Assembly: GCF_017104645.1 (NCBI RefSeq)
Contig: NZ_JAAGPF010000021.1
Span: 1-44,935, forward strand
DNA length: 44,935 bases
Source: Burkholderia sp. Ac-20379
Lineage (GTDB): Bacteria > Pseudomonadota > Gammaproteobacteria > Burkholderiales > Burkholderiaceae
Direction of reading: 5' to 3'
Shown: in pieces, positions 1 through 44,935 of the stretch
Layout of the letters: every line of letters begins with the position of its first letter
Numbering within the stretch: the first letter of the stretch is position 1
The notes under the pieces: generated by a model
The model's database searches: none
What the model saw: only the letters and a program-made list of their open reading frames with translations
Told to the model about the DNA's origin: nothing
Translations under genes and position numbers: made by a program

Positions 1-675
1 AGCGCGTTCGACGCGCTGCTCGACGCATTGCGCGCCGGGCAGGTGGTGGCGCGCACGCTCGATCTGGCCAGCGGCCGCGCGACGCTGGCGCCGATCGACG
101 GCGATGCCGCCGCGCCCGCGTTCGACGGCCGGCAACTGGTCGCGCCGTTCGGCCCGGCCTGGCGGCTGCTGCTGATCGGCGCGGGCGAGCTGAGCCGTTA
201 CGTGGCCGCGATGGCCGTGCCGCTCGGCTATGCCGTCACGCTGTGCGACCCGCGCGACGATTACGCCACGCCGCCGCTGCCGGGCGTGTCGCGCGTGCGC
301 ACCATGCCCGACGACACCGTGCTGGCGATGCGGCCCGACGCGCGCACCGCCGTGATCGCGCTGACCCACGATCCCAAGCTCGACGATCTCGCGCTGATCG
401 AGGCGCTGCGCACGCCGGCCTTCTACGTGGGTGCGATCGGTTCGCGCCGCAACAGCGACGCGCGCCGCGAGCGGCTCAAGCTGTTCGACCTCGACGACGC
501 GCAGCTCGCGCGGCTGCATGCGCCGGTCGGGCTGCATCTGGGCGGCAGCACGCCGCCCGAGATCGCCGTGTCGATCGTCGCCGACCTGACGGCGCGCCGC
601 CATCGCGTGCCGGTGGCCGGCCTGCGCGATGTGGAGGCGGGCAAGGCCGGGCACGGGATGCTTCGGGATGCTTGA
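1..675 (+). CDS. XdhC-family protein, C-terminal part (5' end outside window)
   Basis: The frame is open from the first base, so the gene starts upstream. About 224 residues are visible, which would be the C-terminal two thirds of an XdhC/CoxI-family protein. XdhC proteins handle the molybdenum cofactor for xanthine dehydrogenase-type enzymes. The Rossmann-like XdhC_C domain is clear: a GAGELSRY nucleotide-binding turn, CDPRDDY at the end of the next strand, VIALTHDPKLDD, the strongly conserved YVGAIGSRRN, and a closing GLHLGGSTPPEIAVSI. No xanthine dehydrogenase subunit lies in the window, so the partner would be upstream. A TTG at 28 is in frame but lies inside the conserved protein and is unlikely to be the start. 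Confidence 0.85.
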   Translation, partial: SAFDALLDALRAGQVVARTLDLASGRATLAPIDGDAAAPAFDGRQLVAPFGPAWRLLLIGAGELSRYVAAMAVPLGYAVTLCDPRDDYATPPLPGVSRVRTMPDDTVLAMRPDARTAVIALTHDPKLDDLALIEALRTPAFYVGAIGSRRNSDARRERLKLFDLDDAQLARLHAPVGLHLGGSTPPEIAVSIVADLTARRHRVPVAGLRDVEAGKAGHGMLRDA

Positions 676-818
676 GGCTTGCCTGGCTGTCGGCGCGCCT
701 TAAGGCCGCTTTAATCCGGGCTGCCTAGCATGTCGGTCATGCGGCCCCGTTCGTTCCGGGCGTTGCCGCCGGCGCGCGCGAGCGCGTCCCCTCAGCCCCC
801 AAGCAGCGGCGGTACGCC

Positions 819-1091
819 ATGATCAAACAATTCGACTACCCGCTCGGCGACGAAACGATCGCCCTGTGCGCCAGCTTCGGCGCCGGGCCGGCCTTGCGGC
901 GCGTGCTCGTGAGCCGCGCCGATTCGATGGAAACGCTGGTGGTGCTCGACGCGAGCGGCTGGTCGGGCCTCCTCAAGCTCGTGACCGAGGCGCCCGAAAG
1001 CCTGCTCGACGACGCGATCCGCAAGGTCGGCAGCGAGCAACTGGTCGAGCGCGCGATTCGCGGCCGCGCCGTGGTCGAAACGCAGCTCTAG
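819..1091 (+). CDS. small conserved-looking hypothetical protein, 90 aa
   Basis: I do not recognise a named family. The 90-residue product begins MIKQFDYPLGDETIAL and has alternating beta- and helix-like stretches, no signal peptide and no membrane segment. Its codon use matches the flanking GC-rich genes, with strong G/C at third positions, which argues that it is a real gene. It sits alone between xdhC and mntH with gaps of 143 and 116 bases. A purine stretch (aagcagcggcgg) lies just upstream of the ATG and could act as a weak ribosome site. No function is inferred. Confidence 0.6.
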   Translation: MIKQFDYPLGDETIALCASFGAGPALRRVLVSRADSMETLVVLDASGWSGLLKLVTEAPESLLDDAIRKVGSEQLVERAIRGRAVVETQL

Positions 1092-1207
1092 CCGCCGCGC
1101 ACGGCCGGGCCAACGATCCCGGCCGATTTTTTCCAGCCTCAGTACAATGCACCGGGTTCGCCGTGCCGTCAGGCCGGCGCGTGCGCCTTTCCTATCCTGC
1201 CGACCCG

Positions 1208-2521
1208 ATGCCGCTGCCCACCATTCCGACTGCCCCGTTCTGCCCCGCCGAAGTGAAGGGCAGCATCACCATCGATGCGCGCGCCTCGTGGTTCGCGCGC
1301 CTGCGCCGCTTTTTCGGGCCGGGCCTGCTGGTGGCGATCGGCTACATGGATCCGGGCAACTGGGCGACCGACATCCAGGCCGGCTCGCAATTCGGCTATT
1401 CGCTGCTGTGGGTGGTGGCGTTCTCGAGCCTCGCCGCGATCTTCCTGCAGATGCTGGCCGCGCGGCTCGGGCTCGTGGCGGGCCGCGATCTCGCGCAGAT
1501 CAGCTACGAGCGCTACGGCCCGTTCGGCAAATGGCTGCAATGGGTCACGGCCGAAATCTCGATCATCGCCTGCGACATCGCCGAGGTGCTCGGCTGCGCG
1601 CTCGCGTTCAAGCTGCTGCTCGGCGTGCCGCTGGCCTGGGGCATCGTGCTGACGGCGCTCGACACGCTGATCGTGCTCGGCATGCAGGGCAAGGGCTTCC
1701 GGCAGATCGAGGCGATCGTGCTGGGCCTGATCGGCACGATGGCCTGCTGCTTCGTCGCGCAGGTGGCGATGGTGCCGACCGACTGGCACGCCGTGGCGGC
1801 CGGGCTGATTCCGGGCGATCCGGGCCACGACCGCAAGGATGCGATCGTGCTGGCGCTCGGCATCGTGGGCGCGACCATCATGCCGCACAACCTCTATCTG
1901 CATTCGTCGGTGGTGCAGACGCGCCGCGTGACGGGCGGCGCGCGCGGCCACGTGCTCGACACGCTCGCGATGGTGCGGGTGGACACTTGGTGCTCGCTGC
2001 TGGTGGCGATGTGCGTGAACGCGGCGATCCTGATCCTGGCGGGCGCGGCGTTCCATGCGGCCGGCCATACCGGCGTGGCCGACATCGAGCAGGCCTACCA
2101 ACTGATCACGCCGCTGGTGGGCGGCGGCGCGGCGATCCTGTTCGGCATCGCGCTGCTGGCTTCGGGGCAAAGCTCGACGCTGACCGGCACGATCGCCGGG
2201 CAGGTCATCATGGACGGCTTCCTGCACGTCAAGATCCCGTGCTATCAACGCCGCCTGATCACGCGCGGGCTCGCGCTCGCGCCGGCGCTGGCCGGCGTGC
2301 TGCTGCTCGGCGACGGCTCGGTCGGCAAGCTGCTGGTATGGAGCCAGGTGCTGCTGAGCCTGCAGTTGCCGTTCGCGATGTGGCCGCTGATCCGCTCGGT
2401 CAGCGACACGACGCTGATGAAGGCGCACGCGATCGGATGGGGGGCGAAGGTGTTCGCCTGGGCGTTGTTCGCCGTGATCTGCGGCACGAACCTGCTGCTC
2501 GTGACGGGCGTGGTGGGTTGA
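1208..2521 (+). CDS. mntH: Nramp-family divalent metal (Mn2+) transporter
   Basis: The product has 437 residues and about eleven hydrophobic segments, as expected for a proton-coupled Mn2+/Fe2+ importer of the inner membrane. The two metal-site signatures are intact: DPGN in TM1 (MDPGNWATD) and the MPHN motif in TM6 (IMPHNLYLHSS). The FGPGLLVAIGYMDPGNW opening and the late ASGQSSTLTGTIAGQ segment are typical of the family. The start at ATG 1208 was chosen because the preceding in-frame residues do not look like the family. In-frame GTG codons at 1163 and 1181 are alternatives, and a TACAAT at 1143-1148 could be a -10 element. It stands directly before zur, which fits a small metal-homeostasis locus. 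Confidence 0.93.
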   Translation: MPLPTIPTAPFCPAEVKGSITIDARASWFARLRRFFGPGLLVAIGYMDPGNWATDIQAGSQFGYSLLWVVAFSSLAAIFLQMLAARLGLVAGRDLAQISYERYGPFGKWLQWVTAEISIIACDIAEVLGCALAFKLLLGVPLAWGIVLTALDTLIVLGMQGKGFRQIEAIVLGLIGTMACCFVAQVAMVPTDWHAVAAGLIPGDPGHDRKDAIVLALGIVGATIMPHNLYLHSSVVQTRRVTGGARGHVLDTLAMVRVDTWCSLLVAMCVNAAILILAGAAFHAAGHTGVADIEQAYQLITPLVGGGAAILFGIALLASGQSSTLTGTIAGQVIMDGFLHVKIPCYQRRLITRGLALAPALAGVLLLGDGSVGKLLVWSQVLLSLQLPFAMWPLIRSVSDTTLMKAHAIGWGAKVFAWALFAVICGTNLLLVTGVVG

Positions 2522-2559
2522 GCGGATGAGGCTGCCGGCTTGGGCGCGACGAAGGTGTG

Positions 2560-2606
2560 CGCGCCGGGCCGAGCCATCAAGCGGGCAAGATCGGCCGCCC
2601 GGCGCG
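2560..2606 (+). terminator. possible terminator hairpin downstream of mntH
   Basis: Two perfect 10-base complementary arms, CGCGCCGGGC (2560-2569) and GCCCGGCGCG (2597-2606), enclose 27 bases. There is no T-run after it, so if it ends transcription it would be an imperfect or Rho-assisted site. Confidence 0.3.
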
Positions 2607-2667
2607 GGTGACGTCAGGCGACGCCATGCGGGGCCGTACGTTTCAAGGCGCCGCTTTTTGCTTGTGA

Positions 2668-2692
2668 AGTGATACGTTATATCGTAACATTT
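2668..2692. promoter_or_regulatory. candidate Zur box upstream of zur
   Basis: The core GTTATATCGTAAC (2676-2688) differs at one position from GTTATANNATAAC, the core I recall for proteobacterial Zur boxes. It lies in an AT-rich patch within GC-rich DNA, about 50 bases before the zur start. This is consistent with autoregulation by zinc-loaded Zur. It is a sequence-pattern call only. Confidence 0.55.
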
Positions 2693-2737
2693 CCAGCCAT
2701 CGAGACTCCGGCCGCATCCGGTCGCCCCGAATCCGCC

Positions 2738-3124
2738 ATGTCCCTGACCCGGAAACAGCAACTCGTCCTCGAGGCCCTGCGGCAGGCCGGTGCGCCGCTG
2801 GGCGCCTACGCCTTGCTCGACCGGTTGCGCGACGCGGGGTTCAACGCGCCGGCGCAGATCTACCGGGCGCTGGCGCGACTGGTCGAGGCGGGCGAGGTAA
2901 GCCGTCTCGAAACGCTGAATGCATACCTGCCGCGCACGGCGGCGCGTGGCGATGCGGTCAGCGTGTTCACGATCTGCGAGCGTTGCAGCCGCATCGGCGA
3001 ATACGCCGACGCATCGCTGGGCGAGCGCCTCGCGCACCTGACCGGCAGCCACGATTTCGTGGCGAGCCACGCCGCGATTGAGATTCGCGGGCGCTGCGTC
3101 GATTGCACCGGCGCGGCCGACTGA
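2738..3124 (+). CDS. zur: Fur-family zinc-responsive repressor (Zur type)
   Basis: The 128-residue product has the Fur fold: an N-terminal winged helix (residues about 1-65, with IYRALARLVEAGEVSRLE matching the recognition-helix and wing region) and a C-terminal dimerisation domain. Two Cys pairs, CERC in VFTICERCSRIGE and CVDC near the end (GRCVDC), are the structural zinc site. The short length and LTRKQQLVLEAL start resemble Zur rather than Fur. ATG 2738 is preferred because the longer frame would begin inside the operator-like sequence at 2668-2692. The neighbours (mntH before; QueD-like, gamma-CA and dihydroorotase paralogues after) are those expected around Zur. Other Fur members (Mur, PerR) cannot be fully excluded. 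Confidence 0.8.
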   Translation: MSLTRKQQLVLEALRQAGAPLGAYALLDRLRDAGFNAPAQIYRALARLVEAGEVSRLETLNAYLPRTAARGDAVSVFTICERCSRIGEYADASLGERLAHLTGSHDFVASHAAIEIRGRCVDCTGAAD

Positions 3125-3168
3125 TTCACTTCTTCTTCGCTTTCATGCCGAACACTGCGCTGCCTGAC

Positions 3169-3185
3169 GATTCGTTGTACGAATC
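3169..3185. promoter_or_regulatory. operator-like inverted repeat before the queD-like gene
   Basis: GATTCG-TTGTA-CGAATC is a perfect 6-5-6 inverted repeat, 40 bases before the next start. It shares GAT-CGTT-TA spacing with the box at 2668-2692 and is likewise followed by ATTTTC (compare CATTTCC). It could be a second, weaker Zur site controlling the three-gene block. It is not followed by a T-run, so a terminator is less likely. Confidence 0.4.
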
Positions 3186-3224
3186 ATTTTCGAGATCGGA
3201 GCCGGCCCCGGCGAGGGCGCCCCG

Positions 3225-3845
3225 ATGCTGATCCGCAAGCTGTTCCGCTTCGAGAACGCCCATATCGTGCGCGGCTGCACCACGCAGCGCTGCGCGACCT
3301 CGATTCACGGCCACTCGTATCGCGTCGAGCTGCTGCTGGAGGCGCATGCGTTCGATCGCGGCCAGATGGTGTACGACTTCGGCCTGCTCAAGGGCGGCGT
3401 GCGCGAGCTGATCGATGCGTTCGATCACGCCGTGACGCTCTGGCGCGGCGACGACGCCGATTACCTCGCCGCGATGCGCCGCCATTCCGCGCGCTGGGTG
3501 TTGCTGCCCGTGTCGCCGAGCGCCGAGCAGTTCTCGCGCGTGTTCTTCCTGCTGGCGGACGCGATGCTGGCCGCCACCGACATGGCGAACGGCGAGGCCG
3601 ACGTGCGGCTGCATTCGGTGATCGTGCACGAGACGGACACCGGCTACGCGCAATGCTTTCGCGACGACGCCCACAACCCCGCGATGGGGCCGATCGATCT
3701 TCGGGACATCGAATTTTCCGAGGCGGTGCGCGCCGAGTGGCGCGATCCGCACCTGTTCGCGCGGCTGCTGCGCGGCGAACGCACGGCCAATCCGCCGCCG
3801 GCCGCATTCCCTCATCGTTCGACATCGAGGCTCACGCAACCATGA
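3225..3845 (+). CDS. queD: QueD / 6-pyruvoyl-tetrahydropterin synthase-family enzyme, long form
   Basis: The product has 206 residues; QueD is usually about 120. The zinc triad of the family is present: the His of FENAH and both His of HGHSY. A Cys (QRC) lies just before HGHSY in the place of the catalytic Cys, DHAV matches the conserved Asp-His pair, and HETDTGY matches the pterin-anchoring Glu region. The extra length is an insert near the middle and a C-terminal extension of about 50 residues that I do not recognise. It would act on dihydroneopterin triphosphate in queuosine or pterin synthesis. It overlaps the next gene by ATGA, so the two are translationally coupled. Context suggests a Zur-controlled paralogue; the exact reaction is uncertain. 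Confidence 0.75.
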   Translation: MLIRKLFRFENAHIVRGCTTQRCATSIHGHSYRVELLLEAHAFDRGQMVYDFGLLKGGVRELIDAFDHAVTLWRGDDADYLAAMRRHSARWVLLPVSPSAEQFSRVFFLLADAMLAATDMANGEADVRLHSVIVHETDTGYAQCFRDDAHNPAMGPIDLRDIEFSEAVRAEWRDPHLFARLLRGERTANPPPAAFPHRSTSRLTQP

Positions 3846-4402
3846 TTCGCAAGAACCCGCGCGGCGACCTGCCGCGCATCCATCCCGACGCCTTCGTCGA
3901 TCCCACCGCCATTCTGTGCGGCCTCGTGGTCGTCGAGGCGAACGTCTTCATCGGCCCGTACGCGGTGATCCGCGCCGACGAGATCGACGCGAGCGGCGAG
4001 ATCGAACCGATCGTGATCGGCGCGCATTCGAACATTCAGGATGGCGTGGTGATTCACTCGAAATCGGGCGCGCCGGTGCGGATCGGCGAGCGCACCTCGA
4101 TCGCGCACCGGGCCATCGTGCACGGCCCGTGCGAGATCGGCAACGGCGTGTTCATCGGCTTCAACAGCGTGCTGTTCAACTGCGTGGTGGGCGACGGCTG
4201 CGTGGTGCGCTTCAACGCGGTGGTGGACGGCTGCAAGCTGCCGCCGTATTTCCATGTGCCGTCGACCGAGCGGATCGGCGCCGATACCGATCTGGCCTCG
4301 TACCCGCAGGTCACGCCCGACGCGAGCGAGTTCTCCGAGGACGTGGCGCGCACCAACAACGCGCTCGTGCGCGGCTACAAGCAGATCCAGAATGAATTCT
4401 GA
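3842..4402 (+). CDS. gamma-class carbonic anhydrase-like hexapeptide-repeat protein
   Basis: The 186-residue product is a left-handed beta-helix protein with hexapeptide repeats from about residue 20 to 130 (NIQDGVVIH, RIGERTSIAH, EIGNGVFIGF). The three metal-binding histidines of gamma-carbonic anhydrases appear conserved: one in VVIH and two spaced by five in AHRAIVH. It is therefore probably a metal-dependent carbonic anhydrase or a close relative. In Pseudomonas a gamma-CA paralogue lies beside a dihydroorotase paralogue in a Zur-controlled locus, and the same pairing is seen here. The start ATG overlaps the queD stop (ATGA) and its end overlaps the next start by 11 bases, so the three genes form one coupled transcript. 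Confidence 0.8.
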   Translation: MIRKNPRGDLPRIHPDAFVDPTAILCGLVVVEANVFIGPYAVIRADEIDASGEIEPIVIGAHSNIQDGVVIHSKSGAPVRIGERTSIAHRAIVHGPCEIGNGVFIGFNSVLFNCVVGDGCVVRFNAVVDGCKLPPYFHVPSTERIGADTDLASYPQVTPDASEFSEDVARTNNALVRGYKQIQNEF

Positions 4403-5828
4403 CGTGACGCTGCTGCCTGCCGCCAAGCGGCCCGCTTCCCGCACATCGGCCGCGGCGGTCGAGCATCGCGACATCGCCGAGCGCGTCGCGCGACGCCACG
4501 CCGACCTGCTGATCGAGGGCGGCACGGTGCTGACGCCGAACGGCGCGGAGCGCATCGACATCGCCTGCGTGGCCGGGCGCGTGGTGGCGCTCGGCGATCT
4601 CGCGTCGCGCTGGCAGGCCGGCGACCGGCTCGCGGCACAAGGGCTGCACGTGCTGCCCGGCGTGATCGACACGCAGGTGCATTTCCGCGACCCGGGCCTC
4701 ACGCACAAGGAAACGCTCGAGGCCGGCACGCGCGGCGCGGTGCTCGGCGGCGTGACGGCCGTGTTCGAGATGCCGAACACGCAGCCGCTCACGCTCGAGG
4801 CGTCCGACCTGCGCGACAAGCTCGAACTGGCGCGCGGCCGCGCCTGGTGCGACCACGCGTTCTATCTGGGCGGCTCGGCGATCAACGCCGAGCGGCTGGC
4901 GGTGCTCGAAACGCTGCCGGGCTGCGCGGGTGTCAAGGTGTTCATGGGCAGCTCGTTCGGCAACCTGCTGGCCGACGACGATGCGGTGCTGCGCCGGATC
5001 GTGCGCAACGGCCGCCGCCGCATGGCGGTGCACGCCGAGGACGAGGCGCGGCTGCGCGAGCGGCGCGCGCTGGTGGAGGCGAGCGGCGACGTGCGCGATC
5101 ATCCGCACTGGCGCGATCCCGAGAGCGCGCTGATGGCCACGCGCCGCGTGGTGGCGATGGCCGCCGAGGCCGGCCGCAAGCTGCATGTGCTGCACGTCTC
5201 GACGGGCGAGGAGATGGCGTTTCTCGCGCAGCACAAGCGCCGCGTCAGCGTGGAAGTCACGCCGCATCATCTGACGCTCGAAGCGCCGGGCTGCTACGAG
5301 CGGCTCGGCACGCTCGCGCAGATGAACCCGCCGGTGCGCGACGCTTCGCATCGCGACGCATTGTGGCAGGCGATCCGCGACGGCGTGGTGGACGTGATCG
5401 GCAGCGATCACGCGCCGCACACGCGCGAGGAAAAGGCGCGGCCGTATCCGAACTCGCCGAGCGGCATGACCGGCGTGCAGACCTTGCTGCCCGTGATGCT
5501 CGATCACGTCGCGCATGGGCGGCTGAGCCTGCAACGGCTCGTCGACCTGACGAGCGCCGGCCCGGCCCGCTTGTTCGGCATCGAGGGCAAGGGGCGCATC
5601 GCGCTCGGCTACGACGCCGATTTCTCGATCGTCGATCTCGGCGCGCGCCGCACGATCGGCAACGACTGGATCGCCAGCGTCTCGGGCTGGACGCCGTACG
5701 ACGGCATGACGTGCCAGGGCTGGCCCGTGGCCACCGTGCTGCGCGGCCGGCCGGTGGTGCGCGACGAGGCGCTGGTCGGCGCGCCCGGCGGGCAGCCGCT
5801 GACGTTCCTCGACCAGCACGCCGGCTGA
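4392..5828 (+). CDS. pyrC: dihydroorotase-like amidohydrolase, Zur-linked paralogue
   Basis: The 478-residue product is a type I dihydroorotase-like amidohydrolase. Residues about 37 onward show the composite domain ([15 protein letters not shown]), then [20 protein letters not shown], the Lys of [21 protein letters not shown] and SDHAPH. The usual first HxH motif reads Q-V-H, so one metal ligand is Gln, while the remaining ligands and the catalytic Asp of SDHAPH are kept. The first 36 residues are an extension rich in Ala and Arg. The start at ATG 4392 overlaps the preceding stop. It probably backs up pyrimidine synthesis when zinc is scarce; a different amidohydrolase substrate remains possible. 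Confidence 0.8.
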
Positions 5829-5930
5829 CTGGCGCTTGCATCGTTCCTTTCGCAGTGCTTTCCGTTTCCACGCGAGCAACCGGAGCGCTGCGGCGCTGCG
5901 CTATGCTGCTGTGTTCCGATGGCGAAATGC

Positions 5931-5952
5931 CGGCCCGCGCGTGCGCGGGCCG
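5931..5952. repeat. 22-bp near-perfect palindrome
   Basis: CGGCCCGCGC and GCGCGGGCCG pair perfectly around a GT centre. It lies about 100 bases after the dihydroorotase gene and 28 before the next start, so it could end the upstream transcript or serve as an operator. No T-run follows. Confidence 0.35.
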
Positions 5953-5979
5953 CTGCGCAACGAACCGGGAGGGGACGGG

Positions 5980-6312
5980 ATGACGGAAACGGTGGAGTGC
6001 GTCGTGATCGGCGCGGGCGTGGTGGGGCTGGCGGTGGCGCGGGCCTGCGCCGAGCGCGGCTGGGAGACGGTGATCGTCGAGGCCGAGACGGCGATCGGCA
6101 CCGGCACGAGCTCGCGCAACAGCGAGGTGATTCACGCCGGCATCTATTACCCGGCCGGATCGCTGAAGGCGCGCTTGTGCGTCGAAGGGCGGCAACGGCT
6201 GTACGCGTACTGCGAGGCGCGCCAGGTGCCGCATCGGCGCTGCGGCAAGCTGATCGTCGCCACCCACGATGCGCAGCGCGAGGCGCTGGCCGCCGTGCTC
6301 GAATCCGCCTGA
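5980..6312 (+). pseudogene. 5' fragment of an FAD-dependent oxidoreductase (L-2-hydroxyglutarate oxidase-like)
   Basis: A strong ribosome site (GGGAGGGG) precedes ATG 5980. The 110 residues start with an FAD-binding motif ([20 protein letters not shown]), then [16 protein letters not shown] and [16 protein letters not shown], as in the LhgO/L-2-hydroxyglutarate dehydrogenase group of the DAO superfamily, whose members are about 370 residues. The frame stops at 6312 after AAVLESA and I find no continuation in any frame of the next 279 bases. The gene therefore appears to have lost its 3' two thirds by deletion rather than by a single frameshift. The remaining product could not form the substrate domain. 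The gap 6313-6591 contains no other recognisable gene. Confidence 0.75.
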
Positions 6313-6578
6313 GCGCGGGCAGGGCGGATTCGATCGTTCCCCATCTATCGTCGCGGCCGGGCGCGCAGGCGAGCCGCCCGTTTCCGATCCGCATTCGCCG
6401 CCCATCGCCGGGCGCCGGCACGCCATCGGCGCCGTTTGTTGGTGCATCGCGAACGATCGCCGCGGCGCTTCCGTATCGCGCCGCGCCATGCCCGCCGGTC
6501 CGCCTCGCGCGCGTGATAGAGTGCGACGTGATCCGTATATCGACGCTTGCGGCGCCCGTGGCGCGGCAAGGTCTTTGC

Positions 6579-6584
6579 TAAAAT
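6579..6584 (+). promoter_or_regulatory. candidate -10 element of algH
   Basis: TAAAAT lies eight bases before the algH ATG in a locally AT-rich patch. No good -35 is visible at 16-18 bases. If used, transcription would start at or next to the ATG. Confidence 0.3.
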
Positions 6585-6591
6585 TCAAACC

Positions 6592-7170
6592 ATGCCAAAG
6601 AGTTCCGATCGCATCAATCTCACCAACCAGTTCCTGATCGCCATGCCCGGCATGTCCGATCCGACGTTCTCTGGCACGGTGGTCTATCTTTGCGATCACA
6701 GCGAGCGCGGCGCGCTCGGCCTGGTCATCAATCGTCCGACCGACATCGATCTCGAAGCGCTGTTCAACCGCATCGACCTCAAGCTGGACGTCGAGCCGCT
6801 GCTGCATATCCCCGTGTATTTCGGCGGCCCGGTGCAAACCGAGCGCGGCTTCGTGCTGCACGAGCCGGTGGAAGGCAGCAGCTACAGCTCGTCCATGTCG
6901 GTCGAGGGCGGGCTGGAAATGACCACCTCGAAGGACGTGCTCGAAGCCGTGGCCTCGGGCCAGGGCCCGACGCGCTTTCTGCTGACGCTCGGCCATGCCG
7001 GCTGGGGTGCGGGCCAACTCGAGGACGAAATCTCGAAGAACGGCTGGCTGACCGTGGACGCCGATCCGCGCATCGTGTTCGACACGCCGGCCGAGGAACG
7101 CTTCGAGGCCGCGCTCGGCCTGCTCGGCGTGTCGTCGACGATGCTGTCGGGCGAGGCGGGCCACGCATGA
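6592..7170 (+). CDS. algH: YqgE/AlgH family protein
   Basis: The 192-residue product belongs to the UPF0301 (YqgE/AlgH) family, whose biochemical role is not settled. Family hallmarks are [13 protein letters not shown] at the start, [36 protein letters not shown] and [18 protein letters not shown] 6592 matches the usual family start. The stop overlaps the ruvX start by ATGA, which is the common algH-ruvX(yqgF) arrangement in proteobacteria, here followed by pyrR-pyrB. There is no clear Shine-Dalgarno sequence and a possible -10 lies only eight bases upstream, so a leaderless or very short-leader mRNA is possible. Confidence 0.92.
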
Positions 7171-7607
7171 GCGGTGCGTCCGCGCGCGAAGCCACGCTGC
7201 TCGCGTTCGACTACGGCGAAAAGCGCATCGGCGTGGCGGTCGGCAATACGCTGACGCGCACGGCGCGCGCGCTTGTCATCGTTCCCAACCTCAATCGCGA
7301 GTATCGTTTCCAGGCCGTCGGCGAGCTGCTCGCCGAATGGCGGCCGGACGCGCTCGTGGTCGGCCTGCCGCTGCATCCGGACGGCACGCCTCACGAGATG
7401 ACGCAGCAGGCGAAGCGCTTCGGCAATCAGCTGAACGGCCGCTTCAACCTGCCCGTGAGCTGGATCGACGAGCGCTATTCGTCGGTCGAGGCGCGCGCCG
7501 GCCTGCGCGCGCGCGGCGCGAAGGCCGACGCCATCGACGCCGAAGCCGCCCGCGTGATCCTTCAACACTATCTCGACCAGTTGCCCGATCATCATGAGTT
7601 CCATTGA
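7167..7607 (+). CDS. ruvX: RuvX/YqgF putative Holliday junction resolvase, rRNA processing factor
   Basis: The 146-residue product has the RNase H-like fold of Yqg[16 protein letters not shown] (first catalytic Asp), [18 protein letters not shown], and [11 protein letters not shown] with the conserved Asp-Glu pair, ending in [14 protein letters not shown]. YqgF acts in maturation of 16S rRNA 5' ends and was first proposed as a Holliday junction resolvase. The start overlaps algH (ATGA), and the end overlaps pyrR by 14 bases, so algH-ruvX-pyrR are coupled. Confidence 0.93.
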
Positions 7608-8112
7608 CGCCGAAGCGCTCTATCGCACGCTGCTCGACCAGATCCGCGGCGCCTACGGCGAGGCCGCGTTCGCGGCGGCCGACGGCCCCGTGCTCGCCGG
7701 CATCCACAGCGGCGGCGCCTGGCTGGCCGAACGTCTCGCGCGCGACCTGAAGGCGCCCGGCTTCGGCGTGGTCAACGTCGCGCTGCATCGCGACGACTAC
7801 GCGAAAAAGGGCCTGCACAGCCAGGCCAGCCCGACCTCGCTGCCGTTCGAAGTGGACGGCCGCCGGATCCTGCTGGTCGACGACGTGCTGTCCACCGGCC
7901 GCACCGTGCGCGCCGCGCTCAACGAGCTGTACGATTACGGCCGCCCGGCCGCCGTCGAGCTGGCCGTGCTGGCCGATCGCGGCGGCCGCGAGCTGCCGGT
8001 GGCGGCGCGTTTCCTGGGCGGCACGCTCGACGTTGCGCCCGACGCCACGCTGGTGCTCGCGCACGACGACGCCCTGCAGTTCACGTTCGATCTCGAGGCG
8101 CGCTCGCACTGA
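7594..8112 (+). CDS. pyrR: PyrR-type uracil phosphoribosyltransferase / pyrimidine regulator
   Basis: The 172-residue product is a type I phosphoribosyltransferase. The PRPP-binding loop is [18 protein letters not shown] (about residues 89-106), preceded by [13 protein letters not shown] and DDYAKKGL, a typical PyrR pattern. In Gram-positive bacteria PyrR binds pyr mRNA. In beta-proteobacteria it lies upstream of pyrB and may regulate it or simply salvage uracil. The start is embedded in ruvX. A hairpin at 8127-8154 lies between it and pyrB and is a candidate for control, although no antiterminator alternative was identified. Confidence 0.9.
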
Positions 8113-8126
8113 GCGAGCCTCATCCG

Positions 8127-8154
8127 GCGCCCGCGCCTCAGCGCGCGCGGGCGC
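8127..8154 (+). promoter_or_regulatory. GC-rich hairpin between pyrR and pyrB
   Basis: GCGCCCGCGC (8127-8136) pairs with GCGCGGGCGC (8145-8154) around eight bases. It sits in the 73-base gap before pyrB. It could be an attenuator-like element or merely GC-rich sequence; there is no T-run. Confidence 0.3.
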
Positions 8155-8185
8155 TGCCTAGCAACACGTTGGAATCACGCACATC

Positions 8186-9217
8186 ATGACGACCGACACC
8201 ACCGGCCAAACCGGCGCACCCGCCGCGGCCGCGCCCGCCGAACGCTTTCGCCACGGCTTCCTGAAGGGCAACCCGCAGCTCACGAAAAACGGCGAGCTCA
8301 AGCATCTGCTGTCGATCGAGGGCTTGCCCACCTCGATCGTCACGCACATCCTCGACACGGCCGAGCAGTTCGTCAGCGTGACCGATCGCGAGGTGAAGAA
8401 GGTGCCGCTGCTGCGCGGCAAATCGGTGTTCAACCTGTTCTTCGAGAACTCCACGCGCACCCGCACCACGTTCGAGATCGCCGCGACGCGCCTGTCGGCC
8501 GACGTGCTGAACCTGAACATCAACGCGTCGTCCACCAGCAAGGGCGAATCGCTGCTCGACACGATCAACAACCTGTCGGCGATGCACGCGGATCTGTTCG
8601 TCGTGCGTCACGCCTCGAGCGGCGCGCCGTACCTGATCGCCGAGCACTGCGCGCCGCACGTGCACGTGATCAACGCCGGCGACGGGCGCCATGCGCACCC
8701 GACGCAGGGCCTGCTCGACATGTACACGATCCGCCACTACAAGCGCGATTTCACGAATCTGCGCGTGGCGATCGTCGGCGACATCCTGCACTCGCGCGTG
8801 GCGCGCTCCGACATCCATGCGCTGACCACGCTCGGCGTGCCCGAGATCCGCGCGATCGGCCCGCGCACGCTGCTGCCGGGCGGGCTCGAGCAGATGGGCG
8901 TGAAGGTCTATCACAACCTCGACGAAGGCCTGAAGGGCGTCGACGTGATCATCATGCTGCGCCTGCAGAACGAGCGCATGAGCGGCGCGCTGCTGCCGTC
9001 GGCGCAGGAGTATTTCAAGAGCTGGGGCCTCACGCCCGAGCGTCTCGCGCTGGCCGCGCCCGACGCGATCGTGATGCACCCGGGCCCGATGAACCGCGGC
9101 GTCGAGATCGACTCGCAGGTGGCCGACGGCCCGCAATCGGTGATTCTCAATCAGGTGACGTTCGGCATCGCGGTCCGGATGGCCGTGATGGGCATCGTCG
9201 CGGGCAACAGCGACTGA
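8186..9217 (+). CDS. pyrB: aspartate carbamoyltransferase catalytic subunit
   Basis: The 343-residue product catalyses carbamoyl phosphate plus aspartate to carbamoyl-aspartate, the second step of pyrimidine synthesis. The carbamoyl phosphate loop STRTRT is at residues 89-94, [12 protein letters not shown] and [12 protein letters not shown] are intact, and the aspartate-binding RLQNER is present. It is about 30 residues longer than E. coli PyrB because of an N-terminal extension, as in Pseudomonas-type ATCases, which associate with a DHOase-like PyrX subunit. pyrX follows after 88 bases. That gap contains a GC-rich stem (9230-9237 pairing with 9247-9254). Confidence 0.96.
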
Positions 9218-9305
9218 CGCGGCCCGGCCGGCGCCGCCGCATCGACGCGGCGCCGCGACGGCCGGCCTTCGCACTCAACGCATCCAACGCATTCACAGGC
9301 AGCGC

Positions 9306-10583
9306 ATGAAGATTCATATCAAGGGCGGCACGCTGATCGATCCGGTCGCCGGCACCGAACAACAGGCCGACGTGTACGTCGCGGCAGGCAAGGTGGTCGC
9401 GATCGGCGCGGCGCCGGCCGATTTCCACGCGGCGAAGACCCTCGACGCGAGCGGCAAGATCGTCGCGCCGGGGCTCGTCGACCTGTCGGCGCGGCTGCGC
9501 GAGCCGGGCTACGAGCACAAGGCCACGCTCGAATCGGAGATGGCCGCGGCCGTCGCCGGCGGCGTGACGAGCCTCGTTTGTCCGCCCGACACCGATCCCG
9601 TGCTCGACGAGCCGGGCCTTGTCGAGATGCTGAAGTTCCGCGCGAGCAAGCTGCACCAGGCGCACGTCTATCCGCTCGGCGCGCTGACCGTCGGCCTGAA
9701 GGGCGAGGTCATCACCGAGATGGTCGAGCTGACCGAATCGGGCTGCATCGGCTTCACGCAGGCCGATTCGCCGATTCGCGACACGCAGGTGCTGCTGCGC
9801 GCGCTGCAATACGCGAAAACCTACGATTTCACGGTGTGGCTGCGCCCCGTGGACGCGTTCCTCGCCAAGGGCGGCGTGGCGGCCAGCGGGCCGGTCGCGT
9901 CGCGGCTCGGGCTGTCGGGCGTGCCGGTGTCGGCCGAGACGATCGCGCTGCACACGCTGTTCGAGCTGGTGCGCGTGACCGGCGCGCGCGTGCACATCGC
10001 GCGCCTGTCGTCGGCCGCCGGCATCGAGCTGGTGCGCGGGGCCAAGGCCGAAGGCCTGCCGATCACCTGCGACGTCAGCGCCAATCACCTGCATCTGATC
10101 GACATCGACATCGGCTACTTCGACGCGCAGTTCCGCCTCGATCCGCCGCTGCGCGCCGAGCGCGACCGCGCGGCGATCCGCGCCGGCGTGGCCGACGGCA
10201 CGATCGACGCGATCTGCTCCGATCACACGCCGGTGGACGACGACGAAAAGCTGCTGCCGTTCGCGGAAGCCACGCCCGGTTCGACCGGCCTGGAACTGCT
10301 GCTGTCGCTTACGGTGAAGTGGGCCAACGAGGCGAACCTGCCGCTCGCCCGCGCGCTGAACCGCATCACGGCCGGCGCGGCCGACGTGCTGAAGCTGCCG
10401 GCCGGCCGCATCGCCGTGGGCGGCGTGGCCGACATCGTGGTGTTCGATCCGGCCGCGCACTGGCAGGTCGAGCCGCGCGGGCTCAAGAGCCAGGGCCACA
10501 ACACGCCGTTCCTCGGCTACGAACTGCCGGCCCGCGTGCTGGCCACGATCGTGGCCGGCCAGGTGGCGTTCGAGCGTCGCTGA
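9306..10583 (+). CDS. pyrX: PyrX-type, probably inactive dihydroorotase homologue
   Basis: The 425-residue product has the dihydroorotase fold from end to end (IKGGTLIDPVAGTEQQADVYV, GLVDLSARLREPGYEHKATLESE, SDHTPVDDDEK). The metal-binding HxH motif before the arginine is replaced by S-A (DLSARLREPG), and PDTDPV replaces the usual PNT segment. Loss of these ligands is typical of PyrC'/PyrX, which is needed for assembly or stability of the Pseudomonas-type ATCase holoenzyme and is not a catalyst. The position directly after pyrB fits that role. The active dihydroorotase of the cell would then be the paralogue at 4392-5828 or a gene outside the window. Confidence 0.87.
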   Translation: MKIHIKGGTLIDPVAGTEQQADVYVAAGKVVAIGAAPADFHAAKTLDASGKIVAPGLVDLSARLREPGYEHKATLESEMAAAVAGGVTSLVCPPDTDPVLDEPGLVEMLKFRASKLHQAHVYPLGALTVGLKGEVITEMVELTESGCIGFTQADSPIRDTQVLLRALQYAKTYDFTVWLRPVDAFLAKGGVAASGPVASRLGLSGVPVSAETIALHTLFELVRVTGARVHIARLSSAAGIELVRGAKAEGLPITCDVSANHLHLIDIDIGYFDAQFRLDPPLRAERDRAAIRAGVADGTIDAICSDHTPVDDDEKLLPFAEATPGSTGLELLLSLTVKWANEANLPLARALNRITAGAADVLKLPAGRIAVGGVADIVVFDPAAHWQVEPRGLKSQGHNTPFLGYELPARVLATIVAGQVAFERR

Positions 10584-10596
10584 CCGGAGCCCATCC

Positions 10597-11481
10597 ATGA
10601 AAGCGTTGCGCAAAGCGCGCCTGATCCTGCATCTGCTGCGCGGCATGGCGACCGTCGCCTTGCTGTTCGGGCGCGTGAGCCCGGCGCGCAAGCAGGCGCT
10701 GATCCGCGGCTGGACCCTGAAGATGCTGTCCCTGTGCGGCATGCGCCTCGTGGTCCATCACGACGAGGCACGGCTCGATTCGCGCGCGCTCGTGATCGGC
10801 AACCACGTGTCGTGGCTCGACATCTACGTGATCAACGCATGGCGGCCGACGCCGTTCGTTTCGAAGGCCGAGGTGCGGCAGTGGCCGGTGGTGGGCTGGC
10901 TGGCCGAGAAGCTCGGCACCGTGTTCCTCAAGCGCGAGAAGCGCAGCGAGGCGCTGCGGATCATGCACGAGATGGCGCAGCGGCTGAACGGCGGCGAGCT
11001 GATGTGCGTGTTTCCGGAAGGCACCACGTCGAACGGGCTCGATCTGTTGCCGTTCCACGCGAACCTGTTCCAGGCGGCGGTGGAGGCCGGCTGCCCGGTG
11101 CAGCCGGTCTGCATCATGTACGAGGACGGGCAGGGGCGGCAGTCGCTGGCACCGGCTTATACCGGCAAGATGTCGCTCGGCCGCTCGCTCGAACGGGTGC
11201 TCGGCGACCAGCCGCTCGTCGCGCATCTGTACGTGGGCAAGCCGATCGAGGCGGGCCCCGACCGTCGAGAGCTGTCGGCGCTGGCACGTGCTTCGGTGCT
11301 GGCGGCGCTGACCGAGATGCAGGCCGCTTCGGGCAAGCCGACGGCCGAGGCGCTGGCCTTGCTGGCGCGGGACGAGCTGCCGCCGGAAGGCACGATTGCC
11401 GATGCGGCGCAAGCGCAGCAGCCTGCGACGGCGGTGGCCGCCACGCCCGACGCGGAGACGGCCACGCAACGCGACGCCTGA
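10597..11481 (+). CDS. plsC: 1-acyl-sn-glycerol-3-phosphate acyltransferase family (PlsC-like)
   Basis: The 294-residue product has the acyltransferase signature: the HX4D catalytic pair in NHVSWLD (His70, Asp75) and FPEGTTSNG (about 139-147) for phosphate binding. A hydrophobic N-terminal segment suggests attachment to the inner membrane. It would acylate lysophosphatidate in phospholipid synthesis; an OlsA-like lyso-ornithine lipid acyltransferase is an alternative that the sequence does not exclude. The last 40 residues are Ala/Thr-rich and likely disordered. It starts 13 bases after pyrX and so may be cotranscribed with the pyr genes. Confidence 0.85.
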   Translation: MKALRKARLILHLLRGMATVALLFGRVSPARKQALIRGWTLKMLSLCGMRLVVHHDEARLDSRALVIGNHVSWLDIYVINAWRPTPFVSKAEVRQWPVVGWLAEKLGTVFLKREKRSEALRIMHEMAQRLNGGELMCVFPEGTTSNGLDLLPFHANLFQAAVEAGCPVQPVCIMYEDGQGRQSLAPAYTGKMSLGRSLERVLGDQPLVAHLYVGKPIEAGPDRRELSALARASVLAALTEMQAASGKPTAEALALLARDELPPEGTIADAAQAQQPATAVAATPDAETATQRDA

Positions 11482-11501
11482 TCGCCGCATCGGGTGGCAC
11501 A

Positions 11502-11540
11502 GACAACAGGCCCCGCCGGATTCCGGCGCGGCCTGTTGTC
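11502..11540. terminator. hairpin between convergent plsC and apaH
   Basis: GACAACAGGCC (11502-11512) pairs with GGCCTGTTGTC (11530-11540), with an inner CCGCCGGA/TTCCGGCG extension. The convergent position suggests that it terminates both genes. The T-run is poor (GTTT on the plus strand). Confidence 0.6.
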
Positions 11541-11583
11541 GTTTCGGCGGGGCACGCGCTCTCGCCCGCTCGTCATCTGCTGC

Positions 11584-12435
11584 TCAGCGCTTGCCGACCT
11601 GGCAATGCGCGCAACTGACCTGCGTGACGCGCCGTGCGGCCGGATCGTCGGTCAACTCGACGGCCGACAGCTGATTGCCCCAGACGCAGCCCGAATCGAG
11701 CGCAACGAGCCGGTCGCGCAGCATCAGCCCGTTCGCGGCCCAGTGGCCGAACACCATGGTGGTGTCGGCGGTGCGCCGGCTCGGCACGTCGAACCACGGC
11801 AGATAGCCGTCCGGCGCCGATTCCGGGCCGCCGTTGCCGCGAAACTCCATCGCGCCGACCGGCGTGCAGAAGCGGATCCGCGTAAACGCGTTGAACGCCA
11901 CGCGCAGCCGCTCCGTCTTCGTCAGCCCGTCGCGCCAGCGGTTCGGCTCGTTGCCGTAGAGCGTGCGCAGCGTGTCCTGCCAGTCCGGCGCGCGCAGTGC
12001 GCGCTGCAATTCGTCGGCCAGTTCGAGCGCCAGCGTCACGTCCCATTGCGGCAGCACACCGGCATGCACCATCAGCTTGCCGTTTTCGTAATGCGCGAAC
12101 GGCAGGTGGCGCACCCAGTCGAGCAGATCGCCCGCATCGGGCGCATCGAGGATCTCGGCGAGCGTGTCGCCCGATTTGAGTTGGCGGATGCCGGCCGCGG
12201 CGGCCAGCAGATGCAGATCGTGATTGCCGAGCACCGCGACGCGGCGCTCGCCGAGCGCGATCACGGCACGCAGCGTGGCGAGCGAGGCCGGGCCGCGATT
12301 GACCAGATCGCCGGCGAACCAGAGCGGGCGATCGGCGGCGGGCGACAGGCGGGACAGCAATTCGAGGAACGGGGCATGGCAGCCCTGGAGGTCGCCGAAC
12401 GCGATGGGCGCGGCTGGACCGGACACATGGGTCAT
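11584..12435 (-). CDS. apaH: symmetrical bis(5'-nucleosyl)-tetraphosphatase
   Basis: The 283-residue product hydrolyses Ap4A to two ADP. The metallophosphatase motifs are in order near the N-terminus: GDLQGC (GDxxG), GDLVNRGP (GDxxxR) and GNHD, followed by HAGVLPQWD and a late FGHWAANG. ATG at 12435 was chosen because the family starts close to the GDxxG motif; the frame extends upstream with no family-like sequence. apaH next to rml/O-antigen genes is the known order in Burkholderia. A TAAAAT on the minus strand (12570-12565) may be part of its promoter, giving a leader of about 120 bases. Confidence 0.95.
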   Translation of the reverse strand: MTHVSGPAAPIAFGDLQGCHAPFLELLSRLSPAADRPLWFAGDLVNRGPASLATLRAVIALGERRVAVLGNHDLHLLAAAAGIRQLKSGDTLAEILDAPDAGDLLDWVRHLPFAHYENGKLMVHAGVLPQWDVTLALELADELQRALRAPDWQDTLRTLYGNEPNRWRDGLTKTERLRVAFNAFTRIRFCTPVGAMEFRGNGGPESAPDGYLPWFDVPSRRTADTTMVFGHWAANGLMLRDRLVALDSGCVWGNQLSAVELTDDPAARRVTQVSCAHCQVGKR

Positions 12436-12805
12436 TGCTTGAGAAGGGGTAACGGTTTCACGATTCTTGACGGACTTGCAGCAGACGGTATCACAAGTCG
12501 TTCGGGCCCTCGACGGGTTGGAACGACGAGCAGAATCCGCGCAAATTCGGCTCATTTTGAGACGATTTTACGAGAAAAATGCCATTGTTTCGGTATTTGT
12601 CAAGCTGTTGCAAGTTGTTAGACGCGTGTTTTTTGGTGCGGCACAGGCCTTATAATTGCTGCCCTGTGCGGTATGTGGCCTACAGCACGGCCATCGACCC
12701 GAGAACAACAGATACTCGCGATTCACGGCGCGCATTCCGAGGGGTCGAATGCGGACTTTCCGCATTTTCGGCTAATTCAGACTCCGTTTTCGACAAGGGA
12801 TTCCC
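12436..12805. other. 370-bp divergent intergenic region apaH / rmlB
   Basis: This AT-richer region separates apaH from the O-antigen genes. I see a TATAAT (12651-12656) facing rmlB and a TAAAAT facing apaH. I looked for a JUMPstart/ops element (GGCGGTAGC) and did not find one. No small gene with a convincing start and codon bias is present. Confidence 0.5.
12651..12656 (+). promoter_or_regulatory. candidate -10 element for the rml/O-antigen operon
   Basis: A consensus TATAAT lies 150 bases upstream of rmlB, after a T-run (12629-12634) that is a poor -35 match. It is the best promoter-like sequence in the gap and implies a leader of about 145 bases. Confidence 0.45.
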
Positions 12806-13867
12806 ATGATATTGGTGACGGGCGGTGCCGGTTTTATCGGCGCCAATTTCGTGCTCGACTGGTTCGCGCAATCCGGCGAACCGGTGGTGAATGTCGACAA
12901 GCTGACCTACGCAGGCAACCTCGGCACCCTGAAGTCGCTGCAGGACAATCCGAACCACATCTTCGCCCGCGTCGACATTTGCGATCGCGCGGCGATCGAC
13001 GCGTTGCTGGCCGAGCATCGCCCGCGCGCGGTGCTGCATTTCGCGGCCGAAAGCCATGTGGATCGTTCGATCCACGGCCCGGCCGATTTCGTCCAGACCA
13101 ACGTGGTCGGCACGTTCACGATGCTCGAGGCGACGCGCCAGTACTGGAACACGCTCGACGCCGAGGCGAAGGCCGCATTCCGCTTCCTGCACGTGTCCAC
13201 CGACGAGGTGTTCGGTTCGCTGTCGGCCACCGATCCGCAGTTCTCCGAAACCACGCCGTACACGCCGAACAGCCCGTACTCGGCCACCAAGGCCGGTTCC
13301 GATCACCTGGTGCGCGCCTATTTCCACACGTACGGGCTGCCGGTGCTGACCACCAACTGCTCGAACAACTACGGCCCGTATCAATTCCCCGAGAAGCTGA
13401 TTCCGCTGATCATCGCCAACGCGCTGGCCGGCAAGCCGCTGCCAGTGTATGGCGATGGGCAGAACGTGCGCGACTGGCTGTATGTGGGCGATCACTGCTC
13501 GGCGATTCGCGAGGTGCTCGCGCGCGGCCTGCCCGGCGAGACGTACAACGTCGGCGGCTGGAACGAGAAGAAGAACCTCGACGTCGTGCACGTGCTGTGC
13601 GATCTGCTCGATGCGCAGAAGCCGAAGGCGAGCGGCTCGTACCGCGACCAGATCACGTTCGTGACCGATCGCCCCGGCCACGATCGCCGCTACGCGATCG
13701 ACGCGCGCAAGCTCGAGCGCGAGCTCGGCTGGAAGCCGGCCGAAACCTTCGAAACCGGCATGGCGAAGACCGTGCGCTGGTATCTCGACAATCAGGCGTG
13801 GGCCGCCGAAGTCGCGTCGGGCGAGTACCGCAAATGGGTTGAGATGAACTACGCGCAACGCGCTTGA
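12806..13867 (+). CDS. rmlB: dTDP-glucose 4,6-dehydratase
   Basis: The 353-residue product is the second enzyme of dTDP-L-rhamnose synthesis. It is an extended SDR protein with NAD-binding [10 protein letters not shown] at the N-terminus, STDEVFGSL with the conserved Thr-Asp-Glu of the dehydratase active site, and [10 protein letters not shown] with the catalytic Tyr and Lys. [18 protein letters not shown] and the closing [11 protein letters not shown] are diagnostic for RmlB. It is followed after 14 bases by rmlA and heads the plus-strand O-antigen transcript. Confidence 0.97.
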
Positions 13868-13881
13868 CGAGGAGCGAAGCG

Positions 13882-14775
13882 ATGGCACGCAAGGGCATCA
13901 TTCTGGCCGGCGGTTCCGGCACGCGGCTGTATCCGATCACGCATGCGGTGTCGAAGCAGCTGCTGCCCGTGTACGACAAGCCGATGATCTATTACCCGCT
14001 GTCGACGCTGATGATCGCCGGCATCCGCGAGGTGCTGATCATCTCGACGCCGCAGGACACGCCGCGTTTCGAGGCGATGCTCGGCGACGGTTCGCAGTGG
14101 GGCATGGACATCCAGTACGCGGTGCAGCCGTCGCCCGATGGTCTGGCGCAGGCGTTCATCATCGGCAAGGCGTTCGTCGGCAACGATCCGTCGGCGCTGA
14201 TTCTGGGCGACAACATCTTCTACGGGCACGATCTGGCGAAGCAGTTGCAGCGCGCCGACGCGCGCGATGCCGGCGCGACGGTGTTCGCCTATCACGTGCA
14301 CGATCCGGAGCGCTACGGCGTGGTGGAGTTCGACAAGGATTTCCGCGCGCTGTCGATCGAGGAAAAGCCGGCCAAGCCGCGCTCGAACTACGCCGTCACC
14401 GGCCTCTATTTCTACGACAACCAGGTGTGCGACATCGCCGCCGACATCAAGCCGTCGGCGCGCGGCGAGCTCGAGATCACCGACGTGAACTCGCGCTACC
14501 TGAAGGCGGGCCAGCTCGACGTCGAGATCATGGGCCGCGGCTATGCCTGGCTCGATACCGGCACGCACGATTCGCTGATCGAGGCCGCGACGTTCATTGC
14601 GACGCTGCAGAAGCGGCAGGGGCTCGTGGTCGCGTGTCCGGAGGAAATCGCCTACCGGCATCGCTGGATCGACGGCGAGCAGGTGCTCAAGCTCGCGCAG
14701 CCGCTCGCGAAGAACGCGTATGGGCAATATCTGAAGAACCTTTTGACGGAACAGGTCGCATGGCAATCCAAGTGA
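13882..14775 (+). CDS. rmlA: glucose-1-phosphate thymidylyltransferase
   Basis: The 297-residue product makes dTDP-glucose from dTTP and glucose-1-phosphate. The nucleotide-binding GGSGTRLYP is at the start, [20 protein letters not shown] follows in the family pattern, with [27 protein letters not shown], and EITDVN. ATG 13882 follows a good ribosome site (GAGGAG at 13868). It overlaps rmlC by 16 bases. RmlA is usually feedback-inhibited by dTDP-rhamnose. Confidence 0.97.
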
Positions 14776-15311
14776 CGGCAACGGCATTGCCGGAGGTGAA
14801 GATCGTCGAACCGAAGGTGTTCGGCGACGCGCGAGGCTTTTTCTACGAGAGCTTCAACGGCCGCGAATTCGCCGACAAGGTGGATGCGGGCGCGGTGTTC
14901 GTGCAGGACAACCACTCGCGCTCGGCGCGCGGCGTGCTGCGTGGGCTGCATTATCAGATCGAGCATGCGCAGGGCAAGCTGGTGCGCGTGATCGAGGGCG
15001 AGGTGTTCGACGTGGCCGTCGACATCCGCAAGTCGTCGCCGAATTTCGGCAAGTGGGTCGGCGTGCTGCTGTCGGCCGAGAACGCGCGCCAGATGTGGGT
15101 GCCGCCGGGCTTCGCGCACGGCTTCGTCACGCTCAGCGAATCGGCCCAGTTCCTCTACAAGACGACCGATTACTGGTACCCGGAATTCGAACGCAGCATC
15201 CTGTGGAACGATCCGTCGCTCGCGATCGACTGGCCGATCGATTTCGAGCCGCAACTGGCGGCGAAGGATGCGGCGGGTGTGCGGCTTGCAGATGCAGACG
15301 TCTACGCCTGA
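14760..15311 (+). CDS. rmlC: dTDP-4-dehydrorhamnose 3,5-epimerase
   Basis: The 183-residue cupin enzyme epimerises C3 and C5 of dTDP-4-keto-6-deoxyglucose. Motifs: [31 protein letters not shown] with the catalytic His in GLHYQ, the Asp of [10 protein letters not shown], and [10 protein letters not shown]. The start overlaps the end of rmlA, and rmlD begins seven bases after its stop. Confidence 0.97.
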
Positions 15312-15318
15312 GGTCGTG

Positions 15319-16215
15319 ATGAATTCATCGCAACGCACTATCCTGCTGACGGGCGTCAACGGCCAGGTCGGCTATGAACTCGCGCGCAGCCTGCAAGGGC
15401 TCGGACGCGTCGTCGCGCTGGATCGGCAGGCGCTCGATCTGTCGGATCCGGATGCGATTCGCCGCACGATGCGCGAGATTGCCCCGGCGCTGGTCGTCAA
15501 CCCGGCGGCATATACGGCCGTCGATCAGGCGGAAAGCGATGTGGCCGGGGCGACCCGGCTCAACGTCGATGCGCCGGCAGCCTTTGCCGAAGAGGCGAAG
15601 CGCAGCGACGCCGCGCTCGTGCATTACTCCACCGATTACGTCTACGCCGGCGACGGCGAGGCGCGCTATGTGGAAACCGATCCCGTCGGCCCGCGCAACG
15701 TGTACGGTCGAACCAAGCTGGAAGGCGAGCAGGCGATCGTTGCCAGCGGCTGCCGCCATCTGATCCTGCGCACGAGCTGGGTGTACGGCCTGCGCGGCCG
15801 CAATTTCCTGAAGACGATGCTGCGTGTCGGCGCGGAGCGAAGCGAGCTCAATGTGGTGGCCGATCAGATTGGCGCACCAACGTGGTCGCGCACGATTGCC
15901 GATCTGACCGCGGCCGTGCTGGCGCAGTCGGTCTCGCCGGGCGTGCAGGCCGATGCGTGGTGGCATGCCCATTCGGGCATTTATCACCTGGCCGCTGGCG
16001 GCGAGACGTCGTGGCACGGTTTTGCCGAAGCGATCTTCGAACAGGCGGCCGGCGAGACGCGTCCGGTCGTGCATCCGATTCCGGCTTCGTCATATCCCAC
16101 GCCGGCGGCACGTCCATCGAATTCCCGGCTGTCGATGGACAAGCTGGAGCGGATCTTCGGCCTGGCCGTTCCGAACTGGCGCGATGCGCTGCGTCTGTGC
16201 ATGACCGCGGATTGA
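15319..16215 (+). CDS. rmlD: dTDP-4-dehydrorhamnose reductase
   Basis: The 298-residue SDR enzyme carries out the last step to dTDP-L-rhamnose. GVNGQVGYEL is the cofactor motif, NPAAYTAVDQAE and STDYVYAGDG are RmlD signatures, and YGRTKLEGE has the catalytic Tyr and Lys. ATG 15319 fits the family start. Codon use begins to relax towards A/T third positions near its end compared with rmlB and rmlA. Its stop overlaps the TTG start of the next gene. Confidence 0.95.
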   Translation: MNSSQRTILLTGVNGQVGYELARSLQGLGRVVALDRQALDLSDPDAIRRTMREIAPALVVNPAAYTAVDQAESDVAGATRLNVDAPAAFAEEAKRSDAALVHYSTDYVYAGDGEARYVETDPVGPRNVYGRTKLEGEQAIVASGCRHLILRTSWVYGLRGRNFLKTMLRVGAERSELNVVADQIGAPTWSRTIADLTAAVLAQSVSPGVQADAWWHAHSGIYHLAAGGETSWHGFAEAIFEQAAGETRPVVHPIPASSYPTPAARPSNSRLSMDKLERIFGLAVPNWRDALRLCMTAD

Positions 16216-17120
16216 ACGGCGATCTGCCTGCCCGCACGCGCGTCGGTGCGGTCGTCATCTTCTACAACCCCGATGCCGATTGCGTCGCGCGCGCGAATCG
16301 TCTGTCCACGATCATGCATTGCGTGGTCGTGGACAACACGGCAGGGCCGACCAGTGCGTCGGCGCTCGGGCTCGATCCGGCAATTCGATATCTGCCGAAC
16401 GGCGAAAACGTCGGTATCGCGCTGGCGCTGAATCAAGGCGTCGAAGCGTTGATCGCCGATGGCTATGCGATGGCGATGCTGTTCGATCAGGACAGCGAGC
16501 CGCTCCCCGAGCTGTTGAACGAACTACCGGCCGCGGTGGCGGCAGCCGATGCAAGCGGTGCGCCGGTTGCGCTGGGGGGGCCGGCCTACGAGGACGCGCG
16601 CCTGCGCGGCGTTGCGCCATTCGTGCGATTCGGTTGGGGCCGCTTTCTCCGGGTTCCCCCCGTCGGCAACGCGCCGATTGACGTCGATTTCCTGATTACG
16701 TCGGGATCGTGCGTGAATCTGCGCTACTGGCGCGAGATCGGTCCGATGGAGGCCGCACTGTTCATCGATTTCGTCGATCTCGAATGGTGCGTGCGAGCCA
16801 AACGGGCAGGCTATCGCGTGATCGGTATTCCCTGGCTGCGTTTGCGTCACCAGCTCGGTGGAGAGCCGGTGCGCGTACTGGGGCGCAACTATCCGATGCA
16901 CGCGCCGATCCGGCATTACTACCAGTTCCGCAATGTCGTCGCGCTTGCGAAACGCCGCTCCATGCCGCTGACCTGGAAGACGGCCGAGCTCGTCAAGCTG
17001 CCGCCGCGGATTTTCATCTATTGCCTGTTTCCGGAGCGTCGGCGCGAGCATGTGCGCTTGGCGTGGCAAGGCTTGGTAGACGGGGTGCTGGGGCGGCTCG
17101 GCGCATATCGGGCGCGGTGA
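16212..17120 (+). CDS. GT2 rhamnosyltransferase-like glycosyltransferase
   Basis: The 302-residue product is a GT2 enzyme of the RfbF/rhamnosyltransferase kind: VGAVVIFYNPD near the N-terminus, NGENVGIALALNQGVEAL, the DXD-like FDQDSEP (about residues 91-97), SGSCVNLRYWREIG, and FIDFVDLEWCVRAKRAGYRV. The only sensible start is TTG 16212, giving a TTGA overlap with rmlD. It follows the rhamnose genes directly, so L-rhamnose is a likely donor sugar. It ends 24 bases from the end of a convergent gene, with no visible terminator in between. Confidence 0.8.
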   Translation: MNGDLPARTRVGAVVIFYNPDADCVARANRLSTIMHCVVVDNTAGPTSASALGLDPAIRYLPNGENVGIALALNQGVEALIADGYAMAMLFDQDSEPLPELLNELPAAVAAADASGAPVALGGPAYEDARLRGVAPFVRFGWGRFLRVPPVGNAPIDVDFLITSGSCVNLRYWREIGPMEAALFIDFVDLEWCVRAKRAGYRVIGIPWLRLRHQLGGEPVRVLGRNYPMHAPIRHYYQFRNVVALAKRRSMPLTWKTAELVKLPPRIFIYCLFPERRREHVRLAWQGLVDGVLGRLGAYRAR

Positions 17121-17144
17121 GCGGGCCCGGCTGCGTTCGGTTGC

Positions 17145-19085
17145 TCAATCGAGCATGCCGATGCGCGGCGGCTCCGCGTACGAGAAAGGCGGCACATTGT
17201 CGGCCAGCGACAGGTTGGGGTTGTACGCCGGGTCGCGCAGCAGCGCATCGCCCCAGCGGGCTTCCATGCGTTTCGCTTCCTCGAGGAATCTTGCGTACTT
17301 TTCCGGCGACATGTCTGTGCCGCGGCTTGCCGATTCGTGGTGCGTCAGTTCGGCGAACGGGGTCCAGGCGTTGCGGTAACCCGCTTCACGTACCTTGAGG
17401 CAGAAATCCACGTCGTTGAACGCGACGCGCAGCGTTTCCTCGAGCCCCCCCACCTGATCGTAGATCGCCTTGCTGACAACGAGGCACGCGGCGGTGACGG
17501 CCGATACGTTCTGAATCGATATTGCGCGGCTCATATAGCCGAACTGGCCGCGCGGCAGCATGTGGTGCAGGTGTCCGGCCGTGCCGTTCAGGCCGAGCAG
17601 TACGCCGCCGTGCTGAAGCTGGCCGTCCGGGTAGCGCAGCGCAGCGCCGACCGCGCCGATGCCCGGCAGTGCGGCCAGCGCCACCATCTCGTCGAGCCAA
17701 CCCCCGTCCTGTATCTCGGTGTCGTTGTTGAGCAGGCACAGATAGGCGCCGCGCGCGATGGCGGCGGCACGATTGTTCAGTGCGGAAAAATTGAACGGTG
17801 AATCGTCGCGCAGGATACGTACGCGAGGCTGTTGCCCCAACTGCTCGAAATAGGCCAGCGTCGCGGGCTCGATGCTGCCGTTGTCGACCACGATGATTTC
17901 GTAGTTCGGGTAGCGGGTGGTGCGCATCAGGCTGTCGAGACAGGTGCGCAGCAGCGGCAGGCTGTCTCGTGTCGGCACGATGATCGACACGAGCGGCGCC
18001 GGTTGCGGTAGCGGATAGCGCACGCGCAGAACCGCGGCGCCGGGGGCCGCGGCTTCGACCGTCGCACCGCGCAGGTTCGTGCGCTGCAGATGCTCGAGCA
18101 GCGCCTGTCGTTCGGCGTGCGAGCGTTGCGCCTTCGCGCTTGCCGTATCGCCGGACTGGACGCGCCGGTGATACAGGACATGCGGAATATGAACGATATC
18201 GTTTTCGCCGGCAATCTCGATGCAGCGCAGTGCCAGGTCGTAGCTCGCGCCGAAGCCTGGCCGAAAACCGCCGGCTTCGCGGATCAGCGCGGCGTCGAAT
18301 ACACCGAGGTGCGAGAACAGATCCTGAGCGCGGAACAGCAGCGGATTCCAATCGGGTTTGAAGCAGGGCGCGTTGCGTGTGCCGTGCTCGTCGAGCTGGT
18401 CTTCGTCGCTATAGAACAGCCGGGCTTGTGGATGGCGCTCGATGTAGCGGGCGACCACGAACAGTGCGTGAGGCGGCAAAAGGTCATTGGGGCCGATCGA
18501 TGCCACGAAGCTGCCCGAGGCGAGCGAGAGCGCGTCGTTGCCTGGATTCGCGAGAGGCTGATCGCGATGCATCACGCGAATCCGCGCATCGGCGTCGCGA
18601 TGCGCATCGAGGGCATGGCGGAGCGCTGGTGGCAGCGATGCGTCGCAGGCAATACACAGCTCCCAATGCGGATACACCTGTGCCTGAATCGAACCGATCG
18701 TCGCGTCGACCTGGGCAAGGCTGCTGTGGCTGTCCGTTGTCATCAAGATCGAGAAGCGCGGCAACGGGCGCAGGGTCGCAATCGCCGCGATCGCGGCGGC
18801 CTGTTGATCCGCGCCGAACGTGTCGTAGCGGGCGATCCAGGCGCCGTATTCCGGGCCGGTGCGGAGTCGGCCCAGGCGGTTGCGGAAGCCCCGGATGCCT
18901 TCCCAGCGCAGGATGCGGATGCAATAGGCCATCGCGGCCGGATAGCCGCCGTGCGTGACCGCCATCCGGCGGGCAACGCCGACAGCGAGCGGCACGATGG
19001 TCGCGAGGCGGCGCAGCCGGCCAGCCTCGGAAGCCGTGTCGACAGAAGGAGGAGGGGTATCGCCGGTCGGCGGAACGTGGGTCAT
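17145..19085 (-). CDS. large tandem GT2 glycosyltransferase, 646 aa
   Basis: Two GT2-type domains are visible, at about residues 108-330 and 368-600. The second is complete: VSIIVPTRDS, VVDNGSIE, LLNNDTEIQDGGWLDEM and FNDVDFCLKVREAGYR. The first has the family outline (FSILMTT, FYSDEDQLDEHG, FKPDWNP) but the usual acidic DHDD-type motif reads GPND, so it may be weakened. This architecture is common in O-antigen and polyrhamnan loci. It is read from the minus strand as the last gene of wzm-wzt-GT, 27 bases after wzt. It is cytoplasmic and probably extends or begins a rhamnan or heteropolymer. Confidence 0.85.
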   Translation of the reverse strand: MTHVPPTGDTPPPSVDTASEAGRLRRLATIVPLAVGVARRMAVTHGGYPAAMAYCIRILRWEGIRGFRNRLGRLRTGPEYGAWIARYDTFGADQQAAAIAAIATLRPLPRFSILMTTDSHSSLAQVDATIGSIQAQVYPHWELCIACDASLPPALRHALDAHRDADARIRVMHRDQPLANPGNDALSLASGSFVASIGPNDLLPPHALFVVARYIERHPQARLFYSDEDQLDEHGTRNAPCFKPDWNPLLFRAQDLFSHLGVFDAALIREAGGFRPGFGASYDLALRCIEIAGENDIVHIPHVLYHRRVQSGDTASAKAQRSHAERQALLEHLQRTNLRGATVEAAAPGAAVLRVRYPLPQPAPLVSIIVPTRDSLPLLRTCLDSLMRTTRYPNYEIIVVDNGSIEPATLAYFEQLGQQPRVRILRDDSPFNFSALNNRAAAIARGAYLCLLNNDTEIQDGGWLDEMVALAALPGIGAVGAALRYPDGQLQHGGVLLGLNGTAGHLHHMLPRGQFGYMSRAISIQNVSAVTAACLVVSKAIYDQVGGLEETLRVAFNDVDFCLKVREAGYRNAWTPFAELTHHESASRGTDMSPEKYARFLEEAKRMEARWGDALLRDPAYNPNLSLADNVPPFSYAEPPRIGMLD

Positions 19086-19112
19086 GAGCGGGGTGACTGA
19101 GCGTCGTCGTGC

Positions 19113-20513
19113 TTACTCGACTGCGTCGTCGATGTGCAGCGTGATACGGGTCATGGGCGTGCCGGCGAGCCCGGAGGCCAGATGCGCCGATTCGGATTTG
19201 ACGATGCAGGCATCGTGTACGCAGTCGACGATGTGCGCCGTGCCATCGACATTCGACAGCACGTAGGCGGTGACGGCGTAATCGCCCGGCGGCAGCAATG
19301 GCATCGCAAAGCGAAATTCGGCGACCCACTGCTCGCATACCTCGGCGTGGGCGACCGGCGAGAACGCCGTGTCGTCGCCGAAGACAGCCTGGCCGAGCCG
19401 ATCCTTGACGATGAAGCCGACGCACGGCGGTTCCACGCCGCCCGGATCGCGCAACGTGACCCGCAGCGTCACCGGATCGTTGCCGGTGATCCAGGCAACC
19501 GTGGCGCCGTTCTCCCCGATCAATGCGACGTTGTCGATCAACGGCCGTTCGCGGTGGGCCGGCAAAGCTTGAGGATCGATGTCGGCGCCGCCGAGCGAGG
19601 GCGCTTGGCGGGCCGGCAGCGCGGCGAAGTGCGCCCGCTGATCCGCCGCGGGTCGCGCGTGGCCTTCAGGGCGTTCGCGCGTCTTGCGCGGCGAGCGTTT
19701 GTGCCAGTCGAGGCCTTCGCCTTGTTGCTGACGATAGAAGGCTTCGAAATAGTGCGTGCAGACTTCTTTCGAACTGCCGCTTTCGCGCAGCACCCCGCGA
19801 TCGAGCCAGATCGCCCGGTCGCACAGGCTGCGTACGGCCGCCGAGTCGTGGCTGACGAACAGCACGGTGCCGTGCTGCTGGAAGCGTCGCAGGAAGCGCA
19901 TGCATTTTTGCGTGAAGAACGCATCGCCGACCGCCAGGGCTTCGTCGATCACGAGGATGTCGGCGTCGACGTGCGCGATGACCGCGAACGCCAGGCGCAC
20001 GAACATCCCGCTCGAGTATGTCTTGACCGGCTGATCGATGAATTCGCCGATGTCGGCGAATTCGATGATGTCGTCGAGGCGCGCCTCGATTTCTTCGCGT
20101 GTCAGGCCGTGCAATTGGCCATTGATGAAGATGTTTTCCCGCCCGCTGTATTCGGTATCGAAACCCGAGCCCAGTTCGAGCAGCGCCGCGATGCGTCCGT
20201 GTGTCTGCGCCTCGCCTTGCGTCGGCGCGAGCGTGCCGCAGACGATCTGCAGCAGCGTGCTTTTTCCCGAGCCGTTGCGGCCGATGATGCCGATCGTTTC
20301 GCCGCGCGCGACGTCGAAGCTGATATCGCGCAGCGCCCAGAACATCCGGACGCTGTCCTGCGCCCTGGCCTGCCAGAAGCGGCGCAGGGGCGGCAGTGGC
20401 GTAAGCGCTGCGAACAGCGAATAGAGGCTGCGTTTGAGGCGGTCCGCCGGCCGGCGATACGATTCGAAGCCCTTGGCGACGCTCGAGATGCGGATGGCGA
20501 TCTCAGATGACAT
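19113..20513 (-). CDS. wzt: O-antigen ABC exporter ATP-binding protein Wzt (copy 1)
   Basis: The 466-residue product has an ABC ATPase domain: Walker A GRNGSGKST at residues 78-86, signature YSSGM at 166-170, Walker B ILVIDE at 186-191 and the switch His in FVSHD. A linker of about 90 residues, rich in Arg and Pro, leads to a C-terminal beta-sandwich of the Wzt_C type (about 325-460), which in the E. coli O9a system binds the capped glycan end. ATG 20513 is used; a TTG six bases earlier is an alternative. Its start overlaps the wzm stop by 11 bases. Residues 152-200 are identical to the second Wzt at 21813, but the C-terminal domains differ. Confidence 0.93.
   Translation of the reverse strand: MSSEIAIRISSVAKGFESYRRPADRLKRSLYSLFAALTPLPPLRRFWQARAQDSVRMFWALRDISFDVARGETIGIIGRNGSGKSTLLQIVCGTLAPTQGEAQTHGRIAALLELGSGFDTEYSGRENIFINGQLHGLTREEIEARLDDIIEFADIGEFIDQPVKTYSSGMFVRLAFAVIAHVDADILVIDEALAVGDAFFTQKCMRFLRRFQQHGTVLFVSHDSAAVRSLCDRAIWLDRGVLRESGSSKEVCTHYFEAFYRQQQGEGLDWHKRSPRKTRERPEGHARPAADQRAHFAALPARQAPSLGGADIDPQALPAHRERPLIDNVALIGENGATVAWITGNDPVTLRVTLRDPGGVEPPCVGFIVKDRLGQAVFGDDTAFSPVAHAEVCEQWVAEFRFAMPLLPPGDYAVTAYVLSNVDGTAHIVDCVHDACIVKSESAHLASGLAGTPMTRITLHIDDAVE
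19960..20006 (-). repeat. left copy of 47-bp perfect inverted repeat within wzt copy 1
   Basis: Read on the minus strand, these 47 bases are identical to 22305-22351 on the plus strand. Both begin at the same codon (Met170 of copy 1, Met165 of copy 2). The 54 bases before the repeat in each gene differ at about five positions, so roughly 100 bases are about 95% identical. Confidence 0.9.
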
Positions 20514-21327
20514 CGGCAAAACCTCTGCGTGTTTTCTGGAACCACGCGAAGCCGATCCATGCGATCAGCGCGGCCAGCACGCAATACACGCTCCAGCGGC
20601 TCCAGTCGATCGGATTGCCGAATACGAGCACATCGCGGCTTTGCTCGATCGGATAGGTCATCGGATTCAGATAGACAAACTTGCGAAACCGTTCCGGCAG
20701 CGACGAGACGGGGAAAAACACCGGGGAGAGGAACATGAGCGCGGTGATCGCGATGCCGACAGTCTGGCCGATGTCGCGAAGGTACACACCGGTGGCCGCG
20801 AGCAACCAGCTCAGACCCATGATGAGCAGACACAGCGGTGCGAGCACGATCGGAAACAGCAATGCGGTCAGCGGGACATGGCCGAGAATCAGCCACTCGG
20901 CGACAAGCAGGATCAACGCACTCACGCAAAGATGGAACAGCCCCGAGAGCAGCGTCACGCAGGGCAGGATCTCGAGCGGGAATACGATCTTCTTGACGAA
21001 GTTGGCATTCGACAGGATCTGCGACGGAGCGCGGTTCGCACACTCCGAGAACAGATTGAACATGATCATGCCGGCGAACAGAACGACGGCGAATTCACCT
21101 TTGGACGCCGATGGCGATGCGCCGCCCCAGCGCGACTTGAACACTTCGCTGAACACGAAGGTGTAGACGCTGAGCATCATGAGCGGGGTCAGCAGCGACC
21201 AGAAAATACCGAGGACGGAACCCTTGTAGCGTCCGACGGCGTCGCGTCGCGCGAGGTCTAGCAGCAGGCGTCGATTCCGAATCAGCGACGCGGCGAGCGC
21301 TCGCGGCGAAGTGCTGAAGCTTTGCAT
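20503..21327 (-). CDS. wzm: O-antigen ABC exporter permease Wzm
   Basis: The 274-residue product has about six hydrophobic segments and the ABC-2 permease layout: RDAVGRYKGSVLGIFWSLLTPLMML with the first membrane span, NANFVKKIVFPLEILP, and LNPMTYPIEQSRDVLVFG near the end. It exports undecaprenyl-linked O-antigen across the inner membrane with Wzt. ATG 21327 was selected because the longer frame adds 50 residues unlike the family. It is the only wzm in the window, yet two wzt genes are present, one on each side. Confidence 0.94.
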   Translation of the reverse strand: MQSFSTSPRALAASLIRNRRLLLDLARRDAVGRYKGSVLGIFWSLLTPLMMLSVYTFVFSEVFKSRWGGASPSASKGEFAVVLFAGMIMFNLFSECANRAPSQILSNANFVKKIVFPLEILPCVTLLSGLFHLCVSALILLVAEWLILGHVPLTALLFPIVLAPLCLLIMGLSWLLAATGVYLRDIGQTVGIAITALMFLSPVFFPVSSLPERFRKFVYLNPMTYPIEQSRDVLVFGNPIDWSRWSVYCVLAALIAWIGFAWFQKTRRGFADVI

Positions 21328-21812
21328 AATGTCGTTTGAAAATATTGCCGGAAGCGGCGGATTGCATTGGCCGCGGAAACAGGTGAAGCCGCTATCGGGA
21401 GATCGGCCGGGCGATGATCTGAGGCCGGAAGGCTCCGTGGCGATCTTGGATTGTGGGCGGCACGTTCGCAACGCCACGAATTATGTCACACGGTGTCAGG
21501 CGGCCGTCTCTTGCGGCAGGTTTCAAGAGAGCGCTGAAGTGTGTCGAAGTGTAAATGCCGCGATCGGCACGATCTGCTCATGCCCCGTCTGTCGCGTCGG
21601 CACGACAATTGCGGTGCGGCGCGCAACGTCGTTTTGACGTGGGTGGAGAGGCGTGCAGGATTGTTGCATCTCGCATCGTGGAAAGCCCAAAACGCGGTAG
21701 AATTCTGCAACTTTTACAACGAACCTGCCCCCGCTCTGCCGCACCTGGAATGCGCGTTTTCGCCGACGTGCCGTGTCTTCCTGGCCGAAGGGCGAGCACA
21801 TAATAAACCTGT
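21328..21812. other. 485-bp divergent promoter region between wzm and wzt copy 2
   Basis: This AT-richer region must carry promoters in both directions. For wzt copy 2 I see TAGAAT (21698-21703) and CATAAT (21799-21804), neither with a good -35. A small inverted repeat, ACGTC-GTTTT-GACGT (21626-21640), lies in the middle. No convincing small gene is present. It lies inside the segment bounded by the inverted repeats in the two wzt genes. Confidence 0.5.
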
Positions 21813-23189
21813 ATGTCTGAAGAGAGCGCAATCGAGGCGGTCGGCATCGCCAAGGGTTTTGCTGCGTATCAACAGCCGTCCGATCGGCTCAAGCGCGGCA
21901 TGCTCGGAGTGGTATCGCGGTTCGTCCCGGGGTACCCGGCTGGCGAGCGCATGGCCGGCGCCGACACGTTCTGGGCCTTGAAAGACATTTCGCTGTCGGT
22001 GCGGCGTGGCGAGACGGTCGGCATCGTCGGACGAAATGGGTCCGGCAAGAGCACCTTGTTGCAGATCATCTGCGGCACGCTGGCGCCGAGCTCCGGTTCG
22101 TTGAACGTCAGCGGCAAGGTGGCGGCGCTGCTGGAACTCGGGTCGGGCTTCGACGCCGAGTACACCGGCCGCGAGAATATCTATCTGAACGCACAGCTCT
22201 ACGGCCTCACGCGCGCTCAGATCGATGCGCGTTACGACTCGATCGCGGCCTTTGCCGACATTGGCGAATTCATCGACCAGCCGGTCAAGACGTACTCGAG
22301 CGGCATGTTCGTGCGCCTGGCGTTCGCGGTCATCGCGCACGTCGACGCCGATATCCTTGTGATCGACGAAGCATTGGCGGTCGGCGACGCATTTTTCAAT
22401 CAGAAGTGCTATCGCTTCCTCGAAGCGTTCAAGCAGCACGGAACCATCCTGTTCGTGAGCCACGACACCTCCACGATTCGCAAGCTCTGCACGCGTGCAG
22501 TCTGGATCGATGCCGGCAGCGTGATTGCGCAGGGCACGCCGTCGGAGGTCTGCGGCGCCTATCTGGAGGCGCGCTACAGCAACGGCACGCTGGCGCCGGC
22601 CGCGGCGCGTCCGGCATCGTCCGCCGGCGCCGCGGGTGGCCAGGCGCCCGAGCGGCTCGACGCCCGCCGCGACGCGATCAACGTCACGCCGCTGCGCAAC
22701 GATATCCGCGTACTGCCGTTCAATGTGTCGTCGCAAGCCTTCGGCGCGGGCGGCGCCCGCATCGTCGATGTGTCGTTGGTGGACAATGCGCGGCGCCCGC
22801 TTGCCTGGGTGGTGGGGGGCGAGCCGGTGCGGCTGCGCGTGACGATCGAGGTCGACGATGCGCTCATGTCGCCGATCGCCGGTTTTTACATCAAGAACGA
22901 GCGCGGCCAGGAGCTGGTCGGTGCCAATACCTATTTGACTTATATCGGCGATCCGGTCGTATGCAGTGCCGGCGACACGTTGACCGCCGAGTTTTCGTTC
23001 GTGATGCCGGTGCTGCCGGAAGGCCAATATTTCATCAATGTGGCCGTGGCGGAAGGCACGCAGTACGACCATGTGCAGCTTCACTGGATTCATGACGGGT
23101 TGCCGCTCGAGGTCGTCTCGTCCAGGGTGCGGCATGCGCTGGTTGGCGTGCCGCTGACAGGCGTTGGCCTGTCCCCGCTCGTGCATTGA
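21813..23189 (+). CDS. wzt: O-antigen ABC exporter ATP-binding protein Wzt (copy 2)
   Basis: The 458-residue product has Walker A GRNGSGKST (73-81), YSSGM (161-165), Walker B ILVIDE (181-186), and FVSHD, followed by a linker of about 50 residues and a Wzt_C-type domain (about 300-455). Residues 147-195 are identical to residues 152-200 of copy 1, with near-identical DNA. The C-terminal domain clearly differs, for example FYIKNERGQELVGANTY here against FIVKDRLGQAVFGDDTA in copy 1. It is oriented away from wzm and is followed after 81 bases by the methyltransferase-coiled-coil protein, so it may recognise the cap which that protein adds. It has no dedicated permease and would have to share Wzm. 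Confidence 0.92.
   Translation: MSEESAIEAVGIAKGFAAYQQPSDRLKRGMLGVVSRFVPGYPAGERMAGADTFWALKDISLSVRRGETVGIVGRNGSGKSTLLQIICGTLAPSSGSLNVSGKVAALLELGSGFDAEYTGRENIYLNAQLYGLTRAQIDARYDSIAAFADIGEFIDQPVKTYSSGMFVRLAFAVIAHVDADILVIDEALAVGDAFFNQKCYRFLEAFKQHGTILFVSHDTSTIRKLCTRAVWIDAGSVIAQGTPSEVCGAYLEARYSNGTLAPAAARPASSAGAAGGQAPERLDARRDAINVTPLRNDIRVLPFNVSSQAFGAGGARIVDVSLVDNARRPLAWVVGGEPVRLRVTIEVDDALMSPIAGFYIKNERGQELVGANTYLTYIGDPVVCSAGDTLTAEFSFVMPVLPEGQYFINVAVAEGTQYDHVQLHWIHDGLPLEVVSSRVRHALVGVPLTGVGLSPLVH
22305..22351 (+). repeat. right copy of 47-bp perfect inverted repeat within wzt copy 2
   Basis: This is the partner of 19960-20006, in inverted orientation and in the same reading phase. The two copies flank wzm, both Wzt N-terminal halves and the divergent promoter region, a segment of about 2.3 kb. 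Confidence 0.9.
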
Positions 23190-23270
23190 CGATCGACTGC
23201 CCCGGCGGCAGCTTGCTACCGGCATGCAGCTTGACGACTCACGCTATCAGTATCAGCAGGATCATTCGCT

Positions 23271-26200
23271 ATGACTAAAACAGTTCGGACGTTTCGCTTC
23301 AAGGGTGCGGAGAATGGCCACGAATTCACCGGCGAGCGCTATTTGCCCGGTGTCGGCGGCCCGATCCAGTACGAGCACTATCATCGCTATCTGTTCTCGA
23401 CGGCTCTGGTGGCCGGCAAGCAAGTGCTCGACATCGCATCCGGGGAGGGTTACGGCTCGGCGCTGCTCTCGCAGGCAGCACAGACGGTGGTCGGCGTCGA
23501 TATCGACGCGGCGGCGGTCGAGAACGCACGCACCCGGTATGCCGAACATACGAACCTGCGATACGAACATGGCAGCGCGACCAGCATTCCGCTGCCTGAC
23601 GCCTCTGTCGACGTGCTGAACTCGTTCGAGACGCTCGAGCACTTTCACGAGCACGAGGCCTTCATGCGCGAAGCGAAGCGCGTGCTGCGCCCGAACGGGT
23701 TGATGATCATCTCGACGCCGAACCGTCCGATTTACTCGCCGCCGGGCTCGCCGCCCAACGAATACCACGTGCGCGAACTCGATCGCGACGAATTCGTCGC
23801 GTGGCTGCGGAGCGGTTTTCGCAATTTCGTGTTGTACGAGCAAAAGCCGCTCGCCGGCTCGTTGCTGCAGCGCGAGGGCCGCGAGGGCGCGCGCGAAGTG
23901 AATTGCTGGGCCGAGCGAGAGGTCGGCGAATATCGCTCGACGTCCGGCATGGTCGACCCGGTGTATTTCATTGCGATCGCGTCCGATGGCGAATTGCCTG
24001 AGCCGGACGACGATCTGCTCGACGGCGGCGTGTCGTTCACGCGCTACGATCAGGAGCGCAACGCGCGAATCGGTGCGCAACTGGTCGAAATTGTCCGTCT
24101 CACGACCGAAACCATGGGGCGTGCCGAGGAAATCGGCCGGCTCACGGCCGAGACGGTGCGGCTGACGGAGGAAACGCTGAAGCGCGACGGCGAGGTCGGC
24201 CGTTTGAGCGTCGAAGTGAGCAGGCTCAACGAATTGATGACCGAGCGCAACGGCGAGATCGCCCGGCTGCGCAGCGACGTCTCGCGTCTCGAGAGCGCCG
24301 CACGCAAAAACGTTCGCGAGGGGCGTCCGCGCGAGGAGCGCCTGGGCTCGGTGGACGACGTGCTCGCAAGAATGAACGAACAGAAGCGCATCTCGTCGAC
24401 CCTGGTGCGTCGTGTCGACGAACTGTCGTCGGACCTGCGCGCATCGCTGGCGCGGCGAACCCTGACGGCGCAGCAGGACAATGCGCCGGAGGCGGTACGG
24501 GATTCCTTGCTGCGTGAGAATCACGATCTGCATCAACAATTGCATGCGATGCGGCACTCGATGTCGTGGCGTGTGACGGGGCCGTTGCGTGCTGCATCGG
24601 GCCGTGCACGGCTGATGTTGCGCCGCGGTGCGAACAAGAATGTCAAAGCGGAAGCCGTGACGGCCAATATCGTCGACGCCGGCAATACGCCGGGCGCGCT
24701 GGCGCAGAGCGATGCGCCGCGCGCTGCCATCGTGGTGTTCCCGTGCAGTTCGGCTGCGATGGCGCAGTCGCTGGCCGGGATCGGTGCGCATACCGGTGGC
24801 GTGCCGTACCGCGCAGCCGTGTTCGGCAACCTCGCGCCGGAGCTGGTCGCGCGAACGGGTATCGACGTGATTGCGCGCACGGGCGACGCCGCTCAGTTGC
24901 ATGAGCTCCCCGATCTTGCTGGCGACTACGTCGTGCTGATGTCGGGCGATCTGGTGCCGCAGCCGGGGTGGCTCGATGCCATCGACGAGGCGTTTCGCCG
25001 TTTCAACGCCGATGCGGTGACCGCCTTGGTGCTCAATCGCGACGGATCCATCCAGGCGGCGGGTTCGCAGGTCGATGGGGCCGCGCACCTGGTGCCTTGT
25101 CGCGCCGGCGGCGATCCGTGCGACGAGCGTTTCGGCGCGGTCGCCGCCGTGACGGCGCCGAGCCAGGGCATCGTTGCAATCCGCAAGGGCGTGTGGAGCG
25201 AGGTACGCAATCTGGTCGGCACGCTGATCGGAGACACGCTCGACCTGACCGCCGCCGCCCTTGAACTCGCATCGCGTGGCCATTCGATCTATCTTCAACC
25301 GTTCGCGCGCTGTGTCGAAGCGCCGGCTGCGAGCGATGCGGCGCAGGCCGACGAATGGACTCAGGCTCATGCACGATGGGTGCTGCGCCTTCGTTACGAG
25401 AAGTTGTTTGCCGGCAACCGGCCGTTTGGCGACATCATCGAGCAGAAGGCACGTCCGAAGCTGGTGGTGACCGATGCCTTCGTGCCGAAGCCCGATCAGG
25501 ATTCGGGCTCGAACGATGTCTACTGGTACCTGAGGATCTTCCGCGAGTTCGGTTTCGATGTGTGCTTCATCGCGGCCTACGAGTCACCGGTCGCCTTCGA
25601 CGATTCGTATTGCAGTGCGCTGCGCCGCTGGGGCGTGCGCGTTCGGGTTGCGCAGGGCCTGTCGTCGTTCCACGAGATCCTGATGGAAGAAGCCGCGGAC
25701 GCACGCGTCGTGCTCGCGCAGCGGATTCTCGTTGCACGTCATACGTTCGAGTGGCTGCGTGAATCGGGGGCGACGACCAAGCTCGTATTCGGCACGGTCG
25801 ACCTGCATTATCTGCGCGAGGAACGCGCCGCGATTCTGAACCGTTCTCCCGCGGCTCTCGAAGACGCGATGATGGTCAAGCGTGCGGAACTGCAGGCGGT
25901 GTCCGATGCGGATGCGACCATCGTGGTGAGCCGCACCGAAGCCGACATACTCGCGAATCTGCTTCCTTCCGCCAATGTGCATCGCATTCCGATTCCGCGC
26001 ATTCCGGAGCGTTCGACGGTTCCGTTCGCGGAACGCTCCGGCGTGTTGTTCGTCGGTGGCTTCGCGCATGCCCCCAACATCGATGCGGTGATGTTCCTGG
26101 TCGAGGAGATCTGGCCGATTGTGCGGCGTTCGCTGCCCGACATCGAACTCCGCATCGTCGGCAGCGGTGTGACGCCGGAGATCGCGGCGCTGGCCGATCC

Positions 26201-26612
26201 GGCGCAAAAGATCGTGATCGTCGGCTTTGTCGAGAATCTCGACACCGTCACGTCGGCCGCGCGTCTTTCCGTGGCGCCGCTTCGCTTCGGCGCGGGCATC
26301 AAGGGCAAGGTCGTGTCGAGTCTGCTGGCCGGGTTGCCGTCGGTACTGAGCCGCATGGCCAGTGAAGGCATGGGCTTGGTCGAGGGCGAACAAATGTTGA
26401 GCGGCAACAGCGCTGAGGAAATTGCGGCCGCGATCGTCCTGCTGCACGAGGACGCCGCGCTGTGGCAGCGCATCGCCGATGCCGGTTTTGCCGCCGCATC
26501 GACCGAGTATTCGGTCGAGTCCGTTGCGGCGCGCCTCGGAACCCTGTTCGATTCGATTGGCGTTGCCGACGGCGTGCGCGAACTGCGCAGCGGCGTGTTC
26601 GACGTCAAGTGA
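23271..26612 (+). CDS. multidomain methyltransferase / coiled coil / GT2-like / GT4 protein, 1113 aa
   Basis: Residues about 20-240 form a class I SAM methyltransferase: TGERYLPG, motif I VLDIASGEGYG (52-62), GVDID, and SFETLEHFHEHE. Residues 265-345 are a coiled coil built of three 21-residue repeats. A second helical stretch ends with SMSWRVTGPLR (430-440), a boundary often seen after coiled coils in multidomain glycosyltransferases. Residues about 485-715 resemble a reduced GT2 domain (DYVVLMSGDLVPQPGWLDAI). Residues about 728-1100 are a GT4 domain (YWYLRIFREFGFDV, VLFVGGFAHAPNIDA, LRFGAGIKGKVV). A methyltransferase joined to a coiled coil recalls WbdD, which caps O-antigen and measures chain length. 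No WbdD kinase domain is seen. The function is inferred from architecture and from the adjacent Wzt. Confidence 0.8.
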   Translation: MTKTVRTFRFKGAENGHEFTGERYLPGVGGPIQYEHYHRYLFSTALVAGKQVLDIASGEGYGSALLSQAAQTVVGVDIDAAAVENARTRYAEHTNLRYEHGSATSIPLPDASVDVLNSFETLEHFHEHEAFMREAKRVLRPNGLMIISTPNRPIYSPPGSPPNEYHVRELDRDEFVAWLRSGFRNFVLYEQKPLAGSLLQREGREGAREVNCWAEREVGEYRSTSGMVDPVYFIAIASDGELPEPDDDLLDGGVSFTRYDQERNARIGAQLVEIVRLTTETMGRAEEIGRLTAETVRLTEETLKRDGEVGRLSVEVSRLNELMTERNGEIARLRSDVSRLESAARKNVREGRPREERLGSVDDVLARMNEQKRISSTLVRRVDELSSDLRASLARRTLTAQQDNAPEAVRDSLLRENHDLHQQLHAMRHSMSWRVTGPLRAASGRARLMLRRGANKNVKAEAVTANIVDAGNTPGALAQSDAPRAAIVVFPCSSAAMAQSLAGIGAHTGGVPYRAAVFGNLAPELVARTGIDVIARTGDAAQLHELPDLAGDYVVLMSGDLVPQPGWLDAIDEAFRRFNADAVTALVLNRDGSIQAAGSQVDGAAHLVPCRAGGDPCDERFGAVAAVTAPSQGIVAIRKGVWSEVRNLVGTLIGDTLDLTAAALELASRGHSIYLQPFARCVEAPAASDAAQADEWTQAHARWVLRLRYEKLFAGNRPFGDIIEQKARPKLVVTDAFVPKPDQDSGSNDVYWYLRIFREFGFDVCFIAAYESPVAFDDSYCSALRRWGVRVRVAQGLSSFHEILMEEAADARVVLAQRILVARHTFEWLRESGATTKLVFGTVDLHYLREERAAILNRSPAALEDAMMVKRAELQAVSDADATIVVSRTEADILANLLPSANVHRIPIPRIPERSTVPFAERSGVLFVGGFAHAPNIDAVMFLVEEIWPIVRRSLPDIELRIVGSGVTPEIAALADPAQKIVIVGFVENLDTVTSAARLSVAPLRFGAGIKGKVVSSLLAGLPSVLSRMASEGMGLVEGEQMLSGNSAEEIAAAIVLLHEDAALWQRIADAGFAAASTEYSVESVAARLGTLFDSIGVADGVRELRSGVFDVK
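24096..24284 (+). repeat. three 21-residue coiled-coil repeats (63-bp units)
   Basis: The repeats encode residues 276-296, 297-317 and 318-338 of the 1113-aa protein. Each unit is a 14-residue block starting RL and ending E-[IV]-[GA], then a 7-residue block starting RL. Units two and three keep the same phase, and RLES begins a fourth. Being three heptads long, each unit adds about 3 nm of coiled coil. Confidence 0.8.
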
Positions 26613-26640
26613 CCTGTTGCTCCTGATTTCCGGATCCGCC

Positions 26641-27876
26641 ATGCTGCAATCCCTGCTTTCCCTGTTCCGCAAGACACCCGAGCGCCGCCGTCGCACCGAC
26701 GGCAAGCTCGGTGTCGTCATCGAGCTCGCCTCGTTCGACAAGGGCGGCCTCGAGAAGGTCGTGCTCGACTCGGCGATTGCGTTCGACCGCGCACGCTTCG
26801 ATGTCACGATCGTCACGCCTGGCAAGGTGGGCCATCTCGGGACCGTCGCGCGCGACGCGGGCCTGCGCGTCGTTGGGTTGCCTTCCGGCAACCCGCTGCC
26901 AACCTACGAGAAGCTGCTTGCCGAGGACGGCATCGATATCGCGATGTCGCACTTTTCCGATACCGGTTATCGGTTGTTCGAAAAGTTCGGTATCCCGAAC
27001 GTGACCTTCATTCACAACGTGTATGCGTTCTTCTCGGGGGCGCAGGCGCGAGCGTTCGCCTCGAACGACCGTTACGTCGATCGTTACGTGTCGGTCTCGA
27101 AGAATGCGACGCGCTTTGCCGTACATAATCTCGGGGTGCCCGAGGCGAAGGTCGACACCATTCCGAACGGGCTGATCCTGTCCGAGCACGAGGCGCGCGA
27201 GCAACGCCCGCAAGCGCTCACGCGCGCGGAGCTGGGCTTGGCGGAAACGGATTATGTGTTCGCGAACGTGGCGTCCTACAACCTTCACAAGGGCCATTAC
27301 CTGATGGCGGACGCAATGCGCCATCTGCTGGCGCGCCGTCGCGACGTCAAGATCCTTTGCGTCGGCAATGTCGTCTATCCGCCTCACATCGATGCCCTGC
27401 GCGCTTATCTCGAGCAGCATGGCCTCGCCGATCACATTCTGATGCCGGGTTACGTCGCCGACGTCGCGGCGGTGCATCAGATTTCCGACGCGTTCCTGCT
27501 GCCGTCGTTCATCGAAGGGTGGAGCATTGCGATGAACGAGGCGATGTTCTACCGCAAGCCGATGGTGCTGAGCGACACCGGCGCCTCGGCCGAAGTCATC
27601 GAACACGAGGATATCGGGATTCTGGTGCCGAACGAGTACGGCGACACGGTCGATCTGAATTCGAAGCTGCTCGACGAACTGGCCTACGCCCCGCGCGAAT
27701 ATCGCACCGCGTCGGTTCTCGCCGATGCGCTGGATCGCATGGCGTCGAACCGCGACGACTGGCGCGAACGCGGTGCACGCGGTCGCGACAAGATCTATGC
27801 GCATTACGATTTCGCCGGCATCGTTGCGCGCTACGAGGCGGTGATCGAAGCCGTCGTACGTGCGCACGCGCGCTGA
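26641..27876 (+). CDS. GT4 glycosyltransferase
   Basis: The 411-residue product has the GT-B fold of family GT4. The N-terminal domain has ASFDKGGLEKVVLDSAIAF, the middle has SVSKNATRFAVHNLGVPEAKVDTIPNG, and the C-terminal donor domain has ASYNLHKGHYLM, the Glu-rich donor loop SFIEGWSIAMNEAM with the EX7E-like pattern, and SDTGASAEVI. ATG 26641 lies 28 bases after the previous stop. The enzyme is cytoplasmic, and the donor sugar cannot be read from the sequence. The next gene starts nine bases after its stop. Confidence 0.85.
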   Translation: MLQSLLSLFRKTPERRRRTDGKLGVVIELASFDKGGLEKVVLDSAIAFDRARFDVTIVTPGKVGHLGTVARDAGLRVVGLPSGNPLPTYEKLLAEDGIDIAMSHFSDTGYRLFEKFGIPNVTFIHNVYAFFSGAQARAFASNDRYVDRYVSVSKNATRFAVHNLGVPEAKVDTIPNGLILSEHEAREQRPQALTRAELGLAETDYVFANVASYNLHKGHYLMADAMRHLLARRRDVKILCVGNVVYPPHIDALRAYLEQHGLADHILMPGYVADVAAVHQISDAFLLPSFIEGWSIAMNEAMFYRKPMVLSDTGASAEVIEHEDIGILVPNEYGDTVDLNSKLLDELAYAPREYRTASVLADALDRMASNRDDWRERGARGRDKIYAHYDFAGIVARYEAVIEAVVRAHAR

Positions 27877-27885
27877 GGAGACCGT

Positions 27886-28464
27886 ATGCTCGGGAGGCTG
27901 AAATCGCTCTATCGCTTCATCCGCTGGCGCTTCAAGCCGGCGGTGTGCTTCTATCTCGGTAACCATCTGTTCATGAACTACATGCCGTATGCGATTCGGC
28001 ATGCCTTCCTGAGACGTTTCTGCCAAGTGCGGATCGGTCGCGATTCGAGCATCGCCATGGGGTGCTTCGTTACCGGCTATCACATCTCGATCGGCGATAA
28101 CACGGTGGTGAACCGTTACACCTATCTCGACGGCCGGGTGCCGCTGACGATCGGCAACAACGTCAATATTTCGCACTACACGCTGATCCAGACGCTGACG
28201 CACGATCCGCAGAATCCCGATTTCGTTTGCTTGACCAAGCCGGTCGTGATCGAGGATCACGTCTGGATCGGCGCGCGCGCGATCATCTGCCCCGGCGTGC
28301 GGGTGGGTGAAGGGGCCGTGATCGGCGCGGGCTCGGTCGTGACGCGCGATGTCGCGCCGTACACGATCGTCGGCGGCAATCCGGCACGCTTCATCAAGGA
28401 ACGCACGCGTGACCTGCGTTACCGGTCGCGCTATTTCCCGTTCTTCGATACCGACATCCAGTAA
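27886..28464 (+). CDS. hexapeptide-repeat O-acetyltransferase
   Basis: The 192-residue product is a left-handed beta-helix acyltransferase of the WbbJ/maltose O-acetyltransferase kind. Hexapeptide repeats run from about residue 48 to 160 (ISIGDNTVVNRYTYLDGR, LTIGNNVNISHYTLIQT). The catalytic His is probably in LTHDPQNPDF, and VWIGARAIICPGVRVGEGAVIGAGSV followed by VVGGNPA-type IVGGNPARFIK are typical endings. It likely uses acetyl-CoA to acetylate a sugar of the O-antigen in the cytoplasm. It lies inside the glycosyltransferase run, nine bases after the GT4 gene and 53 before a GT2 gene. Confidence 0.83.
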   Translation: MLGRLKSLYRFIRWRFKPAVCFYLGNHLFMNYMPYAIRHAFLRRFCQVRIGRDSSIAMGCFVTGYHISIGDNTVVNRYTYLDGRVPLTIGNNVNISHYTLIQTLTHDPQNPDFVCLTKPVVIEDHVWIGARAIICPGVRVGEGAVIGAGSVVTRDVAPYTIVGGNPARFIKERTRDLRYRSRYFPFFDTDIQ

Positions 28465-28517
28465 CGGGCGTGCACCGGCTGGCCCGGTGCCGCCCCAGTC
28501 ATTACGGAATCCACACC

Positions 28518-29549
28518 ATGTCCCTGTTCTCGTTCCGCCGCCGCGTGGCTCAGCCCGCAGGATCGACGGCGGCGGCCGATAGCCCGGCTCCGGCCGGTTA
28601 CACCGTGCCCGATACAGGCGATCTCGCCAACGCGACGATCTCCGTCGTGATTCCGCTCTATAACCATGCGCGCTATATCGAAGGCACGCTCGACAGCGTC
28701 CTTTCGCAAACGTCGCCGGCCGACGAAATCATCCTGATCGACGACGGTTCGTCGGACGACGGTTTTGCCGTGGCGCAACGCGTGCTTGCTCGCGTGCCCA
28801 ATGCCAAGGCTTTCCGTCAGGACAATGCCGGCGCTCACAACACCATCAATCGTGCGATCGGCATCAGCCGCGGCGATTACGTCGCCGTGCTGAACTCGGA
28901 CGACACGTTTTTGCCCGGCAAGCTCGCGCGTTGCCGTCGTGTGTTGAACGCGTTGCCCGGTGTGGCGCTGATCGCCGGCGAGATCGGCATCATGGACGAC
29001 CATGGCGCTCGCCAGGACAAGGGCGTGGCGATCGACTGGCTGGCTCGTGCACGGGCTTTCCTCGACGACACCGGCCTGGCGCAACTGGCCGTGCTCAACG
29101 AAAACTTCGTCGGCACGACCTCGAACATGGTTTTCAGTCGCGCGCTTTGGGAAGCGGCCGGTGGTTTCCAGCCGCTGCGCTATTGCCACGATCTCGACTT
29201 CCTGATGTATGCGTACGCGCATGCGTCGGCCTATGTCGATCGTGGCCATGAGCACATCGTTTATCGCGTTCACGAGCGCAATACGATCAAGGAAGACCTC
29301 GGCAAGGTGCGTATCGAGATCGCCGCGGTCATCGCTCAGGCGCTCGAGATGACGGGGCCGGGATTGTTCTCCGCCGGCCTGGATGCGAACGACTTCACGG
29401 CGTTTCGCCGCTTCCTGGCGAACAAGAACCTGTCGGAGCTGGTGCTGTTTCTGCAAACGGCGGCGCGCGCCTTCCCGTCCCGCGCCGCGTTCTACAGCTA
29501 TGCGACCGATGCCAAGCATGCCGAAGCATTCCGTGCCGCGCTGGCCTGA
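28518..29549 (+). CDS. GT2 glycosyltransferase
   Basis: The 343-residue product has an A-fold GT2 domain at about residues 40-260: ISVVIPLYNHARYIEGTLDSVL, the nucleotide-binding IIDDGS-type IDDGSSDDG, the DXD-like LNSDDTFLPGKL, and CHDLDFLMYAY. The N-terminal 38 residues are Ala/Pro-rich and variable. The C-terminal region of about 80 residues is helical. ATG 28518 is chosen; the frame is open 48 bases further upstream with no family sequence. It belongs to the O-antigen assembly run, with the acceptor and donor unknown. Confidence 0.85.
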   Translation: MSLFSFRRRVAQPAGSTAAADSPAPAGYTVPDTGDLANATISVVIPLYNHARYIEGTLDSVLSQTSPADEIILIDDGSSDDGFAVAQRVLARVPNAKAFRQDNAGAHNTINRAIGISRGDYVAVLNSDDTFLPGKLARCRRVLNALPGVALIAGEIGIMDDHGARQDKGVAIDWLARARAFLDDTGLAQLAVLNENFVGTTSNMVFSRALWEAAGGFQPLRYCHDLDFLMYAYAHASAYVDRGHEHIVYRVHERNTIKEDLGKVRIEIAAVIAQALEMTGPGLFSAGLDANDFTAFRRFLANKNLSELVLFLQTAARAFPSRAAFYSYATDAKHAEAFRAALA

Positions 29550-29552
29550 GCC

Positions 29553-30428
29553 ATGCCGGGCATGACTGTACAGATGAAAGACGGATTCGCCGCGCCCCGC
29601 ATGGCACACCCGACCCTCGCGATTTCGATCGTCGTGTATCGGCCCGATCTGCCGGTGCTGACACGCACGATCGAACGGTTGGCCGGCGCGATAGCGCATG
29701 CGCGTGCGGCGCGGGGCAGCCTGTCGGCCGTTGTGGTGCTGATCGACAACGGCGGGCTGGCGCCCGAGGCCGGCGCCGATCTGCTGCAGCGTCTGAACCT
29801 GACCGACATCGAGGGGCGCATCGTCTCGGGTCACGGCAACGTCGGCTACGGGCGTGGACACAATCTCGCGATCGGTGCGGCCGAAACCGGTTTCCATCTG
29901 ATTCTGAATCCCGATATCGATCTGGCGCCCGATGCGCTGTCGCAGGCTTTCGCGTTCCTCGACAGCCACCCTGAGGTCGGGCTGCTCTCGCCCTACGTGG
30001 CAGGGCCGGACGGCGCGATGCAGTATCTGTGCCGGCGCCGGCCGACCGTCGTCAGCCTGTTCGTGCGCGGATTCCTGCCGGCGCGGTGGCGGGCGCCGTT
30101 TGCCGCTCTGTTGGCCGACTACGAAATGCGCGACGTGATCGACGGGGAGCACGTGCTGTTCGATCCGCCAATCGTCAGTGGTTGCTTCATGCTGTTTCGC
30201 GCCGAGATTCTGCGCAAGGTCGGTGGCTTTGATCCGCGCTATTTCCTCTATTTCGAGGATTACGATCTGAGCCTCCGTGCGCATGAGGTCACGCGGGTTG
30301 CCTATGTGCCGGCCGTGCGCACCGCGCACTACGGTGGCCATGCGGCGCGCAAGGGCTGGCTGCATGTGAAGTTGTTCGGCGCATCGGCGTTCAAGTTCTT
30401 CAACCGTTTTGGCTGGAGGTTCTGGTGA
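29553..30428 (+). CDS. GT2 rhamnosyltransferase-like (WbbL type)
   Basis: The 291-residue product resembles WbbL-type rhamnosyltransferases: LAISIVVYRPDLPVL, GNVGYGRGHNLAI, the DXD-containing LNPDIDLAPDAL, SGCFMLFRAEILRKVGGFDPRYFLYFEDYDLSLR, and TAHYGGHAARKG. In such enzymes the acceptor is often the first lipid-linked amino sugar, which here would come from the wbiG-wbiH-wbiI genes immediately downstream. It starts three bases after the previous stop. ATG codons at 29562 and 29574 are alternative starts. Its stop overlaps the GTG of the next gene (GTGA). Confidence 0.85.
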   Translation: MPGMTVQMKDGFAAPRMAHPTLAISIVVYRPDLPVLTRTIERLAGAIAHARAARGSLSAVVVLIDNGGLAPEAGADLLQRLNLTDIEGRIVSGHGNVGYGRGHNLAIGAAETGFHLILNPDIDLAPDALSQAFAFLDSHPEVGLLSPYVAGPDGAMQYLCRRRPTVVSLFVRGFLPARWRAPFAALLADYEMRDVIDGEHVLFDPPIVSGCFMLFRAEILRKVGGFDPRYFLYFEDYDLSLRAHEVTRVAYVPAVRTAHYGGHAARKGWLHVKLFGASAFKFFNRFGWRFW

Positions 30429-31396
30429 CGCGAATTCTCGTGACGGGAGCCAACGGTTTCGTCGGGCGCGCAGTGGTGGCCGCGCTCGCGGCGCGCGACA
30501 TCGACACGGTGGCGCTGCTGCGCCGCAAGAGCGGCGGAATGCCGGGTGCGATCGAGCATCTGCATCCCCATGCCGATTTTGCGGGATTGGGCGAACCGGG
30601 TTCGCCGTTTCCGGATGGCATCGATGCCGTGATCCACTCGGCCGCGCGCGTTCACGTGATGCGCGAGACGGCACCGGAATCGGCCGACCAGGCGTTCATG
30701 GCCACCAACGTCGAAGGCACGCTGCGAGTCGCGCGAGCGGCCCGCGAACGCGGCGCTTCCCGTTTCGTGTTTGTCAGCAGCATCAAGGCGCTGGCCGAGC
30801 GCGACGACGGGCGGCCGCTCGTGGAGACCGGCACGCCGCATCCCGAGGATGCCTATGGGCGCTCGAAGCTGCGTGCCGAGCAGGCATTGCGCGAATTCGG
30901 CGCGCGTTCGGGGATGGAGATCGTCATCGTTCGCCCGCCGCTCGTCTACGGACCGGGCGTGCGTGCCAATTTCCTCAACCTGATGCAGGCTGTTGCCCGT
31001 GGCATACCGCTGCCGTTCGGTGCGCTCGACGCCCGTCGCAGCCTGGTGCATGTCGATAATCTTGCCGACGCGCTGGTGCTCGGCGCGCTCGATGCGCGCG
31101 CCGTCTCGGGGTGTTTCCATGTTTCGGATGCCGAGACGTTGACCGTCAGCGAGTTGCTGCGCGCAATCGGCCGGCATCTCGGGCGTCCGGCCAGACTGTT
31201 GCCGGTGCCCTTGCCGATCCTGCGGACGATCGGCCGGCTTAGCGGACGCAGTGCGCAGATCGACCGGCTCACACAGAGCCTGCGCGTCAGTCACGCGGCG
31301 CTGGCTGACACGTTGGGCTGGCGGCCGCCCGTCTCGACCGATGCAGGCCTTGCGGGAACTGCCGCATGGTATCGGTCCACACAGCGCCGCGGGTAG
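30425..31396 (+). CDS. wbiG: NDP-sugar epimerase/reductase, WbiG/WbpV-like
   Basis: The 323-residue extended SDR protein has GANGFVGRAVV for NAD(P), SSIKAL with the catalytic Ser, YGRSK with Tyr and Lys, and RPPLVYGPGVRANF. Proteins of this group stand next to a WbpL-type transferase and a WbpM-type dehydratase, and reduce or epimerise the UDP-4-keto-6-deoxy-HexNAc that WbpM makes, giving UDP-QuiNAc or UDP-FucNAc. The same trio is present here. GTG 30425 is the start, coupled to the previous gene by GTGA. The exact stereochemistry cannot be read from the sequence. Confidence 0.82.
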   Translation: MTRILVTGANGFVGRAVVAALAARDIDTVALLRRKSGGMPGAIEHLHPHADFAGLGEPGSPFPDGIDAVIHSAARVHVMRETAPESADQAFMATNVEGTLRVARAARERGASRFVFVSSIKALAERDDGRPLVETGTPHPEDAYGRSKLRAEQALREFGARSGMEIVIVRPPLVYGPGVRANFLNLMQAVARGIPLPFGALDARRSLVHVDNLADALVLGALDARAVSGCFHVSDAETLTVSELLRAIGRHLGRPARLLPVPLPILRTIGRLSGRSAQIDRLTQSLRVSHAALADTLGWRPPVSTDAGLAGTAAWYRSTQRRG

Positions 31397-31405
31397 AATC
31401 CATCC

Positions 31406-32446
31406 ATGTTGACCGTCCCCTTTACTCATTGGAGCGATGCGGCCCTGATCGCGATCGTCGCGGCCGCGTGCAGCACGCTGATCCTGCGTGTGCTGTTGCG
31501 CACGGGTCTGGCATGGCTGCTCGCGACCGATATGCCGAACGAGCGTTCGCTGCATGTGCGGCCGACGCCGCGTGTGGGCGGCTGGGGCGTCGTGCCGGTG
31601 TCGGCGGCGCTGATCCTGCTGGCGGCGCCCGGCCTGGCGTGGGTCGGCTGGCTGGCGCTGGCGCTGGCAACCATGTCGCAGATCGACGACCGCCGTGGCC
31701 TGTCGGCGCGCGTGCGGTTCGGCGGGCATATTGCCGCCGTCGCGGTGCTGCTGGCCGTCTATCCGGCGCCGGTCCCGGTCTGGCTGTTGCCGGCGGTGGC
31801 CATCGTGCTGTTGTGGCTGATCAACCTCTATAACTTCATGGACGGTGCGGATGGCCTCGCGGGCGGGATGGCGGTATTCGGCTTCGGGGCCTACGCGCTG
31901 GCCGCGCTCGGTTGGCCGTCCGGTACGGCGGTGATACCGGCGCTGGGGGTGGCATCGTTGGCCGTTATGGGCGCCGCCGCCGGTTTCCTGTTGCTCAACT
32001 TCCATCCGGCCAAGCTGTTTCTTGGCGATGCCGGCTCCATTCCGCTCGGCTTCCTGGCCGGTGCGCTCGGATATTGGGGATGGAGCCAAGGCGTCTGGTC
32101 GGCCGCGTTTCCGGCAATCGTATTCGGCCCTTTTATTTTTGATGCGTCCGTGACGCTTTCGAAACGTTTGTTACGTGGCGAGAAATTCTGGCAGGCGCAT
32201 CGCCAGCATTACTATCAACGCGTTGTCCGGATGGGCGCGGGGCATGCACGCATGGCGTCTCGCGCCTATGTCGTGATGGCGGTGGGCGTGCTCGCCGGCC
32301 TGTTTGCCACGACCCGTTCAGGATATGGCCCGTGGATCGTCGCAATTGTCTGGTACATCGCGTTGGGCGGGCTGGCGCTCGCGATCGATGCACGGTGGCG
32401 GCGGCATCCCGAGGCGCAATCATCATCCCGAGGCTCGCACCCATGA
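31406..32446 (+). CDS. wbiH: undecaprenyl-phosphate sugar-1-phosphate transferase, WbiH/WbpL-like
   Basis: The 346-residue polyprenyl-phosphate transferase (PNPT family) has about ten membrane segments. Conserved cytoplasmic motifs are SLHVRPTPRVGGWG, the Asp pair in QIDDRRGLS, NLYNFMDGADGLAGG, FLGDAGSIP and HRQHYYQR. It starts O-antigen assembly by moving an amino-sugar phosphate onto undecaprenyl phosphate. Position between wbiG and wbiI suggests QuiNAc or FucNAc as substrate. It ends in an ATGA overlap with the next gene. A second PNPT enzyme is encoded at 34445-35563. Confidence 0.9.
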   Translation: MLTVPFTHWSDAALIAIVAAACSTLILRVLLRTGLAWLLATDMPNERSLHVRPTPRVGGWGVVPVSAALILLAAPGLAWVGWLALALATMSQIDDRRGLSARVRFGGHIAAVAVLLAVYPAPVPVWLLPAVAIVLLWLINLYNFMDGADGLAGGMAVFGFGAYALAALGWPSGTAVIPALGVASLAVMGAAAGFLLLNFHPAKLFLGDAGSIPLGFLAGALGYWGWSQGVWSAAFPAIVFGPFIFDASVTLSKRLLRGEKFWQAHRQHYYQRVVRMGAGHARMASRAYVVMAVGVLAGLFATTRSGYGPWIVAIVWYIALGGLALAIDARWRRHPEAQSSSRGSHP

Positions 32447-34320
32447 TTCGACCCAAAGCCTCGTGGCTCTCGCTCAGCGCCTTTCTGTTCGATCTGGTGG
32501 CGGTGGCGAGCGTTTGGCTCGCCAGCTATCTGGTTCGCTTCAATGGCGAAATCCCGCACGATTTCCTCGAAGGCGGCGTGATTGCGCTCGCCTGGGCGTT
32601 GCCCGTCTACGGCCTGATGTTCTGGAGCTTCGGCCTGTACCGCGGGCTGTGGGTGTTCGCGAGCCTGCCCGATCTGCTGCGGATTTCGAAGGCCGTGGCG
32701 GGCGGCGGCGGCATCGTGATGGTCTGCGCCGTGCTGTTCCAGCCGGTGCCGATCATTCCGCGCTCGGTGTTGCTGCTTTCGCCGCTGCTGCTGTTCCTCG
32801 TGATGGGCGGCGCGCGTGCGCTGTATCGCGCGACCAAGGAGTTCTATCGCTACGGCGGGCTGGTCGGGCAGGGCAAGCCGATTCTCGTGCTCGGCGCCGG
32901 CGGCGCGGGCGCGAGCCTGGCGCGCGAGCTGTCGCGCTCGGGCGAATGGCGCCTGGTCGGCCTGCTCGACGACGATCCGGTCAAGCATGGCCGCGAAGTC
33001 TACGGCTACAAGGTGCTGGGCCCGATTTCGGAGCTGGCGCGCTGGAGCGAGTCCACCAAGGCCGAGCACGTGATCATCGCGATTCCGTCGGCTTCCGTCG
33101 AGGCGCAGCGCCGCGTCGCGACGCTGTGCGTGCGGGCCGGCGTGAAAGCGCTGGTACTGCCGTCGCTGACGGGCTTGATGCCGGGGCAGGGCTTTCTCTC
33201 CCAGGTTCGCCAGATCGACCTCGAAGATCTGCTCGGCCGCGATGAAGTCACGATCGACACCCCTCACGTCAATGCCTTGCTGCGCGATCGCGTGGTGATG
33301 GTCACGGGCGCGGGCGGGTCGATCGGCTCCGAGCTGTGCCGCCAGATCCTCAAATTCGCGCCGGCGCAACTGATCGCGTTCGATCTGTCCGAGTACGCGA
33401 TCTACCGCCTGACCGAAGACCTGCGCGAGCGCTTTCCCGAAAGCCGCGTGGTGCCGATCATCGGCGATGCGAAGGATTCCCTGCTGCTCGATCACGTGAT
33501 GTCGGCGCACACGCCGCACATCGTGTTCCACGCGGCCGCCTACAAGCACGTGCCGTTGATGGAAGAGCTGAACGCATGGCAGGCGCTGCGCAACAACGTG
33601 CTCGGCACCTATCGCGTGGCGCGCGCGGCGATCCGCCATGGCGTGCGTCACTTCGTGCTGATCTCGACCGACAAGGCCGTCAACCCGACCAACGTGATGG
33701 GCGCGAGCAAGCGGCTCGCCGAGATGGCCTGCCAGGCGCTGCAGCAGTCGAGCCCGAACACGCAGTTCGAGACGGTGCGCTTCGGCAACGTGCTCGGCAG
33801 CGCCGGCAGCGTGATCCCGAAGTTCCAGCAGCAGATCGCCAAGGGCGGCCCGGTCACGGTCACGCACCCCGAAATCACGCGCTTCTTCATGACGATTCCC
33901 GAGGCGTCGCAGCTCGTGCTGCAGGCGTCGAGCATGGGGCAGGGCGGCGAAATCTTCATCCTCGACATGGGCGAGCCGGTGCGCATCGTCGATCTCGCGC
34001 GCGACCTGATCCGCCTCTACGGTTTCGACCAGGACCAGATCCGCATCGAATTCTCCGGCCTGCGGCCCGGCGAGAAGCTCTACGAGGAACTGCTGGCCGA
34101 CGACGAAACCACCACGCGCACGCCGCATCCGAAGCTGCGCACGGCGAAGGCGCGCGAGGTGCCGGAAAACCTGCTCGACGAACTGCTGCCGTGGCTCATG
34201 CAGCATCGCGTGCTGGCCGACGACGAAGTGCGCCGCGACCTGCGCCGCTGGGTGCCGGAATATGCGCCGGCGTCCGGGCCGACCCTGCAGAGCGTGCCGA
34301 CGACGCGCGCACAGGCCTGA
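32443..34320 (+). CDS. wbiI: membrane-bound UDP-HexNAc 4,6-dehydratase, WbiI/WbpM/CapD-like
   Basis: The 625-residue product has four N-terminal membrane spans (to about residue 125), a first Rossmann domain (VLGAGGAGASLA) and a catalytic SDR domain (VTGAGGSIGSELCRQ). The active site reads STDKAVNPTNVMGASK, with Met in place of the usual Tyr, which is the SMK triad of WbpM. HAAAYKHVPLME and RFGNVLGSAGSVIP are further signatures. It converts UDP-GlcNAc to the 4-keto-6-deoxy intermediate for wbiG. Codon use here is again strongly GC-biased, unlike the preceding glycosyltransferases. A clear terminator follows. Confidence 0.93.
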   Translation: MIRPKASWLSLSAFLFDLVAVASVWLASYLVRFNGEIPHDFLEGGVIALAWALPVYGLMFWSFGLYRGLWVFASLPDLLRISKAVAGGGGIVMVCAVLFQPVPIIPRSVLLLSPLLLFLVMGGARALYRATKEFYRYGGLVGQGKPILVLGAGGAGASLARELSRSGEWRLVGLLDDDPVKHGREVYGYKVLGPISELARWSESTKAEHVIIAIPSASVEAQRRVATLCVRAGVKALVLPSLTGLMPGQGFLSQVRQIDLEDLLGRDEVTIDTPHVNALLRDRVVMVTGAGGSIGSELCRQILKFAPAQLIAFDLSEYAIYRLTEDLRERFPESRVVPIIGDAKDSLLLDHVMSAHTPHIVFHAAAYKHVPLMEELNAWQALRNNVLGTYRVARAAIRHGVRHFVLISTDKAVNPTNVMGASKRLAEMACQALQQSSPNTQFETVRFGNVLGSAGSVIPKFQQQIAKGGPVTVTHPEITRFFMTIPEASQLVLQASSMGQGGEIFILDMGEPVRIVDLARDLIRLYGFDQDQIRIEFSGLRPGEKLYEELLADDETTTRTPHPKLRTAKAREVPENLLDELLPWLMQHRVLADDEVRRDLRRWVPEYAPASGPTLQSVPTTRAQA

Positions 34321-34362
34321 ACCGGCCTGGCCCTTGCGGCCCACGGATTCGGCAGCGCAAAC

Positions 34363-34389
34363 AAAAAGCGCCCCAAGGGGCGCTTTTTT
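34363..34389. terminator. bidirectional intrinsic terminator
   Basis: AAAAA, stem GCGCCCC, loop AA, stem GGGGCGC and TTTTTT lie between the convergent wbiI (plus) and ogcA (minus). The flanking A-run and T-run make it effective in both directions. Confidence 0.92.
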
Positions 34390-34444
34390 CATGTCCGCAC
34401 GACGGTGGGGCTGCCAGAGCGGCGGCCAGAGAAGCGGCGAAGGC

Positions 34445-35563
34445 TCAGTGTTGCTGACGATGCTGCGCGCGCGTCTTGCGCACCACCATCCAGCGCGGCA
34501 CGCGGAACCGCACGATGCTGACGTAGAGCCAGACGTACGTGAACGCGAACACCAGCACGAACGCGAACAGATGCACGGTGTGCCGCCAGAACAGCGTGGC
34601 CGGGATCACGGCGATCAGGCACAGCAGCCACAGATAGGGCGAGGTCAGCGAATTGCGGCGCGTCAGCTCGTGCGCGGCGCGCGTGCCCACGGCCCAGCGC
34701 ATCAGCCGCTTGTAGACGAGCATGTGCAGGTGCACGCCGTCGGGAATCCCGGGCGAGATGCCGCGCACGAACTTCTTCCGGTAGATCGAGAAGCAGGTTT
34801 CGAAGATCGGGTACATGAACAGCAGCACCGGATACCAGGCCGACACCTCGCGATGCCGCATCACGAGCAGGATCGACAGCTCGCCGAGCATGAAGCCGAT
34901 GAAGTACGCGCCGCCGTCGCCGAGGAAGATCAGGCCGGCCGGGAAGTTCCAGATGAAGAAGCCCATGATCGCGCCCATCATCAGCAGCGAGGCCGACAGC
35001 ACGACCGGCTCGGACACCTGGAACGACACGTAGGCGAGCGAGGCGAACATCATGAACGCGACCATCGAGGCCAGGCCGTTGAAGCCGTCGATGATGTTGA
35101 CGGCATTGGCGAGCGCGGCCACGGCCAGCACCGTGACGACGGCCGAAATCGCCGTGTAGCCGAGCAGGAAATCGAGCGGCGGCACGCTGATGCGCGTGAT
35201 CGCCACGCCCACCAGCGCGAACGCGATCGCGGCCGCCGCCATGGTGCAGAGCAGACGCGCGCGCGGCGACACCTTCTTGGTCAGATCCTCGATCAGCCCC
35301 GAGCCGAACGCCGGGATGCCGCAGGCGGCGAGGCCCGCGATGCTGCCGGCGATGGTGGGGTAGCGCATCGCGAGCGGCACGCAGCCGATCAGCAGGCCGG
35401 CGACGATACCGAGCCCGCCGACGCGCGGCACCGGATGCGCGTGGAATTTCTGCACGCCGGCCAGATCGTGATCGATCGAGAATTTTTCGTGCAGGTGCGC
35501 ATAGCGGATGATGAGCAGCGTGACGAGCAGGGAGGCGAGGAACGCGACGGCGAAACTGAGCAT
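34445..35563 (-). CDS. ogcA: initiating polyprenyl-phosphate glycosyltransferase (WecA-like), OgcA type
   Basis: The 372-residue PNPT-family membrane protein has about ten spans. Motifs are FHAHPVPRVGGLG, the acidic pair in LIEDLTKKVSPRAR, NIIDGFNGLAS, FLGDGGAYFIG and VHLHMLVYKRL. In Burkholderia a WecA-like protein next to galE, two glycosyltransferases and a flippase starts the lipid-linked trisaccharide used for O-linked protein glycosylation (ogc cluster). The gene order here matches. A TATAAT on the minus strand (35628-35623), 60 bases upstream, could give it its own promoter. It is distinct from WbiH at 31406, so two initiation enzymes coexist. Confidence 0.82.
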   Translation of the reverse strand: MLSFAVAFLASLLVTLLIIRYAHLHEKFSIDHDLAGVQKFHAHPVPRVGGLGIVAGLLIGCVPLAMRYPTIAGSIAGLAACGIPAFGSGLIEDLTKKVSPRARLLCTMAAAAIAFALVGVAITRISVPPLDFLLGYTAISAVVTVLAVAALANAVNIIDGFNGLASMVAFMMFASLAYVSFQVSEPVVLSASLLMMGAIMGFFIWNFPAGLIFLGDGGAYFIGFMLGELSILLVMRHREVSAWYPVLLFMYPIFETCFSIYRKKFVRGISPGIPDGVHLHMLVYKRLMRWAVGTRAAHELTRRNSLTSPYLWLLCLIAVIPATLFWRHTVHLFAFVLVFAFTYVWLYVSIVRFRVPRWMVVRKTRAQHRQQH

Positions 35564-35622
35564 GGACGGGCCGGGAAACGAGGCAGGGGCGAACCGGGGT
35601 TGGCCGGAATTCGAGCCAGCGG

Positions 35623-35628
35623 ATTATA
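35623..35628 (-). promoter_or_regulatory. candidate -10 element of ogcA
   Basis: The minus strand reads GGTATAATCC here, a consensus -10 located 60 bases upstream of the ogcA start and downstream of the galE terminator. No good -35 is seen. Confidence 0.4.
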
Positions 35629-35747
35629 CCGGAGCGCCGGGCGCCGCCGCGAGCGGGTTGCGGCTTGCGTTTTCCTTATACGACAAGGACTTGCGGGCGA
35701 TGGCGACAGTGGGGCCGGATGGCCGTCCGGGCGTGTTTCGTCCAATC

Positions 35748-35772
35748 AAAAGCCCCGCCGGAGCGGGGCTTT
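35748..35772 (-). terminator. terminator hairpin after galE
   Basis: On the minus strand AGCCCCGC, loop TCCG, and GCGGGGCT form an 8-bp stem followed by TTTGATT. On the plus strand the mirror also has TT. It lies 36 bases beyond the galE stop and would separate galE from ogcA. Confidence 0.75.
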
Positions 35773-35807
35773 CGACAGGCCGTTCGGGGCGGAACGCCAC
35801 CCGCCGA

Positions 35808-36830
35808 TCAGGCGAACCCGCGCGGGTTCCGTTCCTGCCAGCGCCAGTGATCGGTGCACATCCGCTCGATGCCGTACTCGGCCTGCCAGCCGATCAGCTC
35901 GGCGGCACGCGCCGGGTTCGCGTAGCACTCGCCGACGTCGCCGGGGCGGCGCGCGACGATCTCGTACGGCACCTTGCGGCCGCTCGCGGCCTCGAATGCC
36001 TTGATGATGTCGAGCACGCTGTAGCCGTGGCCGGTGCCGAGATTGACGACGAAGCTCGCGTCGCGCTGCTTCAGCGCGTCGAGCGCCTTCAGGTGGCCGC
36101 GCGCGAGATCGACCACGTGGATGTAGTCGCGCACGCCGGTGCCGTCGGGCGTCGGGTAGTCGTTGCCGAACACGCGCAGCTTCTCGAGCTTGCCGACGGC
36201 GACCTGCGCCACGTAAGGCATCAGGTTGTTCGGCAGGCCGGCCGGATCCTCGCCGATCAGGCCGCTTTCGTGCGCGCCGACCGGGTTGAAGTAGCGCAGC
36301 GTGGCGATGCGCCACGACGGATCGGACAGCTCGACGTCGCGCAGGATCTGCTCGGCGATCAGCTTGGTCTGGCCGTACGGGTTGGTGGCCGACAGCGGGA
36401 ACGATTCGTCGATCGGCGAGCGCTCGGGCACGCCGTACACGGTGGCCGACGAGCTGAACACGAAGTGCTTGACGTTGCGCGCGCGCATGACGCTCAGCAC
36501 GGCCAGCAGGCTGTCGAGGTTGTTGCGGTAGTACTCCACCGGCTTCGCGACCGATTCGCCCACCGCCTTCAGCGCGGCGAAGTGGATTGCGGCCGTGATC
36601 GGATGCGCGTCGAACACCTTGCCGAGCGCGGCTTCGTCGCAGGCGTCGATCTGGTGGAACGCGGGCGCGCGCCCGGCGATCTGCGCGATCCGTTCGACGG
36701 CCTCGCGCTTGCTGTTGACCAGGTTGTCGACGATCACGACGTCGTAGCCGCTGCCGAGCAGTTCGACGACCGTGTGCGAGCCGATGAAGCCCGCACCGCC
36801 CGTCACGAGGATCGTGCCCTTGTTGCTCAT
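35808..36830 (-). CDS. galE: UDP-glucose/UDP-GlcNAc 4-epimerase (GalE, OgcI type)
   Basis: The 340-residue SDR epimerase has GGAGFIGSHTVVELL, HFAALKAVGESV, SSSATVYG with the catalytic Ser, and YGQTK with Tyr and Lys, ending in RPGDVGECYANP. It interconverts UDP-Glc/UDP-Gal and possibly the N-acetyl forms. In the Burkholderia ogc cluster the epimerase (ogcI) supplies Gal and GalNAc donors for the protein-linked trisaccharide. It lies 14 bases after the upstream GT4 gene, so they are one transcript, and is followed by a terminator. Confidence 0.93.
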   Translation of the reverse strand: MSNKGTILVTGGAGFIGSHTVVELLGSGYDVVIVDNLVNSKREAVERIAQIAGRAPAFHQIDACDEAALGKVFDAHPITAAIHFAALKAVGESVAKPVEYYRNNLDSLLAVLSVMRARNVKHFVFSSSATVYGVPERSPIDESFPLSATNPYGQTKLIAEQILRDVELSDPSWRIATLRYFNPVGAHESGLIGEDPAGLPNNLMPYVAQVAVGKLEKLRVFGNDYPTPDGTGVRDYIHVVDLARGHLKALDALKQRDASFVVNLGTGHGYSVLDIIKAFEAASGRKVPYEIVARRPGDVGECYANPARAAELIGWQAEYGIERMCTDHWRWQERNPRGFA

Positions 36831-36844
36831 TGCGTTGCCCTCCC

Positions 36845-37981
36845 TCAGAGTGCCGTGCCGGTCAGGGCACGGATGGTTTCCCGATAACGATCGACGACAG
36901 CCGCTTCGTCGAATTCTCTCAATACTTTCTCGCGGCCGCGCTCGCCCATCGCGCGGCGCGCTTCGGCCGGCAAATCGAGCATGGCCGCCATTTTCTCGGC
37001 CAGGCTCGCGCTGTCGCGCGCCGTGCAGAGCAGGCCGGTTTCGCCGTCGGCCACCACGTCGCGGCAGCCCGGCACGTCGGTGGCGACGATCGGCCGGCCC
37101 ATCGCCGAGGCTTCCATCAGCGTGCGCGGCACGCCCTCGCGATACGAGGGCAGCACCACGCAATCGGCCGCCTCGATGTGCGGGCGCACGTCGTGCGCCT
37201 CGCCAAGATACTCGATCGCGCCGTCGCGCACCCATTCGTCGAGGTAGGTGCGCGACACGGCGCTCGGATTGTCCACGCCCACCGGGCCGAGCAGCGCGAA
37301 GCGCGCGTGCGGATAGCGCGGCTTCAGCGCGCGCGCGGCGTCGACATATTCGCGCACGCCCTTGTCCCACAGCAACCGGCCGATCAGCACGAACGTGTAA
37401 GTGTCGCGCTCGGGCAGCGGCACCGGCGCGAATTGCGCGATGTCCACGCCTTCGCCGTGCAGCAGCCGCGCCCGCTCGGGATGCGCGAGCAGGCGCTGCG
37501 CCTCGAAGGTGGCGAGGTCGTCGCGGTTCAGGAACCACACCTCGCGCGGAAAACGGAACGCGAACCGGTACAGCAGCTTGGCGATGCTCGCCGCGCGGCT
37601 TTCGCGGATGAACACGTAGCCGAGGCCGGTGGTCACCGCCACCGACGGCGTGCGCGCGAGCCACGCCGCGATCGAGCCGTAGATGTTCGGCTTGATCGTG
37701 TAATGGAACACCAGGTGCGGGCGGATCGCGCGGTAGTGACGCCGCATCGCGGCCAGCGTGCGCAGATCCTCGACCGGATCGGTGCCCTTCGAGGCGACCG
37801 GCAGCTCGACATAGCGGCAGCCCATCTGTTCGAGCGGCGCCACGGTGCGGTCGCGCGGCGCGAGCACCGTCACCTCGGCGCCGCTCGCCACGAGCATCCG
37901 GATCAGCCCTTGACGATAGGTATGGATCGCCCAGGCGGTATTGCAGACGAGAACGATGCGCAGCGCGGAAACGGAATTCAT
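36845..37981 (-). CDS. ogcB: GT4 glycosyltransferase, OgcB type
   Basis: The 378-residue GT-B enzyme resembles the PglA/WcaA-like group: VLVCNTAWAIHTYRQGLIRML, FHYTIKPNIYGSIAAWL, TGLGYVF, IGRLLWDKGVREYVDAA, and the donor-site PSYREGVPRTLMEASAMGRP with the EX7E motif. Such enzymes commonly add HexNAc to a lipid-linked sugar. Its position between galE and a GT2 gene matches ogcB of the O-glycosylation cluster; the symbol rests on gene order and family, not on a search. Confidence 0.8.
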   Translation of the reverse strand: MNSVSALRIVLVCNTAWAIHTYRQGLIRMLVASGAEVTVLAPRDRTVAPLEQMGCRYVELPVASKGTDPVEDLRTLAAMRRHYRAIRPHLVFHYTIKPNIYGSIAAWLARTPSVAVTTGLGYVFIRESRAASIAKLLYRFAFRFPREVWFLNRDDLATFEAQRLLAHPERARLLHGEGVDIAQFAPVPLPERDTYTFVLIGRLLWDKGVREYVDAARALKPRYPHARFALLGPVGVDNPSAVSRTYLDEWVRDGAIEYLGEAHDVRPHIEAADCVVLPSYREGVPRTLMEASAMGRPIVATDVPGCRDVVADGETGLLCTARDSASLAEKMAAMLDLPAEARRAMGERGREKVLREFDEAAVVDRYRETIRALTGTAL

Positions 37982-38015
37982 GTCGAAGCGATGAAAGGGG
38001 AACGGGGCGCGCGCA

Positions 38016-38843
38016 TCAGGCGGCGCGGCGCGAGGCGAACGAGCGCCGCTTGAGCGCCTGCAGCAGCGAATACGGCGTGACGAGGTGCAGCAGGTATTTC
38101 GCCAGGCCGCACCAGTCGTAAGGGTTGCGCACGTCGAAATAGCGGATTACGAGCGCCAGCGTCGATTGGATCTGCCGGCGCCGTTTGGTGGCGCTGATGC
38201 CGCCTTCGTTCAGTTCGTAATATAGGCCGAGTTCCGGCAGGTTCGCGCAATCGTAGCGTTCCATTAAGCGCAAAAAAATGTCGAGATCCTCGGCGGCCCG
38301 ATATTTGATGCGATAGTTGCCGACCTCCAGCACCCGCGCGATATCGAGCATCACCGACGGATGCACCAGCGGCGAACGCGCGAAACGCGTGCGGCGCAGC
38401 CGGGCCGGATCGGCCGGCGGCGTCAGCATGAACAGCGGGCGGCCGTCGCGCGAGATCACCTGGGTCCAGGCGCCGACGCAGGCCACGCGCGGGTTCGCCG
38501 CCAGGAACGCGCGCTGTTTGACGAGCCGCCGCGGCGCGGCCAGATCGCCCGCGTCGATGCGCGCCGCGTAGCGGAAGCCGCGCGCGGCCAGCGCTTCCAT
38601 GCCGGCGGCCAGCGCGCGCTCGATGCCGCCGTTCCGCGGCATGCGCAGCACCTCGATGCGCAGGCCCGCGTGCTCGCCCGGCGCGATGGGCGGCGTGCTG
38701 CCGTCGTCCACCACCAGCACGTGCACGGGCGCCGGCTCGTCGAACGAGGCGAGCGTGCGTTCGAGATCCGCGTGGCCGTTGTAGGCGGGAATCAGCACCG
38801 CGACGTCGTCGAGGGCGCCGGCGGGCGTGGGGGAGAGCGTCAT
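38016..38843 (-). CDS. ogcE: GT2 glycosyltransferase, OgcE type
   Basis: The 275-residue A-fold GT2 enzyme has VAVLIPAYNGHADLERTLAS, VLVVDDGSTPP, RNGGIERALAAGMEAL, ARIDAGDLAAPRRL with the DXD-like site, and AEDLDIFLRLMERY. It shares an ATGA overlap with the flippase upstream, so the two are translationally coupled. In the ogc cluster this position is held by ogcE, a candidate for adding one of the last two sugars of the trisaccharide. Confidence 0.8.
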   Translation of the reverse strand: MTLSPTPAGALDDVAVLIPAYNGHADLERTLASFDEPAPVHVLVVDDGSTPPIAPGEHAGLRIEVLRMPRNGGIERALAAGMEALAARGFRYAARIDAGDLAAPRRLVKQRAFLAANPRVACVGAWTQVISRDGRPLFMLTPPADPARLRRTRFARSPLVHPSVMLDIARVLEVGNYRIKYRAAEDLDIFLRLMERYDCANLPELGLYYELNEGGISATKRRRQIQSTLALVIRYFDVRNPYDWCGLAKYLLHLVTPYSLLQALKRRSFASRRAA

Positions 38844-40102
38844 GGGCGCAGTGTCTGGCGGATGTAGTGGAAATTGACCGAGGCGGCAGCGAGATAGCCG
38901 GCGGCCAGCCCGACGAGCGCGCCGTACAGGCCCAGCGCGGGAATCGCGACGGCATTGGCCGCGGCCGCCACGGCCAGCGCCAGCACCCATTTCGCGAGCA
39001 GCACGAATTTCGCCTGATATTTGAGCACGACGAGATTGCCGATCGCCTCGATGCCGGCCGGCACCGACAGCCACACGGCCCAGCGGAAGATCGACACCGA
39101 CTGCTCGAAGCCCGGCCCGAACACGCGACCGATGATCAGCGGCGCGAGCAGGTCGAGCACGGCCGCGCCGCCGATCATCAGCGCGCTGGTCATGGCGATC
39201 AGGCGCCACACGTTGCGGCGCAGTTGCGGCACGTCGGTCACGCGGTAGACGAAGGCCGGCGCGATGGTCTGCGCGAGCAGCAGCGCCAGCGTGATCCAGT
39301 TCTCGTTAAGTTGCTGCGCCGCGGCATAGCGGCCCAGTTCGGCGAACGACACCTGCTGCTGCAGCATCAGCCGGTCGAGCTTCAGGAACAGGTACATGCA
39401 GACCAGGCCGATCCAGAACACCGTGCCGGCCGAGGCGAAATGGCGGAACAGCGGGCCTTCGACGCGCCAGCCGAGCCGGCCGCCGTTGCGGCGCCGGTAG
39501 TAGAGCATCAGCGCCACCGCGATCGCGCCGGCTTCCAGCGCCCAGAGCCAGCCGTAGCTGGCCGGCGCGGCGGCGGCGCGCACCAGCAGCCAGACCAGCA
39601 GCGCCTTGCCGAGCGCGGCGAACATGCTGGCGATCAGTTGCGGCTTGCTGTACGTCATGCTCTGCAGCCAGGCGTTGACCACGCCGACGAACGGCTCGCG
39701 CAGCACCATCGTCACGGCCAGCCCGGCCAGCATCGCGCCCACCAGCGGATCGACGAGGCCGGCCGCGATGCCGCCCCAGGTCAGGCCGAGCGCCGCCACC
39801 GACACCGAAAAGCGCAGCGCGAACGCACTGCCGAGCACCGCGCCGAGCTGGGCCGGCGGGCGCTGGACGATGGTGGGCACGAGAATTTCGGCGCCGCACA
39901 CCCAGGTGAGCGGGGCGAGCACCAGCAGCAGCGTGTTCGCGTACTGCCATTTGCCGAACGCGTCGGGGCCGAGCGCGCGCGCCAGCAGGCCGCTGATCGC
40001 GATCGCGACGCCGATCTGGGTCAGGCGTTCGAGGCCGAGCCAGACGAGATTCCGGGCGGCCCGGGCGACATCGGGGTTCGCGATGCGCGAAAGCTTCAGC
40101 AT
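38840..40102 (-). CDS. ogcX: Wzx-type polysaccharide flippase, OgcX type
   Basis: The 420-residue product has about twelve hydrophobic segments and the MOP/Wzx layout: RNLVWLGLERLTQIGVAIAISGLLARALGPDAFGKWQYAN at the N-terminus is split over the first two spans, and RFGVFWIG-type SAGTVFWIGLVCMYLFLKLDRLML lies mid-protein. ATG 40102 gives a normal Wzx length; the frame runs 26 residues further. No Wzy polymerase or Wzz is present in the window, so it probably flips a short complete oligosaccharide, as expected for lipid-linked glycans used by the oligosaccharyltransferase PglL. Confidence 0.85.
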   Translation of the reverse strand: MLKLSRIANPDVARAARNLVWLGLERLTQIGVAIAISGLLARALGPDAFGKWQYANTLLLVLAPLTWVCGAEILVPTIVQRPPAQLGAVLGSAFALRFSVSVAALGLTWGGIAAGLVDPLVGAMLAGLAVTMVLREPFVGVVNAWLQSMTYSKPQLIASMFAALGKALLVWLLVRAAAAPASYGWLWALEAGAIAVALMLYYRRRNGGRLGWRVEGPLFRHFASAGTVFWIGLVCMYLFLKLDRLMLQQQVSFAELGRYAAAQQLNENWITLALLLAQTIAPAFVYRVTDVPQLRRNVWRLIAMTSALMIGGAAVLDLLAPLIIGRVFGPGFEQSVSIFRWAVWLSVPAGIEAIGNLVVLKYQAKFVLLAKWVLALAVAAAANAVAIPALGLYGALVGLAAGYLAAASVNFHYIRQTLRP

Positions 40103-40400
40103 GAAAAAATTCGAACGAAAATAGGGCCGACGCCGGCCCGGGCCGCCGTGCCGATTTTCTAATTTGCGGCGCTGAAACATCCACGCATTAGAATGGGCGG
40201 CTCGCGGTCGAAGCCCGGCCGCCCTTAAGCGGCCTGCCGCGCTGAGCGGCCGGGTCGAAACCAGCGATTATAAGTTGTCCGGGTTCCAACCCGACATTCA
40301 CGGGGAGCGTGCCACCGCCCGTTTGGGCGCCGGCGGCGCGCCGGTCAGGCCGGTGCGCGATGCGGAGCCAATTTTTCCAAGCACGACAGAGAGTGAATCG
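40103..40400 (+). promoter_or_regulatory. divergent region ogcX / manB with promoter and leader hairpin
   Basis: A TTGCGG (40164-40169) and TAGAAT (40189-40194) with 19-bp spacing form a possible manB promoter, giving a leader of about 200 bases. In that leader CCCGGCCGC (40214-40222) pairs with GCGGCCGGG (40246-40254). On the minus strand the AT-rich stretch at 40151-40165 may hold the ogcX promoter. No small gene is recognised. Confidence 0.4.
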
Positions 40401-41795
40401 ATGATTTCCCAATCCATTTTCAAGGCGTACGACATTCGCGGTGTGATCGGCAAGACGCTCGACGCGGCCACCGCCCGCTCCATCGGTCAGGCATTCGGCA
40501 GCGAAGTGCGCGCCCAGGGCGGCGACGCCGTGGTGGTGGCGCGCGACGGCCGCCTGTCGGGCCCGGAACTGATCGGCGCACTGTCGGACGGGCTGCGCGC
40601 GGCGGGCGTGGATGTGGTCGACGTCGGCATGGTGCCGACGCCGGTCGGTTACTTCGCGGCCAGCGTGCCGCTGCCGCTGGCCGGCGGCGAGCGCCGCGTC
40701 GATTCGTGCATCGTGGTGACGGGCAGCCACAACCCGCCCGACTACAACGGCTTCAAGATGGTCCTGCGCGGCGCGGCGATCTACGGCGAGCAGATCCAGG
40801 CGCTGTACCGCCGCATCGTCGACGGCAACTTCTCCGAAGGCAGCGGCAGCTTCGAGCAGCACGACGTGTCGGACGCCTACCTGCAGCGCATCGTCGGCGA
40901 CATCAAGCTCGCGCGCCCGCTGAAGATCGTCGTCGACGCCGGCAACGGCGTGGCCGGCGAACTGGCGCCGCGCCTGTTCAAGGCGCTCGGCTGCGAGCTG
41001 GTCGAGCTGTTCACCGAAATCGACGGCAACTTCCCGAACCACCACCCGGATCCGGCGCACCCGGAAAACCTCCAGGACGTGATCCGCGCGCTGAAGGAAA
41101 CCGATGCCGAGATCGGCTTCGCGTTCGACGGCGATGGCGACCGCCTCGGCGTCGTCACGAAAGACGGCCAGATCATCTACCCGGATCGCCAGATGATGCT
41201 GTTCGCCGAGGAAGTGCTGTCGCGCAACCCGGGCGCGCAGATCATCTACGACGTGAAGTGCACGCGCAACCTGGCGCAGTGGATCCGCGAGAAGGGCGGC
41301 GAGCCGCTGATGTGGAAAACGGGCCACTCGCTCGTGAAGGCCAAGCTGCGCGAAACCGGCGCACCGCTGGCCGGCGAGATGAGCGGCCACGTGTTCTTCA
41401 AGGATCGCTGGTACGGCTTCGACGACGGCCTCTACACCGGCGCGCGCCTGCTCGAGATCCTGGCCCGCGCGGCCGATCCGAGCGCGCTGCTCAACGGCCT
41501 GCCGAACGCGGAATCGACGCCCGAGCTGCAACTGAAGCTCGAGGAAGGCGAGAACGTCGAGCTGATCGAGAAGCTGCGCGCGAACGCCAAGTTCGACGGC
41601 GCGGATGAAATCGTCACGATCGACGGCCTGCGCGTCGAATACCCGGACGGCTTCGGCCTCGCGCGTTCGTCGAACACCACGCCGGTCGTGGTGCTGCGCT
41701 TCGAGGCGAACACCGCCGAAGCGCTCGCGCGCATCCAGGACGATTTCCGCCGTGCGCTGACGGCCGCCAAGCCCGACGCCAAGCTGCCGTTCTAA
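40401..41795 (+). CDS. manB: phosphomannomutase/phosphoglucomutase
   Basis: The 464-residue alpha-D-phosphohexomutase has the phosphoserine loop TGSHNPPDYNGFKM, the metal-binding DGDGDRLG in FAFDGDGDRLGVV, the sugar-binding GEMSGHVFF and a C-terminal phosphate-binding loop near RSSNTTPV. Enzymes of this AlgC-like group use both mannose and glucose phosphates, so it can feed GDP-mannose and also glucose-1-phosphate for dTDP-rhamnose. ATG 40401 follows AGAGAGTG. It lies between the O-glycosylation genes and the LPS core genes. Confidence 0.95.
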   Translation: MISQSIFKAYDIRGVIGKTLDAATARSIGQAFGSEVRAQGGDAVVVARDGRLSGPELIGALSDGLRAAGVDVVDVGMVPTPVGYFAASVPLPLAGGERRVDSCIVVTGSHNPPDYNGFKMVLRGAAIYGEQIQALYRRIVDGNFSEGSGSFEQHDVSDAYLQRIVGDIKLARPLKIVVDAGNGVAGELAPRLFKALGCELVELFTEIDGNFPNHHPDPAHPENLQDVIRALKETDAEIGFAFDGDGDRLGVVTKDGQIIYPDRQMMLFAEEVLSRNPGAQIIYDVKCTRNLAQWIREKGGEPLMWKTGHSLVKAKLRETGAPLAGEMSGHVFFKDRWYGFDDGLYTGARLLEILARAADPSALLNGLPNAESTPELQLKLEEGENVELIEKLRANAKFDGADEIVTIDGLRVEYPDGFGLARSSNTTPVVVLRFEANTAEALARIQDDFRRALTAAKPDAKLPF

Positions 41796-41808
41796 GCAGG
41801 CAGTGCCA

Positions 41809-41836
41809 CGGAGCGGCCCGCCATGCGGCCGCTCCG
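41809..41836 (+). terminator. hairpin after manB
   Basis: CGGAGCGGCC (41809-41818) pairs perfectly with GGCCGCTCCG (41827-41836) around eight bases. It begins 14 bases after the manB stop. It lacks a T-run. A TAAAAT (41907-41912) downstream may start a separate waaC transcript. Confidence 0.5.
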
Positions 41837-41954
41837 GTTCGTCCCTGGCTCGTCTTCCCGAATCTTCCCGCCGCATCCCGTTTACGGGATAAGCCCGCCG
41901 ACGCGATAAAATCGCGTCTTTGGGTCCTTGCCGGCCTGTCCCGGTTTTTTCAGC

Positions 41955-42950
41955 GTGCAAAAAATTCTGATCGTGCGCGTGTCGTCGCTCGGCGACGTCG
42001 TGCACAACATGCCGGTGATCGCCGACATCCACCGGCGCCATCCGGATGCGCAGATCGACTGGCTCGTCGAGGAAGGCTTCGTCGAGCTCGTGAAGCTCGT
42101 GCATGGCGTGCGCAACGTGTTGCCGTTCTCGCTGCGGCGCTGGCGCAAGTCGCTCGGCAGCGCGCAGACCTGGCGCGAGATCCGCGCCTTCCGCCGCCGG
42201 ATCGCCGGCGAACACTACGACCTCGTGATCGATTGCCAGGGCCTCATCAAGAGCGCCTGGGTGGCGAGCTGGGCGCGCGGCCCGCTGGTCGGGCTCGGCA
42301 ACCGCACCGACGGCGCCGGCTACGAATGGCCGGCGCGTTTCTTCTACCGCCGCCGCGTGCCTATCGCGCCGCGCACTCACGTGGTCGAGCGCACGCGCCA
42401 ACTGGTGGCGGCCGCGCTCGGCGATCCTGCGCCGGCGCCCGAGGACGAACTCGAGTTCGGCCTTGACACGCATCAGGCGGCGCGCGCGCTCGCCGCGGCC
42501 GATCTGAATCTTCCGGTACCCTACGTCGTCTTCGTCCACGCGACCTCCCGCGCCGACAAGCAATGGCCCGACGCCGCCTGGATCGAACTCGGCCAGACGC
42601 TGGTGCGGCGCGGTGCGTCGCTGGTGCTGCCGTGGGGCAGCGAAGCCGAGCGCGCAACCAGCGAGCGGCTCGCGGAGGCGTTCGGCGCGGCCGCGATCGT
42701 GCCGCCGAAGCTGTCGCTGCCGGCCGTGGTCGGGCTGATCGACGGCGCGGCGGCCACCGTGGGCGTGGATACGGGCCTCGTGCATATCGCAGCGGCGCTC
42801 AAGCGGCCCACCGTCGAACTGTACAATTTCGCGACCGCGTGGCGCACGGGCGGCTACTGGTCGCCGAACGTCGTCAATCTCGGCTCGGCCGGCGCGCCGC
42901 CCACCCTGTCTCAGGTGAAGGGCGCGCTCGCGTCGTTCGGCCTTCTGTAA
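41955..42950 (+). CDS. waaC: LPS heptosyltransferase I
   Basis: The 331-residue GT9 enzyme adds the first L,D-heptose to Kdo in the LPS inner core. The start is a GTG (41955), giving QKILIVRVSSLGDVVHNMPV after the initiator, the standard WaaC N-terminus. Other hallmarks are DLVIDCQGLIKSA, VFVHATSRADKQWPD, PWGSEAERATSERLA and VGVDTGLVHIAAAL. It is followed after ten bases by kdoO and then waaA, so the three form a core-assembly operon. Confidence 0.94.
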   Translation: MQKILIVRVSSLGDVVHNMPVIADIHRRHPDAQIDWLVEEGFVELVKLVHGVRNVLPFSLRRWRKSLGSAQTWREIRAFRRRIAGEHYDLVIDCQGLIKSAWVASWARGPLVGLGNRTDGAGYEWPARFFYRRRVPIAPRTHVVERTRQLVAAALGDPAPAPEDELEFGLDTHQAARALAAADLNLPVPYVVFVHATSRADKQWPDAAWIELGQTLVRRGASLVLPWGSEAERATSERLAEAFGAAAIVPPKLSLPAVVGLIDGAAATVGVDTGLVHIAAALKRPTVELYNFATAWRTGGYWSPNVVNLGSAGAPPTLSQVKGALASFGLL

Positions 42951-42960
42951 CGGTGCGATC

Positions 42961-43869
42961 ATGACCGAATCCCTGCCGGGCGCGCAGCCCGGATCCCAGA
43001 TCCTCGATATCGAATCGGCCGACTGGCACGGGCAGCAGTTGTCCCTGCCGCGCGAGCAATTGCTGGCGGCGGTCGAAACCGGCAAGGTGCTGTACTTCCC
43101 GAACCTGCGCTTCGCCATCGAGGGCGGCGAGGAAGCGCTGCTCGATCCGGCGCTGGCCGATCCGCAGCGCAAGAACATCAGCCTCGCGCCGAACGGCGGC
43201 GCGATCGCCGGCGTGCTCGGCGACGCCGTCACGCAATCGGCCGTGCGCGCGCTGGTGGCGCGTTATCAGCAGCAGGCCGCCTCGCTCGTCGACGGCCTGT
43301 TTCCCGAATATCGCGGCAAGATGCGCGTCGCGCCCACCAGCCTGCGGCTGCGTCAGGTCGAAACGCGTGAAACCTCGTGGCGCAAGGACGACAGCCGGCT
43401 GCACGTCGACGCGTTCCCGTCGCGGCCCAACTACGGCGAGCGCATCCTGCGCGTGTTCACGAACGTGAACCCGAACGGCGCGCCGCGCGTGTGGCGCGTC
43501 GGCGAGCCGTTCGAGGACGTCGCCAAGCGCTTCCTGCCGTCGATCCGCCCGCAACTGCCCGGCGCGGCGTGGCTGCTGAACCTGCTGCACGTCACGAAAT
43601 CGAAGCGCAGCGCCTACGACCATCTGATGCTGCATCTGCACGACGCGATGAAGGCCGACCTCGGCTATCAGCAGGATTGCCCGCAGCAAACCATGCCGTT
43701 CCCGCCGGGCAGCGTCTGGATCTGCTTCTCGGATCAGACGTCCCACGCGGTGATGTCGGGGCAGTTCATGATGGAACAAACGTTTTTCCTGCCGGTCGGC
43801 GCGATGGCGCGGCCGGAATGCGCACCGCTCGGCATTCTCGAGCGGCTGCAGCAGCGCGCGCTCGTCTGA
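42961..43869 (+). CDS. kdoO: Kdo 3-hydroxylase (Fe(II)/2-oxoglutarate-dependent)
   Basis: The 302-residue product matches the KdoO family described in Burkholderia and Yersinia, which hydroxylates the outer Kdo of lipid A-Kdo2 to give Ko. The iron-binding HxD is in RLHVDAFPSRP (HVD) and the distal His probably in TSHAVMSGQF; a conserved RVFTNVNPNGAPRVW lies between them. There is no signal peptide, in keeping with a cytoplasmic-side enzyme. Position between waaC and waaA supports the call. Confidence 0.88.
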   Translation: MTESLPGAQPGSQILDIESADWHGQQLSLPREQLLAAVETGKVLYFPNLRFAIEGGEEALLDPALADPQRKNISLAPNGGAIAGVLGDAVTQSAVRALVARYQQQAASLVDGLFPEYRGKMRVAPTSLRLRQVETRETSWRKDDSRLHVDAFPSRPNYGERILRVFTNVNPNGAPRVWRVGEPFEDVAKRFLPSIRPQLPGAAWLLNLLHVTKSKRSAYDHLMLHLHDAMKADLGYQQDCPQQTMPFPPGSVWICFSDQTSHAVMSGQFMMEQTFFLPVGAMARPECAPLGILERLQQRALV

Positions 43870-43906
43870 GCAGCCGCGCACGGTTCGGAGCAATCACGGT
43901 GGTGTC

Positions 43907-44935
43907 ATGTTGAGAGCGGTGTATCGCGCGCTTTGGTGGATCGTCGCGCCCATCGCGGTGCTGCGTCTGGTTGGGCGTTCGCGCCGCGAGCGCGGCTATC
44001 GCGAGCATATCGGCGAGCGGTTCGGTCGGATCGCGCCGGCCATGCGCGCGTTGCGCGGCCCGGACGATCCGGCGCCGCTGATCTGGGTGCATGCGGTGTC
44101 GGTCGGCGAGACGCGCGCGGCGCAGCCGCTGATCGACGCGCTGCTGGCGGCGCGGCCCGACGCGAAGCTGCTGATCACGCACATGACGCCGAGCGGCCGC
44201 GCCACCGGCGAGCAACTGTTCGGCGCGCGCGTGCTGCGCTGCTATCTGCCGTACGACATGCCGCATCTGGTGCGCCGCTTCCTGCGCGCCTGGCGGCCCA
44301 CGCTCGGCCTCGTGATGGAAACCGAGGTGTGGCCCACGCTGATCGACGAATGCCGGCGCGCCGACGTGCCGCTCGTGCTGACCAACGGCCGCATGTCGGC
44401 GCGTTCGTTCCGGCGCGCCTCGCGCTTCGGTTCGGCCGTGCGCGAGGTGTTCGGCGGGTTCTCGCGCGTGCTCGCGCAAAGCCCGTCCGATGCCGAGCGC
44501 CTGAGCGCGCTCGGCGCGCGCAACGTGGCGGTGCTCGGCAATCTCAAGTTCGACATGACCACGCCGCCCGAACTGGCTGCGCGCGGCCATGCATGGCGCG
44601 ACGCGATCGGCGCGCGGCCGGTGTGGGTGGCGGCCAGCACGCGCGAGGGCGAGGAGGCGCTGGTGCTGCGCGCGTTCGCGGCCATGACCACGCCGGGCGC
44701 GCTGCTGATGCTGGTGCCGCGTCATCCGCAGCGTTTCGACGAAGTGGCCGCGCTGGCCGAGCGCGAGGGGCACGCGGTGGCGCGCCGTTCGGCGCTGTGG
44801 TCGCCCGGCGCGGCGGCCGCGGCCAGCGGAGCGAGCGAGCAGGTTCCGGGCGAGGTCACGGTGCTGCTCGGCGAGTCGACGGGCGCGCGGGGCGCGGTGT
44901 ACGCGGCCGCCGACCCTGCGTTCAGCGTCGGACGC
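43907..44935 (+). CDS. waaA: Kdo transferase WaaA, 3' end outside window
   Basis: ATG 43907 opens 343 codons that run to the window end without a stop; WaaA is normally about 420-430 residues. An N-terminal membrane anchor (MLRAVYRALWWIVAPIAVL) is followed by YREHIGERFG with the catalytic Glu region, WVHAVSVGETRAAQPL, LITHMTPSGRAT, LVMETEVWPTLI, LGNLKFDM, and LVPRHPQRFDEV. The enzyme adds Kdo to lipid A precursor. The last visible stretch reads GESTGARGAVYAAADPAF, where the family normally has a GDT-x-GEM/L type motif; the change is codon-for-codon with no indel. Confidence 0.92.
   Translation, partial: MLRAVYRALWWIVAPIAVLRLVGRSRRERGYREHIGERFGRIAPAMRALRGPDDPAPLIWVHAVSVGETRAAQPLIDALLAARPDAKLLITHMTPSGRATGEQLFGARVLRCYLPYDMPHLVRRFLRAWRPTLGLVMETEVWPTLIDECRRADVPLVLTNGRMSARSFRRASRFGSAVREVFGGFSRVLAQSPSDAERLSALGARNVAVLGNLKFDMTTPPELAARGHAWRDAIGARPVWVAASTREGEEALVLRAFAAMTTPGALLMLVPRHPQRFDEVAALAEREGHAVARRSALWSPGAAAAASGASEQVPGEVTVLLGESTGARGAVYAAADPAFSVGR

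Follow-up and report, generated by a model that had tools for sequence, protein, structure and literature searches.

Is an inverted repeat shared by two wzt genes an invertible switch, or has some other process left it in a pair of duplicated genes? A preliminary description of the locus had proposed that recombination across the repeat could invert the enclosed segment in frame and switch O-antigen export specificity, and it named conservation or gene conversion of the ATPase domain as the alternative.

The stretch analysed (the window, bases 1 to 44935, 44,935 nucleotides) belongs to one contig of a draft genome (7.4 Mb, 826 contigs). On the minus strand, a family 2 glycosyltransferase gene (17145..19085; Pfam Glycos_transf_2, 5e-29) lies downstream of wzt1 (19113..20513; N1-C1), which encodes a 466-amino-acid Wzt-type ABC ATPase with a C-terminal Wzt_C domain (Pfam ABC_tran, 5e-22; Wzt_C, 5e-23), followed in the locus by wzm (20503..21327, minus strand), an ABC-2 permease gene (Pfam ABC2_membrane, 3e-27). 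The wzm start is the methionine taken from its open reading frame (ORF), similarity searches were run with 20503-21345, and wzm matched nothing but itself in its own genome at an E value of 1e-70 or lower. A divergent intergenic region (21328..21812), the interval separating both starts and presumed to hold the promoters of both directions, lies between wzm and the plus-strand gene wzt2 (21813..23189; N2-C2), which encodes a second Wzt-type ABC ATPase of 458 amino acids that likewise carries a Wzt_C domain (Pfam ABC_tran, 1.6e-21; Wzt_C, 3.6e-37). At the 3' side of wzt2, also on the plus strand, is a gene for a methyltransferase-glycosyltransferase fusion (23271..26612; Pfam Methyltransf_11, 1e-23; Glyco_trans_1_4, 2e-18), a candidate chain-end modifier. 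Rml-type sugar genes were placed at 12806-16215 (plus strand) by an ORF scan with Pfam; with the glycosyltransferases they support a role of the locus in O-antigen export, predicted from the neighbourhood alone. The ATPase domains of both Wzt copies match chain 8dku_A (E values of 3e-71 and 1e-72), which we take to be a relative of 7k2t, Aquifex aeolicus WzmWzt.

The two wzt genes contain an exact inverted match of 47 nt, located within the stretch between the ABC signature and Walker B (wzt1 arm, 19960..20006, minus strand; wzt2 arm, 22305..22351, plus strand). The best 100-nt stretch around it is identical at 95/100 positions, and the best 140-nt stretch (19921-20060 on the wzt1 side) at 130/140. 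Around this tract, a 395-nt inverted arm in the wzt1 ATPase domain (19795..20189, minus strand) is 77% complementary to its counterpart in the wzt2 ATPase domain (22122..22516, plus strand), and there is a further inverted arm pair of 86 nt (81%); this inverted homology is the paralogous ABC ATPase domain of the two genes, which is ~67% identical in the window (codon-aligned). With the ATG at 20513 as the start, the first base of the tract is nt 508 of wzt1 (codon 170); in wzt2 it is nt 493 (codon 165). Both arms are therefore in the same codon phase, and they enclose the 5' halves of both ATPase genes, wzm and the divergent intergenic region. The exact match and the coordinates thus confirm what had been described: 47 identical inverted bases (about 100 at roughly 95%), arms that start in phase at codons 170 and 165, and an enclosed block of both N-terminal halves, wzm and the presumed promoter region. 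With both proteins held fixed, a run of at least 47 nt had a probability of 0.00035 when codons followed the usage of seven window ORFs, and of 0.009 when codon pairs were shuffled among same-residue sites (20,000 rounds each).

For comparison, 65 genomes of the genus were searched by DNA, together with 398 drawn from the family, 144 and 58 genomes of two related genera and one collection of named genomes (these sets overlap). Fifteen genomes, including the window, had a wzm that shares 70% identity or more with that of the window, and 14 of the 15 carried the two-wzt locus; in the fifteenth (L121), wzm stood without a wzt within the 14 kb examined. The family search gave 79 genomes with a wzm match, of which the arrangement was examined in 35 (window included); the census covers the closer wzm genes only, and the other 44, with wzm at most 54% identical, lie outside it. 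Orientation was counted over the 14 two-wzt loci, with one genome per species. Because L042 nearly duplicates L041, it was left out of the trees, run statistics, single-copy comparison and permutation tests, which leaves 13 genomes; L062, L116, L118 and L119 repeat L043, L059, L061 and L060, respectively, and were also dropped. Of 22 plasmid records that matched, none had 80% of the query covered in one place.

In assemblies of all 14 two-wzt genomes, the copy on the strand of wzm was N1-C1, the divergent copy, on the strand of the methyltransferase gene, was N2-C2, and the gap from wzm to the divergent wzt measured 445 to 2118 nt. Neither the inverted order (wzm with N1-C2 on its strand) nor swapped partners occurred in any of the 14. 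Since a usual short read is longer than the 47-nt arm, a draft assembly would be expected to display just the more frequent of the two orientations, and a minority of inverted molecules may go unseen. No recombinase domain was found among 25 window ORFs scanned with Pfam (a subset of the ORFs, several of them without any match), and some invertible switches need no dedicated recombinase nearby.

We then compared the copies within and across the 13 genomes. The longest exact run between copy 1 and copy 2 of one genome was 47 nt in the window, 73 nt in L039, 101 nt in L040 and 77 nt in L043, and 12 to 26 nt in the other nine. Between copies of different genomes, runs averaged 19.5 nt with a maximum of 50 nt, and 2 of 156 pairs reached at least 47 nt. 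Permuting the pairing of copies gave P = 2e-5 (13 genomes; codon usage shared within a genome is not corrected for in this value), though the nine other genomes show no within-genome excess. Silent identity in the tract was 0.82 in the window, 0.97 in L039, 0.95 in L040 and 0.84 in L043; the cross-genome means for these four were 0.59, 0.63, 0.59 and 0.60, and the values for the rest of the domain were 0.50, 0.72, 0.58 and 0.51. In the nine other genomes, tract silent identity was 0.35 to 0.63 (0.66 in the dropped L042) over 34 to 39 comparable codons of 40. Among the four genomes with long runs, the window ranks last in both run length and tract identity (0.82 versus a cross-genome maximum of 0.76). 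Permutation on silent sites only gave P = 0.017 for the window and P = 0.03 for L039, the latter because the whole L039 domain is alike. Low P values (0.0035; silent sites, 0.003) were also obtained for L041, which has no long run, and P was below 0.01 for 2 of 156 control pairs taken across genomes. L039 and L040 share runs of 48 to 50 nt across copies, so some of the likeness may be older than the divergence of these two. Near Walker A, shorter exact runs of 35 nt in L039 and 38 nt in L040 may reflect a second, smaller transfer. In 4 of the 13 genomes, then, the paralogs are more alike within than across genomes, and this likeness is confined to overlapping tracts.

In DNA trees of the 13 genomes, codons 1-150 and codons 205-255 each split the copies with one change (support of 100/98 and 100/99). 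The tract tree (120 columns) needed 8 changes, compared with a shuffled mean of 9.0, and grouped copy 1 of the window with copy 2 of the window (87/89); no branch in it was starred, so that its failure to sort by copy is partly a lack of signal. The trees of the N and C domains included 11 of 47 single-copy rows (C domain at least 36% identical to C2) and 5 outgroup rows, with the near-duplicates L047 and L081 left out; the single-copy similarity test used 11 single-copy proteins, among which L081 was included and L066 was not. In the ATPase-domain tree, both copies grouped together (97/93) with the single-copy Wzts outside, and the copy 2 clade had firm support (100/98), that of copy 1 weak support (78/65). 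This topology fits one probable duplication before the split of these species. The C-domain tree was less regular: copy 2 was not a clean clade (the long-branch L065 fell inside it), copy 1 was weak (78/21), and one outgroup row was misplaced. C1 evolves faster than C2 (window versus L122, 34% for C1 and 49% for C2).

If the repeat were an invertible switch, homologous recombination across it would flip the 2.3-kb wzm block and swap the C-terminal recognition domains between the ATPases. The inverted arms in one codon phase, the longer exact arms in three relatives and the traces of recombination in the copies agree with such a switch, and inversions that swap domains are known for hsdS (PMC7394358; PMC4948785). 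The hsdS genes of Type I restriction systems are, as described there, likewise duplicated genes with inverted repeats through which specificity domains can be exchanged in frame (PMC7394358; PMC4948785), but unlike inverting hsdS, the wzt locus is neither inverted nor swapped in any of the 14 genomes. The sequence on either side of the tract also sorts by copy in 13 genomes, and the short longest runs in nine of these indicate that the arms are not maintained; an exact repeat of at least 47 nt is present in 4 of 13, and inverted repeats are not kept across relatives. We give the switch a slim chance. The preliminary description had called for wzm orientation to be compared in relatives, and it proved fixed, with the same N and C partners in all 14 two-wzt genomes; with no inverted genome among them and with tract flanks that sort by copy, a switch of O-antigen export specificity is not borne out. 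Of the suggested in-frame inversion by recombination, the geometry, the phase, the homology and the recombination traces (4 of 13 genomes) hold, but the inverted state was seen in none of the 14.

The repeat might instead reflect only protein conservation and biased codon usage, as would be expected of two ATPases in a GC-rich genome. No other part of the domain is as conserved as the tract (0.90 to 0.93 identity to 11 single-copy Wzts), and chance runs reached 62 and 71 nt in the two null simulations, but both window P values are low, and the longer runs of the three relatives together with the pairing permutation largely refute this explanation. Nine genomes have nearly the same tract protein with background silent identity; conservation of the protein is thus not enough to make the DNA identical, and we consider this account extremely improbable. 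The nine genomes likewise speak against a constraint at the DNA level that would impose the same silent sites everywhere. Another explanation derives the present order from an ancient inversion through the tract, starting from an ancestral operon of wzm, wzt (N1-C2) and methyltransferase gene. Single-wzt loci in L049, L065, L067 and L080 do have wzm, wzt and a methyltransferase gene, in this order, on one strand, with best hits to N1 and C2, and the longer stem branches are those of N2 and C1. However, the single Wzts of these four genomes are roughly as similar to N1 as to N2, and codons 200-215, immediately beyond the tract, resemble the 11 single-copy Wzts in copy 1 and not in copy 2 in 13 of 13 genomes (0.76 versus 0.53), which is the opposite of what a switch at the tract predicts and argues against the inversion. 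Upstream of the tract, differences in likeness to the single-copy Wzts are small and of mixed sign; copy 1 is slightly closer up to codon 260 (9 of 13), and copy 2 is clearly closer only past codon 260. Faster evolution of C1 accounts for the rest, and an ancient inversion is very unlikely.

The likeness of the tract is, with high probability, that of old paralogs re-homogenised by gene conversion between inverted copies, with no net crossover. Gene conversion, an alternative in the preliminary description, is favoured here by the four homogenised genomes of 13, the pairing permutation and the flanks that sort by copy. The two wzt genes are old paralogs that lie back to back with one wzm beside them, and under gene conversion their signature-to-Walker B tract would have been re-homogenised in several lineages, separately in each, through ordinary RecA-type homologous recombination. 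A short stretch copied between the facing genes would make the tract identical; the copies were made alike and not exchanged, which suggests a non-reciprocal transfer, that is, probable gene conversion and not inversion. A comparable pair is tufA and tufB of Salmonella enterica, described in the relevant part of one report as paralogs in inverse orientation in one chromosome that non-reciprocal transfer keeps alike; the tuf genes match almost perfectly along 1185 nt and lie 762 kb from each other (PMC5485169). The wzt pair differs from these in that about 50 to 140 nt are homogenised in an otherwise ~67%-identical domain, with the genes 2.3 kb apart. A limited literature search returned no wzt inversion among the matches listed, and none on wzt gene conversion with O antigen.

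One wzm and two Wzt ATPases with diverged glycan-recognition domains are kept in 14 genomes, and this architecture is unusual, more so than the repeat. No description of this two-wzt locus was found among the matches listed in the same limited search. A degenerate ATPase, which would hint at an asymmetric pair, was sought in the 14 genomes and rejected: the Walker A, signature, Walker B and H-loop motifs, searched by pattern, are intact in both copies of all 14. In this family, the C domain of Wzt recognises the modified end of the chain before it is exported, and the methyltransferase gene beside wzt would fit recognition of a methylated chain end. For one strain of B. cenocepacia, a single wzt and a single wzm are named in the O-antigen cluster (PMC5462993). 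For Aquifex aeolicus WzmWzt, the sections concerned name 7k2t for this O-antigen ABC transporter with its carbohydrate-binding domain and describe recognition of a methylated mannose or rhamnose cap (PMC9445017). The window proteins resemble this transporter in the ATPase match and in having Wzt_C; as described there, it has one Wzt, whereas each locus here has two different Wzt with one Wzm (PMC9445017).

Both Wzt proteins may work with the same Wzm. From the sequences, the diverged C domains and the single wzm in 14 genomes suggest that either two different Wzt proteins pair up or export has two specificities. A fuller version, in which one Wzm serves two Wzt (joined in an asymmetric hetero-pair, or forming two alternative pairs that handle two glycan ends), conversion holds the ATPase core alike while the recognition domains diverge, and rare tract inversions may create swapped pairs, we regard as unlikely. 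An inverted repeat inside duplicated genes can mimic an invertible switch when one genome is viewed, and the apparent phase switch can instead be tested as gene conversion over short tracts of facing paralogs, with tracts that overlap in position among several species. The locus with two Wzt and one Wzm raises the question of whether an O-antigen ABC exporter can be built as a hetero-dimer or can handle two glycans.

Shorter exact runs within a genome (35 nt in L039 and 38 nt in L040, both two-wzt relatives of the window) were found in the 5′ part of the ATPase, about Walker A, a possible second spot of gene conversion between the inverted wzt copies.

Two-wzt genomes G304 and G352 (loci L115 and L117) each carried an additional single wzm-wzt pair (distance, roughly 15 to 33 kb; additional wzm, 57 to 59% identical). 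Related locus L121 had a wzm at 6945 to 7769 (73% identity to the window wzm), with no wzt in the 14 kb retrieved; it was followed by a sulfotransferase-like open reading frame (weak match under the Pfam cutoff) and faced by an opposing RgpF-methyltransferase-glycosyltransferase fusion.

In sequence comparisons between species, the wzt1 C-terminal domain (window 19116 to 19574) diverged much faster than that of wzt2 (22683 to 23186), as if under shifting glycan specificity or relaxed constraint.
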